From Thermococcus argininiproducens (GTDB taxonomy: Archaea; Methanobacteriota_B; Thermococci; Thermococcales; Thermococcaceae), in the NCBI RefSeq assembly GCF_023746595.1, contig NZ_CP080572.1, positions 682,001 through 746,000 on the forward strand: a stretch of DNA of 64,000 nt. Direction: 5' to 3'. A program made the translations under genes and the position numbers. Below, one piece after another: positions 1 to 64,000 of the stretch (positions are counted from its first letter, which is position 1; every line of letters begins with the position of its first letter). The notes below the pieces were generated by a model. It made no database searches and was not told the DNA's origin. It was given only the letters and a program-made list of their open reading frames with translations.

Positions 1-406
1 CGTGGTTGAGTTCTTCGCTTACAAAAACTCCATCTTCGCCTTTCTTTATGAGGGCACTAATGGCTCCAAGGTTTGCATTATAACCACTCTGGAAGAGAAT
101 CGCAGCCTCTCTCTTTTTGAATTTTGCCAGTTTCTCCTCGAGCTCTACGTGGAGTTCCATTGTACCAGCTATAGTTCTAACAGCTCCCGCACCTATACCA
201 TAGTCGAGAATTGCTCTTATTGCGGCTTCTTTGATTTTTGGATGTGCGGCAAGGCCAAGGTAGTTGTTGGAACACATGTTAAGAACCTTCTTCCCATCCA
301 CAACAACCCAGGGGCCTTGAGAACTTTGAAGGACTCTAATCTTAACATAGAGGCCTTTCTCTTTAAGTTCATTAAGCTCCTCAGTAATCCAATCAAGCTT
401 CGCCAT
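1..406 (-). CDS. kbl: 2-amino-3-ketobutyrate CoA ligase family PLP enzyme (partial, N-terminal 135 residues)
   Basis: The reverse strand encodes the first 135 residues of an alpha-oxoamine synthase; the gene runs off the left edge. The start ATG at 406-404 follows GGTGGTG closely. Visible family features are the early substrate-binding segment CSNNYLGLA and the glycine-rich GIGAGAVRTIAGT stretch followed by a LF-QSGYNAN motif, all typical of PLP-dependent fold-type I enzymes that condense acyl-CoA with an amino acid (glycine C-acetyltransferase, 8-amino-7-oxononanoate synthase). Among archaeal relatives the Kbl assignment, cleaving or forming 2-amino-3-ketobutyrate in threonine breakdown, fits best. 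The lysine that binds PLP lies outside the window, so the exact substrate is inferred. A TATA-like stretch lies near 432-446. Confidence 0.75.
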   Translation of the reverse strand, partial: MAKLDWITEELNELKEKGLYVKIRVLQSSQGPWVVVDGKKVLNMCSNNYLGLAAHPKIKEAAIRAILDYGIGAGAVRTIAGTMELHVELEEKLAKFKKREAAILFQSGYNANLGAISALIKKGEDGVFVSEELNH

Positions 407-539
407 ATGCACCACCGAGTAGAATATCTACTTTTTACACCTATAAAAGTTTTTCATGTATCTCAATGATATGTCTACGGTTACCCCTGGAGACAATATA
501 ATGGCTTTTTTGTATGTATTGCTTTAGATTAGATCCTAG

Positions 540-574
540 AAATTTACGATTATCGGCCGTAAATTTTATATATT
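540..574 (+). promoter_or_regulatory. Perfect 9-bp palindrome abutting a TATA box
   Basis: AAATTTACG (540-548) and CGTAAATTT (558-566) form a perfect inverted repeat with a 9-nt spacer. The right arm runs directly into a strong TATA-like element (TTTTATATATTT, 564-575). A protein bound to the palindrome would sit over the BRE/TFB position, so this looks like an operator for the transcript starting near 592. The binding protein is unknown. Confidence 0.5.
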
Positions 575-591
575 TCAAGTGCTTAATTTTT

Positions 592-655
592 GTGGGTCTT
601 CGTAGGGAGGACAGAGCAAAGCCGCAAAGTTAGAATGTTGGCCTGCTTGGTTTTT
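592..655 (+). ncRNA. Candidate small structured RNA or long leader
   Basis: About 25 bp downstream of the TATA box at 564-575 lies a roughly 60-nt island richer in G and C than the surrounding AT-rich intergenic DNA. It can fold into two hairpins: GTCTTC with GAGGAC around loop GTAGG (597-613), and AGC..GCC with GGC..GCT further on. It ends in TTTTTAATTA, as expected for archaeal termination. No in-frame gene fits. It could instead be the 5' part of the leader of the gene at 753, but that gene has its own TATA-like box at about 712-722. It matches no RNA family I recognise. Confidence 0.35.
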
Positions 656-752
656 AATTATAATTAAATTTCAGGATTAGGGATATGATTGTGCTAAATA
701 GGAGGTTGTAGATGATTATATAAGATGTAGAAACACAAGGGGTGAATTCCTA

Positions 753-1661
753 GTGATAAGAAAATTAAAATGGGACTTTTATTTAGTTCTTGTTTTATCT
801 GTGGCTTTTATCCTTATCTTTTCTGTTTCGCTTGGAATCTACAAGGACAAGATGACTAAGAATGAGTTCTGGGATAGATTCATTGGTGAAAGATTAGCCT
901 ACGTTTATGTAGTTCCAAATGAGAGTATAGAGGCAACTATTTTCTGGTGTCCTTCCTCTATGAAATTAGAGAAAGATAAGCTGAAAGATAATATTAGTGT
1001 AACTATTTCCACGCCCTTAGGTTCACTGGTTCAATACAAAGGAGAAGATCTGCAAAGGTCATTCAGAGGATACTTTAGAATGATTATACCAATGCAGCTT
1101 TTGGGCTTTGAGTCTGGGAGCTACGAGTTGGAGAATGTAAACTCCTACATTTATGTTACCACTCCAACTAGAACAGAGAAGTTTACCATCTCCTTAGGAA
1201 ATTGGATCATTGAAACTGGCAAAGAAATTGCCCCAAAATTAATTATTACCGAAAACAGCCGATATGCTACTACATTTGTAAACGATTCTAAACTGGTAAA
1301 ATATGAGATAGGGTTGTTTAACCCAACAAATGAGAGCATCTACATTATGAACATTTTTCATCCCCTAGACTCTCAAAGCTTAAGAACTCTCGCTATAGCT
1401 TGTTACAACACCACATCCATTTTAGACTTACCAAAAGTGGAAGATGGATCAAAAATTCCAAAAGAGAATCTTCTTTCTTCCACAGGGTGTCAGATACCTC
1501 CAAGAGAAAAAAGATACCTTGTCATGTATATCGAAGTTGATCCTACAGTTGAAATGCTCTTATTGAGACCAAAAATAGAGTACAAATTGAACAATAGTAC
1601 TTTTTTCATGCCCGGAGCAACAATGGAATTTGTTAGAATAACAGAAAGGTGCACAAATTAA
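753..1661 (+). CDS. Membrane-anchored protein of unknown function
   Basis: A 302-residue protein starting with GTG, with GGGGTGA about 8 nt upstream. Residues 9-28 form a hydrophobic segment (signal anchor) after a short basic N-terminus, so the remainder, mostly beta-rich and with several N-x-S/T sites, probably faces outside. Two cysteines at mid-protein and near residue 245 could be structural. I do not recognise a family. The gene stands alone, with a TATA-like box at about 712-722 and an AT-rich gap before rfcS. Confidence 0.7.
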   Translation: MIRKLKWDFYLVLVLSVAFILIFSVSLGIYKDKMTKNEFWDRFIGERLAYVYVVPNESIEATIFWCPSSMKLEKDKLKDNISVTISTPLGSLVQYKGEDLQRSFRGYFRMIIPMQLLGFESGSYELENVNSYIYVTTPTRTEKFTISLGNWIIETGKEIAPKLIITENSRYATTFVNDSKLVKYEIGLFNPTNESIYIMNIFHPLDSQSLRTLAIACYNTTSILDLPKVEDGSKIPKENLLSSTGCQIPPREKRYLVMYIEVDPTVEMLLLRPKIEYKLNNSTFFMPGATMEFVRITERCTN

Positions 1662-1776
1662 TAGTTTTCCCAATTTAAGAAGAGTTTGCTTTTCTGTTCT
1701 AGATTTTTGGGATGTAAGTTTCTATATAACAATGTTTAAGTAAAAATCAACTCTCTCTAAAACTATGAAAAGTCCA

Positions 1777-1790
1777 AAGCTTTTAAATAT
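1777..1790 (+). promoter_or_regulatory. BRE/TATA promoter of the rfcS-rfcL operon
   Basis: AAGCTTTTAAATAT at 1777-1790 is a textbook Thermococcales BRE/TATA element. Initiation would fall near 1812, leaving a leader of about 24 nt that carries the AGGTGA ribosome binding site at 1825-1830. Confidence 0.65.
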
Positions 1791-1835
1791 CTGCTTGAGT
1801 ATAAAGAAGTTAGGTTACGATAATAGGTGATCGCT

Positions 1836-2828
1836 ATGGTTGAGGCGGTAAAAGAGGTTAAAGAAGTCAAAATTCTTGAAAAACCTTGGGTTGAAAAGTA
1901 CAGGCCTGAGAGACTTGATGACATTGTTGGTCAGGATCATATAGTGAGGAGATTGAAGCATTATGTTAAGACTGGTTCGATGCCCCACCTTCTCCTAGCT
2001 GGACCACCAGGCACAGGAAAAACGACTTCTTCACTGTGTTTAGCGAGGGAGCTGTTTGGCGAAAACTGGCGTCATAACTTTTTAGAACTCAACGCGAGCG
2101 ATGAAAGAGGGATAAACGTCATAAGGGAGAAAGTAAAGGAGTTTGCAAGAACAAAGCCTATTGGAGGAGTAAGTTTCAAGATAATATTCCTCGATGAGGC
2201 CGATGCTTTAACTCAAGACGCTCAACAAGCCTTGAGAAGAACAATGGAGATGTTCTCAAGCAACGTTCGCTTTATCTTGAGCTGCAACTATTCCTCTAAG
2301 ATCATTGAGCCCATTCAGAGTAGATGTGCTATTTTCCGCTTCAGACCACTTAGAGATGAAGATGTAGCCAAGAGACTCAAATACATAGCAGAAAATGAAG
2401 AATTAGAGCTCACTGAAGAAGGCCTTCAAGCTATACTTTATGTAGCTGAGGGAGACCTGAGAAGGGCTATAAACGTACTTCAAGCAGCTGCAGCTTTGGA
2501 CGTAAAGATCACTGACGAAAACGTTTTCTTAGTGGCAAGTAGAGCTCGTCCAGAGGATGTTAGGGAAATGATGCTTTTCGCTTTGGAAGGAAATTTCCTT
2601 AAAGCTAGGGACAAACTAAGAGAGATTCTTCTTAAACAAGGATTAAGCGGGGAGGATGTTCTTATACAGATGCACAAAGAGGTGTTTAACCTTCCAATAA
2701 GTGAGCCAAAGAAAGTGGCCCTCGCAGATAAAATTGGTGAATACAACTTTAGACTTGTTGAAGGTTCCAATGAAATGATCCAACTTGAAGCGTTGCTTGC
2801 TCAATTTACATTGCTTGGCAAGGATTAG
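1836..2828 (+). CDS. rfcS: Replication factor C small subunit
   Basis: 330-residue AAA+ subunit of the archaeal clamp loader that opens PCNA onto primer-template DNA. Walker A GPPGTGKT is at residues 56-63, Walker B IIFLDEAD at 117-123, the SRC arginine-finger motif near 162-164, and sensor 2 GDLRRAIN near 206-213. The ATG at 1836 is preferred over a GTG 9 nt earlier because AGGTGA sits 5 nt before it. Some Thermococcales homologues carry an intein in the P-loop region; none is present here. The gene is followed 10 nt later by rfcL, forming an RFC operon. Confidence 0.97.
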
Positions 2829-2838
2829 GTGAGTTCAA

Positions 2839-4290
2839 ATGCTTCCTTGGACTGAGAAATATAGACCAAAGAGGCTTGTGGATATTGTAAACCAAGATAA
2901 GGCCTTAGAAAAGGTCAAGCCGTGGATTGAGCAATGGGTTCATGGAGCCCCTAAAAAGAAGGCTCTTATCTTGGCAGGTCCTCCAGGTAGTGGAAAAACT
3001 ACTACAGTCTATGCCTTGGCAAATGAATACAAATTTGAGGTTATTGAACTTAATGCCAGCGATGACAGAACATTTGGGAAGATAGAGCGTTATTTAAACG
3101 CTGCTTATACAATGGATGTTTTTGGGAGGAGAAGGAAACTTATCTTCTTAGATGAAGCGGATAACATAGAGCCAAGTGGTGCTAGAGAAATAGCCAAACT
3201 CATAACCAAGGCTCGCAATCCAATAATAATGTCTGCCAATAGATACTGGGAGGTTCCGATAGAAATAAGAAATAAAGCTGAAATCGTTGAGTACAAGAGA
3301 TTGACCCAGAGAGATATATTAAAGGCGCTATTTAGGATAATTAAGGCAGAAGGGATCTTTGTTCCTAAAGAAGTTCTCCAGATGATTGCCAAGAGAGCTA
3401 GAGGGGATTTAAGAGCTGCTATAAACGACCTTCAGACCGTGGTAAGTGGTGGAGTGGAGGATGCTGAGCTAATTTTAGCATACAGAGATGTTGAAAAGTC
3501 CATATTTGAGGCATTAGGGACTATATTTGCAACTGACAACGCTAAAAGGGCTAAAATGGCCCTAATGAATCTTGATAACACTCCAGATGAGGTTCTTCTT
3601 TGGCTAGACGAGAATATTCCTTACGTATATTACAAGCCAGAAGATATAGCGAGAGCCTATGATGCCCTTAGTAGGGCAGACATTTACCTAGGACGAGCTA
3701 AGAGATCAGGAAGTTACGGGTTGTGGAAGTACGCTATGGATATGATGACTGCAGGGGTTGCAGTTGCAGGGGTAAAGAAAAAAGGATTCATGAGATTTTA
3801 TCCTCCAAAAACCCTGAGGATTCTTCGTGATACAAAAGAAGAACGTTCTATTAGAGATTCAATCGTGAAGAAGATAATGAAAGGAATGCATATGAGCAAA
3901 CTTGAGGCCATTGAGACAATGCAAATATTTAAAGCAATATTCGCCAATAATCTCGATGTTGCTGCTCATATAGCTGTTTTCTTGGAATTAGGTGATAAAG
4001 AATTAGAGTTTCTAACTGAAGATAAAGAGAAAGCAGCGAAAATTAAAGGAAAGACCCTTTCAATACACAGAAAGCTCAAAAAAGTAAAGACAGAGTTGGA
4101 AGCAAGAGTGGAAGAAGTAATAGGGAAAGAAAAAGAAGAGAAAGCTGAAGGGATGGATAAAAAGAGTGAAAAAGAGGAGGCCGTAGAAGCAGAAGGTAAA
4201 AAGGAAGAAATAAAGCCAAAGGAGGAAAAAGAAGCAAAAGAGAAAAAGAAGGATAAACAAGCAACTTTATTTGAGTTTTTGAAAAAATAA
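2839..4290 (+). CDS. rfcL: Replication factor C large subunit
   Basis: 483-residue large RFC subunit. It has Walker A GPPGSGKT (47-54), Walker B IFLDEADN (102-109), the clamp-loader collar, then a highly charged Lys/Glu tail from about residue 415. The C-terminus ends in QATLFEFL (474-481), a PCNA-interacting (PIP) peptide, which shows how the loader contacts the clamp. The ATG follows GGTGA, which overlaps the rfcS stop region, so the two genes are probably translationally coupled. Length and order match other Thermococcales. No intein is present. Confidence 0.97.
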
Positions 4291-4350
4291 CCTCTCTTTT
4301 TCTTTCGAAAAACCCTCTTTAGGAAGCGGTAGGTTACTTTTTGGAATGTT

Positions 4351-6199
<1,849 letters not shown>

Positions 6200-6303
6200 C
6201 CTTCTCCCCCTCAAATTATAGGTTGGATGTAGTTTATATTAAAACCTTTTTTATCTTTTTTAGGTGTGGGGACTCCTTTTGAAAGGGAGGGGATGAGAGC
6301 CCG

Positions 6304-6316
6304 AAAAGTTTAAATA
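6304..6316 (+). promoter_or_regulatory. TATA promoter for a near-leaderless transcript
   Basis: AAAAGTTTAAATA matches the BRE/TATA consensus and sits about 30 bp before ATG 6343, so the transcript would begin at or just before the start codon. A hairpin (CTCCTTT against AAAGGGAG, about 6271-6289) precedes it and may belong to a terminator or other signal. Confidence 0.45.
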
Positions 6317-6342
6317 CTTTTTACTCTGTTGCATAGTAATTA

Positions 6343-6516
6343 ATGATACTAATGTACTTGACGCAAAAGAATCATCTTCCAGCGGACAAGAAGACGTACA
6401 AACCTCTTCGCACTCTAACACACTTATCTAAAGATCTTCACACTCATTCTTCAGGCTCCTCAAAGAAAGGAGGAAAGGTAACTCACAATTTGTGTAGAAT
6501 ATTTCACTTCCAATAG
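6343..6516 (+). CDS. Possible 57-residue leaderless small protein
   Basis: An open frame of 57 codons from ATG 6343 to TAG 6516. It is basic and rich in His, Lys, Thr and Ser, with a [16 protein letters not shown] stretch, and resembles no family I know. It has no ribosome binding site, but the TATA element at 6304-6316 is at leaderless distance. It converges with and overlaps the moaA 3' end by 13 nt. It may be a real small DNA- or RNA-binding protein, or the transcript may be non-coding. Confidence 0.35.
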
Positions 6517-7427
6517 GGTTCTCTCATGAGAATAGCTTTCTTAAAGATTTCAATAAGCTCTTCATCACTGGCTCCATTTCTTATTGGGGTCACGATATCT
6601 ACTAGGTCATCTTTTCTAAGGAGACATGTTTTTAGATGACCACTTGAGGTTAACCTTATCCTTGTACAGTTTGCACAAAAAACGGTATTATGCATCGATC
6701 TAACTATCTCAACTTCAGCTGTGCCATATTTTGTTGGTATGAAGTATTTTTTCCTTCTGTGCATTCTTCTTTCCTTCGTTTCTATAGCAATCTTTTGGAA
6801 TTCTTCCTCTAATGGCTTTAATGGATAAAAATATTTCTTAAAAAACCACGAGTTTTCCATCTCTCTAGGAACTTCGATTTCAATAAGCTGAAGAACAGCG
6901 TTATTTTGGGCAGCATAGTCCACCATATCCCAAATTTCATCGTCATTAAGCCCTTTCATAACAACCATATTTAGTTTAACGGGAGAGAAAAGCCTAACTG
7001 CCTTTTTTATCCCCTTGATAACCTGTGGGAGTACGTCAAAACCTGTGATCTCCTTATATTTATTCCTATCTAATGTGTCTAGACTTATATTTACCCTATC
7101 AAGTCCTGCATCTTTTAAGGCTTCCCCTAGGATGTTCATCGTTGTTCCATTTGTTGTCATTGACAGATCGACGACATACGGTCTTATCCTTCTTACTATC
7201 TCAACTATATCTTCTCTTACTGTTGGTTCCCCTCCAGTTAGTTTTACTTTTTTTACCCCCAGCTTTGAGGCTATTCTGACTATTCGTTCTATCTCTTCTG
7301 GACTCATCTCTTGAAAGTTGAGTGTTTGGCCTTCTCTGTGACAGTAGAAGCAGTTCAAGTTACACTCATGAGTTAGAGAGATCCTAAGGTTCGTGACTGG
7401 CCTTCCAAAACGATCCACTAAGATCAT
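6504..7427 (-). CDS. moaA: GTP 3',8-cyclase (molybdenum/tungsten cofactor synthesis)
   Basis: 307-residue radical SAM enzyme for the first step of molybdopterin (tungstopterin) synthesis. The SAM cluster motif CxxxCxxC is C22, C26, C29 (CNLNCFYCH). The second cluster ligands are C251 and C254 (CANC) and C268. The GG(T)EP-like segment [10 protein letters not shown] follows. The start at ATG 7427 ([10 protein letters not shown]) is set by GAGGG 6 nt upstream and by homology; a longer frame from 7484 lacks a ribosome site. Bacterial MoaA ends in GG needed for GTP handling; this one ends in PYWK. It serves the many tungsten enzymes typical of Thermococcales. Confidence 0.9.
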
Positions 7428-7557
7428 GAGCTTCCCTCTAATTATTAAAGTATTTTGCTTTAAAAAAAGCTTTTGGATAAACATATTTGTTAAACCTATT
7501 ACTTGGCGAAAAGTAAAAGAACGATGAGAGTGTATTATATTTTAGGGGGGAATTACC

Positions 7558-8316
7558 GTGGATGTAGAGAAAATTCGCGAAGTTGTTAAAAAAGCAGAGC
7601 TTCTCCATAAAGAATTTCAGAAAGCTTTTCTGAAGGCTTATTCACTCTCTTCAAATTGGGACTTTGATGAGCTAAGGGGACTACTCTTAACCCTTCATGA
7701 GATAATTGAGAAAAAATTTGATGTTGCGTCTGAGATAGTTAGCTTGTCTTCTTTAATTGGGGGTCGTTTTGAAGTTTTTGCAAAGGAACTTCAAAAGAAT
7801 GAACATCAGATAAAATTTCGTGTAGAAGAACTTCTTCCACTAGTTGAGAGTCCTAAAATTAGTTTTAGTGAAAGAGCTAGGATAAATGCTTCACTTCAAA
7901 GACTTTTGCAGTTTTATAGGATCTATGATTACTCTATAACTCAAGCAATTCAGAAATTAACTGGGGAGCTTGAAGGGCTTATATTTATAAGCGAAGAGAG
8001 AAAACTACCACCGACCAATATCGTGAATAAAATGCAAAAAATAGAGATGTTAGAAAATACAATTGATACCCTCATATCCTTTGTGTATTACTTGTATTAC
8101 TACCCTTCATGGGTTCATAAAGTTGAAGAGGCTTTGAGAGACTGGCATTCCAAAGGCCTATTGTGGGTTGAGGTGAGGAACGTAGAAAAAAATAGTGGTG
8201 TTGAGAGAACTCATGCCGCTAAAATCCTTGAAGGCTTAATGCTCATCGGTGTTGTGGAAAAACGGGAAAGAGGTGGTGAATATGTCTACAAACTCAGAGG
8301 TTTCGGTGAGGATTAG
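7558..8316 (+). CDS. Helical protein with C-terminal winged helix
   Basis: 252 residues, starting with GTG after GGGGGG. The first 190 residues are strongly alpha-helical. The last 60 ([43 protein letters not shown] region) read as a winged helix with a recognition helix and a beta-wing. No metal or catalytic motif is seen. It overlaps fau-1 by 35 nt, so they are co-translated; a role in regulating or assisting FAU-1 is possible but not shown. I do not recognise a named family. Confidence 0.75.
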
Positions 8317-9697
8317 AGGAATATACAGTACTGCATTAACAAAACTGCTACTTGACGAAGGATTTAAAATAAGCCAGCCAAGTCAGAGAATCGTCGAAAG
8401 GTTAAACATTGAAAAAGCTTATGATGAATTTGATGTAGATATTCAGGACAAAAGAGATTCCCATGGTGTAGTTTTAGTTGGTACAAAAGTTGAGGAAGTT
8501 AAAAAAGTTCTTGAAGAGAAATTTTTGGATGTTTTTTTCAGAAAGATGCCATATCAGCTGTATGGCATATATAAAGGAATGGTGGTTAAGAGAGACGACA
8601 GATATGTCTATGTTGATATAGGAAGTGCCATTGGGACATTGCTAATTGAAGAATTCCCAGATGCTATGGAAGGAGACGAAGTGCTAGTTCAGGTAAAGAA
8701 AAACAACTTGCTTCCACATTTAAGCGTCCTTCTTACTATCCCAGGAGATTATGCAGTTCTTATTCCAAAGCCAATTGGTACACAGAGACACGTTAAAATT
8801 TCTAGGAAAATTAGGGAGCAGAGTGAGCGGGAGAGACTTAGAATACTTGGATTAAGTGTGGATTTAGGGGAATGGGGAGTTCTATGGAGGACAGCTGCAG
8901 CATACAAAGATTGGAATTTATTACGAGATGAGCTTATTAAACTTTCAAAAATCGCTGAAAAGCTTAAAGACGCAGATAAATACTCAGCTCCAGCAAAAAT
9001 TGTAGATGGAAGGGATATATACGAAGTAGAATTTGGAGGAGCGGCTAAGGCAAAGCTTGACGATATTAGAAACACCGTGGTTCCCACAATAGAGGGCCAC
9101 CATAAATTCAAGGCCTACGACCCCGAGTTTGGGTTTGCAGTTGAGATAGGAGAAGGAATTCTAGCTAAAATGCCATCTCAACGAAAAAAAGTTAGTGAAG
9201 GCTTTTTAGAGACGTTAGTTAATAATAAAGGTCCAAAGTCTGGATGGCTTTTTAGATTTGAACATGTAAAGCCAGATGGCCAAATAATTAAGATTGGGCC
9301 AGGAGAAATTTTAGAGGTCTCATTAAATCCACTCAAACTTAAGGTTAAGAGGTATCTAAAGCCAGGTAAGTTTTATGATGGGCTGGATGTACCAATAGAA
9401 CACGGAGATTATGCAATAACAGAGATAGAGGATGGTAAATGGTGGTTCAAACACAGCTACTATGACAAAGAAGGGAATCTGAAAGGAGAATACTACAACA
9501 TTTGTACTCCAGTTGAGATCTATCCAGACAAAGCCCGTTATGTTGATCTAGAAGTTGATATTGTCAAGTGGCCCGATGGAAAGAAGGAGATAATTGATAA
9601 AGAGGAACTAAAGATGCACTACGAAGATGGAGTGATAAGCGAAAAGTTATACAAGGCTATATTGAGGCTTACTCAAGAATTGTTTGAGAAGATTTAG
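8282..9697 (+). CDS. fau-1: FAU-1, RNase E/G-like RNA-binding protein
   Basis: 471-residue homologue of Pyrococcus FAU-1. The N-terminal half carries a split S1-like domain ([28 protein letters not shown]), with an RNase E/G-type region (residues about 150-330), and the C-terminal part (about 340-460) is a DUF402 domain ([24 protein letters not shown]... [25 protein letters not shown]). FAU-1 proteins bind AU-rich RNA and have been linked to 5S rRNA processing. ATG 8282 follows AGGTGGTGA inside the upstream gene. Its 3' end overlaps the convergent radB by 29 nt. Confidence 0.92.
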
Positions 9698-10358
9698 TTT
9701 TTTCCACATCTTCTATTCCTTTATCTGTTATTTTAAAATATACAATTCCACCTTCTGGCCTGAACCTATGTCTCTCCAAGATAGCTATTCTCAAACCAGG
9801 TCTCAATTTTTCTAAACGTACTATATCCTTACATTTGTACCCTAATGTGTGTTCAGCTATCGGCTTTAGCGTATTTTGTTTTGAGTCAAAATACACCTGG
9901 TTGGTTACGATAACTGCTAAATTGTATTTTCTTGATAACCATAGGAGCACTTGGAGTTGTTTTCCTAAATCTACTGTTATAGCACTTTTGTTCTCTTCAA
10001 CTCTATAGTGGTTTGTTATTGAGTCAACAATAATCATGGAAAACGTTTCGTTAACGATTTTCTTAAGCCTTGATATAGTTTTCCTCTGCTCTTTGAAGTC
10101 AAATATTTCAAATATCAGGAATCTTTGGAGAACTGTATTTGCATCCATACCTCGTGACTCCGCCATTTTGGCTAACCTTTCTGGAGAAAAGCCTCCTTCA
10201 GTATCAATATATGCTATCTTTCCCATATTTAAAAGCCCTACTTGCATTGCTAGTGTAGTCTTTCCAGTGGCAAATGGTCCATATATCTGTGTTAGAACTC
10301 CTTTATCTATACCTCCCCCTAATAACTCGTCTAGGGCTTTACTGCCAGTAGTTAGCAT
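9669..10358 (-). CDS. radB: RadB recombinase paralogue
   Basis: 229-residue RecA-family ATPase lacking the helix-hairpin-helix N-domain of RadA. Walker A GPFATGKT is at residues 27-34 and Walker B MIIVDS at 108-113. The short length and direct start with [16 protein letters not shown] are diagnostic for RadB, which assists RadA and interacts with Hjc and DNA polymerase D in Thermococcales. The start follows GGTGTGAACG. It lies 11 nt downstream of the metallo-beta-lactamase gene, so the two form an operon. Confidence 0.95.
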
Positions 10359-10369
10359 CGTTCACACCG

Positions 10370-11008
10370 TTAAATCTCAAAAGGCTTGCCGATCTCTAAG
10401 ACTTTCACTAGGCTCCAAACCCTTTTCTCTCGGAGTTCATTGATAAGTTTGTTTGGGTCAGCCTCACTGTAGGCTCCATAATGCATAGGTATTGTAATCT
10501 TTGGTCGCATGATTTCTACAATATTTGCAGCTTCTCTCACATTTGCTGTTGATCTCCCACTTATTGGAACAAAAAGAACATCAACCTCTCCACGCAAGTT
10601 TTTGAAAATTGGGGTATAATATGTGTCTCCAGGGTGGAAGATAGTTTTCTTTCCATTGGAAATAATGTAACCAAGAGGATATTGGCTGGAGGGATGCTCC
10701 ACAAAAATCGCTTTTACTCTCACATTGTTTTCTAATTCTATCTCTTCTCCTCCTCTTATTTCCCTCACTTTGGTGATTCCATCGCTTATTGCCATCAAAT
10801 AAACGGTTTTCGGTCCAATCACTGTAGCATCTCTGAGTCTTGCTAGGAGAGGAGTCTTTCCATAGTGATCACTGTGCTCATGAGTTACTAGGATGTAGTC
10901 AATGCCGTCTATGGCATCATCATTTACATACTCATAAGGATCTATGAGGATTTTTACCCCTCTTGTTTCGATCCAAAAGCACGCGTGTCCATACCAAATA
11001 ATCTTCAT
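10370..11008 (-). CDS. UPF0173-type metallo-beta-lactamase-fold hydrolase
   Basis: 212 residues with a compact MBL fold. The zinc motif HEHSDH is at 43-48, with further ligands H105, H125-D128 (FHPGD) and H176 (PMHYG). The start at ATG 11008 ([11 protein letters not shown]) follows GGAGG at 10 nt; it is the usual N-terminus for this UPF0173/UlaG-like family. Substrate is unknown; relatives hydrolyse phosphodiesters or lactones. Co-transcribed with radB downstream, a pairing that may reflect only convenience. Confidence 0.88.
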
Positions 11009-11109
11009 AGGCGTAGCCTCCACGGATAATAGAGTGGAACTCCACTTAAATCTTTCCCATATAACGTTGGTTTTATAAAGGAGTTCTCATTATTTCGATT
11101 TGAAGCCAT

Positions 11110-11349
11110 ATGAAAGACCTGAGAGTTAGAGGACCTTATTCAGTATGGAAGTTTAGAGAAAAAAGAGGAAACGTTTGGAATATTCCAAGTAGAACTAAAG
11201 AGGAAACTTGCAATACAAATAAGAGATTTGCTATTGAGAAAGTAAAGCTTGCAAAGATTCCTGGGGTCTTTTCTCTTAATAAGAATAAGCTGGGTAATAT
11301 CATAATCCAGAAGGATTTCTTCACATGGTTTAATGTTAGGGGGGTTTAA
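11110..11349 (+). CDS. Doubtful 79-residue protein upstream of DUF1614 gene
   Basis: An open frame from ATG 11110 with no ribosome binding site, but with a TATA-like element (GGTTTTATAAAG, about 11069-11080) roughly 30 bp upstream, so it could be leaderless. The product is basic with no recognisable domain. The frame ends directly at the ribosome site of the next gene. The segment could equally be an untranslated leader of the DUF1614 gene. Confidence 0.3.
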   Translation: MKDLRVRGPYSVWKFREKRGNVWNIPSRTKEETCNTNKRFAIEKVKLAKIPGVFSLNKNKLGNIIIQKDFFTWFNVRGV

Positions 11350-11351
11350 AA

Positions 11352-12050
11352 TTGAGAAGATATTTTTTCCTGCCTCTGACTTTGCCATTTTTAATTTTCC
11401 TGGTCTTGTTGTTACCTTTGTTATTCATACTCTTTGCTAGTACAATAACTATTGCTTTCCAGAAGCTGGGACTTCCTTTACCTGTAGCGTTTACTTTATT
11501 CTGGGCAGCTTTGATAGGAAGTTTTGTGAATATTCCAATTACAGAAATAAGGAGTTATGGTCCAATCGTAAAGGTGGCAAAAGTCTCTTTCTTTGGAGTT
11601 ACGTATCCAGTTCCATATGTGGACTGGGGAGAGCAGAAGACTATTGTTAGTATAAACGTTGGTGGTGCACTCGTTCCTTTAAGTATTGTTGTGTATGAAG
11701 TAGTAAGACTTTTAATCCTTGATGAAACGTTCCTTCTCACTAGGATGATAGTGGCTATTTTGGTTTCTGCTGTGGTCAGTAAAGCTTTCTCTAGACCCGT
11801 GAAAGGCTTGGGAATAGCTATCCCAACCTTTATTCCACCTTTAGTTGCGGTAATACTTGCTCTTTCGATAGGTGCCTATAATAAACCCCTTATTGCATAT
11901 ACCAGTGGGACCATGGGTGTCTTAATAGGAGCCGATCTCTTAAATTGGGACAAACTCAAAGAACTCAGTGCTCCAATGGTGAGCATTGGAGGAGCGGGAA
12001 CCTTTGATGGTATATTCTTAGCTGGTATTATAGCGGTTCTCTTAGTATGA
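11352..12050 (+). CDS. DUF1614 integral membrane protein
   Basis: 232 residues with about seven hydrophobic helices. The start is TTG at 11352, preceded by AGGGGGG, since no better-placed ATG exists. The DUF1614 features are the GSFVNIPI segment near residue 56, the central IVSINVGGALVPLS, and the C-terminal GGAGTFDGIFLAGIIAVLL. The family is found in many archaea and some bacteria without known function; the GGAGTFDGIF motif is strongly conserved and suggests a transport or intramembrane role. It lies 46 bp upstream of prs in the same direction. Confidence 0.85.
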   Translation: MRRYFFLPLTLPFLIFLVLLLPLLFILFASTITIAFQKLGLPLPVAFTLFWAALIGSFVNIPITEIRSYGPIVKVAKVSFFGVTYPVPYVDWGEQKTIVSINVGGALVPLSIVVYEVVRLLILDETFLLTRMIVAILVSAVVSKAFSRPVKGLGIAIPTFIPPLVAVILALSIGAYNKPLIAYTSGTMGVLIGADLLNWDKLKELSAPMVSIGGAGTFDGIFLAGIIAVLLV

Positions 12051-12096
12051 GAAAAGATATTAAGTCTTGGGGGAACCTTTCATGGAGGTGACAAGA

Positions 12097-12951
12097 ATGA
12101 AAGTAATCTTAGGTAGTGGTGCATATCACATGGCAGAGGAAATTAAGAACAAAGCTGAGAAGTTTGGAAAAACTGTTGTTGAGGTAGAAATAAAAACTTT
12201 CCCTGATGGGGAGAAGTATGTTAGAGTGCTTGGAGACGGCGAAGAAGCTTTAGTTATACAATCGACCTTTAATCCTCAAAATGAACATCTAATTGAACTT
12301 TTGCTCCTAGGAGATGCACTTAAGGAAAAAGGATTCAAGCATCTTAAAGCTGTTGTCCCTTACTTAGCATACTCTAGGCAAGATAGAGTAACCAAGAAAG
12401 GTGAGCCCATAAGTGTTAGGGCAATCATGAAGATGATTGGACTTTATTATGATGAACTTTATGTGTTTGATCTCCACAATCCTAAAACACTGGAATTTTT
12501 CCCCGGCAAAGCTGTGAATTTGAGCCCTGCCAAAGCCATAGCCAAGTACTTTGAAGATAACCTTGACAACGGTTTAGTTCTTGCACCAGACAAGGGTGCA
12601 TTAGAAAGAGCAAAAGCTGTTGCAGATATTTTGGGGTTGGACTTCAGTTATTTTGAAAAGAAACGCATCTCACCAACAGAAGTACAAATGACACCTGTGG
12701 ATGTGGACGTTAAAGGCAAGAACGTGCTTATAGTAGATGATATTATAAGCACTGGTGGAACTATGATAAAAGCTGCAAATATTCTCAGAAACATGGGAGC
12801 AGATAAAATATTTGTTGTTGCTACACATGGAGTTTTTGCAGAGGGGGCCATTGAAAGAGTAAGCGCCGCTGTTGATGAACTTGCTGTTATAAACACAATT
12901 CCTACACCAGTCTCGAAAATAAGCATTGTTGAAGATATTTTGGGGCTTTAA
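12097..12951 (+). CDS. prs: Ribose-phosphate pyrophosphokinase
   Basis: 284 residues making PRPP from ribose 5-phosphate and ATP for nucleotide, NAD and amino acid synthesis. The ATG at 12097 follows GGAGGTGA; two upstream in-frame ATGs would include that site. Seen are the ATP loop FPDGEKYVR (35-43), the YSRQDR flexible region (92-97) and the PRPP-binding [13 protein letters not shown] (211-223). The class lacks the long bacterial regulatory insertions. A T-run directly follows the stop and probably ends transcription. Confidence 0.96.
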
Positions 12952-13480
12952 CTTTTTTTAATTTTAAAGATTCAACTTTGGATTTCAAGTTGAACTTCTC
13001 ACAAGGGTTATATCTAGTCTTTTGGTATATTCGTGGTTCAATAGTACTGCAGGTCTGCATTGATACTTCTCAGCACTTGAGAAGAGGAGTACCAGAGCTG
13101 TTGGAAATAGGTAGATATTACTCTAAATTCAATGAAGTCAAGCACATTGAGAGAGATGAAGGTGGTGGAAAGGGCATATTGTCACGAGATATGGTGGAGG
13201 GTATTTGCTAGTATCATTCTTATGTTTACTTCCTTCTGTATATATTTTCCTCAAGTGTTCTATGGTATGTCCATTTAAAAATACTGCTTGGTGAGAGGCT
13301 TAAACTTCTTTTAGAAGATTTAGCGAAGAAAATATACTTGAGGATATATGGTTACACTAGCTTAAGTTGCAAGAAATCTTACATTTATTTGTTAAAAAGT
13401 GGGTATTATTGGAATGTTTTTTGACAGTTTCTTTTTCAAAAATCTCCTTACTGAAGGGTTTTGCAAAAATTTTTCATTGT
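12952..13480. other. Gene-free stretch between prs and the rRNA operon
   Basis: AT-rich DNA with no gene I can defend. It begins with a T-run and a hairpin (TTCAACTT against AAGTTGAA, about 12970-12993) that probably terminate prs. CCTCAAGT (13249-13256) and ACTTGAGG (13336-13343) form a distant inverted repeat with AT-rich flanks. A 77-codon open frame from 12978 lacks a ribosome site and resembles nothing. A weak TATA-like stretch (AAAAATTTTTCA, about 13455-13468) may be the rRNA promoter, because GC content jumps from about 13483 onward. Confidence 0.5.
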
Positions 13481-13744
13481 GGGGGTCTCGGACTATAGGG
13501 TGGAGCGCCCGAATGAGGGTGCCCAAAGCCCAGGCATAAAACGGCGGCGTCGAGGGGAGTGGGTGCAAAGCACCCAACAATGAACCCCGCCCTCCAGCCT
13601 TGGGCACAGCAAAGTGCGCTCCCAAGGAAACCCGAAAGGGGACCCCTTGGGGGTAAGGCAGGCCCAACACCCCGACCAAACCCCGGATGGGTTTTATGGT
13701 ACTCCCTTTTGAAGGGAGTCCCACCGGCCGTACTCCTAATAGCA
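13481..13744 (+). other. Transcribed leader of the rRNA operon
   Basis: From about 13483 the sequence becomes very GC-rich, marking the external transcribed spacer of the rRNA precursor. It contains the upstream arm of the 16S processing stem (13658-13695) and a perfect 8-bp hairpin (ACTCCCTT / AAGGGAGT, 13701-13719) just before the mature 16S 5' end. No coding frame here is plausible. Confidence 0.75.
13658..13695 (+). repeat. 16S processing stem, upstream arm
   Basis: This GC-rich segment (AGACCCAACACCCC-like core, then CCCCGGATGGGTTT) is complementary to 15238-15275 downstream of 16S. The arms pair to close the long stem cut by the archaeal splicing endonuclease at a bulge-helix-bulge during pre-16S excision. 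Confidence 0.8.
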
Positions 13745-15230
<1,486 letters not shown>

Positions 15231-15237
15231 TCGCCGG

Positions 15238-15275
15238 AAACCCATCCGGGGGGCTTAAGGGGTGTTGGGTCTGCT
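15238..15275 (+). repeat. 16S processing stem, downstream arm
   Basis: Complementary to 13658-13695: AAACCCATCCGGGG then GGGGTGTTGGGTCTGC pair with the upstream arm, leaving internal loops. It closes the 16S precursor stem. Confidence 0.8.
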
Positions 15276-15281
15276 TGAAGT

Positions 15282-15358
15282 GGGCCGGTAGCTCAGCCTG
15301 GGAGAGCGCCGGCTTTGCAAGCCGGAGGCCCCGGGTTCAAATCCCGGCCGGTCCACCA
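15282..15358 (+). tRNA. tRNA-Ala (anticodon TGC)
   Basis: Sits in the 16S-23S spacer, the usual archaeal place. The acceptor stem is GGGCCGG with CCGGTCC, followed by discriminator A and an encoded CCA (15356-15358). The anticodon stem CCGGC/GCCGG holds the loop TTTGCAA with TGC. The T arm carries GGTTCAAAT. The G-U pair at acceptor position 3-70, the alanine identity element, is present. No intron. Confidence 0.98.
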
Positions 15359-15430
15359 CGAAGAGGTGCACATCCCGAGCAAAGCTCGGGGTGGAAGGGT
15401 CCTAGGCCCCGAAATAGGGGTCACGATGAG

Positions 15431-15454
15431 GACCGTGCATAGGTAGATTTGGCC
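15431..15454 (+). repeat. 23S processing stem, upstream arm
   Basis: A 24-nt arm starting GACCGTGCATAGG is perfectly complementary to 18534-18557. The two arms bracket 23S rRNA and form the precursor stem cut by the archaeal splicing endonuclease. Confidence 0.9.
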
Positions 15455-15477
15455 CAAAAAATGTCCAGCCTCCAAGT

Positions 15478-18512
<3,035 letters not shown>

Positions 18513-18533
18513 AAGGGGGCTGGGCATTTGATA

Positions 18534-18557
18534 GGCCAAATCTACCTATGCACGGTC
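18534..18557 (+). repeat. 23S processing stem, downstream arm
   Basis: Perfect 24-nt complement of 15431-15454, immediately after 23S. The rRNA transcript then passes into AT-rich DNA with T-runs before the next gene, the likely end of the operon. Confidence 0.9.
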
Positions 18558-18644
18558 CTTGTAACTTTAATCTCTTCTGAATGTATATTCCAGTTTAACG
18601 ATAATTTCAAAAATCTAAGTTATGATTATTTCTTGGTGAAAATA

Positions 18645-19151
18645 ATGAAATTGTTGATTCTAGACCTTGATGGTACTTTGTGGGATCACTATGATGCATC
18701 TAGGTTGACCCCTCCATTTAAAGTCAATAGGAATGAATTAGTTGACTCTTATGGAAATAAATTGCGACTTTTTGAAGGAGCTAGGGAGTTTCTTGAATGG
18801 GCAAAAGACAGATTTCTCTTGAGTATTGCAAGCTGGAATGTAGAAGAATTGGTTCGACCTATTCTTGAAGAATTTGGTATTTGGCATTACTTTGTTTTTC
18901 CTAAAATTGAAAACCATCCAAATAAAGCCGATATGATACTTAGGACTCTCAAACAACTTCAAACCATTGGGTATGAGATAAATGAAGTAATCTATGTTGA
19001 CGATAGGACTCTTCATCTAGAAGAAGTCAAAAGGGCAATTCCAGAGATAAAGTTTGTTCATATGTGGAGAGATGTAAAAAATTTTGAAGAACTTAAATTC
19101 TACCTCATAGAAAGAAGTTGGGGTGAGGAAAATGGAACTTTTGATAGTTAG
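18645..19151 (+). CDS. HAD-family phosphatase, MDP-1-like
   Basis: 168-residue HAD hydrolase. Motif I DLDGTLWD is at 7-14 with nucleophile D7 and acid/base D9; motif II SIASWN is at 60-65; K94 is motif III; DD at 119-120 (VIYVDDR) is motif IV. The small size with no cap domain resembles magnesium-dependent phosphatase-1, which acts on protein phosphotyrosine or small sugar phosphates; the substrate is not evident. ATG 18645 follows GGTGA. It overlaps the DUF366 gene by 20 nt, so they are co-translated. Confidence 0.85.
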   Translation: MKLLILDLDGTLWDHYDASRLTPPFKVNRNELVDSYGNKLRLFEGAREFLEWAKDRFLLSIASWNVEELVRPILEEFGIWHYFVFPKIENHPNKADMILRTLKQLQTIGYEINEVIYVDDRTLHLEEVKRAIPEIKFVHMWRDVKNFEELKFYLIERSWGEENGTFDS

Positions 19152-19698
19152 GGATAAGAGGATTGATTATGACGGCTCTGCCATAAAGAGTCACTGGGCG
19201 TACAGGAACTTTGGAGTTCTAGGAAATTCAATAGTCATTTTCAGGGGAAAATGTAATGTCAAAGTTGAAGAGATGATCGATATTGAGGATCTCCGTCAGA
19301 AAAAGGAGATAAAAAGTGATGACATGGTCCATTATATAATAGAGGTTTTTGAGGTTCCAAATGTTTTCTTAGCGTCAGTCCTTCAGAAGCTCTTTATAGT
19401 AAGGCTCTGTGAAGTTTTGGAGGCATACGGAATAAAAACTTCCAGACGCGGCGATGACATTTACGTCAATGATAAGAAACTTAGTATTTCTATTGCTACA
19501 ATCTCTCCGATGAGTATTAAAGTTCACATAGGGATAAACGTGGAAGCAAAAGGAATTCCAGAAGAAGTCACTGCAATAGGTCTAAAAGAGCTTGGAATAA
19601 ATAACATTGAGGAATTTATGGAAGCAAGTGGAAAAGCGCTAGTGGAAGAATTCTTAAAGGCCAAAAAGGATAGTCTAAAAGTTAGATGGGCTGAATAG
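19132..19698 (+). CDS. DUF366 family protein
   Basis: 188 residues of the archaeal DUF366 family. ATG 19132 follows GGGGTGAGG within the preceding phosphatase gene. Family features are the opening IVRDKRIDYDGSAIKSHWAYRNFGVLGNS segment and the C-terminal ISIATISPMSIKVHIGINV. DUF366 is unannotated; related folds occur in proteins acting on nucleic acids, but no function is established. Coupling with a HAD phosphatase hints at a shared metabolic step. Its stop abuts the stop of the convergent kinase-like gene. Confidence 0.85.
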   Translation: MELLIVRDKRIDYDGSAIKSHWAYRNFGVLGNSIVIFRGKCNVKVEEMIDIEDLRQKKEIKSDDMVHYIIEVFEVPNVFLASVLQKLFIVRLCEVLEAYGIKTSRRGDDIYVNDKKLSISIATISPMSIKVHIGINVEAKGIPEEVTAIGLKELGINNIEEFMEASGKALVEEFLKAKKDSLKVRWAE

Positions 19699-20307
19699 CT
19701 AGAGTATACTCCTAATTAGTATCCCTATGATTGGTACGGAGAGATTGTCGTCTATAAATCGCTGGTATTCAGCAAATGTAAGAATAATACTCCATAAGAA
19801 CTTTGAGTACCAAGAAACACTCTGAAGGAAAAAGAAGGCTATTAAAAGACTTGAGAAAAAGTATCCTACACTACCACTCCAGTGTTTCTTTAAATTTACA
19901 TTATACCCTCTTTTTCTGAAATAATGAAATCTTATGATTCCAGTAACCCCATCACTTATTGCCATAACCAAAAGAAGTGCTGTTGCATATTCTCTGGGGA
20001 GGAAAAACACTACTACGGCTGCAGAGAATGCAAAGAACACCTCCCCATAATTCTTATCTATTTGATACCACTGAAGTTCTCCCTTCTTTATGTGCAAATA
20101 TAATTGGGCGGTTCCAAAAAGAAGTGCTGCTAGAGAGAATATTTCTTTGGGGATTTGTTCGAAATAGTAGAGGAGTGTTGCAGGCACAATGCTGAAATGA
20201 ATTATTTTTCTGTTTACCCATGCATATTCTTTGCCTGTGTACTTTGTTATGAATATTGCACTTAAAATAGGGAGTGCTGCAAAAAATACTGCCGTTGCTA
20301 TGTTCAT
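19699..20307 (-). CDS. SEC59/DGK1/VTE5-family CTP-dependent lipid kinase
   Basis: 202-residue polytopic membrane protein, about six helices. The family signature is visible: RKIIHFSIV near residue 35, ISDGVTGIIRFHYF near 120-135, and KKHWSGSVGYFFSSLLIA followed by FAEYQRFIDDNLSVPI at the C-terminus (the conserved E...DN). Such proteins phosphorylate dolichol, phytol or diacylglycerol with CTP. In archaea a role in recycling polyprenol for glycan carriers or in lipid synthesis is likely, but not shown here. ATG 20307 is chosen for GGTGA 5 nt upstream. Confidence 0.82.
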   Translation of the reverse strand: MNIATAVFFAALPILSAIFITKYTGKEYAWVNRKIIHFSIVPATLLYYFEQIPKEIFSLAALLFGTAQLYLHIKKGELQWYQIDKNYGEVFFAFSAAVVVFFLPREYATALLLVMAISDGVTGIIRFHYFRKRGYNVNLKKHWSGSVGYFFSSLLIAFFFLQSVSWYSKFLWSIILTFAEYQRFIDDNLSVPIIGILIRSIL

Positions 20308-20427
20308 TTCCATCACCCGTTAATAGGAGGTCAAAATATTTAAACTTTGTTTGTTCGCATTTCTATTTGAAAACGCAGAGCCAAAACTTAAAAATGATCT
20401 TTATGAGTCTACATTGGGGGATGAAAA

Positions 20428-22008
20428 ATGGTTCATTGGGCTGATTATATGGCTGAGAAAATTATTCGAGAAAAGGGGGATAAAGAGTCCTATGTAGTTG
20501 AGAGTGGAATCACTCCTAGTGGTTATGTCCACATAGGAAACTTTAGAGAACTTTTCACCACTTATATAGTAGGTCACGCTTTAAAAGACAAAGGAAAGAA
20601 GGTTAGACATATTCATATGTGGGATGATTATGATAGGTTTAGAAAAGTCCCGAAAAACGTTCCCAAGGAATGGCAAGAGTATCTCACAATGCCTGTAAGT
20701 GAAGTTCCTGATCCTTGGGGATGTCATGAGAGTTATGCTGATCACTTTAGAGAGCTCTTTGAAGAAGAAGTAGAAAAGTTAGGCATTGCTGTGGATTTCC
20801 TAAGGGCGAGCGAACTTTACAAAAGTGGAGAATACGCTAATGATGTGAGGATAGCCCTTGAAAAGAGAAACAAGATTATGGAGATCTTAAATAAGTTTAG
20901 AGACATGGCAAAACAGCCCCATTTGCCTGAAGATTGGCAACCAGTTCAAATTTATTGTCCTAACTGCCGCAAAGAGGCTCAATTTGTCGAATGGGATGGC
21001 GAATGGAAGATAAAGTATAGATGTATACATTGTGACCGTGAAGATGTTACAGACATCAGAGACGGGAATGTTAAGCTCAGATGGAGGGTAGACTGGCCCA
21101 TGAGATGGGCTCACTTTAATGTGGATTTTGAACCAGCTGGAAAGGATCACCTAGCAGCAGGTTCAGGATATGAAACGGGTATTGAGATAATAAAGGCAGT
21201 TTATGGAAAAGAACCTCCGATGCCGCTTATGTATGAGTTTGTAGGCATAAAAGGTCAAAAAGGTAAGATGAGTGGATCTAAGGGAAACGTTATATTGCTG
21301 AGCGATCTTTATGAAGTTCTAGAGCCGGGAGTAATAAGGTTCCTCTATGCGAGACATAGGCCGAACAAGGAAATAAAAATCGACCTCGAATTAGGTTTGT
21401 TAAATCTTTATGATGAATTTGATAAGGTCGAGAGGCTGTATTTTGGTATGGAAGAGGCTAAAAACCCTGAAGAAGGGGAAGAGCTTAAGAGGACTTATGA
21501 ACTTTCAATGCCCTTTATTCCAGAGCGATTAATAGCGCAGGCACCTTTTAGGTTCCTCGTAGTGCTAGTTCAGATGCCCCATTTGGACGAGGATAAAATA
21601 ATAAATGTGCTAAAGGAACAGGGTCATATTCCAACTGATCTGGGAAAAGAAGATCTAGAGAGAATAAAATTGAGGATACAGCTTGCTAAAAACTGGGTAG
21701 AGAAATATGCTCCTGAAGGAGTTAAATTTGAACTTCAAGAAAAATTGCCCACAGTAGAGATGAGTGAAGACATCAAAGAAGCTTTGGAAGAACTCGCAGA
21801 ATGGATTGAAAGAAAGGAAAGATTTACAGTCGATGAGTTAAACACGGTTATCTTCGATGCTGCTAAAAAACGGGGAATTTCAAGTAAAAAATACTTTAAA
21901 GTGCTTTATAGTTTGTTTATAGGTAAAGAACGGGGTCCAAGATTAGCTCCATTCTTAGCGTCACTGGACAGGGAATTTGTCATTAAGAGGCTTAGACTCG
22001 AGTCTTAG
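20428..22008 (+). CDS. lysS: Lysyl-tRNA synthetase, class I
   Basis: 526-residue class I LysRS, the archaeal form unrelated to the bacterial class II enzyme. HIGN is at residues 35-38 and KMSGSKGN at 280-287. A zinc ribbon lies between them (CPNC 177-180, CIHC 199-202). The C-terminal half is the alpha-helix cage that recognises the tRNA anticodon. It begins with ATG after GGGG. A TATA-like element (CAAAACTTAAAAATG, about 20382-20396) lies 25-40 bp upstream. Confidence 0.96.
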
Positions 22009-22012
22009 TTTC

Positions 22013-22699
22013 TTATTTTTTCTTGTAGATATTTAGATATGAAAGTTCATCAAGTTTAATGGTCTCTATTGGAGTGAAATACATTCTTGCAAGTAGATCT
22101 ATAGTTGTACTTCCCCAAATAACAAATCTGACTCGAAAAGTGATTTCATCACTTCTGTATTCTATCAGGGCGGTTTTCTCTTCTTTATCTATAACGACTT
22201 TATTAATCCAATATTTTTCTCCTATGACAGTCCCCATCTGGATTCGAGAGAGTAGCTCTCTCATATCTATAAAGTTTATTAAAAAGAGCCCTTCCTTTTT
22301 AAGGACCCTCCTTACTTCTTTGAAGACCCTATTTAGTTCTCTTGGTAAAAAATGTGTCGTTGTGTTTCCAAGAAATATTACATAGTCAAATATATTATCT
22401 TCAAAGGGAAGATTCATAGCATTCCCAATAAGGAATTCGACTTTAGAGTTCTTTTCATTTCCATAAGTCCTGGCTTTCTCTATCATCTTTTCACTGATAT
22501 CCACTCCGATTATATCGAATCCATACTCTTCAAGAAGAAATGAAAATCCTCCGACCCCGCAAGCCAAATCTAAAACTTTTCCTTTCTTCTCCATGAATTT
22601 GAGTAAATAGGGCTCGAGTTCTTCTATTCTTTTTTGATATTCTTTTGAGTAAATATCAGTATATGCCCTAAATGCCTGATAGTATTCTTCAAATCCCAT
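22013..22699 (-). CDS. Class I SAM-dependent methyltransferase
   Basis: 228 residues. SAM motif I LDLACGVGGF is at 43-52, followed by the acidic GVDIS end of beta-2 (65-69), motif post-I and FDYVIFLGNTTTHF at motif II. The fold resembles small-molecule or tRNA methyltransferases but has no distinguishing substrate domain. ATG 22699 has no ribosome site; a TATA element (AGATTTATTTATTA on the coding strand, about 22721-22734) about 28 bp upstream suggests a leaderless transcript. Its stop is 4 nt from that of the convergent lysS. Confidence 0.85.
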   Translation of the reverse strand: MGFEEYYQAFRAYTDIYSKEYQKRIEELEPYLLKFMEKKGKVLDLACGVGGFSFLLEEYGFDIIGVDISEKMIEKARTYGNEKNSKVEFLIGNAMNLPFEDNIFDYVIFLGNTTTHFLPRELNRVFKEVRRVLKKEGLFLINFIDMRELLSRIQMGTVIGEKYWINKVVIDKEEKTALIEYRSDEITFRVRFVIWGSTTIDLLARMYFTPIETIKLDELSYLNIYKKK

Positions 22700-22785
22700 G
22701 AGAATAGATAGGGTGTCTAATAAATAAATCTTCTCTCGAGCGCCAGATTTTTAACCCCTCTCTCTTAATATTCTCGGTGACAGGC

Positions 22786-23367
22786 ATGGAGTTCAATTTA
22801 ATCATAACCGGTGTTGGTGGTCAAGGGGGGCTTACACTTTCAAGAATCATTGGAAATGCCGCAATGAAAGAAGGTTATAATGTCAGAATTGGTGAAACTC
22901 TTGGAATGAGCCAGAGGTATGGAAGCGTGCTTAGTTATCTTCGTTTTGGAGAAGAGGTTTATTCTCCTCTAATTGAAGAAGGAGAAGCTGATTTAATGCT
23001 GGCCCTTGAACCTGCAGAGGCCTTAAGAAATGCTCGCTTTTTAAGTGGAAAAAGTTATGCAATAGTTAATGCATATCCTATTCACACAGCCACCACTTTG
23101 GTCGGGAAAGAGGAATATCCAGATCTGAATGACGTCCAGAAGGCCTTAAAAAGAATATGTCCTGTTGAAATGATGGATTTCCAAAAGGAGGCAGATAAAA
23201 TTAATCCACGGACCCTTGGAGTTTTAATGCTTGGTTATGCTTACGGTAGGGGCTTGGTACCACTAAGGAAGGAGAGCCTCATTGAGGGTATTAAAGAAAC
23301 ATTGAAGGCTAAGCTGTGGGAAGTTAATATTCTAGCCTTAGAGAGGGGTATTGAACTGGCTAGATAA
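22786..23367 (+). CDS. Orphan indolepyruvate oxidoreductase beta-like subunit
   Basis: 193 residues of the 2-oxoacid:ferredoxin oxidoreductase gamma/IorB fold, with [20 protein letters not shown] and GMSQRYGSVLSYLRFGEEVYSP. It is a clear paralogue of the iorB at 42914-43522 but has no alpha subunit nearby. It may pair with another catalytic subunit, or with a phenylacetate/aryl-pyruvate enzyme, or act alone. ATG 22786 follows GGTGACAGGC. Transcription starts divergently from the methyltransferase. Confidence 0.85.
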   Translation: MEFNLIITGVGGQGGLTLSRIIGNAAMKEGYNVRIGETLGMSQRYGSVLSYLRFGEEVYSPLIEEGEADLMLALEPAEALRNARFLSGKSYAIVNAYPIHTATTLVGKEEYPDLNDVQKALKRICPVEMMDFQKEADKINPRTLGVLMLGYAYGRGLVPLRKESLIEGIKETLKAKLWEVNILALERGIELAR

Positions 23368-23384
23368 TTTTTCCATTATTCTTT

Positions 23385-23466
23385 CTGACCTCCTCCCCGC
23401 TTTTCAAGATGGGGAGGTTTGAGGGGTTTCATTCAGACCCACCCTAAAGAGCGAGACTTTCAAAAG
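23385..23466. mobile_element. 82-bp relic of the same element family that splits the deacetylase gene
   Basis: Starts CTGACCTCCTCCCCGC and ends AGAGCGAGACTTTCAAAAG, matching both ends of the 374-bp element at 39683-40056. The end hairpin CCTCCCC/GGGGAGG is intact. Almost all internal sequence is missing, so this is a deleted, immobile derivative. It sits just upstream of the DtxR-type gene promoter. Confidence 0.65.
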
Positions 23467-23489
23467 AAAAATGTAAAACCAAAAAGCAC

Positions 23490-23516
23490 TTAAATTATTT
23501 AGGTTACTCTAACCTA
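23490..23516 (+). promoter_or_regulatory. TATA box with a perfect 17-bp palindromic operator
   Basis: TTAAATTATTTA (23490-23500) serves as TATA. TAGGTTA-CTC-TAACCTA (23500-23516) is a perfect inverted repeat between TATA and the expected start of transcription of the DtxR-type gene. Binding there would block RNA polymerase, so autoregulation by the adjacent metal-dependent repressor is the simplest reading. Confidence 0.6.
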
Positions 23517-23526
23517 GGTGAGGTGT

Positions 23527-23952
23527 GTGGAAATAAGTAAAAGGGAAGAGGAGTACTTGGAGACTATGTATATTCTTCAAAAGAATAAGGGGATAATTAG
23601 GGTAAAAGATATCTCAAAAAAACTCGGAGTAAGGCCTCCGAGTGTTGTTGATGCGCTCAAAAAGCTTAATGAGAAAGGATTTATTGAGTATGAAAAATAT
23701 GATAGGATTTTACTAACTGAGAAGGGAGTAGAAGTTGCAAAATCTACCTACCAAAAGCATCTACTTTTAATGAAATTCTTCACCGAAATCCTTGGGATCC
23801 CCCCTGAGATAGCAGAAGAAGATGCATGCCAGTTTGAACATTATGTGCATGAAATAACAGCTGAGAGAATGAAAGAATTTGCCAAGTACATAGAGGAGCA
23901 CTGTCCTTATGTGCTTAAGCAATTTCTGAAGGAGTCTAAAGAAAAAAGTTGA
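23527..23952 (+). CDS. DtxR/MntR-family metal-dependent transcriptional regulator
   Basis: 141 residues. The N-terminal winged helix has VKDISKKLGVRPPSVVDALKKLNEKGFIEYEKYDRILLTEKG, and the dimerisation/metal half has HLLLMKFFTEILGIPPEIAEEDACQFEHYVHEITAERM with the usual E, C, E and H ligands (EEDACQFEH). There is no SH3-like third domain, as in MntR/MDR1-type archaeal proteins. It should sense Fe or Mn and repress metal uptake. GTG 23527 aligns with the family start and follows AGGTGAGG; GTG 23518 is possible if the mRNA is leaderless. Confidence 0.9.
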   Translation: MEISKREEEYLETMYILQKNKGIIRVKDISKKLGVRPPSVVDALKKLNEKGFIEYEKYDRILLTEKGVEVAKSTYQKHLLLMKFFTEILGIPPEIAEEDACQFEHYVHEITAERMKEFAKYIEEHCPYVLKQFLKESKEKS

Positions 23953-23981
23953 GAAAAGCTCTTTTCTTAAATTTTAGGGGG

Positions 23982-25319
23982 TCAGAAGACCCCTCCTAAA
24001 TATGCAAAGTATCCTATGAAGATCAAGGTTAATATGTACATGAGTGGGTGTATTTCTTTTCTACGGCCACTGAAGAGCTTAAGTATGGTGTAGCTTATGA
24101 AGCCCATTCCTATTCCATCTGCAATTGAGTAAGTGTAAGGTATGGTTATGAGTACTAGGAATGCTGGAATAGCTTCACTTGCGTCGTCAAAGTCTACCCC
24201 TCTTATTGCACTTAGCATGTAGTAACCCACTATAACAAGAGCTGGGGCTGTTGCAAATGCAGGGATAGCTTGGGCAAGTGGGGCTATGAATAATCCTACT
24301 GCTAGAAACAAAAGGCCTGTAACGAGGGCTGTCATTCCTGTTCTTCCACCTTCTTCTATACCAGCCGCACTTTCTATGTATGTAGTAACCGTTGAAGTGC
24401 CAAGCAACGCTCCAAAAGTCGTACCTATTGCATCAGTTAAAAGTACCTTTTCAGCATCTGGTACTTTTCCTTCTTTTGTTAGAAATCCTGCTTTGGCACT
24501 CAATCCTGTGACTGTTCCAAGCGTGTCGAAGAAATCTACCATAAAGAAGGCAAATACTACACCAATAGCCCCCACATTGAGAAGTCCCTGGAGATCAAGC
24601 TTTAGGAAGGTGTAGCTTATGTTTGGTGTTGAAAAGATATGGTCTGGCCAGGGTGCAGCACCAGTTATCCATCCAAGTATACTGGTAGTGATGATTGAGA
24701 TCAATAAAGCTCCTTTAATTCTAAGGGCGATAAGGACTCCCGCAAGGAATAGTCCAAAGAAGAATAGTATTATGGGCTTCGTGGCAAGTGCGGATACATT
24801 AAAGCCAGTGAACTTTAAGACACCACTTTCATCAACAAAGGCCGTTAAAAGGCCCACATCGTTGAGACCTATAAATGTCAAGAAAAGACCTATACCTGCT
24901 CCAACGGCATATTTCTGACTCAGGGGGATTGCGTGTATTATGGCGCTTCTTACTTTTGTGACGCTTAGTACTATGAAGAGTATACCTTCAACGAAAACAG
25001 CTGCGAGGGCAACTCTCCAATCATAACCCATTCCAATAACAACGCTGTATGCGAAATAAGCGTTAAGGCCCATTCCTGGGGCTAATGCAAAAGGCTTCTT
25101 TGCATAGAGTCCCATTATTATTGTGGATATTCCTGCTGCTAATGCTGTAACAGCTACAAGTGAGTTAAATGCTTCCTTACCTATTGCATCGCTCAATATA
25201 GCTGGGTTCACAAAGAGTATGTATGCCATAGTCATAAACGTTGTAATACCGGCGAGCACTTCGGTTTTCATATTTGTTCTATACTCAGTGAACTCAAAAT
25301 ACTCTTCGAACCACGACAT
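23982..25319 (-). CDS. NCS2/AzgA-family purine permease
   Basis: 445-residue polytopic carrier with 12-14 helices. AzgA-type features are ITTFMTMAYILFVNPAIL near residue 25, the ALAPGMGLNAYF segment near 80 and FAFFMVDFFDTLGTVTGLSAKAG near 265, the last being the substrate-binding FDTxGT signature. The family imports hypoxanthine, guanine or adenine with protons. ATG 25319 follows GAGGTGA. It diverges from the malic enzyme gene, and both promoters lie in 25320-25453. Confidence 0.92.
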   Translation of the reverse strand: MSWFEEYFEFTEYRTNMKTEVLAGITTFMTMAYILFVNPAILSDAIGKEAFNSLVAVTALAAGISTIIMGLYAKKPFALAPGMGLNAYFAYSVVIGMGYDWRVALAAVFVEGILFIVLSVTKVRSAIIHAIPLSQKYAVGAGIGLFLTFIGLNDVGLLTAFVDESGVLKFTGFNVSALATKPIILFFFGLFLAGVLIALRIKGALLISIITTSILGWITGAAPWPDHIFSTPNISYTFLKLDLQGLLNVGAIGVVFAFFMVDFFDTLGTVTGLSAKAGFLTKEGKVPDAEKVLLTDAIGTTFGALLGTSTVTTYIESAAGIEEGGRTGMTALVTGLLFLAVGLFIAPLAQAIPAFATAPALVIVGYYMLSAIRGVDFDDASEAIPAFLVLITIPYTYSIADGIGMGFISYTILKLFSGRRKEIHPLMYILTLIFIGYFAYLGGVF

Positions 25320-25453
25320 TTCGCTCACCTCAAATTGATACAAAAATGCTAAAATAATAAGGATATTTAAATATTTTTGGACATAAATATGTTAAATTAA
25401 AAGAAGCGTAAATATTTAAAAGATCATACAAGAGAAGGAAGGGGTTGTTGTAA

Positions 25454-26749
25454 ATGATTGATGAAGAATTTAGAAAAAGGCTTGCAGAACATGCTCTTGA
25501 ATATCATAGGAATAATTTTCCAGGAAATGGTAAGATAGAAATTATTCCAAAGGTGAAAGTTGGGGATCCTTATGATCTCAGCTTGGCTTATACCCCAGGG
25601 GTTGCTGAACCGTGCAGATCTATTGTTGCTGGGAGGAGTTATGAGGATTATACTGTAATTCCAAATACTGTAGCTGTTATTTCTGATGGTTCTGCAGTAC
25701 TGGGTCTTGGAGATATTGGTGTCTTGGCCGGAATGCCCGTTCTGGAGGGAAAATGTGTTCTTTTTAAAGTGTTAGCGGGAGTAGATGCTTTTCCAATACT
25801 AATAGACACTAAAGAAGTCGATGAGATTGTAAATACTGTAAAGCTGATTTCAAGGGGATTTGGAGGTATAAATCTTGAGGATATTTCTGCCCCGAGATGT
25901 TTTGAAATTGAAGAGAGATTAAAGAAGGAGCTGGACATCCCAGTTTTTCACGATGATCAGCATGGAACAGCGGTTGTTACTTTAGCGGGACTTATAAATG
26001 CATTAAAAATTGTTGGGAAAAACTTTGAAGAGATAAAAGTAGCCATAAAAGGAGCTGGTGCAGCGGGGATTGCAATAGCCAAAATTCTTCACCATAAAGG
26101 GGTTAAGGAAATAGTGATGGTAGACAGGAAGGGAGTAATCTATGAGGGCAGAGAAGGCTTAAATCCATACAAAAGAGAAGTGGCCAAATTTAACATATAC
26201 GGCGTAGAAGGGAATTTGATCGATGCCATTGAAGGAGCAGACGTTTTCATAGGAGTCAGTGTAGGAGAGAGTGTAAATGAAGAAATAATCCAAAAAATGA
26301 GCGATGATGCTATAGTTTTTGCAATGGCAAATCCCATTCCGGAGATCATGCCTGAAAAGGCCAAAAAAGCAGGTGCTAAGATAGTTGCTACTGGCAGAAG
26401 TGATTATCCTAACCAAATAAATAATGTTCTGGGATTTCCGGGGATATTCAGAGGAGCGTTGGACGTGAGAGCAAAGGAGATAACGTTGAATATGAACATA
26501 GCAGCGGCAGAGGCAATAGCTAACGTTGTTTCAGATGAGGAACTTTCTGAGGAGTATATAATTCCTACTCCCCTGCACCCGGAAGTTTATCCAATGGAAG
26601 CAAGAGCAGTTGCAGAACAAGCTATGAAAGATGGAGTGGCTAGAAGGAAAATAAGTGGAGAATGGGTAGAAGAGTACACAAGAAAGCTGAGAGCCTTTTA
26701 TCAACACTACATTGCCCCAATAAACAGAAAAAGAAAGAAATTTGGTTAA
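25454..26749 (+). CDS. NAD(P)-dependent malic enzyme
   Basis: 431 residues, the short form of malic enzyme, converting malate to pyruvate and CO2. The metal and substrate site LEDISAPRCFEIE begins at 141, FHDDQHGTA is at 165-173, and the Rossmann loop GAGAAG is at 200-205. The later NPIPEI and DYPNQINNVLGFPGIFRGALD segments are typical. There is no C-terminal phosphotransacetylase domain. With PEP carboxykinase at 49705 it links C4 and C3 pools. ATG follows GGAAGGGG. Confidence 0.95.
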   Translation: MIDEEFRKRLAEHALEYHRNNFPGNGKIEIIPKVKVGDPYDLSLAYTPGVAEPCRSIVAGRSYEDYTVIPNTVAVISDGSAVLGLGDIGVLAGMPVLEGKCVLFKVLAGVDAFPILIDTKEVDEIVNTVKLISRGFGGINLEDISAPRCFEIEERLKKELDIPVFHDDQHGTAVVTLAGLINALKIVGKNFEEIKVAIKGAGAAGIAIAKILHHKGVKEIVMVDRKGVIYEGREGLNPYKREVAKFNIYGVEGNLIDAIEGADVFIGVSVGESVNEEIIQKMSDDAIVFAMANPIPEIMPEKAKKAGAKIVATGRSDYPNQINNVLGFPGIFRGALDVRAKEITLNMNIAAAEAIANVVSDEELSEEYIIPTPLHPEVYPMEARAVAEQAMKDGVARRKISGEWVEEYTRKLRAFYQHYIAPINRKRKKFG

Positions 26750-27540
26750 ACCTCTTTCAGTATTTCCTTTGGGGCGTTGGCAAATTCCACGAGATATTCT
26801 GCTTCTACTATGTGAAGCTTGCCTGGGACTATTAATACGTGAGGTTGGTTCCCAAAATCTTCTTTTATCATCTCTTTTACGTATCCTGCTTTAAGTGTGG
26901 GGGTTAGTGATCCTGCTCTAGCGAGTACGATTGCTAATGTGTTCTCAGTGAAGACATTCCCTTTCTTCATTTCTTCTATCTGTAGAAGGATGCGCATAGC
27001 TTCATTTGCGGTCATGTACCTTCCTTGTTCTGCTTTTATGTCGAGAAAGAGGAGAGTATGGAGCCCACGTTCTTTGTTTTCTTTTAGTACATCATAATGG
27101 CTTGTTGGAAACCAATTTTTTTCTGGATAGGCAACAGTAGCGCTTTTTCCAAATTTATAGATATGAAGTCCTGTTATCGATATGGCTGAGTATATTGATG
27201 GGGCGTGAATAATGTAACTTTCTATTCCCATCTGTTTTGCTCTTATCCTTAGATCTGCGTGTGTAGTAGCTACCATTGGATCTCCGGCGGTTAAAAAAGC
27301 AACGTTCTTTTCTTTGGCCTCCTTGAGAACTATCTTTTCAAAGTTTAGTTCAACATCCTCTCGATTTAGAACTCTAATAGGTTTTCCTATCTGTTGCTCT
27401 ATTTTTTCTATGGTGGTTCCTGCTAAAAGGGAGGTGTAAAACTCTGCGAATAATAATTCACACTTCTTTGCTATCTCTAGACCTTTAAGAGTGATATCCT
27501 TTTCATCATAAAGTCCGAGACCTATGAAATAAATTGCCAT
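26746..27540 (-). CDS. dphB: Diphthine synthase
   Basis: 264-residue SAM methyltransferase of the tetrapyrrole methylase fold that methylates the modified histidine of elongation factor 2 in diphthamide synthesis. The start YFIGLGLYDEKDITLKGLEIAKKC, the AEFYTSLL segment and the TAGDPMVATTHADLR loop are diagnostic. ATG 27540 follows GGGTGAATAG. Its 3' end overlaps that of the convergent malic enzyme by 4 nt. Confidence 0.95.
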   Translation of the reverse strand: MAIYFIGLGLYDEKDITLKGLEIAKKCELLFAEFYTSLLAGTTIEKIEQQIGKPIRVLNREDVELNFEKIVLKEAKEKNVAFLTAGDPMVATTHADLRIRAKQMGIESYIIHAPSIYSAISITGLHIYKFGKSATVAYPEKNWFPTSHYDVLKENKERGLHTLLFLDIKAEQGRYMTANEAMRILLQIEEMKKGNVFTENTLAIVLARAGSLTPTLKAGYVKEMIKEDFGNQPHVLIVPGKLHIVEAEYLVEFANAPKEILKEV

Positions 27541-27659
27541 TCTATTCACCCATCTTCTTAAGGGAGCACAGGCTAAAAATGTATTCCAAAAACTTTAAAA
27601 TGGGTACATCTGAACTTCTTCCAACGGTTTTGTTAAAAATTTAATCGGAGGGAGTGAAG

Positions 27660-28712
27660 ATGATGGATATTGTGGAGAGAGTTAAAGAGAAAACCCCCAT
27701 TCCGGTTTATGAGAGAAAAATCGAGAATGTATTAAGTGCTATTTTAGCGAGTAATAATCCATGGAGGATCGTTGATCTAAGTGAGGAACCACTTCCACTT
27801 GTAGTTGCAGTTGTTGAAGCACTCCACGAGTTAAACTACGTTGAATTCAGAGAGGGCATAATTCTTACTCAAAAGGGGAAGGAGCTCGTGGAGAAGTATG
27901 GGATTGGAAAAAGAGAGGATTATACCTGTAAACATTGTGAAGGAAAGACGGTTGAACTCGATGCATTTAGCGAGCTTCTTGAGCAATTTAAAGAGATTGT
28001 AAAAGAGAGGCCTGAACCGAAACATGAGTTTGATCAAGCTTATGTAACTCCTGAAACAACAGTCTCAAGAATTGCTTTAATGCATACTAGAGGGGACTTG
28101 GAGAATAAAGAGGTCTTTGTTTTGGGGGATGATGATCTCACAAGCATTGCTTTAATGCTTTCAGGCCTTCCAAAGAGAATTGCGGTTCTTGATATTGATG
28201 AACGCCTTACAAACTTTATTGAAAAAACAGCAGAGGAGCTAGGATATGATAATGTAGAAATATTCACTTTCGATCTTAGAAAACCCCTACCAGAGTATGC
28301 CTTGAGAAAGTTTGATACTTTCATCACAGATCCCCCCGAAACAGTAGATGCAGTTAGAGCATTTGTAGGAAGGGGAATAGCTACACTGAAAGGCCCTGGA
28401 TGTGCAGGGTATTTTGGTATAACAAGAAGAGAAAGCTCTACTGATAAATGGCACCAGATAGAAAAGCTTCTCATAACCGAGTTCAACGTTGTTATCACAG
28501 ATATAATAAGGAACTTTAATGAATATGTCAACTGGGGTTATGTGGAAGAGACTAGAGCATGGAAACTCTTGCCAATAAAAGTTATGCCAGAGTATAACTG
28601 GTATAAGAGCTACATGTTTAGAATACAAACTATTGAAGGTTCAAAAGGTTACGAAGATGAGATTACTGCTGGGCAAGAACTCTACGACGATGACGAGAGT
28701 TCTACAACTTGA
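27660..28712 (+). CDS. bpsA: N4-bis(aminopropyl)spermidine synthase (branched-chain polyamine synthase)
   Basis: 350-residue aminopropyltransferase that adds two aminopropyl groups to spermidine, giving branched polyamines that protect nucleic acids at high temperature. The N-terminal winged-helix domain (to about residue 85) is followed by a short CKHC zinc-like pair (90-93), then the Rossmann domain with GDDDLTS (156-162), VLDIDERL and FDTFITDPPET, the last two being hallmarks of the family. The acidic tail is DDDESSTT. ATG 27660 follows GGAGG at a good distance; ATG 27663 is also possible. Confidence 0.95.
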   Translation: MMDIVERVKEKTPIPVYERKIENVLSAILASNNPWRIVDLSEEPLPLVVAVVEALHELNYVEFREGIILTQKGKELVEKYGIGKREDYTCKHCEGKTVELDAFSELLEQFKEIVKERPEPKHEFDQAYVTPETTVSRIALMHTRGDLENKEVFVLGDDDLTSIALMLSGLPKRIAVLDIDERLTNFIEKTAEELGYDNVEIFTFDLRKPLPEYALRKFDTFITDPPETVDAVRAFVGRGIATLKGPGCAGYFGITRRESSTDKWHQIEKLLITEFNVVITDIIRNFNEYVNWGYVEETRAWKLLPIKVMPEYNWYKSYMFRIQTIEGSKGYEDEITAGQELYDDDESSTT

Positions 28713-28783
28713 ATTTTTCTTTCCACATTTTTGTTCCATAAGGTTTAAATTTGTTGTTTGAAAGTTTTCTTCAGGTGAAAAAA

Positions 28784-29119
28784 ATGAACGAAGAACAAGC
28801 TGTTAATAGGGAAGTTAAACTCACGAAGGAGCTTATCCTAGAAAAGCTCAAAGAAGTTATTGATCCAGAACTGGGGATAGACATTGTCAACTTAGGCCTC
28901 ATTTATGAAATTGATCTGCGCCCCGATAATACTGTGTATGTTAAAATGACTATGACGACTCCAGGGTGCCCATTAACCATGTGGCTCCTTCAAGCAGTGG
29001 AACAAAAGGTTCTTGAGATTCCAGGGGTTAAAGATGCTGAAATAGAGTTAACTTTTGATCCGCCTTGGACCCCAGATAGAATAAGTGATGAAGTTAGGAA
29101 GCGCTTTGGGATGATTTGA
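28784..29119 (+). CDS. MIP18/DUF59 iron-sulfur assembly protein (SufT-like)
   Basis: 111 residues. DPELGIDIVNLGLIYEI (27-43) and TTPGCPLTMW (58-67) with C62 are the DUF59 signature; this cysteine is important in the eukaryotic and bacterial family members that help mature Fe-S proteins. ATG 28784 follows GGTGA. A TATA-like AGGTTTAAATTTG lies at 28741-28753. The next gene encodes ferredoxin, a fitting neighbour. Confidence 0.9.
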   Translation: MNEEQAVNREVKLTKELILEKLKEVIDPELGIDIVNLGLIYEIDLRPDNTVYVKMTMTTPGCPLTMWLLQAVEQKVLEIPGVKDAEIELTFDPPWTPDRISDEVRKRFGMI

Positions 29120-29246
29120 GTTTATTATTCTCTAACATTTTTTAAATGGGTATTGCATTTTTGTTGAGCTTGGAAATACCCTCCCACACCTTTGGTGGGG
29201 AAAACGTTTTTAAGCTTCTATCTCCTTCTATTTTTGAAGCTCTTAG

Positions 29247-29438
<192 letters not shown>

Positions 29439-29478
29439 ATTTCTTTCCTTTTTTCATTAAATATTGAAAAAGAGTAAA

Positions 29479-30651
29479 CTATTCTAATGTGAGTCCAAAT
29501 TTTTTAGCTTGTTCTAGTACGTATTTCCTTATTTCTCTTGCCTTTGGTAGATCTGCTACTATTTCTCCATCTTTTATTAGTGGCTTTAGGAGGGGTTCAA
29601 CTTCTGCTCCACATAAGGGGCATTTTTTGAGTTGTCTATCTGCTGGAACTCTATGATAATGTCCCTTTTCACAGCGGTAGACTTGTTTCCTTCCACTGAG
29701 TTTCCCTCTTTTTGTATGAGCTTTTCCTTCAACTTCTACTATGTCGAGAGAGAAGTCTATTGGCTTTGCACTTGCTATACTTCCACCCACACCAAAAGCA
29801 TCTGCAACCTCTACGAGCTCTTTAAGGCTCTCTTCGTCAAGTCCCCCACTTAAAAAGATTTTTACATGTTCGTAACCTCTTAAATCCAGCTCCCATCTTA
29901 CTTCTTCAATTATTCGTTTGAAATTCCCTCTTCTAGAGCTTGGTGTATCTAGTCTAATTGCTGTTAGTTTCTTTCCTAGGGCCTCAGCAGCCATTAATGC
30001 CTCTAGCTTCTCGTCATAGAGCGTGTCTACAAGAGCGACTCTTGGTACTTCCTCAGGCATTACCTCATCAAAGTATTTCCATGCTTTGACTTGGTCTCCA
30101 ATAGTTAATATTAGAGCGTGAGGCATCGTTCCAACAGGCTTTTCTCCTATCATTTTCGCTCCAAGAACACCACTGACACCATCACATCCCCCTATAAATG
30201 CTGAGCGATCTATCATTGGTGCTATAGCTGGATGCATATGTCTTATTCCAAATGAATATACTGGTTTAAATTTGGCTGCAATCTTTGTTCTCAGTGCTGC
30301 AGTTGCGATTCCACTTGCTTGACTTAACATTCCGAGTAAAGCAGTCTCAAAAATTCCAAATTCTTTGTAGTATCCTTCGATTTGCATTACTGGTTCGTAT
30401 GGGTGGAAGATTGTGCCTTCTGGCATAGAATAAACGTTCACTGGGTGACCTTCCAGAAGTTTTGCCACTTCCTCAACTCCTGCTAAAACTCCCCATTTCC
30501 AATTTTTTGGGAGTGATGTGGTGCTTATGTCTGCAAAAACTTTTTTATGAATATTCTTTTCCTCGAGAACTTTTTTTGTTCTGATAAAATAGACATCAGT
30601 AGTTTCACCGCTTTTTATCTCATCTTCATGAGCGATGTAAAAGTCTCTCAT
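29479..30651 (-). CDS. pncB: Nicotinate phosphoribosyltransferase
   Basis: 390 residues, making nicotinate mononucleotide from nicotinate and PRPP. The IPTase-like barrel includes FGIRHMHPAIAPMIDRSAFIGG, IRLDTPSSRRGN and the FLSGGLDEESLKEL turn with GVGGSIASAKPIDFSLDIVEVEGKAHTKRGKLSGRKQVYR. The C-terminal part has a small zinc finger (C..H, CPLC near residue 345). The archaeal form is shorter than the bacterial one. ATG 30651 follows GGGGGG. Confidence 0.93.
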   Translation of the reverse strand: MRDFYIAHEDEIKSGETTDVYFIRTKKVLEEKNIHKKVFADISTTSLPKNWKWGVLAGVEEVAKLLEGHPVNVYSMPEGTIFHPYEPVMQIEGYYKEFGIFETALLGMLSQASGIATAALRTKIAAKFKPVYSFGIRHMHPAIAPMIDRSAFIGGCDGVSGVLGAKMIGEKPVGTMPHALILTIGDQVKAWKYFDEVMPEEVPRVALVDTLYDEKLEALMAAEALGKKLTAIRLDTPSSRRGNFKRIIEEVRWELDLRGYEHVKIFLSGGLDEESLKELVEVADAFGVGGSIASAKPIDFSLDIVEVEGKAHTKRGKLSGRKQVYRCEKGHYHRVPADRQLKKCPLCGAEVEPLLKPLIKDGEIVADLPKAREIRKYVLEQAKKFGLTLE

Positions 30652-30705
30652 TTTCTACCCCCCGTTATATCTTTGGTAGTGCAACTTTTAGCTTTTTGGT
30701 AGGCC

Positions 30706-31053
30706 TTAAAACTCGAATTCAACCCCATTTTCGTCTCCTTCCCACAAAACAATTTTGTAAAGTCTGATATTCTCCGGCAAGTTTGTTTTAATCTGTTCAG
30801 CAATCCATAGGGCTATGTTTTCCGTGGTTGGATTTTTAAATATTCTGTTGAGATTTTTATGTTTCAATGGTGTTATTGTCATTTCTATTATCTTTCTTAG
30901 TTCCAGAAAGTCCATTATATAGCCTTCTTTAACTTCCCCTTCGATTAGAACTTCTCCTTTGAACGTATGGCCATGTATTTCTTCTGGTTCGCCATTAATT
31001 ACTACAGCATGTGCGGCATCAAAACTAAACTTTTCTCTGAGCCTTGCCTTCAT
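30706..31053 (-). CDS. 6-pyruvoyltetrahydropterin synthase family (QueD-like) without catalytic cysteine
   Basis: 115-residue T-fold protein. Zinc ligands H15, H27 and H29 are in place (FDAAH, EEIHGHTF), and the ENIALWIAEQI and YKIVLWEGDENGVEFEF blocks match the family. The cysteine used by true PTPS and QueD is absent; Glu residues (EPEE, 22-25) occupy that loop, as in forms proposed to make 6-hydroxymethyl-7,8-dihydropterin for folate-like cofactors. ATG 31053 follows GGTGA. Confidence 0.85.
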   Translation of the reverse strand: MKARLREKFSFDAAHAVVINGEPEEIHGHTFKGEVLIEGEVKEGYIMDFLELRKIIEMTITPLKHKNLNRIFKNPTTENIALWIAEQIKTNLPENIRLYKIVLWEGDENGVEFEF

Positions 31054-31351
31054 ACTTTCACCAGAGGAATTTTGATTCAAAAGTTAAAATACTTTGGTAA
31101 TATTAATTCAGATATTCCTTTCACTTTTTTCTTCTGAAAGCCTCTCCCTTCAAGGTGGAGATGAAATCAGTCTCAATGATAAGGCTTTTGAAAGGAAATG
31201 TATAAGAATTCAAGCGTTAAAACTCTCTTGGAATAGAGAACAGATATATATTACTAGGCATATTTTTATGAGATGAAAATAACCCACCGTAATATTTAAA
31301 ATTGGCGAGAACTTATAAAGGGCAGCGAGTTAGTCTTTGGGGGTGATAGGG
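31054..31351. other. Intergenic region with TATA boxes and a possible folded RNA
   Basis: Contains the metG TATA box (GTAATATTTAAAATTGG, about 31291-31307). AAAGCCT (31138-31144) and AGGCTTT (31183-31189) close a loop that includes the hairpin CTCCCTTCAAGGTGGAG (31145-31161). A TATA-like AGTTAAAATAC at 31082-31092 could start a plus-strand transcript there. A 60-codon open frame across the region has no ribosome site and looks spurious. Confidence 0.35.
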
Positions 31352-33535
31352 ATGAGGTTCACAGTGACATCTGCTTTGCCTTATGCTAATGGCCCTATTC
31401 ATGCGGGGCATTTGGCTGGAGCCTACCTGCCAGCGGATATATTCGTACGTTACTTGAGGTTAAAAGGAGAGGACGTTGTATTTATATGTGGAACAGATGA
31501 GCATGGTACACCAATAACTTTCAGAGCCCTTAAAGAAGGAAAGAGCCCAAGGGAAATAGTTGATTATTATCATGAGCACATCAAGACAACTTTTGAGAGG
31601 GCTAAAATTAGTTTTGATTACTTTGGTAGAACTGAGCTCCCGGTTCATTATCGTATAAGTCAAGAGTTCTTCCTTAAAGCTCTTGAAAATGGTTACTTAG
31701 TTAAGAAAGTTGAAAAACAAGCTTATTGTGAGCACGATAAAATGTTCTTGCCTGACAGGTATGTTATTGGAACATGTCCTTACTGTGGTGCAGAAGAGCA
31801 AAGAGGAGATCAATGTGAAGTCTGTGGACATCCACTAACTCCAGAGAAACTTATAAATCCGAAATGTAATATCTGCGGAAACTCAATTACCTTTAGGGAC
31901 TCAGCTCATTACTATATAAGAATGCAAGACTTTCAAGAAAAACTTAAGAATTGGGTTCTCAGGCAAGAACACTGGAAATCAAATGTTAGGAACACTGTGT
32001 TAGGGTGGATTAATGAAGGTTTGGAAGAGAGAGCAATAACCAGGGATCTAAGTTGGGGGATTCCGGTTCCGTTAGAAGATGAAGATGTTAAAGGAAAAGT
32101 TCTCTATGTATGGTTTGAAGCCCCAATTGGGTATGTATCAATAACAATAGAGCACTTCAAAAAGCTTGGAAAAGAGAATGAGTGGAAAAAATATTGGTTC
32201 AACATTGATGGTGAAACAAGAGTAATTCATTTCATTGGAAAAGACAATGTCCCGTTCCACGCCATATTCTGGCCAGCATTCCTAATGGCTTATGGAACGT
32301 ATGAGGATAATAATGCTAAGTTTGAATGGAATCTTCCATATGATATACCAGCAAACGAATACCTGAATCTTGAGGGAAGAAAGTTCTCAACAAGCAGAAA
32401 TTGGGCGATATGGGTCCATGAGTTCCTCGATGCATTTCCTGCAGATTATTTGAGGTACTACCTAACGGCTATAATGCCTGAAACAAGGGACAGTGACTTT
32501 AGCTTTGAGGACTTCAAAAAGAAAATAAACGAGGAACTTGTGAACAATCTTGGAAACTTTGTACACCGAGCACTGACCTTTGTGAACAGGTATTTTGATG
32601 GAAAGGTTCCAGAAACTGGAGAACTTGATGATCTTGATAGAAAAGCACTTAAAGAAATTGAAAAAACCTTGGAGGAAGTAGGTAGGCTTATTTCGAGATA
32701 TCAGTTTAAGGAAGCTCTCAAGAGAGTAATGGCCCTAGCAATATTTGGAAACCAGTACTTTGACTATCAGAGGCCATGGAAGACTGCTAAGACTGATAAA
32801 GTTAGAACAGGAACTACAATAAATATTTCTCTCCAGTTAGTTAAGGCCCTTGGGATCCTCCTTGAGCCATTCCTTCCAGATGCAAGCGAAAAAATATGGC
32901 ATCTGCTTAACATTGAGGAAGTGAAAAGATGGGAATTCGTCCCACTAGAAGCAGGCCACAAAGTTAGAAAGGCTGAGATTCTCTTTAGAAAGGTCAGCGA
33001 TGAAGACATTATAGCATATGTCGTTAACTACATAGGCAAAGGGAATCCAGAAAGCGCAAGAATTCTCTTAGATAAGTACTACAAAATGGAGGATGTTATT
33101 AAGATAGCTAAAGAGAGACTTGGGGATGAAAGTGAGATAATTCTTAGGAGGATTTATGGGGAGAAAATGAAAATCACACCTAAAAGAGAAAAAAAGGAGG
33201 GTAGTAAGGTGAGCTATGTGAAATTTGAGGAATTTGCAAAACTTGACATAAGAGTTGGAAAGATAATTGGTATTGAAGACCATCCAAATGCAGACAAGCT
33301 TTACTTGATTAAGGTGGATCTTGGAGATGAAGTCAGACAACTCGTAGCAGGACTGAAGAAATATTATAAAAAGGAAGAGTTGCTCAACAGATATGTAGCT
33401 GTAATAACAAACCTTGAGCCTAAGAAACTCAGAGGAATCGAGAGTCAGGGAATGATCCTAGCTGCAGATGATGGCAAAAACGTTGCTCTGCTAACTCCAG
33501 AAAAAGAAGTTAAACTTGGAGCAAAGGTGAGGTGA
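31352..33535 (+). CDS. metG: Methionyl-tRNA synthetase
   Basis: 727-residue class I synthetase. HAGH is at 17-20 and KFSTSRN, the KMSKS equivalent, at 344-350. Two zinc knuckles lie in the connective peptide (C142, C145, C155, C158 and C172, C175 with partner residues). The C-terminal 110 residues (from VSYVKFEEFAKLDIRVGKI) are a Trbp111-type OB-fold tRNA-binding domain, fused here as in Pyrococcus. ATG 31352 follows GGGGGTGA. Confidence 0.97.
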   Translation: MRFTVTSALPYANGPIHAGHLAGAYLPADIFVRYLRLKGEDVVFICGTDEHGTPITFRALKEGKSPREIVDYYHEHIKTTFERAKISFDYFGRTELPVHYRISQEFFLKALENGYLVKKVEKQAYCEHDKMFLPDRYVIGTCPYCGAEEQRGDQCEVCGHPLTPEKLINPKCNICGNSITFRDSAHYYIRMQDFQEKLKNWVLRQEHWKSNVRNTVLGWINEGLEERAITRDLSWGIPVPLEDEDVKGKVLYVWFEAPIGYVSITIEHFKKLGKENEWKKYWFNIDGETRVIHFIGKDNVPFHAIFWPAFLMAYGTYEDNNAKFEWNLPYDIPANEYLNLEGRKFSTSRNWAIWVHEFLDAFPADYLRYYLTAIMPETRDSDFSFEDFKKKINEELVNNLGNFVHRALTFVNRYFDGKVPETGELDDLDRKALKEIEKTLEEVGRLISRYQFKEALKRVMALAIFGNQYFDYQRPWKTAKTDKVRTGTTINISLQLVKALGILLEPFLPDASEKIWHLLNIEEVKRWEFVPLEAGHKVRKAEILFRKVSDEDIIAYVVNYIGKGNPESARILLDKYYKMEDVIKIAKERLGDESEIILRRIYGEKMKITPKREKKEGSKVSYVKFEEFAKLDIRVGKIIGIEDHPNADKLYLIKVDLGDEVRQLVAGLKKYYKKEELLNRYVAVITNLEPKKLRGIESQGMILAADDGKNVALLTPEKEVKLGAKVR

Positions 33536-33593
33536 GTCTTCTTTCCATTTTATGCTTGTTGGATAAATTGGGAAAGAATGGGGGTGAGTAAAC

Positions 33594-34439
33594 TCAAAGC
33601 TTGAGTTCCACCCAGTTTTCTTTTCTTCCTTTGATTATTTTCACTAACCCTTGCTTTTCAAGACGTTTGAACATTCTCCAAGCTGTGGTTTTTGGTATCT
33701 CCAGAGCAGTTCTCACTTCTGCTTGGCTGGCTCTTCCACCTTTCTCTAAGATATAAAGTAATGCTCTTCTTTCGTCTTCATTTAGATTAAAAGACTCGAG
33801 TTTTTTCAAGAATTCTTCTTTGTCTATGTGGGTTTCTGTTCTTTTGGGCTCTTTTCTCCTGTTTCTGGCAAGGACAATAGAAATCAGGAGTATAAGTACC
33901 AAAATTCCTAATGGTAAAAGGTATTTGCCATAATTTTGTCCTTCCTCCACAGGAGTTTCTTTGAATTCCAGAGTGTATGATATACTTTGATTCCCAGGGG
34001 GCATTGTTATTAAATTAGAGGCTATTTTGAGGGGCACTTCTGAAAGATCCACAACGACAGCATTTTCTGGTAGGATTATATCAAAGGGAAACTCACTAGA
34101 AACATTAATTGTCCATACTAGTCCCTCTTTATATGTAATATCTGGTGTATAATAGGAAACATCAACGATTTGGGCCTCGCCAACATATATCACTATATGT
34201 CTGTCGTAAATCTCGAAATTTAATGGGCTGTTATTTTCATCAACGACTGCCAGTCCTTCGTAGTTCTCTCCTAAAAACGGCAGAATTATCTGGGAGGAGT
34301 ATTCATCGGGAATTATTTGATAATGAACTTTGACATAACCATCAGTGTACACAGTTAATTCCATCTCAGAGACTGTAAATTGGGCACTGATAAGGGGTAA
34401 AATTGTAAGGATGCTGATTAAAGCTAGGATTTTCTTCAT
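33594..34439 (-). CDS. Membrane-bound one-component regulator with extracellular domain and winged helix
   Basis: 281 residues. A signal peptide (1-19) is followed by a beta-rich outside domain with N-glycosylation-type sites, one transmembrane helix (about 173-191) and a basic linker, then a cytosolic winged helix (about 210-281: ALLYILEKGGRASQAEVRTALEIPKTTAWRMFKRLEKQGLVKII). The layout matches archaeal membrane-anchored transcriptional regulators that link a surface signal directly to DNA. It is 12 nt downstream of the secreted helical protein gene, probably in one operon. The start follows GGGGGTTGGGAG. Confidence 0.8.
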   Translation of the reverse strand: MKKILALISILTILPLISAQFTVSEMELTVYTDGYVKVHYQIIPDEYSSQIILPFLGENYEGLAVVDENNSPLNFEIYDRHIVIYVGEAQIVDVSYYTPDITYKEGLVWTINVSSEFPFDIILPENAVVVDLSEVPLKIASNLITMPPGNQSISYTLEFKETPVEEGQNYGKYLLPLGILVLILLISIVLARNRRKEPKRTETHIDKEEFLKKLESFNLNEDERRALLYILEKGGRASQAEVRTALEIPKTTAWRMFKRLEKQGLVKIIKGRKENWVELKL

Positions 34440-34451
34440 CTCCCAACCCCC

Positions 34452-35600
34452 TTAGGAATTCGCATTTATGAATTCTTCCACTTCCTTGAGGAGTTTATCG
34501 GCTCTTTGAAGATGAAAAGCGGCCCCGTTTATGTCATTCTTTTTAAGGAGATTTATTGAGATGAAGAGCTCGTTAATGGCTCCCTTAAGCTGGAGCTCAG
34601 CTCTTGCAGTGTTTATCCCCTGGTTCTTGAGAATAGCAAGTGCGGTGGCATCTCTTTTTATTCTCTCTTTCATGGTCTCTATAATCCCCATTATGTTTAC
34701 ATTTTCTCTTCTAATATTCTCAACTGCTCTGAAGAATCTCTCTATTTTGCCTGCATTCTCTCTAATTATCTGAAGTGCTTCCTTCCATTTCTTCTCTTTC
34801 GCCAGTCTTTCGACTTGAAGATAAACACTTCTTACCATTTTTACTTCTCGTTCAACTTCTTCTGGGTTTAAACCTCTTGTTTTTGCATCTTCTATAGCTT
34901 TCTCAGCGATTGTAAGGCTCTGGTTTGTCTTTATTAGAAATGATCTTACAAGTGTTTCAGCATTTTTAGATGTGATCTCTGCAATAACTTTTCTTAATTC
35001 CTTATCGAGCTCAATCCGGTTCTCTCTGGCACGTTTCAAGCTGTTTTTGGCATTTTCCAGATTTCCAGCCTTTAGGTTCTCAAGAACTTCATTGTAGGAA
35101 CTTTTTGTGCTTTCGTAAGCTTTCTCTAAATTTTTTGTGTTTATCCCCTTCCTCTGTGCTATTGTTATTACTTTTTCAACGTAGGTAAAATATGCTATTA
35201 CCCTTGCACTTTCTTCACTTATTTGCTGTTTTAATACTTCTGGGGTTTCTCTAACTGCTTCTAAACTTCTGAGAACCTCTTTATAATATCTCATAGCAGT
35301 TAAAGCGTCTTGGATAGCTCCTATGTATTTCCCGTTTTGGTATTCTGAGAGAGCTTTTTCCTTGAAGTCTCCAGCCTTTTTGTAGTTTTCCAAAACTTTT
35401 GGGGGCAACTTGTCTTCTATAGGTTTTACCTTTGCATCTACAAAGTTGCTGAGCTTAGTTAACTGATCTATTATCTCTCCGGCTATGGTATCTTCGTTCT
35501 GCTCTCCCAAGTATTCATCATTGGGTTGATTCTGTGCGATGCTTATAGGTATTAGACCTCCCACCAATATAAGGATGAGCCAGATAGCGCCAAACTTCAT
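34452..35600 (-). CDS. Secreted all-helical protein of unknown function
   Basis: 382 residues. MKFGAIWLILILVGGLIPISIAQ is a signal peptide, with cleavage after residues near SIAQ. The mature part is nearly all charged helices, with repeating blocks of 70-90 residues that resemble each other in pattern (A-x-x-A-x-x-GN..A). It has no catalytic motif. It may be a surface or periplasmic scaffold sensed by the downstream regulator; this is inference from the 12-nt spacing. ATG 35600 follows GGTGAGG. Confidence 0.75.
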   Translation of the reverse strand: MKFGAIWLILILVGGLIPISIAQNQPNDEYLGEQNEDTIAGEIIDQLTKLSNFVDAKVKPIEDKLPPKVLENYKKAGDFKEKALSEYQNGKYIGAIQDALTAMRYYKEVLRSLEAVRETPEVLKQQISEESARVIAYFTYVEKVITIAQRKGINTKNLEKAYESTKSSYNEVLENLKAGNLENAKNSLKRARENRIELDKELRKVIAEITSKNAETLVRSFLIKTNQSLTIAEKAIEDAKTRGLNPEEVEREVKMVRSVYLQVERLAKEKKWKEALQIIRENAGKIERFFRAVENIRRENVNIMGIIETMKERIKRDATALAILKNQGINTARAELQLKGAINELFISINLLKKNDINGAAFHLQRADKLLKEVEEFINANS

Positions 35601-35718
35601 GTTCCTCACCAGGATTATCATGATTTTATCCTACTTTAGGAACCCGATGAAACGATAGTTTCAAAATGTTTCGAGGCTCCCTTTTTAATTACGAAACAAA
35701 ACTTAATAAATTTGAGGA

Positions 35719-36453
35719 TTAGAGGAGCATTTTAACTCCAATCAAAATCAGCATAAGAGCAAACCATCGTTTTAATTTCTCAGGATGTAAGATATGTGCA
35801 CCTTTTGCTCCCAGATATCCACCAACTATTAATCCAGGCGCTAAGAGGAGTGTTGTTTCTATGTTTACGTGTCCTACTTTGAAATGACCATAAGTTCCAG
35901 CTAGAGCTGTGAAAAAGATGGCCACACTCGAAGTACCTATTGAGTATCTAACAGGAATTTCAACAAGAACGTGGAAAAGGGGAACGTTCAAAATCCCTCC
36001 ACTTATCCCGAGGAGACCAGAGATAAAACCTGAAAGTATACCCACTATCGGGATATTTTGATATTTTATATCCATAGCTTTTTCAGAGTTCTCCCTTGAA
36101 GGGGCCGTTGCCATTTTGTATGCCAGATAAAAGAGGAGAAGCGAGAAGACAGTCTGTAGAAGAGATTCTTCCAAATATATGGTTATATAGGCCCCAATTA
36201 AAGCTGCTGGTATTGAGAAGACCTCCTTAATTGCCACAACTTTGAGAAGAACTTTCCCTCTTCTAACGTGGGTATAAGCTGAGGCAAAAGAGCTAACTAC
36301 TATACAGCTAAGACTTGTACCAATGGCAGTGTGGACGGGTAGGCCCATAAAAATAAGGGATGGTACTATCAGAAATCCACCACCTATTCCAAAAAGGCCA
36401 GCGATCGTGCCTATTGCAGTCCCAAGGATGAAATCAAGGAGATAGCTGATCAT
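35719..36453 (-). CDS. TauE/SafE-family anion permease (first copy)
   Basis: 244-residue membrane protein with eight helices and the internal duplication typical of TauE/SafE carriers: IAGLFGIGGGFLIVPSLIFMGLPVHTAIGTS (from 17) and ISGLLGISGGILNVPLFHVLVEIPVRYSIGTS (from 145). The family moves sulfite, sulfonates or other organic acids. It has its own promoter: a TATA-like GATTTAAAAC, about 28 bp before ATG 36453, suggests a nearly leaderless mRNA. A paralogue follows upstream. Confidence 0.88.
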   Translation of the reverse strand: MISYLLDFILGTAIGTIAGLFGIGGGFLIVPSLIFMGLPVHTAIGTSLSCIVVSSFASAYTHVRRGKVLLKVVAIKEVFSIPAALIGAYITIYLEESLLQTVFSLLLFYLAYKMATAPSRENSEKAMDIKYQNIPIVGILSGFISGLLGISGGILNVPLFHVLVEIPVRYSIGTSSVAIFFTALAGTYGHFKVGHVNIETTLLLAPGLIVGGYLGAKGAHILHPEKLKRWFALMLILIGVKMLL

Positions 36454-36512
36454 GGAAGAGGTTTATAAAAACGTTTTAAATCTCTTTTGTTGCCCTTAAT
36501 AAAGAATAAGAG

Positions 36513-37277
36513 TCAAGGAACAGGATACCCAAGACCCTTGAGAACCATCCTAATTGCTAAGAATGCCATTACTACTGCAAAAGCTTTTGTTAGACTGCTT
36601 GCTTTTGTTCTTTTTGCTATTCTTGCTCCCAATTGGGCTCCAACTATTAACCCTGGGACAAGCAGGAGGAGCCACTCTACTTCGACATTACCAAGCATGT
36701 AATGCTTCAAGGCCCCACTTGTGGCTGTGAACACAATAGCAAAGCTTGAAGTTGCTACAGCATAGTGGATTGGCAACCCCATGTAAGTCAAAAATGGGAC
36801 GTTTATTGCTCCACCCCCTATCCCAAGCAGTCCACTGGCTATTCCTGCTATAAACCCTCCGATAGGAACTATCTTATAATCGAGCTGTATTTGGGTTAAA
36901 TCTACCTCATGAGGCTCTCTGCTCTTTTTGCGGTAGATCCTTATTGCAACTAGAAAGAGAACAACACCAAAGATTACTTTTAGCTGGCTTGCACTGATGT
37001 AACTCGTTATCCATGCCCCAATATAAGCCCCTATAACAGCAGTACTTGCCAAAAGCAAACCTGCCTTATGGTGTATTCTCCCCTGCCTGTGGTAGGCTAT
37101 AGCGGAGCTTAGGGATGTAAAAACAACAGCAGCGCTTGAAGTACCAACGGCATGGTGAATTTCAACTCCTAGGAGATTCAGGGTGGGAACTACTAAAAAG
37201 CCTCCCCCAAGTCCGAATAACGCAGCCAGTATGCCTATGAAAACTCCAACACCAAAATATCCAATGGATTTTAGCAC
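36513..37277 (-). CDS. TauE/SafE-family anion permease (second copy)
   Basis: 254 residues with the same two-repeat plan (LAALFGLGGGFLVVPTLNLLG.. and ASGLLGIGGGAINVPFLTYMGLPIHYAVATS). The start is GTG 37277, preceded by GGAGGTGGTTAA. It lies 13 nt downstream of the M42 peptidase gene and is likely co-transcribed with it. The two permeases are diverged paralogues from an old tandem duplication; substrates may differ. Confidence 0.88.
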   Translation of the reverse strand: MLKSIGYFGVGVFIGILAALFGLGGGFLVVPTLNLLGVEIHHAVGTSSAAVVFTSLSSAIAYHRQGRIHHKAGLLLASTAVIGAYIGAWITSYISASQLKVIFGVVLFLVAIRIYRKKSREPHEVDLTQIQLDYKIVPIGGFIAGIASGLLGIGGGAINVPFLTYMGLPIHYAVATSSFAIVFTATSGALKHYMLGNVEVEWLLLLVPGLIVGAQLGARIAKRTKASSLTKAFAVVMAFLAIRMVLKGLGYPVP

Positions 37278-37290
37278 TTAACCACCTCCA

Positions 37291-38289
37291 TTATTCAAGC
37301 TCAAACGCTAATGCCTCAATTAGTTTTATCAGGGCCTCTAAATCTCTTATGTGTAACATTTCCGTCTCACTATGAAGATATCTTATAGGAACGCTTAAGG
37401 CTAATGTCTGGCTTTTAGTTTCGAATACTGATGCATCGGTTCCTCCTCCAGTAACACCAATCTGTATAGGAATGTTGTTCTTCTGTGCTATCTCAAGGGC
37501 CTTTCTTGCTAAAGAAGGAGTGTATATGGCTGAATTGTCAACGGCCCTTATAACTGCTCCTTCCCCTAATTTTACATCTCCGGTTAGGAATGAGCAGCAC
37601 GCAAAGGAATCTACGGCTATAGCATACTTGGGGGAGTGAGTATTTGCTAGGAATTTTGCACCTTTAAGACCAATTTCTTCCTGAACTGTGAATGCAAAGA
37701 TGTACTTACCATCTAAATCATGATCGACTAAATTTTTTATTGCCTCTACAAGGGCAATGACACCAAATCTATCATCCAATGATCTTGTAACCACGTATTT
37801 CTTGTTCAAGACGCTAAAGTGCTTCTTAAAAACGGCAAAATCCAGTACTTTAACTCCCATTTCAAGGGCCTCTTCTTTTGATTCTGCTCCAATGTCTATT
37901 TCTAAAGCATGCCATGGAAGAGTCTCAAACTTTCTCTCTAAGTTCAGATGGACTGGAGTAACTCCTATTACTCCATCAAGCTTTCCTTTTTCGGTTACAA
38001 GCTCTACATGCCTACCTAATAAAAGTCTGTCATCTATCCCGCCAATTTTTCTAAACTTAAGTTTTCCATTTTTTGTTATACTTGTGATTAAGAGCCCTAT
38101 CTCATCCATATGTGCCATAAAAATGGCTTTCTCTTCACCCTCTCCAAGCTCTACGATAAGGTTTCCTATTGTGTCTACTTTGTAATTGGCGTATGGTTCT
38201 ATCCATTCAATCAACTTTGCCCTTACTTCATCTTCATATCCCGATATACCCGGGATTTGAGTTATTTCTCTGAGCATCTCTACTAGCAT
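37291..38289 (-). CDS. M42-family aminopeptidase (TET-type)
   Basis: 332-residue cocatalytic metallopeptidase forming tetrahedral dodecamers in relatives. Metal and catalytic residues are H60 and D62 (MAHMDEIG), the bridging Asp in SLDDRFG, the Glu pair in VQEEIGLKGA, the Asp in VDSFACC and the last His in YLHSETEM. It trims peptides from the proteasome or taken up from outside, feeding amino acid fermentation. ATG 38289 follows GGTGAAAACC; an earlier GTG would hide the ribosome site. Confidence 0.92.
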   Translation of the reverse strand: MLVEMLREITQIPGISGYEDEVRAKLIEWIEPYANYKVDTIGNLIVELGEGEEKAIFMAHMDEIGLLITSITKNGKLKFRKIGGIDDRLLLGRHVELVTEKGKLDGVIGVTPVHLNLERKFETLPWHALEIDIGAESKEEALEMGVKVLDFAVFKKHFSVLNKKYVVTRSLDDRFGVIALVEAIKNLVDHDLDGKYIFAFTVQEEIGLKGAKFLANTHSPKYAIAVDSFACCSFLTGDVKLGEGAVIRAVDNSAIYTPSLARKALEIAQKNNIPIQIGVTGGGTDASVFETKSQTLALSVPIRYLHSETEMLHIRDLEALIKLIEALAFELE

Positions 38290-38401
38290 GGTTTTCACCT
38301 AAAAAATAACCTGAGTCAAACTACTTAAAGTTTTTTGAGAGCGTTAAGATAGAAGTCTTAATGGGGGTACTTGAATTTCTTTTAATTTTTGTCAGCTAAA
38401 C

Positions 38402-38443
38402 TTTAAAAACCCCAGTGGAGTTATTTATAAAAGGGTTTTTAAA
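38402..38443 (+). promoter_or_regulatory. tbp promoter: TATA box inside a perfect 11-bp inverted repeat
   Basis: TTTAAAAACCC (38402-38412) and GGGTTTTTAAA (38433-38443) are perfect complements separated by 20 bp. The spacer holds the TATA element TTATTTATAAAA (38421-38432). Each arm contains TTTAAA or a TATA-like run. Initiation would fall at about 38452. Confidence 0.6.
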
Positions 38444-38466
38444 CCCAGCTTAAGGAGGTGCAAAAC

Positions 38467-39036
38467 TTGGTTGACATGAGCAATGTGGAGCTTAGAATAG
38501 AGAATATCGTCGCTTCAGTGGATCTTTTTGCTTCACTAGACCTTGAGAAAGTTATAGAGATATGTCCCCATTCAAAGTATAATCCGGAGGAATTCCCAGG
38601 GATAATATGCCGTTTTGATGAGCCAAAGGTTGCTCTTCTGGTATTTAGTTCTGGAAAACTTGTTGTAACTGGGGCAAAAAGCGTTGATGATATCCAAGCA
38701 GCGGTTTCCAAACTCGTTGAAATGCTTTCAAAAATCGGGACTAAATTCAGCAGGGCTCCTGAAATAGATATTCAAAATATGGTGTTTAGCGGCGATCTTA
38801 AGATGGAGTTTAATCTTGATGCTGTTGCTCTTGTGTTGCCCAACTGTGAATATGAGCCCGAACAGTTCCCGGGCGTCATCTATCGTGTTAAAGATCCTAA
38901 AGCAGTTATACTACTCTTTAGCTCTGGAAAGATCGTTTGTAGTGGTGCAAAAAGTGAACATGATGCATGGGAGGCCGTTAGAAAGCTTCTTCACGAGCTT
39001 GATAAATATGGGCTTATTGAAGAAGAGGAATTCTAA
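38467..39036 (+). CDS. tbp: TATA-box binding protein
   Basis: 189 residues with the two TBP repeats: [21 protein letters not shown] and VQNMV-like [20 protein letters not shown] each open a half-saddle, with [30 protein letters not shown] and [30 protein letters not shown] closing them. The intercalating Phe residues are present. The start is TTG 38467, since GGAGGTG lies 8 nt ahead and the protein then begins with VDMSN as in P. furiosus. The acidic tail EEEEF is typical. It recruits TFB and RNA polymerase. Confidence 0.97.
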
Positions 39037-39066
39037 TCTTTTTTCCACTTTTCTAAGGGAGGGAAC

Positions 39067-40442
39067 ATGAGAATTTTTTATTCCGAGGTCTTTAAGGATC
39101 ATAAACCCGAGGGCTATCATCCTGAAAATCCAAAAAGGCTTGAACTTGTAATTGAAGGACTTAAAGAACATGCTCTCTGGATTAATGTTGAGCAACCTCC
39201 TATGGCAGGGATGAATGATATTTTAAAAGTTCACTCAAATGAATACGTTAAAAAGATACAGGGCCTTTCTGAGAGGGGATTCTCTTTTGTAGACCCGGAT
39301 ACATACGTTTCTCCGCACACATGGGAAGCAGCCCTCACAGCTTTTGGAGCATCTATGGAAGTGGCAAAGCTCGCACTCAAAAAGAAGGACGTCTATTTGG
39401 CTTTGGTTAGGCCTCCAGGACATCATGCAGGGAAAAAGGGAAGAGCCCTTGGTGCACCTACCCTTGGTTTTTGCATATTTAATAATGCTGCAGGAGCGGC
39501 ATTAACGCTAAAAGAAAAAGTTGGGAAGGTTGTTATAATTGATTTTGACGTTCATCACGGCAATGGTACTCAGGATATATTCTGGGACGATGGAGATATT
39601 ATTCATATAGATCTTCATGAAGGGGGAATCTATCCAGGGAGTGGCAATATATATGAAATTGGTGGAAAGGGTGCAGAAGGAACTGACCTCCTCCCCGCCC
39701 TGAAGGGTGAGGATTAACCCCTCGCCATGAGCGGTTCGGTTTGCGGGCCCATCACTTACTCGGGTTGCCCCTTTCAGTTCAGCCCGCGGGCCGGGTCTTC
39801 GGCCCGTTACCCCTACCGCAAAGCGGCTCGGGGTTATCACTTCAAGTTTCAACCGCCCCAACGACAGTTCTGAAAGGACGCCTAACGGCGTCTTCCCTCC
39901 GATGATGGAGGGACACGATGAAACTCCTCATGGAGTTGTTCTTAAGTGGCCTCTTCAGGACTTGGTTACGTTGACAAGTTTAAAAAAGTTTCGGTGGTTT
40001 AAAGGTTCACTCGGACAGTTCACCACATCCCGTCCCAAAGGCGAGGCTTTCAAAAGGTAAGATAAATCTCCCAATGCCGCACTATTCAAAAGATGATGAT
40101 TACATCTTCGTTTGGCAGGAAATAGTCCTTCCTATTTTAGAGAATATCAAGCCAAAGATTCTCGTAGTCTCAGCGGGCTTTGATGCCTTTAAAGGGGATG
40201 GTTTAGCTACGATAGAGCTGAGTGAGAGATTTTATCATTTTGCTGGGGCTTCGCTTTCAAGGTTTAGTCTAGCCGTTATTCTTGAAGGAGGATACAGTGT
40301 GGGCTTAAGAAAGGGATTCCCTGCTTTTATTGGGGGTTATCTCGAAGGGAATCCTGAACTTGAGAATATTTCCCCAAAATATGGAACAATTAAAGTTGTT
40401 GGAGAGGTTAGGGAGATACAGGGTGAATGGTGGGGTATTTAA
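39067..40442 (+). pseudogene. Histone-deacetylase-family amidohydrolase split by a mobile element
   Basis: The 5' part (39067-39682) has the zinc-enzyme motifs PPGHHAG (H119, H120) and DFDVHHGNGTQD (D161, H163). The 3' part (40057-40442) has SAGFDAF, holding the third zinc ligand, and LEGGYS with the catalytic Tyr. An insertion at 39683-40056 separates them and brings a stop after 11 foreign codons. Joining 39682 to 40057 gives a single open frame of 333 residues, reading GAEG-SK-INLPMPHYSKDDDY, the expected family length. Such proteins deacetylate acetylpolyamines or proteins. As it stands neither half can be active. ATG follows GGAGGG. Confidence 0.85.
39683..40056 (-). mobile_element. 374-bp IS200/IS605-type element without transposase (MITE)
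   Basis: GC-rich block inside the deacetylase gene. Ends: CTGACCTCCTCCCCGCCC at the 39683 side, CTTTCAAAAG at the 40056 side; the same ends occur at 23385-23466. Read on the minus strand it starts right after TTAC and makes no target duplication, both as in IS200/IS605 elements that use TTAC. The 39683 end, the right end in that reading, has stable hairpins (CCTCCCCGCCCT region, GGCCGGGTC/GGCCC near 39790) like the structured right end that gives TnpB guide RNAs. No tnpA or tnpB sequence remains. Confidence 0.75.
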
Positions 40443-40723
40443 CTCAGTGATGTGGAGCGTTTCTCTTGATGGTGTGTTTTAGAATGGACAAATTAACCAG
40501 TTGACTACAAATTGATTGAACTTTAGTGCATTATAAGTTTATGCATAACCTATAGGGTGGTAATATTCCCGTTTTTTCTAAATACTCACTAAGAATTACT
40601 TGTGTGTTTTTGTAAATACAATAAATATTAACTAAAATATCAATAATAAGCACTTTCTATTTTCTACAAAGATAAATGATAATCTTTAAATATCTATTGG
40701 TTGTTGGAGTATTGGGTGCATTG

Positions 40724-41620
40724 ATGTCAGCTATTAGAATCAAAAATCTAATGAAAAGTTATGGAGATTTTTTAGCGTTGAAGGGGATAAACTTAGAAAT
40801 TAAAGAAAGTGAAATATTTGCCCTTCTTGGGCCAAATGGCGCTGGTAAAACAACGCTCATAAGAATTTTGGCAGAGGGTCTGAAGTTTGACAGTGGGGAT
40901 ATTGAAGTATTTGGAAAGAAGTTAAGTAAGAAAACAGCGCGTTTAATAGGTTATGTTCCTCAGGAAAGTATTTCTTATGATCTCCTGACTGTTGAGGAAA
41001 ACCTTGCTTTCTATGCAGATCTCTACGATGCGCCTAAAGAAAGGATCAAAGAGCTCATTAAACGTTTTGATCTGCCAGCTAAGAAAAAAGCTAGGGAATT
41101 GAGCGGAGGATTTAAGAGGCGTTTAAATTTGGCTATCTCTCTGTTATATGAGCCCAAAATCTTGATTTTGGATGAGCCTTCAACAGGTTTAGATGTTCCC
41201 TCAAGGAGACAGCTCTGGGAGATTATAAAAGGCTTTAAACGTGAAGGGAAAACAATACTCCTTGCCACACATTATATGGAGGAGGCCGAGGCGTTAGCTG
41301 ATAGGATAGCGATAATGAATGAAGGAAGAGTTGTTGCTGTCGGTACAGCGGATGAGCTGAAAGCCTTAATAGGAGAGGAAAGCATTATTCAAGTAGAGGG
41401 GATTCTAAAAGGAGTCGAAGGAATTGGAGAGATATTCCCAAGGTTTATTGAGAAAAGCGGGACTCTCAGGATTCATGTGAAGAACTCGAGGGAAGCTTTA
41501 CCGAAGATTGTTGAGCTTTTAATATCTGCCGGAAGCGAGATAAAGGCCATTAAGGTGGAGGAGCCCACTCTGGAAGATGTCTTTTTAAAACTAACAGGGA
41601 GAGCTTTGGATGAAGTTTAG
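40724..41620 (+). CDS. ABC transporter ATP-binding protein (ABC-2 exporter type)
   Basis: 298 residues. Walker A GPNGAGKT is at 36-43, the Q-loop VPQES near 86, signature LSGGFKRR near 127, Walker B LILDEPSTGLD and the H-loop ATHY follow. The extra C-terminal domain (from about 215) is typical of drug or antibiotic exporters (DrrA/NodI type). The ATG at 40724 fits GGGTG 6 nt before and a TATA box (ATCTTTAAATATC, about 40683-40695). It overlaps the permease gene by 11 nt. Confidence 0.93.
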   Translation: MSAIRIKNLMKSYGDFLALKGINLEIKESEIFALLGPNGAGKTTLIRILAEGLKFDSGDIEVFGKKLSKKTARLIGYVPQESISYDLLTVEENLAFYADLYDAPKERIKELIKRFDLPAKKKARELSGGFKRRLNLAISLLYEPKILILDEPSTGLDVPSRRQLWEIIKGFKREGKTILLATHYMEEAEALADRIAIMNEGRVVAVGTADELKALIGEESIIQVEGILKGVEGIGEIFPRFIEKSGTLRIHVKNSREALPKIVELLISAGSEIKAIKVEEPTLEDVFLKLTGRALDEV

Positions 41621-42848
41621 GGTCATTAAGGGCATAATCCTAAAGGATTTAAAAGAGCTCCGCAGAGAAAAGATGGCCCTCTTTTGGATATTCATATTTC
41701 CGCTCATGTGGATTACTCTCTTTGGAACAATGTGGGGCGGTGAGAGTCCACCGATTAGTGTAGACGTTGGAGTTGTTTACACAAACGAAAGCGCCCCATT
41801 TACAGCTTATGATATAATTGAGATAATGAGAAACGTAACACTTGAGGAGACAAACCTCTTCAACGTCCTCGAGTTTAAAGACGAAACCAGTGCTGTTGAA
41901 GCTCTCAAAAGCGGAAAGATAGATGCCGTTGTAGTTTTTCCCAAAGGGTTTGGAACAAACCTCACAAGCGGTAAGCAGGCGAGAATTTACCTCTACTTTG
42001 ATAAAAGTGATCCCCAAGATTATCAAATAGTAAGCGGGGTTGTTAAAGGCTTTTTTGGAGAGGTGGAGAAGGAGATGAAGCGCAGAAACATTGAGATGCA
42101 GCTCGAATATATGGAGTCCTACCTTCCAAAAGAGCTTATTGCAAGGTATAATCTCACCACAGAGACGATCAAAGAGTACATGCTCGCGAGCGCTGAGCCC
42201 ATTGTGATAGAGGAAAAAGAGGTGGAAGGCAAAACAGCAACGCCGATACAGTTCTACATAACAAGCTTCATAGGGATTCAATTCCTCTTTGCCACAATGC
42301 TCACCGTAGGGTCTGGCACGCTGGAGGAGATTGAAAAGGGAACTCTTAGAAGAATAGTTGCTTCGCCTGCTACCGCGTGGGACTTTCTGATGGGAAAGAT
42401 GCTCTCCACATTTTTAGTTATAATGATCAGTATAGTTGTTGGCTTGGTTTATGCCAAAGCAGTTTTCGGCGAAACCATAGTGCCGAGCACCTTGGGATGG
42501 CTCATAATATTCATCGCGTCGCTCTTTTCCATGAGCCTTGGCTTAGCAATAGCTATGGGGACGAGGAGCATAAGGTCAACAACAGCAGTAGTGAACTTTA
42601 TATCAATGCCCCTGCTCTTTCTGGCGGGTATAGTTGTCCCGGAAAGTGCTCTTCCAAAATGGGCAAAGCCCATAGTGAACTACTTCCCTCTTGGAAGGGC
42701 TTTAAAGGACTTCCGACTTTTGGAGATTTACCACAGACCAGTGAGTGAGATAATGCCCGATGTCCTGTGGTTAAGTCTGGCAACACTCGGCACCCTCATA
42801 ATTGCGGTAGTGCTTTATAATTGGGCGGTTAAAAGATTGGAAGTCTAA
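41610..42848 (+). CDS. ABC-2 type permease
   Basis: 412 residues. One helix near the N-terminus (about 23-42) precedes a 180-residue extracellular domain. A five-helix bundle follows (about 222-408), with LRRIVASPATAWDFLMGKMLS and the LPKWAKPIVNYFPLGRALKDFR amphipathic segment, typical of the ABC-2/CcmB-like exporters. With the ATPase it should form a 2+2 exporter, substrate unknown. The GC content of this pair is slightly higher than that of neighbouring genes. Confidence 0.9.
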   Translation: MKFRVIKGIILKDLKELRREKMALFWIFIFPLMWITLFGTMWGGESPPISVDVGVVYTNESAPFTAYDIIEIMRNVTLEETNLFNVLEFKDETSAVEALKSGKIDAVVVFPKGFGTNLTSGKQARIYLYFDKSDPQDYQIVSGVVKGFFGEVEKEMKRRNIEMQLEYMESYLPKELIARYNLTTETIKEYMLASAEPIVIEEKEVEGKTATPIQFYITSFIGIQFLFATMLTVGSGTLEEIEKGTLRRIVASPATAWDFLMGKMLSTFLVIMISIVVGLVYAKAVFGETIVPSTLGWLIIFIASLFSMSLGLAIAMGTRSIRSTTAVVNFISMPLLFLAGIVVPESALPKWAKPIVNYFPLGRALKDFRLLEIYHRPVSEIMPDVLWLSLATLGTLIIAVVLYNWAVKRLEV

Positions 42849-42913
42849 GATTGCTGGGGGTATTCTTCCACTTTTTTAGAAAAGGTGAAAAATACAAAGT
42901 ATAAAGAAAGAGC

Positions 42914-43522
42914 CTAAAGCCCTAATATTTCTTTTGCAGCTTTTATTCCAAGGTCGAAGGCCTTCATATTGATGTCAACGGCTTTAGGTGGAACGCTTAT
43001 CTTTATGACCTCTCTAACGTGTTCTGCGTCAAGTGGAAACTCGGGTATTTGAGTTAAAGCTCCGATTAGGACCGTGTTTGTTGTAACCACATGTCCTGCT
43101 TGTTCTGCTAGCTCTTCTGCGTTAAATCCAATCCATTTTGCCTTGAATTCTTCTTCAAAGACTTTTCTTATCTCTTCAAGGCTTGGATAGTTTGCCATTC
43201 CCATTGAAACTTGAACGGGAACTATGGGTTTTGTGTTTACAACCACCATTCCTCCTTCTTTAAGGTAGTTGACGTATCTAAGCGCCTCCACTGGTTCAAA
43301 GGAGAGCATCACATCTGCTTTTCCTTCAGGAACCATAGAACCATAAACGTCTTCACCAAAGCGTACATAACTTATTACACTTCCGAATCTTTGGCTCATT
43401 CCGTGAACTTCACCAAGTCTCACTTTATAGCCTGCATGGAGTGCAGCCCATCCGAGAATGTTGGCCGCCGTTAATACTCCTTGGCCACCAACTCCTGTGA
43501 TGACAATGTTATATTCTTTCAT
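42914..43522 (-). CDS. iorB: Indolepyruvate ferredoxin oxidoreductase, beta subunit
   Basis: 202 residues of the pyruvate ferredoxin oxidoreductase gamma fold ([42 protein letters not shown]). It partners IorA to decarboxylate aryl pyruvates from Trp, Phe and Tyr to aryl-acetyl-CoA, passing electrons to ferredoxin. Its ATG overlaps the iorA stop by 4 nt, so translation is coupled. Confidence 0.95.
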
Positions 43523-45459
43523 TGTTCTCCCTCCTTCATAGGCTCAAAAGCCCCAAATGGGCATACCTGGGCACAACCTCCACATCCCCAGCACATTGTA
43601 GGCTCGACTCTCGCTTGTCTTTTCTCTTCGTCCCAGTAAATTGCTGGACATCCATAAGCATTGATACATATCCTACAGCCAGTACACTTGTCCTCGTTTA
43701 CGTAGTAAATTGGCCACTTCTCTCCTCTTCTCCTCATTTGTCCAATTCTGTGGAGGGCACAGATCTGTCTGGAGACAATGACACTAACACCTTCGACTTC
43801 TAGAGCCTTCTTTACAGTCTCATAAGTTGCCTTGATATCGTATGGGTCAACTACAGCAACAAAGTCGGCACCCATGGCCTTAGCCACGTCTTCTATTGGT
43901 ATTCTCTTACCCATGCCGTGTGGTGTTTGTCCAGTACTTGGGTTTGGCTGGTCGCCAGTCATTGCAGTGACGAGGTTATCAAGGATTACAATAAGGACAT
44001 TAGAACGGTTGTATATGGCATTTGCTAACGCTGGCAGTCCAGTGTGGTAGAACGTTGAATCACCAATAGTGCCCACAATTATTTGCTTTTCTGGGCCTTG
44101 TTGCTCCTCGCTTAGGCTCCCATTTTGGGCTATGCTCAAACCATGAGCTATCCCTATTGAAGCACCCATAGCTACTGTAGTGTCCACTGTCTTGAGTGGC
44201 GGTAGAAGACCGAGAGTATAACATCCAATATCGCTTGGGTATATTGCTTTTCCGCCTGTTGCTTTCTTTATCGCGTAGAAGCTGTTTCTATGTGGACATG
44301 CTGGACAGAGTGAAGGTGGTCGTGGTGGGAGCAATGGTTTAACCTTCTCATATTTTTCATCGAGTTCCTCGAAGTTTATTGGTGTTTCAAGACCGAGGAA
44401 TTCTGCTATAGCTGTTACAGCTCTTCTAGTGGTCATTTCATAGATTCTTGGGACAAGTTCTTTGCCCTTTATTTCTATGTTGAGCTTTTTATCAAAGGCC
44501 CATGTTTTCACTTGCTCTTCTACAACTGGTTCAAGTTCTTCGACTATTAATACCCTCTCTAACCCTTCAAAGAACTTCTCAAGGAGACCGTAAGGGACGG
44601 GAAATGGTGTTCCTAGTTTGAGGATCTTTACATCTTCGATTCCTAACCATGCTAGGGCCTCTTTTACATACGCATAGCTCAATCCTGGGGCTATTATGCC
44701 GACTTTAGCGTCTCCTTTGCCCTCTATCCAGTTGAATGGACAATTGTTTAATTCTTCTCTGATTTCCTCAATTTTCTCGAGGATTTGTGGATGGAACTTC
44801 CTTGCATTTGAAGGGACATCAACAAATCTACTTGAATCCTTCTTAAACTTGCCGAACTTTCTCTTTCCTTGTTTTATCTCCTCTGGAAGCTCTCCTAAAA
44901 CTACATCTCCTCTTGCGTGGGAGGTTCTTGTAGTTGTTCTTAAAATCACAAAGTGTTTGAACTTTTCACTGAGTTCAAAAGCGTATTTTGTCATTTCTTT
45001 AGCCTCATTGGGACTTATTGGCTCAAGAACAGGGACATTTGCGAATTTGGCATAAACCCTAGTGTCTTGCTCGTTCTGAGAAGACCACATACTTGGATCA
45101 TCAGCAACCATTATAACGAATCCACCTTCAACACCCATTCCAACAGCACTCATGAAAGTATCGGCAGCTACGTTTAATCCAACGTGCTTCATTGCTGTCA
45201 TGGCTCTAAGGCCACTCCATGCTGCAGCTAGGGCCGTTTCAAAGGCTACTTTTTCGTTTGTAGAATATTCCATGTAAACACCTGCCTTTTTGCTTACAAT
45301 TGCCATGGTGTCTGTAAGTTCGGAACTTGGAGTTCCAGGATAAGCAGCATAGACTGCTATGTTAGCTTCCAAGGCACCCCTGGCTATTGCTTGGTTTCCT
45401 AAAAGGAGAACTCTTTCTCCAGGCTTATCCCATAAGACTATATCACTAACCTTAGCCAT
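43519..45459 (-). CDS. iorA: Indolepyruvate ferredoxin oxidoreductase, alpha subunit
   Basis: 646 residues. The N-terminal pyrimidine domain ([28 protein letters not shown]) is followed by the TPP-binding domain ([31 protein letters not shown]) and the C-terminal pair of ferredoxin motifs [14 protein letters not shown] and [14 protein letters not shown]. The first motif spacing C-x2-C-x2-C-x4-CP differs slightly from the common C-x3-CP, as in other IorA proteins. The start follows GGAGGTG. It is part of acdA-iorA-iorB. Confidence 0.96.
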
Positions 45460-45462
45460 TAA

Positions 45463-46824
45463 TTACACCTCCAAATTTCTCTCTGCAAAAGCAGCCAAAG
45501 CATATGCTGCGGAACCAACATCTTCTGGTCTTTCATATGCTGGAATACCCTCCTTTTCTAGGAGTTCTCTAGCTTTCTCACTAACGTATCCAGCCATAAA
45601 GAGTGCTAAAACAGGTTTTCCATTGTTGACTTCCTTTACAGCTTTTACAATACCTTCTGCATGCTCTGTGGGGGTCATTCCAGCAAAAGTTGGAACAACA
45701 CAAATTGCCACGAGCATATCAACATTATCGTCCTCTAAAAGAAGTTTAGCTGTTTTATAATAATCTTCTCCTCTTGCACTTGCTATCATGTCAACAGGAT
45801 TTTTAACAGCTGCCATTGGGGGTAAAAATTCCCTAAGCTTTTCCATTGTTTCTTCTTTTAAATTGGCCAGCTTAAGTCCACGTTTATCGAGCTGATCAGC
45901 AGTTAGAACCCCGGGACCACCAGCGTTGGTCATTATTGCTACTTTCTTACCTTTTGGTAGAGGCTGAGTAAAGGCCCTTGCCATACTAAGTAGGTCATCT
46001 ATGGTTTCAGCTACAAGAACTCCACTCTGCATAAAGGCAGCCTCGTAGATGGCATAACTTCCTGCAAGTGAACCAGTGTGGGAAGACGCTGCTCTTGCTC
46101 CACTCTCACTTTTTCCAGCTTTTAAGGCTATTATTGGTTTCTTTTTGCTCACTTTCTTTGCTATCTCCATAAATCGTTTCCCATTCTTTACTCCTTCAAT
46201 ATAAAGGGCTATTGCCTTGCTATTATTATCTTCGGCTAGATATTCCATCAAATCTGCGAAATCAACGTCAGCCATATTTCCAACGCTTATAAACTTTGAG
46301 AATCCGATATCTTCTTTGATAGTCTTGTAGACTATCCCAGCTCCTAAAGCACCACTCTGTGAAACAAAGGCCACACTTCCTTTTTTTGCATTCATGATAA
46401 ATGTAGCATTCATGTTGCTGTGAGTGTCCATTACACCGACACAATTGGGCCCGATTATTCTCATTCCATATTTGTGTGCTATCTCTACGAGTTCTCTTTC
46501 TTCTCTTTTACCTTCTTCGCCCATTTCTCCAAAACCAGCCGTAATTATGATAGCTCCTTTAACACCTTTCTCGCCACAATCAATGAGTGCTTGTTTGACG
46601 AATCTCCTTGGGACAACTATAACTGCTAAATCAACGTTTTCTGGAATGTCTTTGACATTTTTGTAAGCTTTGACTCCCTGAACGGTTTCTTCTTTTATAT
46701 TGATGGGATATACTTTCCCTCCATACCCCTTGAGATTCTTGAAGATCTCATAACCGAGCTTGAGTGGATCATTTGATGCTCCAAGCACTGCTATGCTTTT
46801 TGGAGTGAAGAAATAATCAAGCAT
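45463..46824 (-). CDS. acdA: Acyl-CoA synthetase (ADP-forming), alpha subunit
   Basis: 453 residues. The CoA-binding domain starts PKSIAVLGASNDPLKLGYEIFKNL, and later come IIGPNCVGVMD, the VSQSGALG loop and the phospho-histidine segment SSHTGSLAGS. The order with iorA and iorB matches the P. furiosus locus of the isozyme II alpha subunit, which uses aryl-acetyl-CoA, so it probably makes ATP from the IorAB product. The beta subunit is not in the window. ATG 46824 follows GGTGATTGTAAAA; an upstream extension is unlikely. The iorA gene begins 3 nt after. Confidence 0.93.
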   Translation of the reverse strand: MLDYFFTPKSIAVLGASNDPLKLGYEIFKNLKGYGGKVYPINIKEETVQGVKAYKNVKDIPENVDLAVIVVPRRFVKQALIDCGEKGVKGAIIITAGFGEMGEEGKREERELVEIAHKYGMRIIGPNCVGVMDTHSNMNATFIMNAKKGSVAFVSQSGALGAGIVYKTIKEDIGFSKFISVGNMADVDFADLMEYLAEDNNSKAIALYIEGVKNGKRFMEIAKKVSKKKPIIALKAGKSESGARAASSHTGSLAGSYAIYEAAFMQSGVLVAETIDDLLSMARAFTQPLPKGKKVAIMTNAGGPGVLTADQLDKRGLKLANLKEETMEKLREFLPPMAAVKNPVDMIASARGEDYYKTAKLLLEDDNVDMLVAICVVPTFAGMTPTEHAEGIVKAVKEVNNGKPVLALFMAGYVSEKARELLEKEGIPAYERPEDVGSAAYALAAFAERNLEV

Positions 46825-46857
46825 TTTTACAATCACCGACTTTCCTATCGGTAAAAG

Positions 46858-46870
46858 TCTATATAAGCTT
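46858..46870 (-). promoter_or_regulatory. TATA promoter of the acdA-iorA-iorB operon
   Basis: On the minus strand AAGCTTATATAGA forms a strong BRE/TATA element; initiation would be near 46838-46840, just before the GGTGA site of acdA. This also argues against a longer AcdA protein, since the extended frame would cross the promoter. Confidence 0.65.
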
Positions 46871-47018
46871 TCCGAGAAAGTGCAGTTAAGCAAGTTTGGG
46901 CACAAGAAAGCACAAATACATCTTTGATGAGCATAAAGGGACATGAATGCAGCTTACCTCTTTCTTTCTGAAACATTGTAATCCATAAGAATCGGGATGT
47001 TGAATTAGTACAATCTAG

Positions 47019-47083
47019 AAAGGCCTCAGCTAACCCTCTTTTCTTCATCTTATCAGAGTGGCTAACGTTCGTCATCGGCCAAT
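47019..47083 (-). ncRNA. C/D box guide sRNA
   Basis: On the minus strand the order is stem GGCC, box C ATGACGA (47075-47069), 12-nt guide, box D' CTGA (47056-47053), spacer TAAG, box C' ATGAAGA (47048-47042), 12-nt guide, box D CTGA (47029-47026), stem GGCC. The two 12-nt guides and 4-nt central spacer are exactly the archaeal geometry. Boxes C and C' each differ at one base from RUGAUGA. The D guide AAAGAGGGTTAG pairs over 10 bp with 23S 17501-17510, setting 2'-O-methylation at C17504 (E. coli C1920). The D' guide has no convincing rRNA target. Confidence 0.8.
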
Positions 47084-47125
47084 TATTTTAAAGAAAAGGG
47101 AGTTAAAAGGTTTAGGATTTTGGAT

Positions 47126-47758
47126 TTACTTTTTTGGATTTTCAAAGAGTTCGTGCTCTACAAGGGCGGTGATGTCATTGTGGATGTCTTCTACAGGAGC
47201 AAGGGCATTAATTATCCTTATCTCATTAAACTTCTCTGCAAGTTTCAAATAGTTCTCTCTGACTTTCTTTTGTAGTTCTACGATTTTATCGAATTCGGAT
47301 CTTATGCTTCTTCCATTTATTCTCTTTATACTCTCCTTAACGGGCAAGTCTAGTAGTATAACTAGGTCAGCACGGGGAGCAAACCCATTCAAGTTAATAA
47401 GCCAATTTAAGTCCAGACCTCTTGCCCATTGATAAGCAAGGGATGAGTAGAAATATCTATCCGAAATAACAACTTTCCCGGCATTTAATGCAGGTTCTAT
47501 GAGTTTTTTAACATGCTCTGCTCTGTCAGCAGCAAAAAGTAGAGCCTCAGCTTCTTTACTTATTCTAGCACCATCAATTATACCCTCTTTTCCTCCTGTT
47601 AATACCAAACGTCGAATCAACTTACCAAAGGCTGTGTCAGTTGGCTCTTTTGTAAGTACAACTTCATACCCTCTCTCTTCAAACCAGTTTGCAAGCATCT
47701 TAGCTTGTGTTGATTTTCCAGCGCCGTCTATGCCTTCTAGGACTATAAACATTCCCAT
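47126..47758 (-). CDS. tmk: Thymidylate kinase
   Basis: 210 residues, making dTDP from dTMP. P-loop GIDGAGKST is at 9-17, DR(Y)FYSSLAYQ follows in the middle and the lid region [11 protein letters not shown] in the C-terminal half. ATG 47758 follows GGAGGTG; a longer frame from 47821 would include that site and run into the upstream gene. It is the last gene of an operon with a nucleotidyltransferase and phosphomutase-like gene. Confidence 0.95.
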
Positions 47759-47784
47759 GAGTGCACCTCCGACTGATTTCCCTA

Positions 47785-48492
47785 TTAAAGGACTTTCTTC
47801 ATGTGATCTAGTAGTCTCCACATACTTCCGAATTCTTTTTCTTCCCCATCCTTATGAAACTCTACATATCCATCAGGACGGAAACGAAGTCCAAAAGTGT
47901 AATCTCCTTTTTTAAGTTTTTGTAAATAAACTTCTTTTGGTTTAGGTGGTAAGTAGCTGGTCATCATATCATTAAGGAGCTCTGTTTCAAACCTTAAGTG
48001 TTCATTTAGCTGAGGAAATAAAAGCACTGCGGGAGTATTCATACAATCGATTAAGGCTTTTCCTTCTATAGTGAAGTTGTAGTGCTTGAAGATGTCTTGG
48101 AGAAAATCATCCAAGGCATTTGGGTAATAAACGGTAGCTCCGATATCATTAGGATGAGCCTCTATAAACTTCTTTGTCTTTAATAAAGCATTTATTTCGT
48201 CGGGGTCGAATCCACTAATCTCAACTCTCACTCCATTGTAGTAATAAATATATACAAGGGGTAGGCCACGTTTATGAGCAAAGTCTTTAAGAACTATGAG
48301 GGGAATCAGCCTTACATCCATTGTAGCTGAACCTGTACTAACTATTCCAACTACTAAGGCTCTTTTCCCGTACCTTGAAATTGCTCTTCCGTCTCTTCCT
48401 ACTATTATAGTTCCTTGAGCGACTGTTCCAATGGCCCTTCCGAGCAGGGCAAGTTCTTCTGGATTGAATTCCTCAGACCTATAAATTTCCAT
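47785..48492 (-). CDS. Truncated phosphohexomutase-like protein
   Basis: 235 residues. The opening [40 protein letters not shown] (residues 21-60) is the first domain of phosphomannomutase/phosphoglucomutase, but the phosphoserine loop TASHNP is absent. The end ([19 protein letters not shown]..) resembles the fourth domain, lacking the RxSGTEP motif. Domains two and three are missing. It may be an inactive regulator or partner of the adjacent nucleotidyltransferase. ATG 48492 follows GAGGTGG. Confidence 0.75.
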
Positions 48493-48502
48493 CACAACCA
48501 CC

Positions 48503-49588
48503 TCAATCAGGGAGTACTATACTTTCTTTTCCAATTCTTGATTCGGCCCAAATTTTTACATTGGCTCCAATCTTTGTGAATTCTTCAATCACAGAGTTAT
48601 CGCCAACAACACTCCCACTTTCAATAATTACACCTTTTCCAATATGAACGTTTTCTCCTATGATTGCTTCATAAATCTCTGCTCCCTCTTCTATAGTCAC
48701 ATTTGAGAATATAACTGAACGTTCTATTTTAACGTTTCTCCCTATTTTAACATTATCTCCTAAAACTGCAAATCCTCTTACCTCTGGTCGTCTTATTTGA
48801 CATCTTATTCCGCTGTAGAGCGGCCCACCATATTCTAGATTTCCCTTAAGCGATTCTGTTCTTACTTGGGAGAGCTTAAGTCTTCCTAGAAAAACGTCCG
48901 CTGTTGCTTGGAGGTAGCTTGATGGCCTTCCTACGTCGTTCCAGTATTCCTCAAAGGGAAACCCGTAAAGAGGGAGGTTTTCTTCCAGCATCTTTGGAAA
49001 TAGATTCAGAGAAAAATCGAAGTTTTCTCCTTTGGGAACTGAATCAAAAGCTTCTGGTTCAAAAACGTAGATACCTGCATTTACCAAATTGCTAAAAGCC
49101 TCTTCAGGCTCAGGTTTTTCTTTGAATCTCAGTATTCTGTTATCAGAATCTACAATAGCAATTCCATATTGGCTGGGATCTTCAACACGAGATAAAGCAA
49201 TGGTAGCCAGAGCCTTTTTTTTCTTATGATACTCATAAAGGGCATTTATGTTAATGTTGGTTAGCACGTCACTCGAGGCAACAATAAAAGTATCCTCTAT
49301 TTTGTTTACAACTTTTTTTGTAGCACCTGCAGTTCCGAGTTTTATATTTTCTCCATTTGAATAATGTATTTCAACTCCGAAATCACTACCATCTCCGAAA
49401 TAATTTGTGATCCGTTTTTTGAGGTAACCTACGAGTACGAAGATCTCTTCCACTCCAGCATTTGTTAGCGCTTTTACTACGTATTCCATCATGGATTTAT
49501 TGAAAAATGGGATCATGGGTTTGGGGCGGTAAACTGTCAAAGGAAGCAGCCTTGTGCCTTTTCCGCCCGCTAAAATCACTGCTTGCAT
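48503..49588 (-). CDS. Sugar-phosphate nucleotidyltransferase with left-handed beta-helix
   Basis: 361 residues. The signature GGKGTRLLPLTVYRPKPMIPF is at 8-28, the metal-binding Asp in ASSDVLTN and the sugar-binding EKPEPEEA follow. From about residue 255 come hexapeptide repeats (VKIGRNVKIERSVIFSNVTIEEGAEI..) forming a left-handed helix. It activates glucose-1-P or mannose-1-P; the exact nucleotide is uncertain. First gene of the operon, 10 nt ahead of the phosphomutase-like gene. ATG 49588 follows GGTG. Confidence 0.9.
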   Translation of the reverse strand: MQAVILAGGKGTRLLPLTVYRPKPMIPFFNKSMMEYVVKALTNAGVEEIFVLVGYLKKRITNYFGDGSDFGVEIHYSNGENIKLGTAGATKKVVNKIEDTFIVASSDVLTNININALYEYHKKKKALATIALSRVEDPSQYGIAIVDSDNRILRFKEKPEPEEAFSNLVNAGIYVFEPEAFDSVPKGENFDFSLNLFPKMLEENLPLYGFPFEEYWNDVGRPSSYLQATADVFLGRLKLSQVRTESLKGNLEYGGPLYSGIRCQIRRPEVRGFAVLGDNVKIGRNVKIERSVIFSNVTIEEGAEIYEAIIGENVHIGKGVIIESGSVVGDNSVIEEFTKIGANVKIWAESRIGKESIVLPD

Positions 49589-49704
49589 ACTTTTTGCACC
49601 ATAAGAATTGAGGAGTCCCAGTTAATATAATTTTTGGTACGTTATACCGCGATTTTTGAGAAACCTTTTTAATTTTCGAATGTAAAACTTTTACGGTGGT
49701 GTAA

Positions 49705-51573
49705 ATGGACCCCATAGATTATCTAAAGGAAAAGCTTGAACCAGAACAGTTTGAAAAAATTAGAGCGATTGACAATCCTGAGCTTCACGAATTTTTAGCA
49801 AAATACATTAAGCTCTTAAATCCTGCAAAAGTCTTTGTTTGTACTGATTCAAAAGAAGATGAAGTGTACATAAGGAGAAAGGCTCTCGAATATGGGGAAG
49901 AAAATCCCCTTGTTATGGAAGGTCATACCGTTCACTACGATGGTTATTATGATCAGGCAAGGGACAAAGCTAGGACTAAAATATTGGTCCCTAAGGGTGT
50001 AGAGATACCTTTTATAAATACTATGAATAGAGAGGAGGGCCTTAGGGAAATACATGAGATAATGAAAGATATCGCAAAGGGTAAAGAGCTCTTTGTGTGT
50101 TTCTTTGTTCTTGGGCCTAAGAATTCAGTTTTTACCATTCCAGCGGTTCAACTTACAGATTCTGCTTATGTTGCTCATAGTGAGTTTATACTTTACAGAA
50201 AGGGTTATGAAGAGTTTAGGCGCTTGGGAAGGGAAGCTAAATTTCTAAAGTTTGTACACTCAGCAGGAGAACTCGATGAGAGGAAGACCAGTAAGAACAT
50301 AGATAAAAGAAGGGTTTACATAGATCTTGAGGGTGAAACTGTTTATTCTGCAAATACACAATATGGTGGAAATACTATAGGCTTAAAGAAGCTTGCTTTT
50401 CGTTTAACGATAAAGAGGGCTGTTGAAGAAGGGTGGCTAAGTGAACATATGTTCTTAATGCGTGTAAATGGTCCTAATGGGAGAAAGACTTACTTTACTG
50501 GAGCATACCCATCAATGTGTGGTAAAACTTCAACCGCTATGATCTCATGGGAGAACATAGTGGGGGATGATTTAACATTCATAGTGGACATGAAAGGAGA
50601 AGCAAGAGGTGCAAACGTCGAGAAGGGTGTTTTTGGAATAATTCAGGGAGTTAATCAGGAAGATGACCCAATAATTTGGGAAGTTCTTCACTCACCAAAC
50701 GAGATAATTTTCTCTAATGTACTTGTTAAAGATGGAAAACCTTACTGGAATGAAATGGGTATACCAATACCTGATGAAGGAGAAAATCATAGTGGTAAAT
50801 GGTGGAGAGGAAAGAAAGACCCAGAGGGCAATGAGATCCCACCAAGTCACAAGAACGCTCGCTTTACTGTAAGCTTAGAAGCTTTTCCAAATGCTGATTT
50901 AGAAGCTTTGGAAGCTCCGTGTGGTGTTAGGGTTGGTGGCATGATCTTTGGAGGAAGGGATGCAGATACATGGCCTCCAGTAAGGGAGTCCTTTGATTGG
51001 GCTCATGGTGTCATAACAATGGGTGCTGCTTTGGAAAGTGAGACAACAGCAGCAACACTCGGGAAGGAAGGGGTTAGGGCATTTAATCCAATGGCAATTC
51101 TTGACTTCTTGAGCGTTCATATCGGAGACTACCTAAAGAACTACCTTGAGTTTGAGAAAAAATTGAGGGTCAAACCCAAGATATTTGCTGTGAATTATTT
51201 CTTAAGGGATAAAAATGGCAACTGGCTTAATCACAAACTTGACAAGGCAGTATGGCTTAAGTGGATGGAGCTTAGAGTCCATGAGGATGTGGATGCAATA
51301 AAAACTCCCGTTGGATACATTCCTAAGTATGAAGACTTGAAAAAACTCTTTAAAGAAGTTCTTAACAAGGAATATCGGAGAGAAGATTATGAGCGTCAGT
51401 TTACTATAAGAGTGCCAGAGTTTTTAGCAAAAATCGAGAGAATTGAAAAGATTTACAAAGAGATAGGTAATATACCAGAGGATCTCTTTAAAATCCTTGA
51501 GGAAGAAAAACAGAGACTGCTTGAGGCGAAAGAAAAGTATGGTGATTATATATCACCGTTTCAGTTTGAATAA
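49705..51573 (+). CDS. pckG: Phosphoenolpyruvate carboxykinase (GTP)
   Basis: 622 residues, converting oxaloacetate and GTP to PEP and CO2. The kinase loop is YPSMCGKTSTAM with the reactive Cys of GTP-type enzymes, and FGGRDADTWPPV and GAALESETTAA follow. Together with malic enzyme it interlinks C4 and C3 metabolites in Thermococcales, which lack a full TCA cycle. ATG follows GGTGGTG; TATA-like AACCTTTTTAATTTT lies about 25-40 bp upstream. Confidence 0.96.
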   Translation: MDPIDYLKEKLEPEQFEKIRAIDNPELHEFLAKYIKLLNPAKVFVCTDSKEDEVYIRRKALEYGEENPLVMEGHTVHYDGYYDQARDKARTKILVPKGVEIPFINTMNREEGLREIHEIMKDIAKGKELFVCFFVLGPKNSVFTIPAVQLTDSAYVAHSEFILYRKGYEEFRRLGREAKFLKFVHSAGELDERKTSKNIDKRRVYIDLEGETVYSANTQYGGNTIGLKKLAFRLTIKRAVEEGWLSEHMFLMRVNGPNGRKTYFTGAYPSMCGKTSTAMISWENIVGDDLTFIVDMKGEARGANVEKGVFGIIQGVNQEDDPIIWEVLHSPNEIIFSNVLVKDGKPYWNEMGIPIPDEGENHSGKWWRGKKDPEGNEIPPSHKNARFTVSLEAFPNADLEALEAPCGVRVGGMIFGGRDADTWPPVRESFDWAHGVITMGAALESETTAATLGKEGVRAFNPMAILDFLSVHIGDYLKNYLEFEKKLRVKPKIFAVNYFLRDKNGNWLNHKLDKAVWLKWMELRVHEDVDAIKTPVGYIPKYEDLKKLFKEVLNKEYRREDYERQFTIRVPEFLAKIERIEKIYKEIGNIPEDLFKILEEEKQRLLEAKEKYGDYISPFQFE

Positions 51574-51716
51574 GTCTTTTATCTTTTATTCCTTCCTTTT
51601 TATGGCCTTTTTCTTGAGTTAGAGTTACCAAAACCTTTTTATAGGATTTTTTGGAGATTTACTTGGCAGAGTAGACGTGAATAGCAGGGAGGGAGCGAAG
51701 ATGAGAGGTGACGAGT

Positions 51717-52904
51717 ATGAGAAACCTCCAAGTAGTCCTTGGGAGAGATCTCTCAGAAAGGTTCAGAGATGCTTGGATAGGTGCTATTCCAGCTTTGGTA
51801 ACATGTTTATTTATGGATTTCTTTGCAGGGGCTTTTTTGGGTAGGTTCTTTGAGAAAATCATGTTGAGTTATCCAATAATTTTTGTAATTCTCCCTGGTC
51901 TTATGGGATTAAGAGGAAATATTTTTGGTGCAATGGCCTCTCGATTTACTACAATGTTGCACCTTGGTGAAATGACACCTCATTTGAAAGATAAGAATGT
52001 TGTAAAAAATATTTTCTTGAGTATATTACTCTCTCTCCTCCCAGTACTTATTCTATGGTTTGTAGGAGTTCTCAAAGTCCAAGAAACTACATCTGGGATT
52101 GTCGTGCTTTTAATAGTGGTAACTTCTACTATCTTCGTGAGCCTGATAATGGGATATGCTACAGCAGCTGCCACAGTCATACCATTTAAAAAAGGTATTG
52201 ACCCTGATACAGTTGCAGCTCCTCTGGTAACCTCAGCAGGGGATCTTGTTACAATGCCATTTTTAGTACTGTTTATCTTACTTTATGAAGAACTCCCATT
52301 AATTTTCGATAGTTTAGTGATAGTGGGAATTGTATTTCTGATTTTCATGTTATTTGTCCTTAAACTTGAGAAGGAAGAAAAGAGGATGGTTAGAGAAATT
52401 CTGGGTGTAATAGGAAGTTTGGCATTGTTGTCAAGTGTTTCTGGTGGTTTGCTTGAAGCTTATAGTGAAGTTATATATGCATCGGTTATATTTAGCGTTA
52501 TGTATCCAGCAATACTTGGGACTGCAGGAAACTATGGATCGATTATTGGGGCAAAAACATCTACAAAACTTCATCTTGGCGAGATAGAAGGGCTTTTTAA
52601 CAAGGATTCATTACTGGATATATTTGTGTATTTCATTACAAGCTTTTTCATAGCCTTTCTAATGAATCTTGTGGGAATTTTGGTAGTAAGGCTCAGTTTA
52701 GGAAAGGATGTAGGGCTCGTATTTCCATTTATAGCTCTTTATCCGTTGTTAGTTTTGATTAACATGTTTATAGGATACTTCCTTGCAATAAGTTTTGATA
52801 AATTGGGCTTGGATCCCGATAATGCCACTGTTCCTACTATAACTACTCTGGCGGATATCTTTTCAACCCTTTTTACTGTAGGAGTTGCTCATTTAATTGT
52901 CTAG
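51717..52904 (+). CDS. MgtE/SLC41-like divalent cation carrier
   Basis: 395 residues with two MgtE-type five-helix modules (about 20-200 and 225-395): PGLMGLRGNIFGAMASRFTTMLHLGE and YPAILGTAGNYGSIIGAKTSTKLHLGE, then DPDTVAAPLVTSAGDLVTMPF and DPDNATVPTITTLADIFSTLF. There is no N-domain or CBS pair, so gating must come from elsewhere. ATG 51717 follows GAGGTGA. The next two genes encode PhoU-RCK_C proteins, probably the gating subunits. Confidence 0.88.
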   Translation: MRNLQVVLGRDLSERFRDAWIGAIPALVTCLFMDFFAGAFLGRFFEKIMLSYPIIFVILPGLMGLRGNIFGAMASRFTTMLHLGEMTPHLKDKNVVKNIFLSILLSLLPVLILWFVGVLKVQETTSGIVVLLIVVTSTIFVSLIMGYATAAATVIPFKKGIDPDTVAAPLVTSAGDLVTMPFLVLFILLYEELPLIFDSLVIVGIVFLIFMLFVLKLEKEEKRMVREILGVIGSLALLSSVSGGLLEAYSEVIYASVIFSVMYPAILGTAGNYGSIIGAKTSTKLHLGEIEGLFNKDSLLDIFVYFITSFFIAFLMNLVGILVVRLSLGKDVGLVFPFIALYPLLVLINMFIGYFLAISFDKLGLDPDNATVPTITTLADIFSTLFTVGVAHLIV

Positions 52905-52962
52905 AGGGAGGAAAACCTTAAAAGAAAATGGAATATGAGATAAGAACAGGTGGGATTGGTAG

Positions 52963-53580
52963 ATGGAAGAATTCGAGGAATTTGAATATCAACCCAAAAG
53001 CGTTAAAGAAATCTTCATAGAGATGAAAAACATTGTTGAACTCATGGTTGACCTTGCGTATACAGCAATTCTCTTTGGAGATAAAGAGATAGCTGAAGAA
53101 GTGCTGGACCTCGAGGAAAGAATGGATCTCCTAAATTATCACTTAATGACCCATGCGGTTTTAGCTGCAAGAAATCCAAAGGAAGCAGAACAGATAACCT
53201 CTGTTTTACAAATGGCCAATTCAATAGAAGATATTTCCAATGCTGCTGGAGATTTAGCCAAAATGGTCCTAGAAGGTGTTGCTCTTCATCCCGTTATTAC
53301 AGAAGCTATTATGGAGAGTGAAGAGGTTATAACTAAGATATTAGTTTTTCCTGACTCGATTCTTGTAGGAAAAACCCTAGGAGAACTTGATCTTGCAACT
53401 AACACTGGAGTTTGGGTAATAGCCGTTAAAAGAGGAAAGAGATGGATATTTGCTCCTGATAAAGAGTTTAAGATAAAACCAAATGACGTGCTCATTGGAA
53501 GGGGAACTCACACATCGGTAGAACATCTTAAGGAGATTGCGAGAGGGATTATTAGGGTGATTGGTGATGAAAGAACTTGA
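52963..53580 (+). CDS. PhoU-like protein with RCK_C domain (A)
   Basis: 205 residues. Residues about 12-120 are a PhoU-like helical bundle (MKNIVELMVDLAYTAILFGDKEIAEEVLDLEERMDLLNYHL); 125-195 an RCK_C/TrkA_C domain (VFPDSILVGKTLGELDLATNTGVWVIAVKRGKRWIFAPDKEFKIKPNDVLIGRG). RCK_C domains of K+ and other transporters bind ligands such as c-di-AMP, so this may gate the upstream MgtE-like carrier. It begins 58 nt after the carrier and overlaps the next gene by 14 nt. Confidence 0.87.
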   Translation: MEEFEEFEYQPKSVKEIFIEMKNIVELMVDLAYTAILFGDKEIAEEVLDLEERMDLLNYHLMTHAVLAARNPKEAEQITSVLQMANSIEDISNAAGDLAKMVLEGVALHPVITEAIMESEEVITKILVFPDSILVGKTLGELDLATNTGVWVIAVKRGKRWIFAPDKEFKIKPNDVLIGRGTHTSVEHLKEIARGIIRVIGDERT

Positions 53581-54163
53581 AGAGATTAGAGACTGTCTTA
53601 TAGAGATGAAAAATCTTTCCTCTCTTATGGTCGATCTTGCATTTTCATCAGTTATGTATAACAGTGAGGACATTGCCGATGAGGTTTATATTCTTGAGGA
53701 GAGGATGGATGAGCTTACATTGAAGGTTAAGAAGTTGGCTTTAAAGGCTGCCAAGTATGAAGAAGACCCTGAAAAACTTTTGAGTATAATAGAAATGGCA
53801 AATATAAATGAACAGATATCAGACTCTGCTTATGAAATATCAGACCTAGTACTTAGGGATGTTGAACCACACCCAGTAATAAGAAAAATAATGCATGATG
53901 TTGACGAAGAGATAGGCAGGGTAAAGGTTAACAAAGGATCAATATTAATTGGAAAAGCCTTAAAACAGCTTAAACTTCCTACAAAGGTTGGAGTCAAGTT
54001 GATTGCTATAAAAAGAGGTAGCCGGTATATTTACAACCCTTCCAAGGATGAAGTTATTGAAGAAGGAGATATACTTATAGCAGTTGGTTCTGGTATTGAC
54101 CGTTTAAGGGAGCTCTCCAATGAGAAAGGGGAGGAAGGGGAGTTTATAGAAGAAGAGGAATAA
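53567..54163 (+). CDS. PhoU-like protein with RCK_C domain (B)
   Basis: 198 residues, a paralogue of the preceding protein with the same PhoU-like (about 1-105) and RCK_C (about 115-180: VNKGSILIGKALKQLKLPTKVGVKLIAIKRGSRYIYNPSKDEVIEEGDILIAVGSG) layout and an acidic tail. ATG 53567 follows GGTGATTGGTG. The pair could form a heterodimer on the carrier. Overlap means translation is coupled. Confidence 0.87.
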   Translation: MKELEEIRDCLIEMKNLSSLMVDLAFSSVMYNSEDIADEVYILEERMDELTLKVKKLALKAAKYEEDPEKLLSIIEMANINEQISDSAYEISDLVLRDVEPHPVIRKIMHDVDEEIGRVKVNKGSILIGKALKQLKLPTKVGVKLIAIKRGSRYIYNPSKDEVIEEGDILIAVGSGIDRLRELSNEKGEEGEFIEEEE

Positions 54164-54214
54164 TTATAAAGCCTTTTGTTTATTTTGCTTGTAAAGAAAA
54201 ATGGAGGCTTTGAG

Positions 54215-54685
54215 ATGAAAGTTGAAGGATTTGTTGCAAGTTTGAAAAATGCTGAGACGATTGAAGGACTTTTTGATATACTTGAGAAAAAAGGTGCTCC
54301 GGTTATAGAATTCGATGGACAAAAAACCCTCGTAGTTGTGGAGGGAGACTTTGAGGGTACGCCTTTTTGGACTGAGATAAATGGCAAAAAGGCAAACTTT
54401 GCTCTTGGGGATGCCATGCTCAATTCAGCGAGCTTTCCGTTTAAGTGTAAGAAGCCCTATACTGGTGGAAACGCAATATTTGTAAGTTTTGAGAACATCG
54501 AAACAAGTGAGTTCCTAGTTGCTTACAAGTCAGAGACCGGTGCGCAAATATTCTATGTAAAAGATGGAAAAGCAAAGAAAATTGATGAAGAAAAATATGA
54601 AGAGCTCATTGATAAGATGCCAGAATTTAAGGTCAAGGGGTTTAGTGAAGAGCAGATGGATATGATGGGTGCATTCTTCGGTTAA
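54215..54685 (+). CDS. Conserved protein of unknown function
   Basis: 156 residues, acidic at the C-terminus, without signal peptide or membrane helix. It looks like a single alpha/beta domain of beta-strand pairs (VIEFDGQKTLVVVEGDFEGTPFWTEINGKKANFALGDAML). One Cys only. I recognise no family. ATG 54215 follows GGAGG. It is 51 nt after the PhoU-RCK_C pair and could be part of that operon. It overlaps the convergent phosphoesterase by 4 nt. Confidence 0.75.
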   Translation: MKVEGFVASLKNAETIEGLFDILEKKGAPVIEFDGQKTLVVVEGDFEGTPFWTEINGKKANFALGDAMLNSASFPFKCKKPYTGGNAIFVSFENIETSEFLVAYKSETGAQIFYVKDGKAKKIDEEKYEELIDKMPEFKVKGFSEEQMDMMGAFFG

Positions 54686-56196
54686 TTCCATGGTACTTTT
54701 GTTTTTATTTTCCATAAGCCCAAGAGTTTTCTGGATCCCCAGGTAGCTTGGATTTCAAAGGCCGCTACCATGTCCTCGTAGATGTCTATTATATTGAAAG
54801 AGTTACCAAAGGGGTTTCTATGTAATTCCCAGCTTATTGAACCGGCGTTTATTATTGGTGTTTCTTCGACTTTTATTCCTAGACTATTTCCTCCATGACC
54901 TGTGAGGACCAAGTTTGTATCCTCCTCAGTAAGTATCTTTAGGACATTTCCGCCATCTTCTAAAAACCCTATTTCTCTGCTTTTTGGTATCGGTGTTATG
55001 TTATGATGCATGACAACAACTCGGAACTTCTCTTCATATTCTCTCAGGTGTTCTCTAAGGATTTTTTGACCTATTCTTCCAACAACTCCTATAGGCGTCT
55101 CGTATTGGACTGATATAATGGGAATAAAGATAAAATTGCCCTTTTCCAAGATTTTTGGCTCTTCAAAGTATTCCCTAAATAACTCATAACCTAAATGGGT
55201 TATGTCATTATGTCCAGGGACTAGAAGTTTCTCGGGCTTTATCTTTTCCCAGAGTTCGTGAGCTTTTGAATAATATCTTTCGATACCAATATCCACCATA
55301 TCTCCACAGTGGATTACCAGATCTGGCTTATATCTCTCATTAATGGCCCGTATAGCATTTTTGAAGACTCTCTCTCTAAAGTATACTCTATCTGAGACAT
55401 TGCTTTCACTCATCTGAATAATCCTGAATAGTCTTCTTCTCTTTGGTATGAAAATTCGTTGTTTCTTTATCTTAAACTCTCTCTTATGAATATCTCCAGT
55501 CACTCTTTTTGTCGCTACAGAAATTTTGCCATCTTCTCTTATTTTAATTATATTATAACTGTTTACATCTCCTTTTCTAGTTTTTCTACAGGAGGTACAT
55601 CCGGAGTTTGCCACTACAAGACCTTCTACCCTATAAATGTTAGGGACATGTTTGTGTCCACAAATGTAAAGGTTAACCTCGTGTTTAAGGAGCAGATCTA
55701 GGACATCACCCGCATTAAAAAGAACGTTTCGTTCTCTCCCAGTATCGGGAAGCGGGACAAGATGATGATGGGAAGCGACTATTTTAAACTTCTTGTGTGA
55801 GTATTCCTCAAGCTTTTCCTTAAGCCATTGGAATTTGTATCCTCCTATTCTTCCATTATTCAAGTCTGGGATTGTTGAATCCACCCATATTATGACTAAA
55901 TCTTTCCACTCATATACACCATTCAATGCACCAATGTACTTTTGGAAGAGCTCATATCCAACATTTCTGGCATCATGATTGCCAGGTAGCACTATAAGGG
56001 GTTTTTGTATCTTTTTTAATTCATAACTCGCTCGTTCGTATTCTTCTCTTAATCCCTCGTTTGTAACATCGCCTGTGTGAACAACCAGGTCGTAATCTAG
56101 TGTATTTACTTCATTAACTATTAAGTCATAGGCGTATCCTTTGTAAGCTTCCCCGCTTGTTATGTGAGTGTCGCTTATGTGAGCTATCTTAATCAT
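54682..56196 (-). CDS. Tandem metallophosphoesterase with a degenerate second domain
   Basis: 504 residues containing two calcineurin-like domains. The first (1-250) has the full set: DTH, GDVTN, GNHD, HHHL and GHKH. The second (about 260-495) keeps GDMVDIG and MHHNI, but has GHND for GNHD, GHGG for GHxH, and no complete DxH, so it is likely inactive. Substrate unknown; relatives cleave cyclic or di-nucleotides. ATG 56196 follows GTGATAAAC. It lies 5 nt downstream of the CBS gene. Confidence 0.87.
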   Translation of the reverse strand: MIKIAHISDTHITSGEAYKGYAYDLIVNEVNTLDYDLVVHTGDVTNEGLREEYERASYELKKIQKPLIVLPGNHDARNVGYELFQKYIGALNGVYEWKDLVIIWVDSTIPDLNNGRIGGYKFQWLKEKLEEYSHKKFKIVASHHHLVPLPDTGRERNVLFNAGDVLDLLLKHEVNLYICGHKHVPNIYRVEGLVVANSGCTSCRKTRKGDVNSYNIIKIREDGKISVATKRVTGDIHKREFKIKKQRIFIPKRRRLFRIIQMSESNVSDRVYFRERVFKNAIRAINERYKPDLVIHCGDMVDIGIERYYSKAHELWEKIKPEKLLVPGHNDITHLGYELFREYFEEPKILEKGNFIFIPIISVQYETPIGVVGRIGQKILREHLREYEEKFRVVVMHHNITPIPKSREIGFLEDGGNVLKILTEEDTNLVLTGHGGNSLGIKVEETPIINAGSISWELHRNPFGNSFNIIDIYEDMVAAFEIQATWGSRKLLGLWKIKTKVPWN

Positions 56197-56201
56197 GTTT
56201 A

Positions 56202-56612
56202 TCACTCTACCGAGATAGCTGTTTCGAGTTTTCTTCTACTGGCTTCAAGAAGATCACTGAGGGTAAAAATACCAACAACTTTCCCTTCTTCTTTAATGAG
56301 CATGTGTTTTATTCTCTTTGCTGCCATTATTTTCAATACTTCTTTTAGTGGAGTATTTGCATCTACCGTAATTAAATCCTTTGTCATGATCTCCGTTACG
56401 GGGGTCGTATAAGCCAAACCTGGAACGATAACTCTTCTTATAATGTCGCTCTTTGTAAAAAATCCTATAACTTTTTCATGTTGGTCTATGACAACCAGAG
56501 ACCCAATATCAAATTCTACCATTATCTTACAGGCTTCTTGGATAGTATTATCTGGCCTTACCCCTATCAACTTTTTAGTCATGTAAACCTTTATTGGGGC
56601 ATTTTCATCCAT
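56202..56612 (-). CDS. CBS-pair protein
   Basis: 136 residues made of two CBS motifs (VYMTKKLIGVRPDNTIQEACKIMVEFDIGSLVVIDQHEKVIGFFTKSDI and TEIMTKDLITVDANTPLKEVLKIMAAKRIKHMLIKEEGKVVGIFTLSDL), so a stand-alone adenosine-nucleotide sensor. ATG 56612 follows GGTGATTCAA. It is co-transcribed with the phosphoesterase, hinting that it reports nucleotide levels to that enzyme. Confidence 0.92.
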   Translation of the reverse strand: MDENAPIKVYMTKKLIGVRPDNTIQEACKIMVEFDIGSLVVIDQHEKVIGFFTKSDIIRRVIVPGLAYTTPVTEIMTKDLITVDANTPLKEVLKIMAAKRIKHMLIKEEGKVVGIFTLSDLLEASRRKLETAISVE

Positions 56613-56676
56613 TTGAATCACCATAATGGGATCTATAAATAATAATATTTGTTTAAAGATAAAAGGATTTTTGTTG

Positions 56677-57576
56677 TTAGATTTCTAATTTAATCCCTCT
56701 TTCCTTAAGTCGTTTGGGTATTTCTTTCATCAGATGGGTCATTATAGTGTTTATGGATTCTTCGAGCTCGATATTCTCTATTATGGGAACTCCATGTTCT
56801 TTCGCTTTTTTAACTAAATAGTCTTGAATGTGGATAATATCTTCGATATTTTTCACATAGTATTCGGCAGGTCGAAGGCTGTAACGTGCTCTTTCGTAAA
56901 ATCTTGCTTCAAGAGCTTCAAGACTTCTTACAGTTATCATGTACATAAAACTTCTTTCGTTAAGTGTTAGATACCCTGGGACGAGGTGGATTCCCTCTAT
57001 TATCGTGTTGAATCCCTCGTTATATGAACGTTCTATGACTGCGTTAATTCCAACGCTTATGTATCTTACTTGGCTTTCAAATCCATAAATAAGGGGATTT
57101 ACATCTCTTGGCACATTCCTAAGTTCTCTCCAAGCTAAAAATGAAGAAGTATGGATTGCAGGGAGGAGGTCTCTGCTGATCATTTTTCTCATAACTTCTC
57201 TAACGGTATCCGTGCCTATCACAGTTCTTATACCCAGTCTAAATGCTAGCTCGGTTGCAAGAGTGGATTTTCCAACTCCCGTTGCTCCACCAAGGAGTAT
57301 TATCATTGGGTACTTTAGCTTTCTAAGTTCGTGCCAAAAGAGGTATTTTCTTGCAGCATCCTTTAGACCATGCTCTAGAAGCTTTTTATACGCTATTTCT
57401 CTGATTTCATCTTTTGTTATCAGTTTTACCTTTCTTCTCTCTAGATCCTTTACTATCTCAGCAGCTATAGAATAGGCTATACCAACATCAACACCGGTGG
57501 AAGTTATAGACCTAGTAAGGATTCCTCTGGAAAAGGGGATTTTTGTCCTTTTTTCAGGATCAATTACGATTATCAT
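56677..57576 (-). CDS. 2-phosphoglycerate kinase
   Basis: 299 residues. An ATP-cone-like N-terminal domain (about 8-85: VIDPEKRTKIPFSRGILTRSITSTGVDVGIAYSIAAEIVKDL) is followed by a P-loop kinase domain with GGATGVGKST (96-105) and IGTDTVREVMRKM. It phosphorylates 2-phosphoglycerate to 2,3-bisphosphoglycerate, the substrate of the upstream gene product. The start codon overlaps the stop of that gene by 4 nt. Confidence 0.92.
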   Translation of the reverse strand: MIIVIDPEKRTKIPFSRGILTRSITSTGVDVGIAYSIAAEIVKDLERRKVKLITKDEIREIAYKKLLEHGLKDAARKYLFWHELRKLKYPMIILLGGATGVGKSTLATELAFRLGIRTVIGTDTVREVMRKMISRDLLPAIHTSSFLAWRELRNVPRDVNPLIYGFESQVRYISVGINAVIERSYNEGFNTIIEGIHLVPGYLTLNERSFMYMITVRSLEALEARFYERARYSLRPAEYYVKNIEDIIHIQDYLVKKAKEHGVPIIENIELEESINTIMTHLMKEIPKRLKERGIKLEI

Positions 57577-58877
57577 CTTTGAACCCCCTTAAGGTCTCGC
57601 CCTATTTCCAACACAGAGTCTCTCAAATCTTTTCCATCTATATTAACTGGTTCGTTATCGAGATATATAACATCTTTCCCCTGTTTGAGGGCTTCCCTTG
57701 TGACAACGTCCACGGCAGCAGCTTTTAGTTCTACAAGAATCGTGTCATAATTACTAAAACGTTTCAAATCTTCCCTTAACTTCGGTCTGTTGGCTAAATT
57801 ATGGCTTTTACCAATAATCTCTACATTGTGGGATTCCTCTAAGTGTTTAGCTGCTTTTTCTAGGCCTTCTGGAGGTGCTGTCATAATGAGAATTGCCTTT
57901 TTTCCTGTTACTTCGCCCAATGGTCTTGGTTTAAATGCAGTTAAATGGATATCGGCTTCAGGGTTTATTTCACTTAGGAGTTTCTTGAGGACTCTAAGTT
58001 TTTCTTCATTTACCATGTCTGCAAGAGTCACTATAATCAAATCCGCCAGTGCCACTCTAAATGGACCAAAATAGCTCTTAATGAACTCAAGTTTTTGTGG
58101 TGCTCCGACAACAGTGATGTATTTATCGGCTTTCACCGCTGGAAAAGTTGCTCCACTACCTTCAAGTATGACTATGTCCCCTTCGAGTTCTTCGGCTAGC
58201 TTTATACCTTTGTCAACTATGTCAAAGAAGCTAAAGCCTGCCATTCCTCCCCCACATCTTCTGCATCCTATTGTTAGTACTCTTGCTGTTAAAGCATCTT
58301 CAAAGTGGTCTGATGCCGCATGTCTTCCTGATTCAGTTATTTTAATGAGAAACTCAGGAGTTATCTCAAGCTTATTTCCTTCTATTATCTCTGGTTCTTC
58401 TGGTCCTCCTCGTCCCATTGTCACGATTATGGGTTTTGCAATCTCCTTAAGGGTTCTTGCAACAAATCCGCTTACAGCGGTTTTTCCTACTCTTTTTCCA
58501 GTTCCAAGGATTGTGAGCGTGGGTTTATTTATTCTCTTTAATTTCTTTGGGGAGAATTCAAAATCTGCACCCTTGTACTTAATGCCAAGTTTCAATAAAA
58601 GGGCAGCTATCCTAAATCTGTCTTCATAGTTTACAACAGGTTCATCGCTCAGGTCTACGACTTCTTCAATTATGTTCTCTCTAATCGCTTTCTTAATTGC
58701 TGATAGGTAATTATCCTCATGATAAAGTTTAACCCCTATCTCTTTTTCTAGGGATTTAATATCTCCTATCTTCTCAGTACCCCCTAAAAACACTGCACAG
58801 GAGACATTTCCAAGCTTTTTAATGGCCCATGCAGTTACATCGGGATAGTGCTCCCCATCTATCAGCACCATTCTCAT
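57573..58877 (-). CDS. cpgS: Cyclic 2,3-diphosphoglycerate synthetase
   Basis: 434 residues. P-loop GTGKRVGKT is at 125-133; TMGRGGPEEPEI and the IGCRRCGGGMAG segment follow, typical of this archaeal family. It closes 2,3-bisphosphoglycerate to the cyclic form with ATP. Cyclic diphosphoglycerate is a thermoprotective solute known best from hyperthermophilic methanogens. ATG 58877 follows GGTGG. It forms an operon with the 2-phosphoglycerate kinase gene. Confidence 0.93.
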   Translation of the reverse strand: MRMVLIDGEHYPDVTAWAIKKLGNVSCAVFLGGTEKIGDIKSLEKEIGVKLYHEDNYLSAIKKAIRENIIEEVVDLSDEPVVNYEDRFRIAALLLKLGIKYKGADFEFSPKKLKRINKPTLTILGTGKRVGKTAVSGFVARTLKEIAKPIIVTMGRGGPEEPEIIEGNKLEITPEFLIKITESGRHAASDHFEDALTARVLTIGCRRCGGGMAGFSFFDIVDKGIKLAEELEGDIVILEGSGATFPAVKADKYITVVGAPQKLEFIKSYFGPFRVALADLIIVTLADMVNEEKLRVLKKLLSEINPEADIHLTAFKPRPLGEVTGKKAILIMTAPPEGLEKAAKHLEESHNVEIIGKSHNLANRPKLREDLKRFSNYDTILVELKAAAVDVVTREALKQGKDVIYLDNEPVNIDGKDLRDSVLEIGRDLKGVQR

Positions 58878-59137
58878 TTTTCCACCATAGAGATTTAGTT
58901 AGTTTAAGTATAAAATTCTTCTGGAGGACCCCTACATATATCTCCCTCCTTTAACCTTTTGAAAGTCTTTAGAACAAGAGAATTTCGATGATATAGGCTT
59001 AAATCACCTTTATTCTGCTTTTATTGTTAGATGTATTTAAGTGTCCTTTGGTGCATTTATTTGTCTTTTAGAGGACTCTTTTTTACATATAGCAAGACTT
59101 TTATATTTGTGAAACTTTTTTCACCAGTGGTGGGAGC

Positions 59138-60250
59138 ATGAAGAGGCTGACACTCGCTGAAGCAAGCGCAATACTGATAGGAACTCAAATTGGAGCTGGT
59201 GTTTTGGGTTTGCCATATGCTTTAAGAGAGGCTGGACCGATATTGGGAGTTATTGTGATAATTCTTACGGGCCTTTTAACACTTCTAACTGCATTATTTG
59301 TTTTGGAAGTTGCCTCTAAGAGTGAGGGGAAAAGTCTTTCAAAACTTACCGAAGAGCATCTCGGAAAATTTGGTGGGATTCTAATGTTCATGAGTATCTC
59401 AATCTTAGCTTATGGGGCTCTTATAGCATACATAGCGGGGAGTGCAGATATACTCTCTTCGTTACTTGGAATTAGGGCAGAAATTGTTGCAGTGATATTC
59501 TGGATGGTAATGAGTTTAATTGTATTTATGGGCCTTAAGACTTCTGGAGAGGCCGAATTAATTCTCAATGGAGTCCTTCTTTCTGCCATTATCATTTCAA
59601 TAGTGCTTGTCTTTGGGAATATTTCTTCAGAAAATATAAGGTATGCAAACTCCTCCGCTGCTCTACGTGGAGTAGGAGTAGCACTATTTGCTTATGTTAG
59701 CCATATGGTAATTCCTGAGCTTCTGAAGGGGCTTAAAGATGTCAAAATTGCAACAAAAGCAGTTTTTGTAGGGTATCTCACTCCAATGATACTCTATGCT
59801 CTTTTTATCTTGGCTTTTATTGGTGCATTTGGGTCTGAAACTCCTGAACTGGCAACAAAAGTACTTGAAGCTCTTTATGGTTCTTTAGGGAGGTGGCTTG
59901 GTCTATTATTGCCCTTAGCAGCCATATGTACAAGTTATATAGGAATAGCACTTTCTCAGATGGATAACATTAGGGAAATGCTTGGGTGCAGTAAGATAAG
60001 TTCATGGCTCTTAGCAGTTGCACCGCCTTTGGTAATATATTTTGCTGGTCTTAAAAGCTTTGTAAATGCTCTATGGCTTGCAGGAACCTTTGGGGGAGTA
60101 ATCTATGCTGGGATACTTCCAACCCTCATGTACCTTAAGGTGAAGAAAAAAGAAGTGAATTTCCATTTGCACATCCCCCATGGGATAGTGTATTTGTCTG
60201 GCCTGATATTTCTCATGGTTTTTGTTTATTCTTTGGCGTCTCTTGTTTGA
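59138..60250 (+). CDS. Amino acid permease (HAAAP/AAAP-like)
   Basis: 370 residues, ten or eleven helices. The opening LAEASAILIGTQIGAGVLGLPYALREAG is the substrate-binding unwound helix of the APC superfamily, closest to Trp/Tyr-type and SLC38-like carriers. ATG 59138 follows GGTGG, and a TATA element ACTTTTATATTTG (59097-59109) lies upstream. It likely imports an amino acid as a fermentation substrate, aromatic acids possible. It overlaps the convergent small gene by 25 nt. Confidence 0.88.
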   Translation: MKRLTLAEASAILIGTQIGAGVLGLPYALREAGPILGVIVIILTGLLTLLTALFVLEVASKSEGKSLSKLTEEHLGKFGGILMFMSISILAYGALIAYIAGSADILSSLLGIRAEIVAVIFWMVMSLIVFMGLKTSGEAELILNGVLLSAIIISIVLVFGNISSENIRYANSSAALRGVGVALFAYVSHMVIPELLKGLKDVKIATKAVFVGYLTPMILYALFILAFIGAFGSETPELATKVLEALYGSLGRWLGLLLPLAAICTSYIGIALSQMDNIREMLGCSKISSWLLAVAPPLVIYFAGLKSFVNALWLAGTFGGVIYAGILPTLMYLKVKKKEVNFHLHIPHGIVYLSGLIFLMVFVYSLASLV

Positions 60251-60516
60251 ACTTTGTATTTTACGAGATATTTTCCCGTTTCAAATTTTTCTTCAAATTC
60301 TAAAATTTCAATTGGTTCTACAATTATCCCAAATTCCATCGCTTCCCATTTCATGTCATCAAAGTAATCAAAAAGTCCACAAGTCTTGCAAAATGAGCCT
60401 TCAAACTCGATTATAACTTCTTCATCTTTAATCTCTTTTAGCTTTGCACGTGCTTCACTTCCATGTAATCTGTTAAATTCTTCAATTACTTTTGGGATTT
60501 TCTCCATGGTTCTCAT
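60226..60516 (-). CDS. Small CxxC protein of unknown function
   Basis: 96 residues, acidic, with a single CxxC (FCKTCGLFDYFDD near residue 43-47) that could hold metal or be redox-active. No family recognised, though the FEGSFCxTCGxxDYFDD segment looks like a conserved archaeal small protein. No ribosome site; TATA GCGTTTAAATATTC on the minus strand (60535-60548) lies about 26 bp before ATG 60516, suggesting a leaderless mRNA. Confidence 0.7.
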   Translation of the reverse strand: MRTMEKIPKVIEEFNRLHGSEARAKLKEIKDEEVIIEFEGSFCKTCGLFDYFDDMKWEAMEFGIIVEPIEILEFEEKFETGKYLVKYKVQTRDAKE

Positions 60517-60608
60517 TTTTTTAATTTAGTTATGAATATTTAAACGCTTTTGTTCGAAAATCGGATGAAAATTTTTAAGGCCTCGTTATATAGGATGAGT
60601 GAAGGGGC
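60517..60608. promoter_or_regulatory. Divergent promoters of the CxxC gene and the Lhr-type helicase gene
   Basis: The 92-bp gap holds a minus-strand TATA (60535-60548) for the small gene and a plus-strand TATA (AAAATTTTTAAGG, 60568-60580) for the helicase gene. No operator-like symmetry is obvious. Confidence 0.5.
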
Positions 60609-63200
60609 ATGATAAGTTTTGCCGATAGAGAATATTCAGATGATGAAATATATGCTATACTTGATGAACCAATTAGAGAGTGGTTTAGAGAGAAATTTGG
60701 GACGTTCACACCCCCTCAGCGTTATGCCGTGGTAGAGATTCATAAAGGAGAAAATGTTTTGATTTCTTCACCAACAGGTAGTGGGAAAACTCTATCCGCT
60801 TTCTTAGCAGCTATAAATGAGCTTGTTCTCCTAGGAAAAAAGGAGGAACTCGAGGATAAAATTTACGTCCTTTATGTTTCCCCACTCAGAGCTTTAAATA
60901 ATGATATACGAAGGAACTTAGAAGAGCCTCTTAGGGAAATACGGGAAGTTGCAAAAACTTTAGGTTATGAGTTGCCGGAGATAAGAGTTGCAGTGAGGAC
61001 AAGTGATACATCAAGCTATGAAAAACAAAAGATGGTGAAGAAGCCGCCTCATATTTTGATCACAACTCCAGAAAGCTTAGCAATAGCTCTAAATGCTCCT
61101 AAATTCAGTCAGAGGTTAAAAACAGTTAAATACGTAATTGTGGACGAAGTCCATGCTCTGGCTGAAAATAAGAGAGGTACTCACTTAGCCCTCAGTCTTG
61201 AGAGGCTTCAAAATTTGGCCGGTGATTTTGTGAGGATTGGTCTTAGTGCAACGATTCACCCTCTTGAAGAAGTTGCCAAGTTCGTTTTTGGCTTTAATGA
61301 GGATGGTACACCTCGTTCAGGACTAATTGTAGATGTGAGTTTTGCAAAGCAAACTGAAATTGTCGTGGAGAGTGTTGTTGAGGATCTCATATATTCTCCT
61401 GCGAGTGAGCTTAGTGAAGCCCTGTACAAACGTTTGGACGAACTCATAGAACAGCACAGAACAACTCTAATATTCACGAATACTAGAAGCGGTGCCGAAA
61501 GAGTTGCTTATCATCTCAAGAAAAAATATCCAAAATATGCTGAATTAATTGAAACCCATCATTCAAGTCTTTCTAGAGATGTTAGGCTTGAGGTAGAGGA
61601 GAAACTAAAGAGGGGAGAACTCAAAGCAGTAGTCTCTAGTACCTCCCTGGAACTTGGAATTGACATTGGAAGCATTGACTTGGTTGTTTTAATAGGATCA
61701 CCGAAAAGTGTGAATAGGGCTTTGCAAAGAATTGGAAGAGCGGGTCATAGATTGCATGAGGTCAGTAAGGGAGTAATTCTTGTTTTGGATAGAGATGATC
61801 TGGTAGAGTGCACAGTCTTAGCTCACAACGCAAGGAATAGAAGGCTTGATAGAATTAAAATTCCTCAGAACCCGTTGGATGTTCTCGTGCAACATGTTCT
61901 TGGGATGGCCCTGGAGAGGGTCTGGGATATAGAGGAAGCATATAATCTTGTGAGAAGGTCCTATCCCTATCGTAACTTGAGTTTTGAAGATTTTATGTCT
62001 GTTTTGCGTTACTTGGCGGGAGAATACACAGGGTTAGAAGAGAAAAGGGTCTATGCGAAAGTATGGCTAGATGAGGAAGAGGGTAAATTCGGTAGACGAG
62101 GCAAAATGACGAGGGCTATTTATTACATGAATACAGGTACAATTCCTGATGAGGCTAAGATTGAGGTCTTTACTCTCGATAAACACTTTATAGGCACTGT
62201 TGAAGAGGAATTTGCTGAGAGATTGATGCCAGGAGATATTTTTGTTCTATCTGGAAGGACATATGAGTTTAGGAAATCTAGGGCCAATAGAATTTATGTT
62301 CAACCCAAAGAGGGCGCAAAGCCTACAATTCCAGCTTGGTTTTCCGAAATGCTTCCCTTGAGTTTTGATCTTGCATTAGATGTTCAAAGATTTAGGAGGG
62401 AGGTTAAAAATCTCTTAGATAACAAAAGAGCCAAGAGTTTTCTAATGAAGAAATACCAGATAGATGAGAAAGCGGCAAAGGCCATTATGGGCTATTTTAG
62501 AGAGCAAGCAAGGTATTCAACCGTTCCTGGGGATGAAATAATTCTTGTTGAAGAGATCTTTGATGAAAGAAGGGCAAAATACTTCTTCCATACCTTGATA
62601 GGCAGGAGGGCCAATGAAGCCTTAAGCAGGGCCTTTGCTTATTTGATTAGTAAGAAAAAGAGATGCAATGTAGGAATAGCTATAAGCGATAATGGTTTTA
62701 TGCTTATTTTGCCTAAAGAAAAAGTTCTGAGTGAAAATGAAGTCAAAGAACTTTTCCAAGTAGAAGATTTAAGAGAAACTCTAAAGAAGGCCTTGGATAA
62801 TACGGAGCTTTTGAAGAGGCGTTTTAGACACGTAGCCAACAGAGGATTACTAATACTAAGACGTTACATGGGGCGGAAGAAGAGCCTAAGTAGACAGCAA
62901 CTCAATGCACAGACTTTATTGAGGCTTTTAAAGAAAAATTATCCAGAGTTCCCACTTCTCAAAGAGGTTTATCGTGAGATAATGGAGGATAAGATGGATA
63001 TAGAGAATGCGGAAATTTTCTTGAGCTGGGTAAGGGAAGGTAAGATAAAAGTGGTGGTAGAGCATAATGAACTGCCATCACCTTTTGCCTTTAACCTTGA
63101 AGTGATTGGAGCTAGTGATGTTGTGCTGATGGAAGATAGGAGAGAGTTGATTAAGCAGTTGCATAGTAAAATAATGAAACTAATAGAAGAAAAAGCTTAA
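60609..63200 (+). CDS. lhr: Lhr-family ATP-dependent helicase
   Basis: 863 residues of superfamily 2. Walker A SPTGSGKT is at 54-61; then SPLRAL (Ia), TTPESL (Ib), DEVHAL (II), SAT (III), the second RecA domain with IFTNTRSGAE, SSTSLELGIDIGSID and QRIGRAGHR (VI), and the Lhr-core winged-helix and DUF4145-like C-terminal parts. Archaeal Lhr proteins unwind DNA and RNA-DNA hybrids in repair; this one is of the aLhr2-like type. ATG follows GAAGGGG. Confidence 0.93.
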   Translation: MISFADREYSDDEIYAILDEPIREWFREKFGTFTPPQRYAVVEIHKGENVLISSPTGSGKTLSAFLAAINELVLLGKKEELEDKIYVLYVSPLRALNNDIRRNLEEPLREIREVAKTLGYELPEIRVAVRTSDTSSYEKQKMVKKPPHILITTPESLAIALNAPKFSQRLKTVKYVIVDEVHALAENKRGTHLALSLERLQNLAGDFVRIGLSATIHPLEEVAKFVFGFNEDGTPRSGLIVDVSFAKQTEIVVESVVEDLIYSPASELSEALYKRLDELIEQHRTTLIFTNTRSGAERVAYHLKKKYPKYAELIETHHSSLSRDVRLEVEEKLKRGELKAVVSSTSLELGIDIGSIDLVVLIGSPKSVNRALQRIGRAGHRLHEVSKGVILVLDRDDLVECTVLAHNARNRRLDRIKIPQNPLDVLVQHVLGMALERVWDIEEAYNLVRRSYPYRNLSFEDFMSVLRYLAGEYTGLEEKRVYAKVWLDEEEGKFGRRGKMTRAIYYMNTGTIPDEAKIEVFTLDKHFIGTVEEEFAERLMPGDIFVLSGRTYEFRKSRANRIYVQPKEGAKPTIPAWFSEMLPLSFDLALDVQRFRREVKNLLDNKRAKSFLMKKYQIDEKAAKAIMGYFREQARYSTVPGDEIILVEEIFDERRAKYFFHTLIGRRANEALSRAFAYLISKKKRCNVGIAISDNGFMLILPKEKVLSENEVKELFQVEDLRETLKKALDNTELLKRRFRHVANRGLLILRRYMGRKKSLSRQQLNAQTLLRLLKKNYPEFPLLKEVYREIMEDKMDIENAEIFLSWVREGKIKVVVEHNELPSPFAFNLEVIGASDVVLMEDRRELIKQLHSKIMKLIEEKA

Positions 63201-63234
63201 ATACGTCAACGAGCCAAAGATAGTGGTGGGATCT

Positions 63235-64000
63235 GTGAAAAAGAGGTGGATTGCCAATTTTGTGCTGCTTTTGTTAGCTCTTTATACTGCTAATTACGCT
63301 GAACTAATCTCAGAAAAAGACCCCGTGTTGAACACTTTGTGGAGGTTAGATTTTGGAAATTTCGAGGAAAATATTGCGGGTATTAAATTTATAGAGAGTC
63401 GAATAGTAATTGCGACCTCACATAATGATATCGAAAGGGATGCTAAAAATGCTCATCTCATTATCATCGATGAAAAAGGCAATGTGCTAAGAAATGTCAC
63501 TCTTCTGCGGTTTGTTGCTTCTTTCGATGCCTCCCAGAGAATTATTGCACTGGGGACTGCAGATCTAAAATGGCTCAATGAATCCACCTTCACATTTTCT
63601 CCCTTTTACCTTGTAGTTTATTCTCCAAACGGTTCTGAGCTCTGGAGAAGAGAATTTAACGCGACATCAGTGAGTACTGCCAATGATTTAGTTGTAGTGA
63701 GAGGCTATATAAAAAATGGTAGTATAGTGAAGGTCTTTGACATAAATGGAAACGACCTCTGGAGTTTGAATTTTGGTGAAAAAGTCGCAACAAATGGAAA
63801 AATTGTTGTAGTGGCTGAGAAGGGTAAAATTTATTTCTTTTCCAGAGATGCCGAGCTTATAAAAATTGTTGAACCTTGGAAAGGGATAGTTGATCGTATG
63901 AGACTTACAGATGATGGAAAGCTTGTTGTGGTTTTCTACTCCCGTGAAGGGCAGTTTTTAGGAGTTTATGACAAGAATGGCGACTTTCTTTGGGGTAAAA
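63235..64000 (+). CDS. Secreted beta-propeller protein (partial, first 255 residues)
   Basis: GTG 63235 follows GGTGGGATCT, and the frame stays open to the right edge. Residues 5-22 form a signal sequence. The mature part is a run of blades of the type G-x-hhh-h-D-x-x-G-x-x-h-W (for example VFDINGNDLWSLNFG, VYSPNGSELWRREF, VYDKNGDFLW), like PQQ or WD40 propellers with several N-x-S/T sites. Probably surface-exposed; substrate unknown. A TATA-like GCTTAAATACG (63195-63205) lies over the helicase stop. Confidence 0.75.
   Translation, partial: MKKRWIANFVLLLLALYTANYAELISEKDPVLNTLWRLDFGNFEENIAGIKFIESRIVIATSHNDIERDAKNAHLIIIDEKGNVLRNVTLLRFVASFDASQRIIALGTADLKWLNESTFTFSPFYLVVYSPNGSELWRREFNATSVSTANDLVVVRGYIKNGSIVKVFDINGNDLWSLNFGEKVATNGKIVVVAEKGKIYFFSRDAELIKIVEPWKGIVDRMRLTDDGKLVVVFYSREGQFLGVYDKNGDFLWGK

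What the first reader, a model, noticed from the sequence alone, without database searches (positions are those of the whole stretch)
39683..40056. Transposase-less element keeping a structured right end: possible TnpB guide-RNA remnant
In IS200/IS605 elements the right end encodes the TnpB guide RNA, with the guide taken from the flank. Here the end at 39683 is GC-rich and hairpin-prone, and the adjacent flank is deacetylase sequence, while TTAC sits at the other end as a TAM would. If a TnpB acts in trans, this RNA would target the empty site, so any allele that lost the element could be cut and refilled.
Basis: inference. Interest (0 to 1): 0.6.

Follow-up and report, generated by a model that had tools for sequence, protein, structure and literature searches.

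The report
Guide-RNA-only jumping gene in archaeon
A 374-base piece of mobile DNA with no protein gene has split a deacetylase gene of a heat-loving archaeon; it carries a promoter-like site and a folded RNA whose targeting end matches the uncut gene, so it probably borrows another element's RNA-guided scissors to keep its place.

Summary
Observation confirmed to the base. Window 39683-40056 is a 374-bp insertion in a histone-deacetylase-like gene. Four same-genus genomes carry the empty site, joined exactly at 39682|40057 with no target duplication. On the minus strand it reads TTAC | element | deacetylase flank. A covariance model built only from right ends of tnpB-carrying elements finds 39683-39838 with 93 bits, E 2.9e-28, so the right end is a TnpB guide RNA (omegaRNA) scaffold, related to Rfam HgcC and sot0042. 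The first 20 flank bases (the guide) match the TTAC-flanked empty allele at 19 of 20 positions in two relatives. Eight tnpB elements with the same right end lie in the same genome; relatives hold tnpA+tnpB elements with both ends.

'Remnant' is too weak. Upstream of the omegaRNA all 11 copies in this genome carry a promoter-like box and a ~150-nt structured RNA domain. The domain has strong covariation, occurs in 46 of 94 family genomes and was absent from the tnpA/tnpB elements examined. It looks like an old lineage of guide-only transposons. Nearest precedents: 'ghost' omegaRNA loci of Fanzor, MITE/PATE elements, HgcC RNAs. Transcription here, TnpB binding and cutting are untested.

The parts
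39683..40056 (-). whole non-autonomous IS200/IS605-type element, 374 bp, inserted in the deacetylase gene
   Evidence: exact empty sites in 4 same-genus genomes
40057..40060 (-). TTAC, target/TAM tetranucleotide directly 5' of the left end
   Evidence: present in the empty alleles of G079, G082, G083, G084
40029..40046 (-). left-end imperfect palindrome (CCTCGCC..GGGACGGG), preceded by GAAAG
   Evidence: shared with left ends of tnpB and tnpA+tnpB elements
39978..39992 (-). promoter-like BRE/TATA box GAAACTTTTTTAAAC
   Evidence: conserved in 11 own-genome copies and, with variants, in 32 of 33 listed copies; function inferred
39839..39977 (-). conserved 5' RNA domain of stacked hairpins, specific to tnpB-less copies in the loci examined
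   Evidence: model R2 matches 39824-39992 with 142.8 bits (the window copy was in the training set); covariation; no other Rfam family
39683..39838 (-). omegaRNA scaffold (HgcC/sot0042-like), ending GGAGGAGGTCAG
   Evidence: model R1 from tnpB-linked right ends, 93.4 bits, E 2.9e-28; Rfam HgcC 32.4 bits and sot0042 30.9 bits, both below gathering
39693..39712 (-). right-end hairpin CCTCACCCTTCAGGGCGGGG
   Evidence: sequence; conserved in most copies and tnpB elements
39663..39682 (-). predicted 20-nt guide, taken from the deacetylase flank (length assumed)
   Evidence: 19 of 20 identical to the TTAC-flanked empty allele in G082 and G083, 16 in G079, 14 in G084
39067..39682 (+). 5' part of the interrupted deacetylase gene (the ORF runs on to 39717)
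   Evidence: PF00850 profile 1-198
40057..40442 (+). 3' part of the interrupted deacetylase gene
   Evidence: PF00850 profile 204-284

Best explanation
The element is a non-autonomous IS200/IS605-type transposon that encodes only a guide RNA. SHOWN by sequence: exact insertion 3' of TTAC; ends shared with tnpB and tnpA+tnpB elements; an omegaRNA scaffold whose pairing is maintained in tnpB-less copies; a promoter-like box and a covarying 5' RNA domain; a guide position that reads the interrupted gene. INFERRED: RNA polymerase starts about 23 nt downstream of the box (near 39955-39960, minus strand) and reads through 5' domain, scaffold and into the flank. One of the eight cognate TnpB proteins in the genome binds the RNA in trans and probably trims its 5' side. 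The complex recognises TTAC plus the guide-matched deacetylase sequence, which exist side by side only where the element is missing. It cuts that empty allele, and repair from a chromosome that still has the element restores it. TnpA of an autonomous relative moved the element originally; this genome's single TnpA belongs to an element in which these ends were not found.
For: Empty sites and TTAC. Model R1, trained on 21 tnpB-linked right ends and no stand-alone copy, hits 39683-39838 at E 2.9e-28 and all 11 stand-alone copies of this genome. Alignment to tnpB elements shows the scaffold starts inside the tnpB 3' coding end. 8 of 19 above-cut-off tnpB genes in the genome carry the same right end and keep RuvC D/alternative-E/D residues. 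9 of 29 relatives' tnpA loci show both ends; G076 has five equal-scoring tnpA copies, each with an omegaRNA of the same score nearby. 38-sequence alignment (37 from stand-alone copies, 1 tnpB-linked): 63 cells changed on both sides with pairing kept, against 19.5 in shuffles. 5' domain: 78 such cells against 27.5, 93% paired against 42-55% for slid partners. 30 of 30 examined 5'-domain loci have an R1 match immediately 3'. Transcription precedent: T. kodakarensis expresses HgcC RNAs, two of them not associated with transposase genes (PMC4247193, passages). Function precedent: ghost omegaRNAs guide SpuFz1 (PMC10432273, passages).
Against: No RNA or cleavage data for this element. Window scores for HgcC and sot0042 are below Rfam's gathering cut-offs. 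The only TnpA of this genome lies in an element without these ends. TTAC reads intact in only 5 of 10 own copies with a recognisable left end (alignment), so several copies are old or altered. In G007, G010, G063 and G088 the strict R1 search finds no more omegaRNAs than 5' domains, so stand-alone copies may exist without a cognate tnpB there. The eight TnpBs lack the canonical RuvC-II glutamate; that the alternative one works is inferred.
Confidence: 0.72

Rival explanations
1. Decaying fossil: an internal-deletion derivative whose right end keeps omegaRNA sequence only because it is recent; the RNA is not used.
For: No tnpA or tnpB inside; many own copies have altered left ends or TTAC; solo fused ends occur; no cognate tnpA found in this genome.
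Against: Pairing is kept through double changes in both domains across copies from many genomes of 5 genera, and the promoter-like box is conserved; a recent deletion derivative would not have a shared 5' domain in 168 copies (sum of the table).
Confidence: 0.15
2. Structure is conserved for single-strand DNA transposition only (hairpins recognised by TnpA), not for a guide RNA.
For: Left- and right-end hairpins are shared with tnpA+tnpB elements, and IS200/IS605 TnpA reads such hairpins (recalled).
Against: Internal helices far from the ends covary and keep many G-U pairs, e.g. GU in 30 and 25 of 32 rows at two 5'-domain pairs, which favours RNA; the scaffold homologous to the known omegaRNA families is internal too.
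Confidence: 0.08
3. Co-opted regulator: the RNA guides a TnpB without cutting, or acts as a free non-coding RNA (the older HgcC view), to regulate genes.
For: HgcC RNAs were described as non-coding RNAs with no assigned mechanism in the passages read; the cognate TnpBs have a rearranged RuvC-II site.
Against: Guides are just the flanks and differ in every copy, which suits self-site targeting rather than a shared regulatory target. An RII-r5 clade TnpB was active in vitro (PMC10278001, passage).
Confidence: 0.05

Closest known systems
Ghost Spu-1 elements of Fanzor in Spizellomyces punctatus (PMC10432273, passages read)
   Same: nuclease-less loci between the same kind of ends, omegaRNA in the right end, proposed to use the nuclease in trans
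   Different: eukaryotic, Fanzor not TnpB; inverted repeats and CA motif; about 550 bp; the ghost omegaRNA tested is 75 nt, and no separate promoter plus covarying 5' domain appears in the passages read
HgcC RNA, Rfam RF00062 (T. kodakarensis HgcC1-5, PMC4247193, passages read)
   Same: same scaffold end GGAGGAGGUCAG followed by variable flank; a tnpA+tnpB element end of G076 passes the HgcC gathering score
   Different: window copy scores 32.4 against a cut-off of 50; the Rfam model covers only 130 nt and lacks the 5' domain
sotRNA sot0042, Rfam RF02656 = haloarchaeal omegaRNA (PMC12558985, abstract and passages read)
   Same: whole-model match on the minus strand; overlaps tnpB in its home elements
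   Different: below gathering (30.9 of 88); haloarchaeal and tnpB-linked
IS200/IS605 elements and their MITE/PATE derivatives (PATE known here from the search listing of PMC3119063 and PMC7290912)
   Same: TTAC target, end hairpins, no target duplication, same ends as autonomous elements
   Different: those papers predate omegaRNA; whether their PATEs hold one was not checked
TnpB donor-site cutting that promotes IS retention (Meers 2023, recalled; paper not held)
   Same: proposed mechanism
   Different: there studied with nuclease-encoding elements as far as recalled; here the nuclease would act in trans

Membership tests
IS200/IS605 element (non-autonomous) | insertion 3' of a short fixed target, no target duplication | tested here: met
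   TTAC kept, exact empty sites; second copy L048 has an empty allele with GCTTAC in G079
IS200/IS605 element (non-autonomous) | subterminal hairpins at both ends, shared with tnpA-carrying elements | tested here: met
   9 of 29 relatives' tnpA loci show both ends
IS200/IS605 element (non-autonomous) | own tnpA (autonomy) | tested here: not met
   no such ORF inside; hence filed as non-autonomous only
TnpB omegaRNA | scaffold homologous to tnpB-linked omegaRNAs, ending at the right end | tested here: met
   R1 93.4 bits, ends exactly at 39683
TnpB omegaRNA | guide from the flank plus TAM at the other end of the element | tested here: met
   TTAC and 19/20 target identity in G082, G083
TnpB omegaRNA | transcribed and bound by TnpB | not testable with these tools
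   needs RNA-seq or RNP purification
TnpB omegaRNA | directs DNA cleavage at TAM plus guide | not testable with these tools
   needs an interference assay
HgcC (RF00062) | score at or above Rfam gathering (50 bits) | tested here: not met
   32.4 bits; related, not filed as a member
sot0042 (RF02656) | score at or above Rfam gathering (88 bits) | tested here: not met
   30.9 bits
Fanzor ghost locus | omegaRNA of a Fanzor between its inverted repeats | tested here: not met
   cognate proteins here are TnpB with DLG in RuvC-I, not the DPG of Fanzors; works-like only

The most novel reading that the evidence does not exclude
A long-lived lineage of transposons made only of a promoter, a previously uncatalogued structured RNA domain and an omegaRNA has specialised in using TnpB in trans. 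Each genome holds a scattered set of up to 18 stand-alone guides, each guarding its own insertion site, and the 5' domain is a functional module (TnpB recruitment, processing or heat stability) that replaced the tnpB gene.
Probability: 0.45. Interest if true: 0.78.

Novelty: new variant of a known kind. Interest (0 to 1): 0.62.

Why it matters
It would show that RNA-guided retention can be parasitised in archaea: elements with no protein at all could protect their place by lending guides to a neighbour's nuclease. It would give a mechanism to HgcC RNAs not associated with transposase genes, and it offers a natural, movable guide-RNA chassis with a conserved extra domain whose role can be tested directly.

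Tried and rejected
Rejected: chance GC-rich hairpin (R1, E 2.9e-28); non-tnpB parent element; coding 5' domain (1-3 base indels between copies and covarying hairpins; no codon test was run). No other Rfam family up to E 1 in 39000-41000.

Led nowhere: an exact-pattern scan of genome contigs gave 2 matches in Clostridia-like records and no relative; the tool warns that records near the window may be left out. The PDB, structure prediction, fold search, viral collection, phages, plasmids and E. coli tools were not used. A self-target search (TTAC + 13 guide bases, up to 3 mismatches) gave 7 places: the locus itself (TCAG in place of TTAC), one with 2 mismatches, five with 3; the reversed control gave 8. 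So no perfect target, and no excess.

Not tested: whether HgcC4/HgcC5 of T. kodakarensis belong to this lineage; which of the eight TnpBs is cognate.

Literature: searches of the held open-access library did not show a description of tnpB-less omegaRNA elements in archaea; most subscription papers are not held, so this is weak evidence of absence.

Full report
Observation. The finding's coordinates are exact. Four same-genus genomes (G079, G082, G083, G084) carry an uninterrupted deacetylase gene whose alignment breaks precisely at window 39682|40057, and the joined flanks align to them. The 374-bp element contains no tnpA or tnpB ORF. On the minus strand it begins CTTTTGAAAG directly after TTAC and ends GGAGGAGGTCAG directly before deacetylase sequence. 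The right end is GC-rich (64.7% against 41.0%) and folds far better than shuffles (z -5.2). The two gene halves match PF00850.

What the right end is. At permissive thresholds two Rfam families match the minus strand, HgcC (32.4 bits, gathering 50) and sot0042 (30.9 bits, gathering 88). sotRNAs are regarded as omegaRNAs of IS200/IS605 tnpB (PMC12558985, passages). For an independent test I built model R1 from 21 right ends of elements that carry tnpB (13 from tnpA loci of relatives, 8 from this genome), with no stand-alone copy in it. R1 finds 39683-39838 (-) with 93.4 bits, E 2.9e-28; the next match in the 64-kb window has 23.6 bits. In this genome R1 has 29 matches at E 0.01 or better: 8 tnpB-linked, 11 stand-alone copies and 10 shorter or degenerate ones. 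In the alignment the scaffold begins within the tnpB 3' coding end. One tnpA+tnpB element end (L099, from G076) passes HgcC's gathering score, while the other 19 loci in that scan gave no HgcC match.

Parents. The genome has 19 tnpB-like genes above the PF07282 cut-off. Eight carry the GGAGGTCAG right end. All eight keep GIDLG, NADLVGAFNI and a glutamate placed as ExxxxxxCxxC, the 'alternative E' arrangement described for Fanzors and some TnpBs (PMC10711439, passages). Only one Y1 TnpA exists, in an element where these ends were not found. Among 94 family genomes 25 have TnpA. Of 29 fetched tnpA loci of relatives, 9 show both ends in order. In 13 of the 15 where a left end was recognised TTAC lies within 18 nt upstream, one of these (L109) at an odd distance. 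G076 has five equal-scoring tnpA copies, each with an equal-scoring omegaRNA nearby, so this family has been mobile.

Guide and target. With the usual geometry the guide is 39682 downward on the minus strand. The empty alleles read TTAC followed by a sequence identical at 19 of 20 positions in G082 and G083, 16 in G079, 14 in G084. The six more distant alleles listed in that call lack TTAC there. The own genome has no perfect TTAC+guide site. A second copy, L048, also has an empty site in G079 with TTAC. Across own copies, TTAC reads intact in 5 of 10 with a recognisable left end. Guides of different copies all differ.

The unexpected part. Eleven copies in this genome align over nearly their whole length, including about 150 nt between left end and scaffold; one, L005, has lost its left end. 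This stretch has no match in the tnpB elements compared. It begins with GAAACTTTTTTAAAC, resembling the BRE-TATA arrangement that precedes T. kodakarensis start sites by about 23 bp (PMC4247193, passages). Model R2 of this domain matches 46 of 94 family genomes, 168 copies in all by summing the table, up to 18 per genome. It finds 0 of 21 genomes of the phylum outside the family (46 of 115, all in family f1). In 47 loci around tnpA or tnpB genes it finds only two matches, both separate stand-alone copies beside tnpB elements. In 30 of 30 fetched loci an omegaRNA match follows immediately. Pair counts on 33 aligned copies (32 distinct): 93.2% of cells paired (shuffles 87.0), 78 cells changed on both sides with pairing kept (shuffles 27.5), slid partners 42-55% paired. 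A structure predicted afresh on the same alignment gave three hairpins, 20 pairs, 9 with double changes; two of these hairpins are those of the model, the third is an alternative pairing near the 5' side. Caution: A4 was aligned to the model and rows are related. The omegaRNA part of stand-alone copies keeps its pairs too: 63 double-change cells against 19.5 in shuffles (one of the 38 rows, in L004, is a tnpB-linked training sequence). Its lower terminal helix (helix 6) is poorer, 79% paired.

How it probably works. See best explanation: shown are anatomy, kinship, empty sites and conserved structure; transcription, trans use of TnpB, cutting and refilling are inferred. TnpB trims the 5' side of its own mRNA to make omegaRNA (PMC10278001, passages). 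A tnpB-less element therefore needs its own promoter, which fits the conserved box. Stand-alone omegaRNA loci are known for Fanzor ('ghost' elements), and four ghost scaffolds supported editing (PMC10432273, passages). T. kodakarensis HgcC4 and HgcC5 are transcribed away from transposase genes (PMC4247193, passages); they may be copies of this lineage, which I did not test.

Against. No RNA or nuclease data; no matching TnpA in this genome; decayed TTAC in half of the own copies; in G007, G010, G063 and G088 the R1 count does not exceed the R2 count, so a cognate tnpB may be missing there, though both searches used strict filters. The retention idea rests on work recalled, not read (one search failed).

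Verdict. The element is better described as a member of a guide-only transposon lineage with an uncatalogued 5' RNA domain: a new variant of known kinds.

Noticed in passing
window 23385-23472 (-), TTAC at 23473-23476: An 88-bp miniature of the same family: left end, right-end hairpin and GGAGGAGGTCAG, no full scaffold, in an intergenic gap (R1 23.6 bits; sequence).
   Followed up: partly
window 9227-9370 (+): Weak R1 match, 8.8 bits, E 0.12; probably chance or a very old end.
   Followed up: no
L058, L060, L065, L064 (about position 1500): Very short solo elements in which the left-end hairpin runs straight into the GGAGGAGGTCAG right end, as if left and right hairpins had recombined, like solo LTRs.
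   Followed up: partly
L048 1490-1515 against window 40057-40065: Upstream of both left ends the letters TTATCTTA are shared although the empty sites differ; L048's empty allele in G079 reads GCTTAC|TAGATAG. L048 may carry 5 extra left-end bases; unexplained.
   Followed up: partly
L083, L084, L085 (own genome): A second TnpB-like group has DEAYTS near the zinc-finger position but lacks the CxxC cysteines and the canonical EDL motif.
   Followed up: no
G007, G010, G063, G088: Genomes with as many or more 5'-domain copies as omegaRNA matches, so possibly stand-alone copies without a cognate tnpB.
   Followed up: no
L076 2830-2929: Rfam SscA RNA (71.4 bits) lies about 700 bases beyond a tnpB element right end.
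   Followed up: no

Follow-up and report, generated by a model that had tools for sequence, protein, structure and literature searches.

The window, by which we mean the whole 64,000-nucleotide stretch of Thermococcus argininiproducens DNA analysed here, contains a complete C/D box sRNA on the minus strand, running from 47080 to 47022, with its boxes in the order C, D', C', D. The tmk (thymidylate kinase) gene sits immediately upstream, on the same strand. The features of the sRNA gene are as follows; the closing stem, the boxes, the guides and the spacer were read directly from the sequence.

47022-47080, minus strand: sR34 C/D box sRNA gene (Rfam RF01273), including the terminal GGCC/GGCC stem
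47080-47077 paired with 47025-47022, minus strand: closing stem, GGCC with GGCC
47069-47075, minus strand: box C, ATGACGA
47057-47068, minus strand: D' guide, ACGTTAGCCACT, 12 nt; best candidate target, 8 bp, at 23S 17776-17783
47053-47056, minus strand: box D', CTGA
47049-47052, minus strand: D'-C' spacer, TAAG, 4 nt (family range 2-4 nt)
47042-47048, minus strand: box C', ATGAAGA
47030-47041, minus strand: D guide, AAAGAGGGTTAG, 12 nt; positions 2-11 pair with 23S 17501-17510
47026-47029, minus strand: box D, CTGA

The four boxes, two 12-nt guides and 4-nt spacer of the original prediction are all present, on the minus strand. Box C and box C' each have one mismatch with respect to the RUGAUGA consensus. 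The RNA has the characters by which archaeal C/D box sRNAs are recognised: the boxes, guides of 12 and 12 nt, a spacer of 4 nt and complementarity of the D guide to rRNA. The Rfam sR34 model (RF01273) matched positions 47024-47079 with a score of 69.7 bits (cut-off 40, E=5e-11); the model was covered in full (positions 1-54), with a score above the gathering threshold. The window RNA has its guides, box order, length and full-length, above-cut-off match in common with the sR34 RNAs of Pyrococcus and Thermococcus. It differs from most members of the family in having a spacer of 4 nt rather than 2-3 nt, and from most Thermococcus orthologs in having a canonical CTGA box D, whereas theirs is CCGA, as it also is in some Pyrococcus orthologs, those nearest the Rfam consensus. 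The window contains a further guide RNA, the H/ACA guide RNA Pab19, at 13505-13608 on the plus strand, directly 5' of the 16S gene and probably within the rRNA operon leader.

sR34 was found in 92 of the 94 Thermococcales genomes searched, including all 74 of those of good quality, and in none of the 14 control genomes searched. In the 32 distinct sR34 sequences, positions 2-11 of the D guide (AAGAGGGTTA) are invariant, positions 1 and 12 being variable, and positions 2-11 of the D' guide (CGTTAGCCAC) are equally invariant. Of the 43 loci examined, 24 had tmk in their flanks, with four genera represented in addition to that of the window, and the window gene occupies this orthologous position, a supporting rather than a strictly defining character of the family. 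At L038, L039 and L043, the sR34 gene is flipped relative to tmk, yet still adjoins it. A second sR34-like RNA with altered guides (AACGTCAGCACG, AAGGGACTTG) occurs (L049-L056) in several genomes, which belong to the genus of the window and to another Thermococcales genus. We also observed that, at the kink-turn position of sR34, the fifth base of C/C' co-varies with the second base of D/D', with the joint states U.U, C.U, C.C and G-C, and U.U, A-U and G.U; the corresponding sites in the window are 47069-47075 with 47026-47029 and 47042-47048 with 47053-47056.

An ortholog was found at 1226844-1226898 in T. kodakarensis, in a genome that we take to be that of strain KOD1. A 62-nt RNA of this species, named sR41, has been described at 1226838-1226899, with a start site at 1226903, and is represented by 1,967 small-RNA reads and 31 circular reads, with 0 circular reads in an RNA ligase knock-out (PMC9014305). 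By position, sR41 is the sR34 ortholog, which is therefore expressed and circularised in T. kodakarensis. The RNA labelled “sR34” in the same study (PMC9014305) was rejected as the ortholog because its coordinates differ.

The D guide forms 10 Watson-Crick base pairs with 23S rRNA, and the N+5 rule places 2'-O-methylation on a cytidine that lies within this run, on a Watson-Crick pair. The corresponding features are:

17501-17510, plus strand: 23S rRNA target, TAACCCTCTT, covering the 3' strand of helix 69 and the start of the next segment
17504, plus strand: predicted 2'-O-methylated cytidine, from the N+5 rule and the alignment with E. coli 23S

Both the 10-bp match to 17501-17510 and the N+5 position at C17504 had been anticipated in the original prediction, and our pairing check reproduced them. 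The equivalence of C17504 to C1920 of E. coli 23S was borne out by the alignment, after correction for the numbering of the E. coli strain used, which is ahead by one over this part of the molecule. Of 400 random 12-mers from the window, five had a 10-bp Watson-Crick match that took in N+5 somewhere in 16S and 23S, as did one of 400 shuffles of the D guide. By itself, the pairing is modestly significant, and it is because of the Rfam match and the conservation that we consider the window RNA to be, on sequence grounds, a real sRNA and a member of the already named, curated family sR34. The invariant block AAGAGGGTTA coincides exactly with the predicted 10-bp duplex, and this conservation is far stronger evidence than the pairing itself. 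A scan of 16S, 23S and the 45 tRNAs gave no better match to the D guide.

We searched a multi-genome contig collection for the pattern of a box, the exact 10-nt guide and a box. At least 118 loci matched, where chance alone would give about 11 over the entire collection. About 109 of the 118 matches listed were archaeal and nine were bacterial; every archaeal match listed has a 12-nt guide. The archaeal matches listed come from Thermoplasmatota, Methanomassiliicoccales, Thalassarchaeaceae, Methanococcales, DHVE2, Micrarchaeota, Altiarchaeota, Njordarchaeota, Aigarchaeota and Thermococcales. At the level of the phylum, a C1920 guide was found in 25 of the 27 genomes of the phylum containing Methanocaldococcus (one match for the reversed-pattern control), in 38 of the 250 genomes sampled from that containing Thermoplasmatota and in six of the 250 from that containing Aigarchaeota (no match for the control in either case); these counts are lower bounds because the patterns are strict. 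The exact match was absent from the other 212 and 244 genomes, respectively, of the last two samples, and, within the class to which the window belongs, from all 21 genomes outside Thermococcales. Among the matches listed, none is from a named haloarchaeon, and a haloarchaeal list of 23S modifications includes Gm1909 in helix 69, with no Cm1920 (PMC2584109).

The guide changes together with its target. The 23S sequence TAACCC accompanies the guide GGGTTA in the window, in an altiarchaeote (L223) and in Methanocaldococcus (L263), and TGACCC accompanies GGGTCA in six genomes; the exception is one Aigarchaeota genome, in which GGGTTA faces TGACCC, giving a G.U pair. We regard this co-change as the best evidence that the guides would serve the C1920 site. 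The original claim, that the locus encodes a C/D guide for the C1920 equivalent, is supported by the Rfam family, the alignment, the 10 invariant positions and the co-change elsewhere; beyond that claim, the RNA belongs to a named family that spans Thermococcales, and guides for C1920 occur widely among other lineages of archaea.

The RNAs carrying these guides differ between lineages. Thermococcales carry the C1920 guide at D, in sR34. In 69 of the loci listed, mostly related to Thermoplasmatota, it lies at D', and the other guide is CCCTATGAG-like. This partner guide, CCCTATGAGTG, is highly conserved (L060, L079, L102 and about 66 others), and no target for it was found in the 16S, 23S or tRNA sequences at hand. 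A role as a guide for C34 of tRNA-Met was rejected for want of a match in the tRNA-Met anticodon loops found, and a 16S target, prompted by a match in Methanothermococcus, was rejected because the Thermoplasmatota 16S sequences have no matching site. The order of the guides is swapped in two of the loci listed (L090 and L113, one of them labelled Micrarchaeota), in which the C1920 guide is accompanied by a CCTTATGAGTG partner; relative to Thermoplasmatota, the arrangement resembles a circular permutation of the RNA. In ten of the Methanococcales-type loci listed, the partner is ACTTACCCGA. In Methanocaldococcus (L263, L176), the second guide has a match of 10-11 bp to 23S at a point 29 nt 3' of C1920, and the predicted pairings make this RNA a classical, close double guide. 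Finally, a tRNA intron carries the C1920 guide in five of the DHVE2-type loci listed and, with a one-base variant, in a sixth (together L064, L074, L089, L100, L118 and L147). We take the tRNA concerned to be tRNA-Trp (anticodon CCA); ARAGORN labelled it Arg because the anticodon was read one base off. The C/D RNA in this archaeal tRNA-Trp intron is a different carrier from sR34: its C1920 guide is at D', rather than at D, and its D guide matches C34 of its own tRNA. Of the carriers scanned, three (L096, L169 and L064) scored above the cut-off as Rfam sR3, L064 alone of these being a tRNA intron. The C1920 mark thus appears, from the distribution of its predicted guides, to have been kept while the carrier RNA changed, and what extends beyond the known family is a set of putative C1920 guides, over several lineages and carriers, that co-change with their target.

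We consider it very probable that the D guide of sR34 directs the predicted 2'-O-methylation of C17504 (E. coli C1920). We infer that L7Ae, Nop5 and fibrillarin would assemble on the C/D and C'/D' kink-turns of the RNA, that the D guide would pair across helix 69 while the pre-23S rRNA is unfolded, and that fibrillarin would methylate the ribose of C17504, at the subunit interface. The genes for fibrillarin and Nop5 are adjacent in the host genome (Pfam scores of 343.8 and 254.1 bits). The location of the target inside helix 69 implies that pairing requires unfolded rRNA, and we counted this against methylation. In another reading, sR34 is mainly a chaperone of rRNA folding, its D guide holding the helix 69 strand open and the methylation of C1920 being incidental or absent. 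Dual-guide sRNAs were proposed to act as chaperones in the text of Dennis et al. 2015 (PMC4644070), and the D guide does span the helix 69 junction. A pure chaperone, however, need not keep exactly 12 nt between its boxes, as all the archaeal C1920 guides listed do, and this interval fixes N+5 on the same C; we therefore judge this second reading improbable. That the 23S match is fortuitous, the D guide serving another RNA, seems to us more improbable still, to the point of being barely credible: 10-bp runs do occur for about 0.25-1.25% of comparable 12-mers, but a chance match would account neither for an invariant block with exactly the limits of the duplex nor for the joint change of guide and target between lineages, and nothing better was found in the rRNAs and tRNAs scanned.

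An additional site for the D' guide would be compatible with methylation of C17504 by the D guide. We compared the D' guide, allowing for G.U pairs, with 16S, 23S and the genome's full set of 45 tRNAs, and its best rRNA match was 8 Watson-Crick bp at 23S 17776-17783, in a register placing N+5 at G17778 (approximately E. coli G2201). The invariance of the D' guide would be consistent with activity of both guides and with methylation of G17778. However, 71 of 400 random 12-mers match rRNA equally well, and the pairing there fails at positions 2 and 11, both of them invariant, so that we consider this second methylation possible but rather unlikely. Pairing over the full ten invariant D' positions was seen with none of the genome's rRNAs or tRNAs, and the best match, of 8 bp, is not significant. 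The genome does contain an exact 10-nt complement at another place; it was rejected as a target because it is antisense to an open reading frame and not an RNA gene.

Methylation of C17504 guided by the D guide of sR34 would have a counterpart in bacteria, in which C1920 is methylated by TlyA (PMC12805891, PMC5778110). The contrast drawn with TlyA in the original prediction agrees with these reports and with our profile search, which revealed no TlyA in the host genome (best score 23.3 bits, cut-off 185.8). Two weak matches to the TlyA profile were rejected, one being an S4-domain protein and the other an unrelated methyltransferase. TlyA and fibrillarin are related as Rossmann-fold methyltransferases (PMC5778110), and the nucleotide and type of modification are the same for TlyA and the predicted sR34 target, but TlyA is made of protein only and recognises the site itself, whereas at sR34 an RNA guide would pick the site. 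Bacillus subtilis that has lost TlyA is cold-sensitive, defective in subunit assembly and resistant both to aminoglycosides and to cyclic peptide antibiotics (PMC12805891). The C1920 equivalents of Arabidopsis chloroplast and mitochondrial rRNA are also methylated (PMC8053127).

A prediction for C1920 may already figure in the original Pyrococcus sRNA paper (Gaspin 2000) or in the supplementary tables of Dennis et al. 2015 (PMC4644070). The main text of this latter pan-archaeal prediction presents helix 69, in which the sR34 target also lies, as a hotspot of dense predicted Nm in hyperthermophilic archaea; the survey, as set out there, does not include Thermococcales, and this main text does not name C1920 (PMC4644070). 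It describes M. maripaludis as a mesophile with only about seven C/D sRNAs (PMC4644070).

Taking these lineages together, we lean towards the view that archaea have widely kept a 2'-O-methyl mark at C1920, the guides for which move between unrelated carriers (sR34, the tRNA-Trp intron, the double guides of Methanococcales and Thermoplasmatota, and the guide-swapped form of Micrarchaeota), such that the site rather than the carrier would be selected, in convergence with bacteria and plant organelles. The mark would vanish cleanly on deletion of a single small RNA gene in a laboratory archaeon. Methanococcales, including mesophiles, appear to retain the guide in nearly all the genomes searched, which suggests a role that goes further than heat stability. 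C1920 is a helix 69 nucleotide of the subunit interface, and if archaea use RNA guides and bacteria TlyA, then two unrelated targeting systems would have converged on one ribose, which would argue that the methyl group does something in the ribosome.
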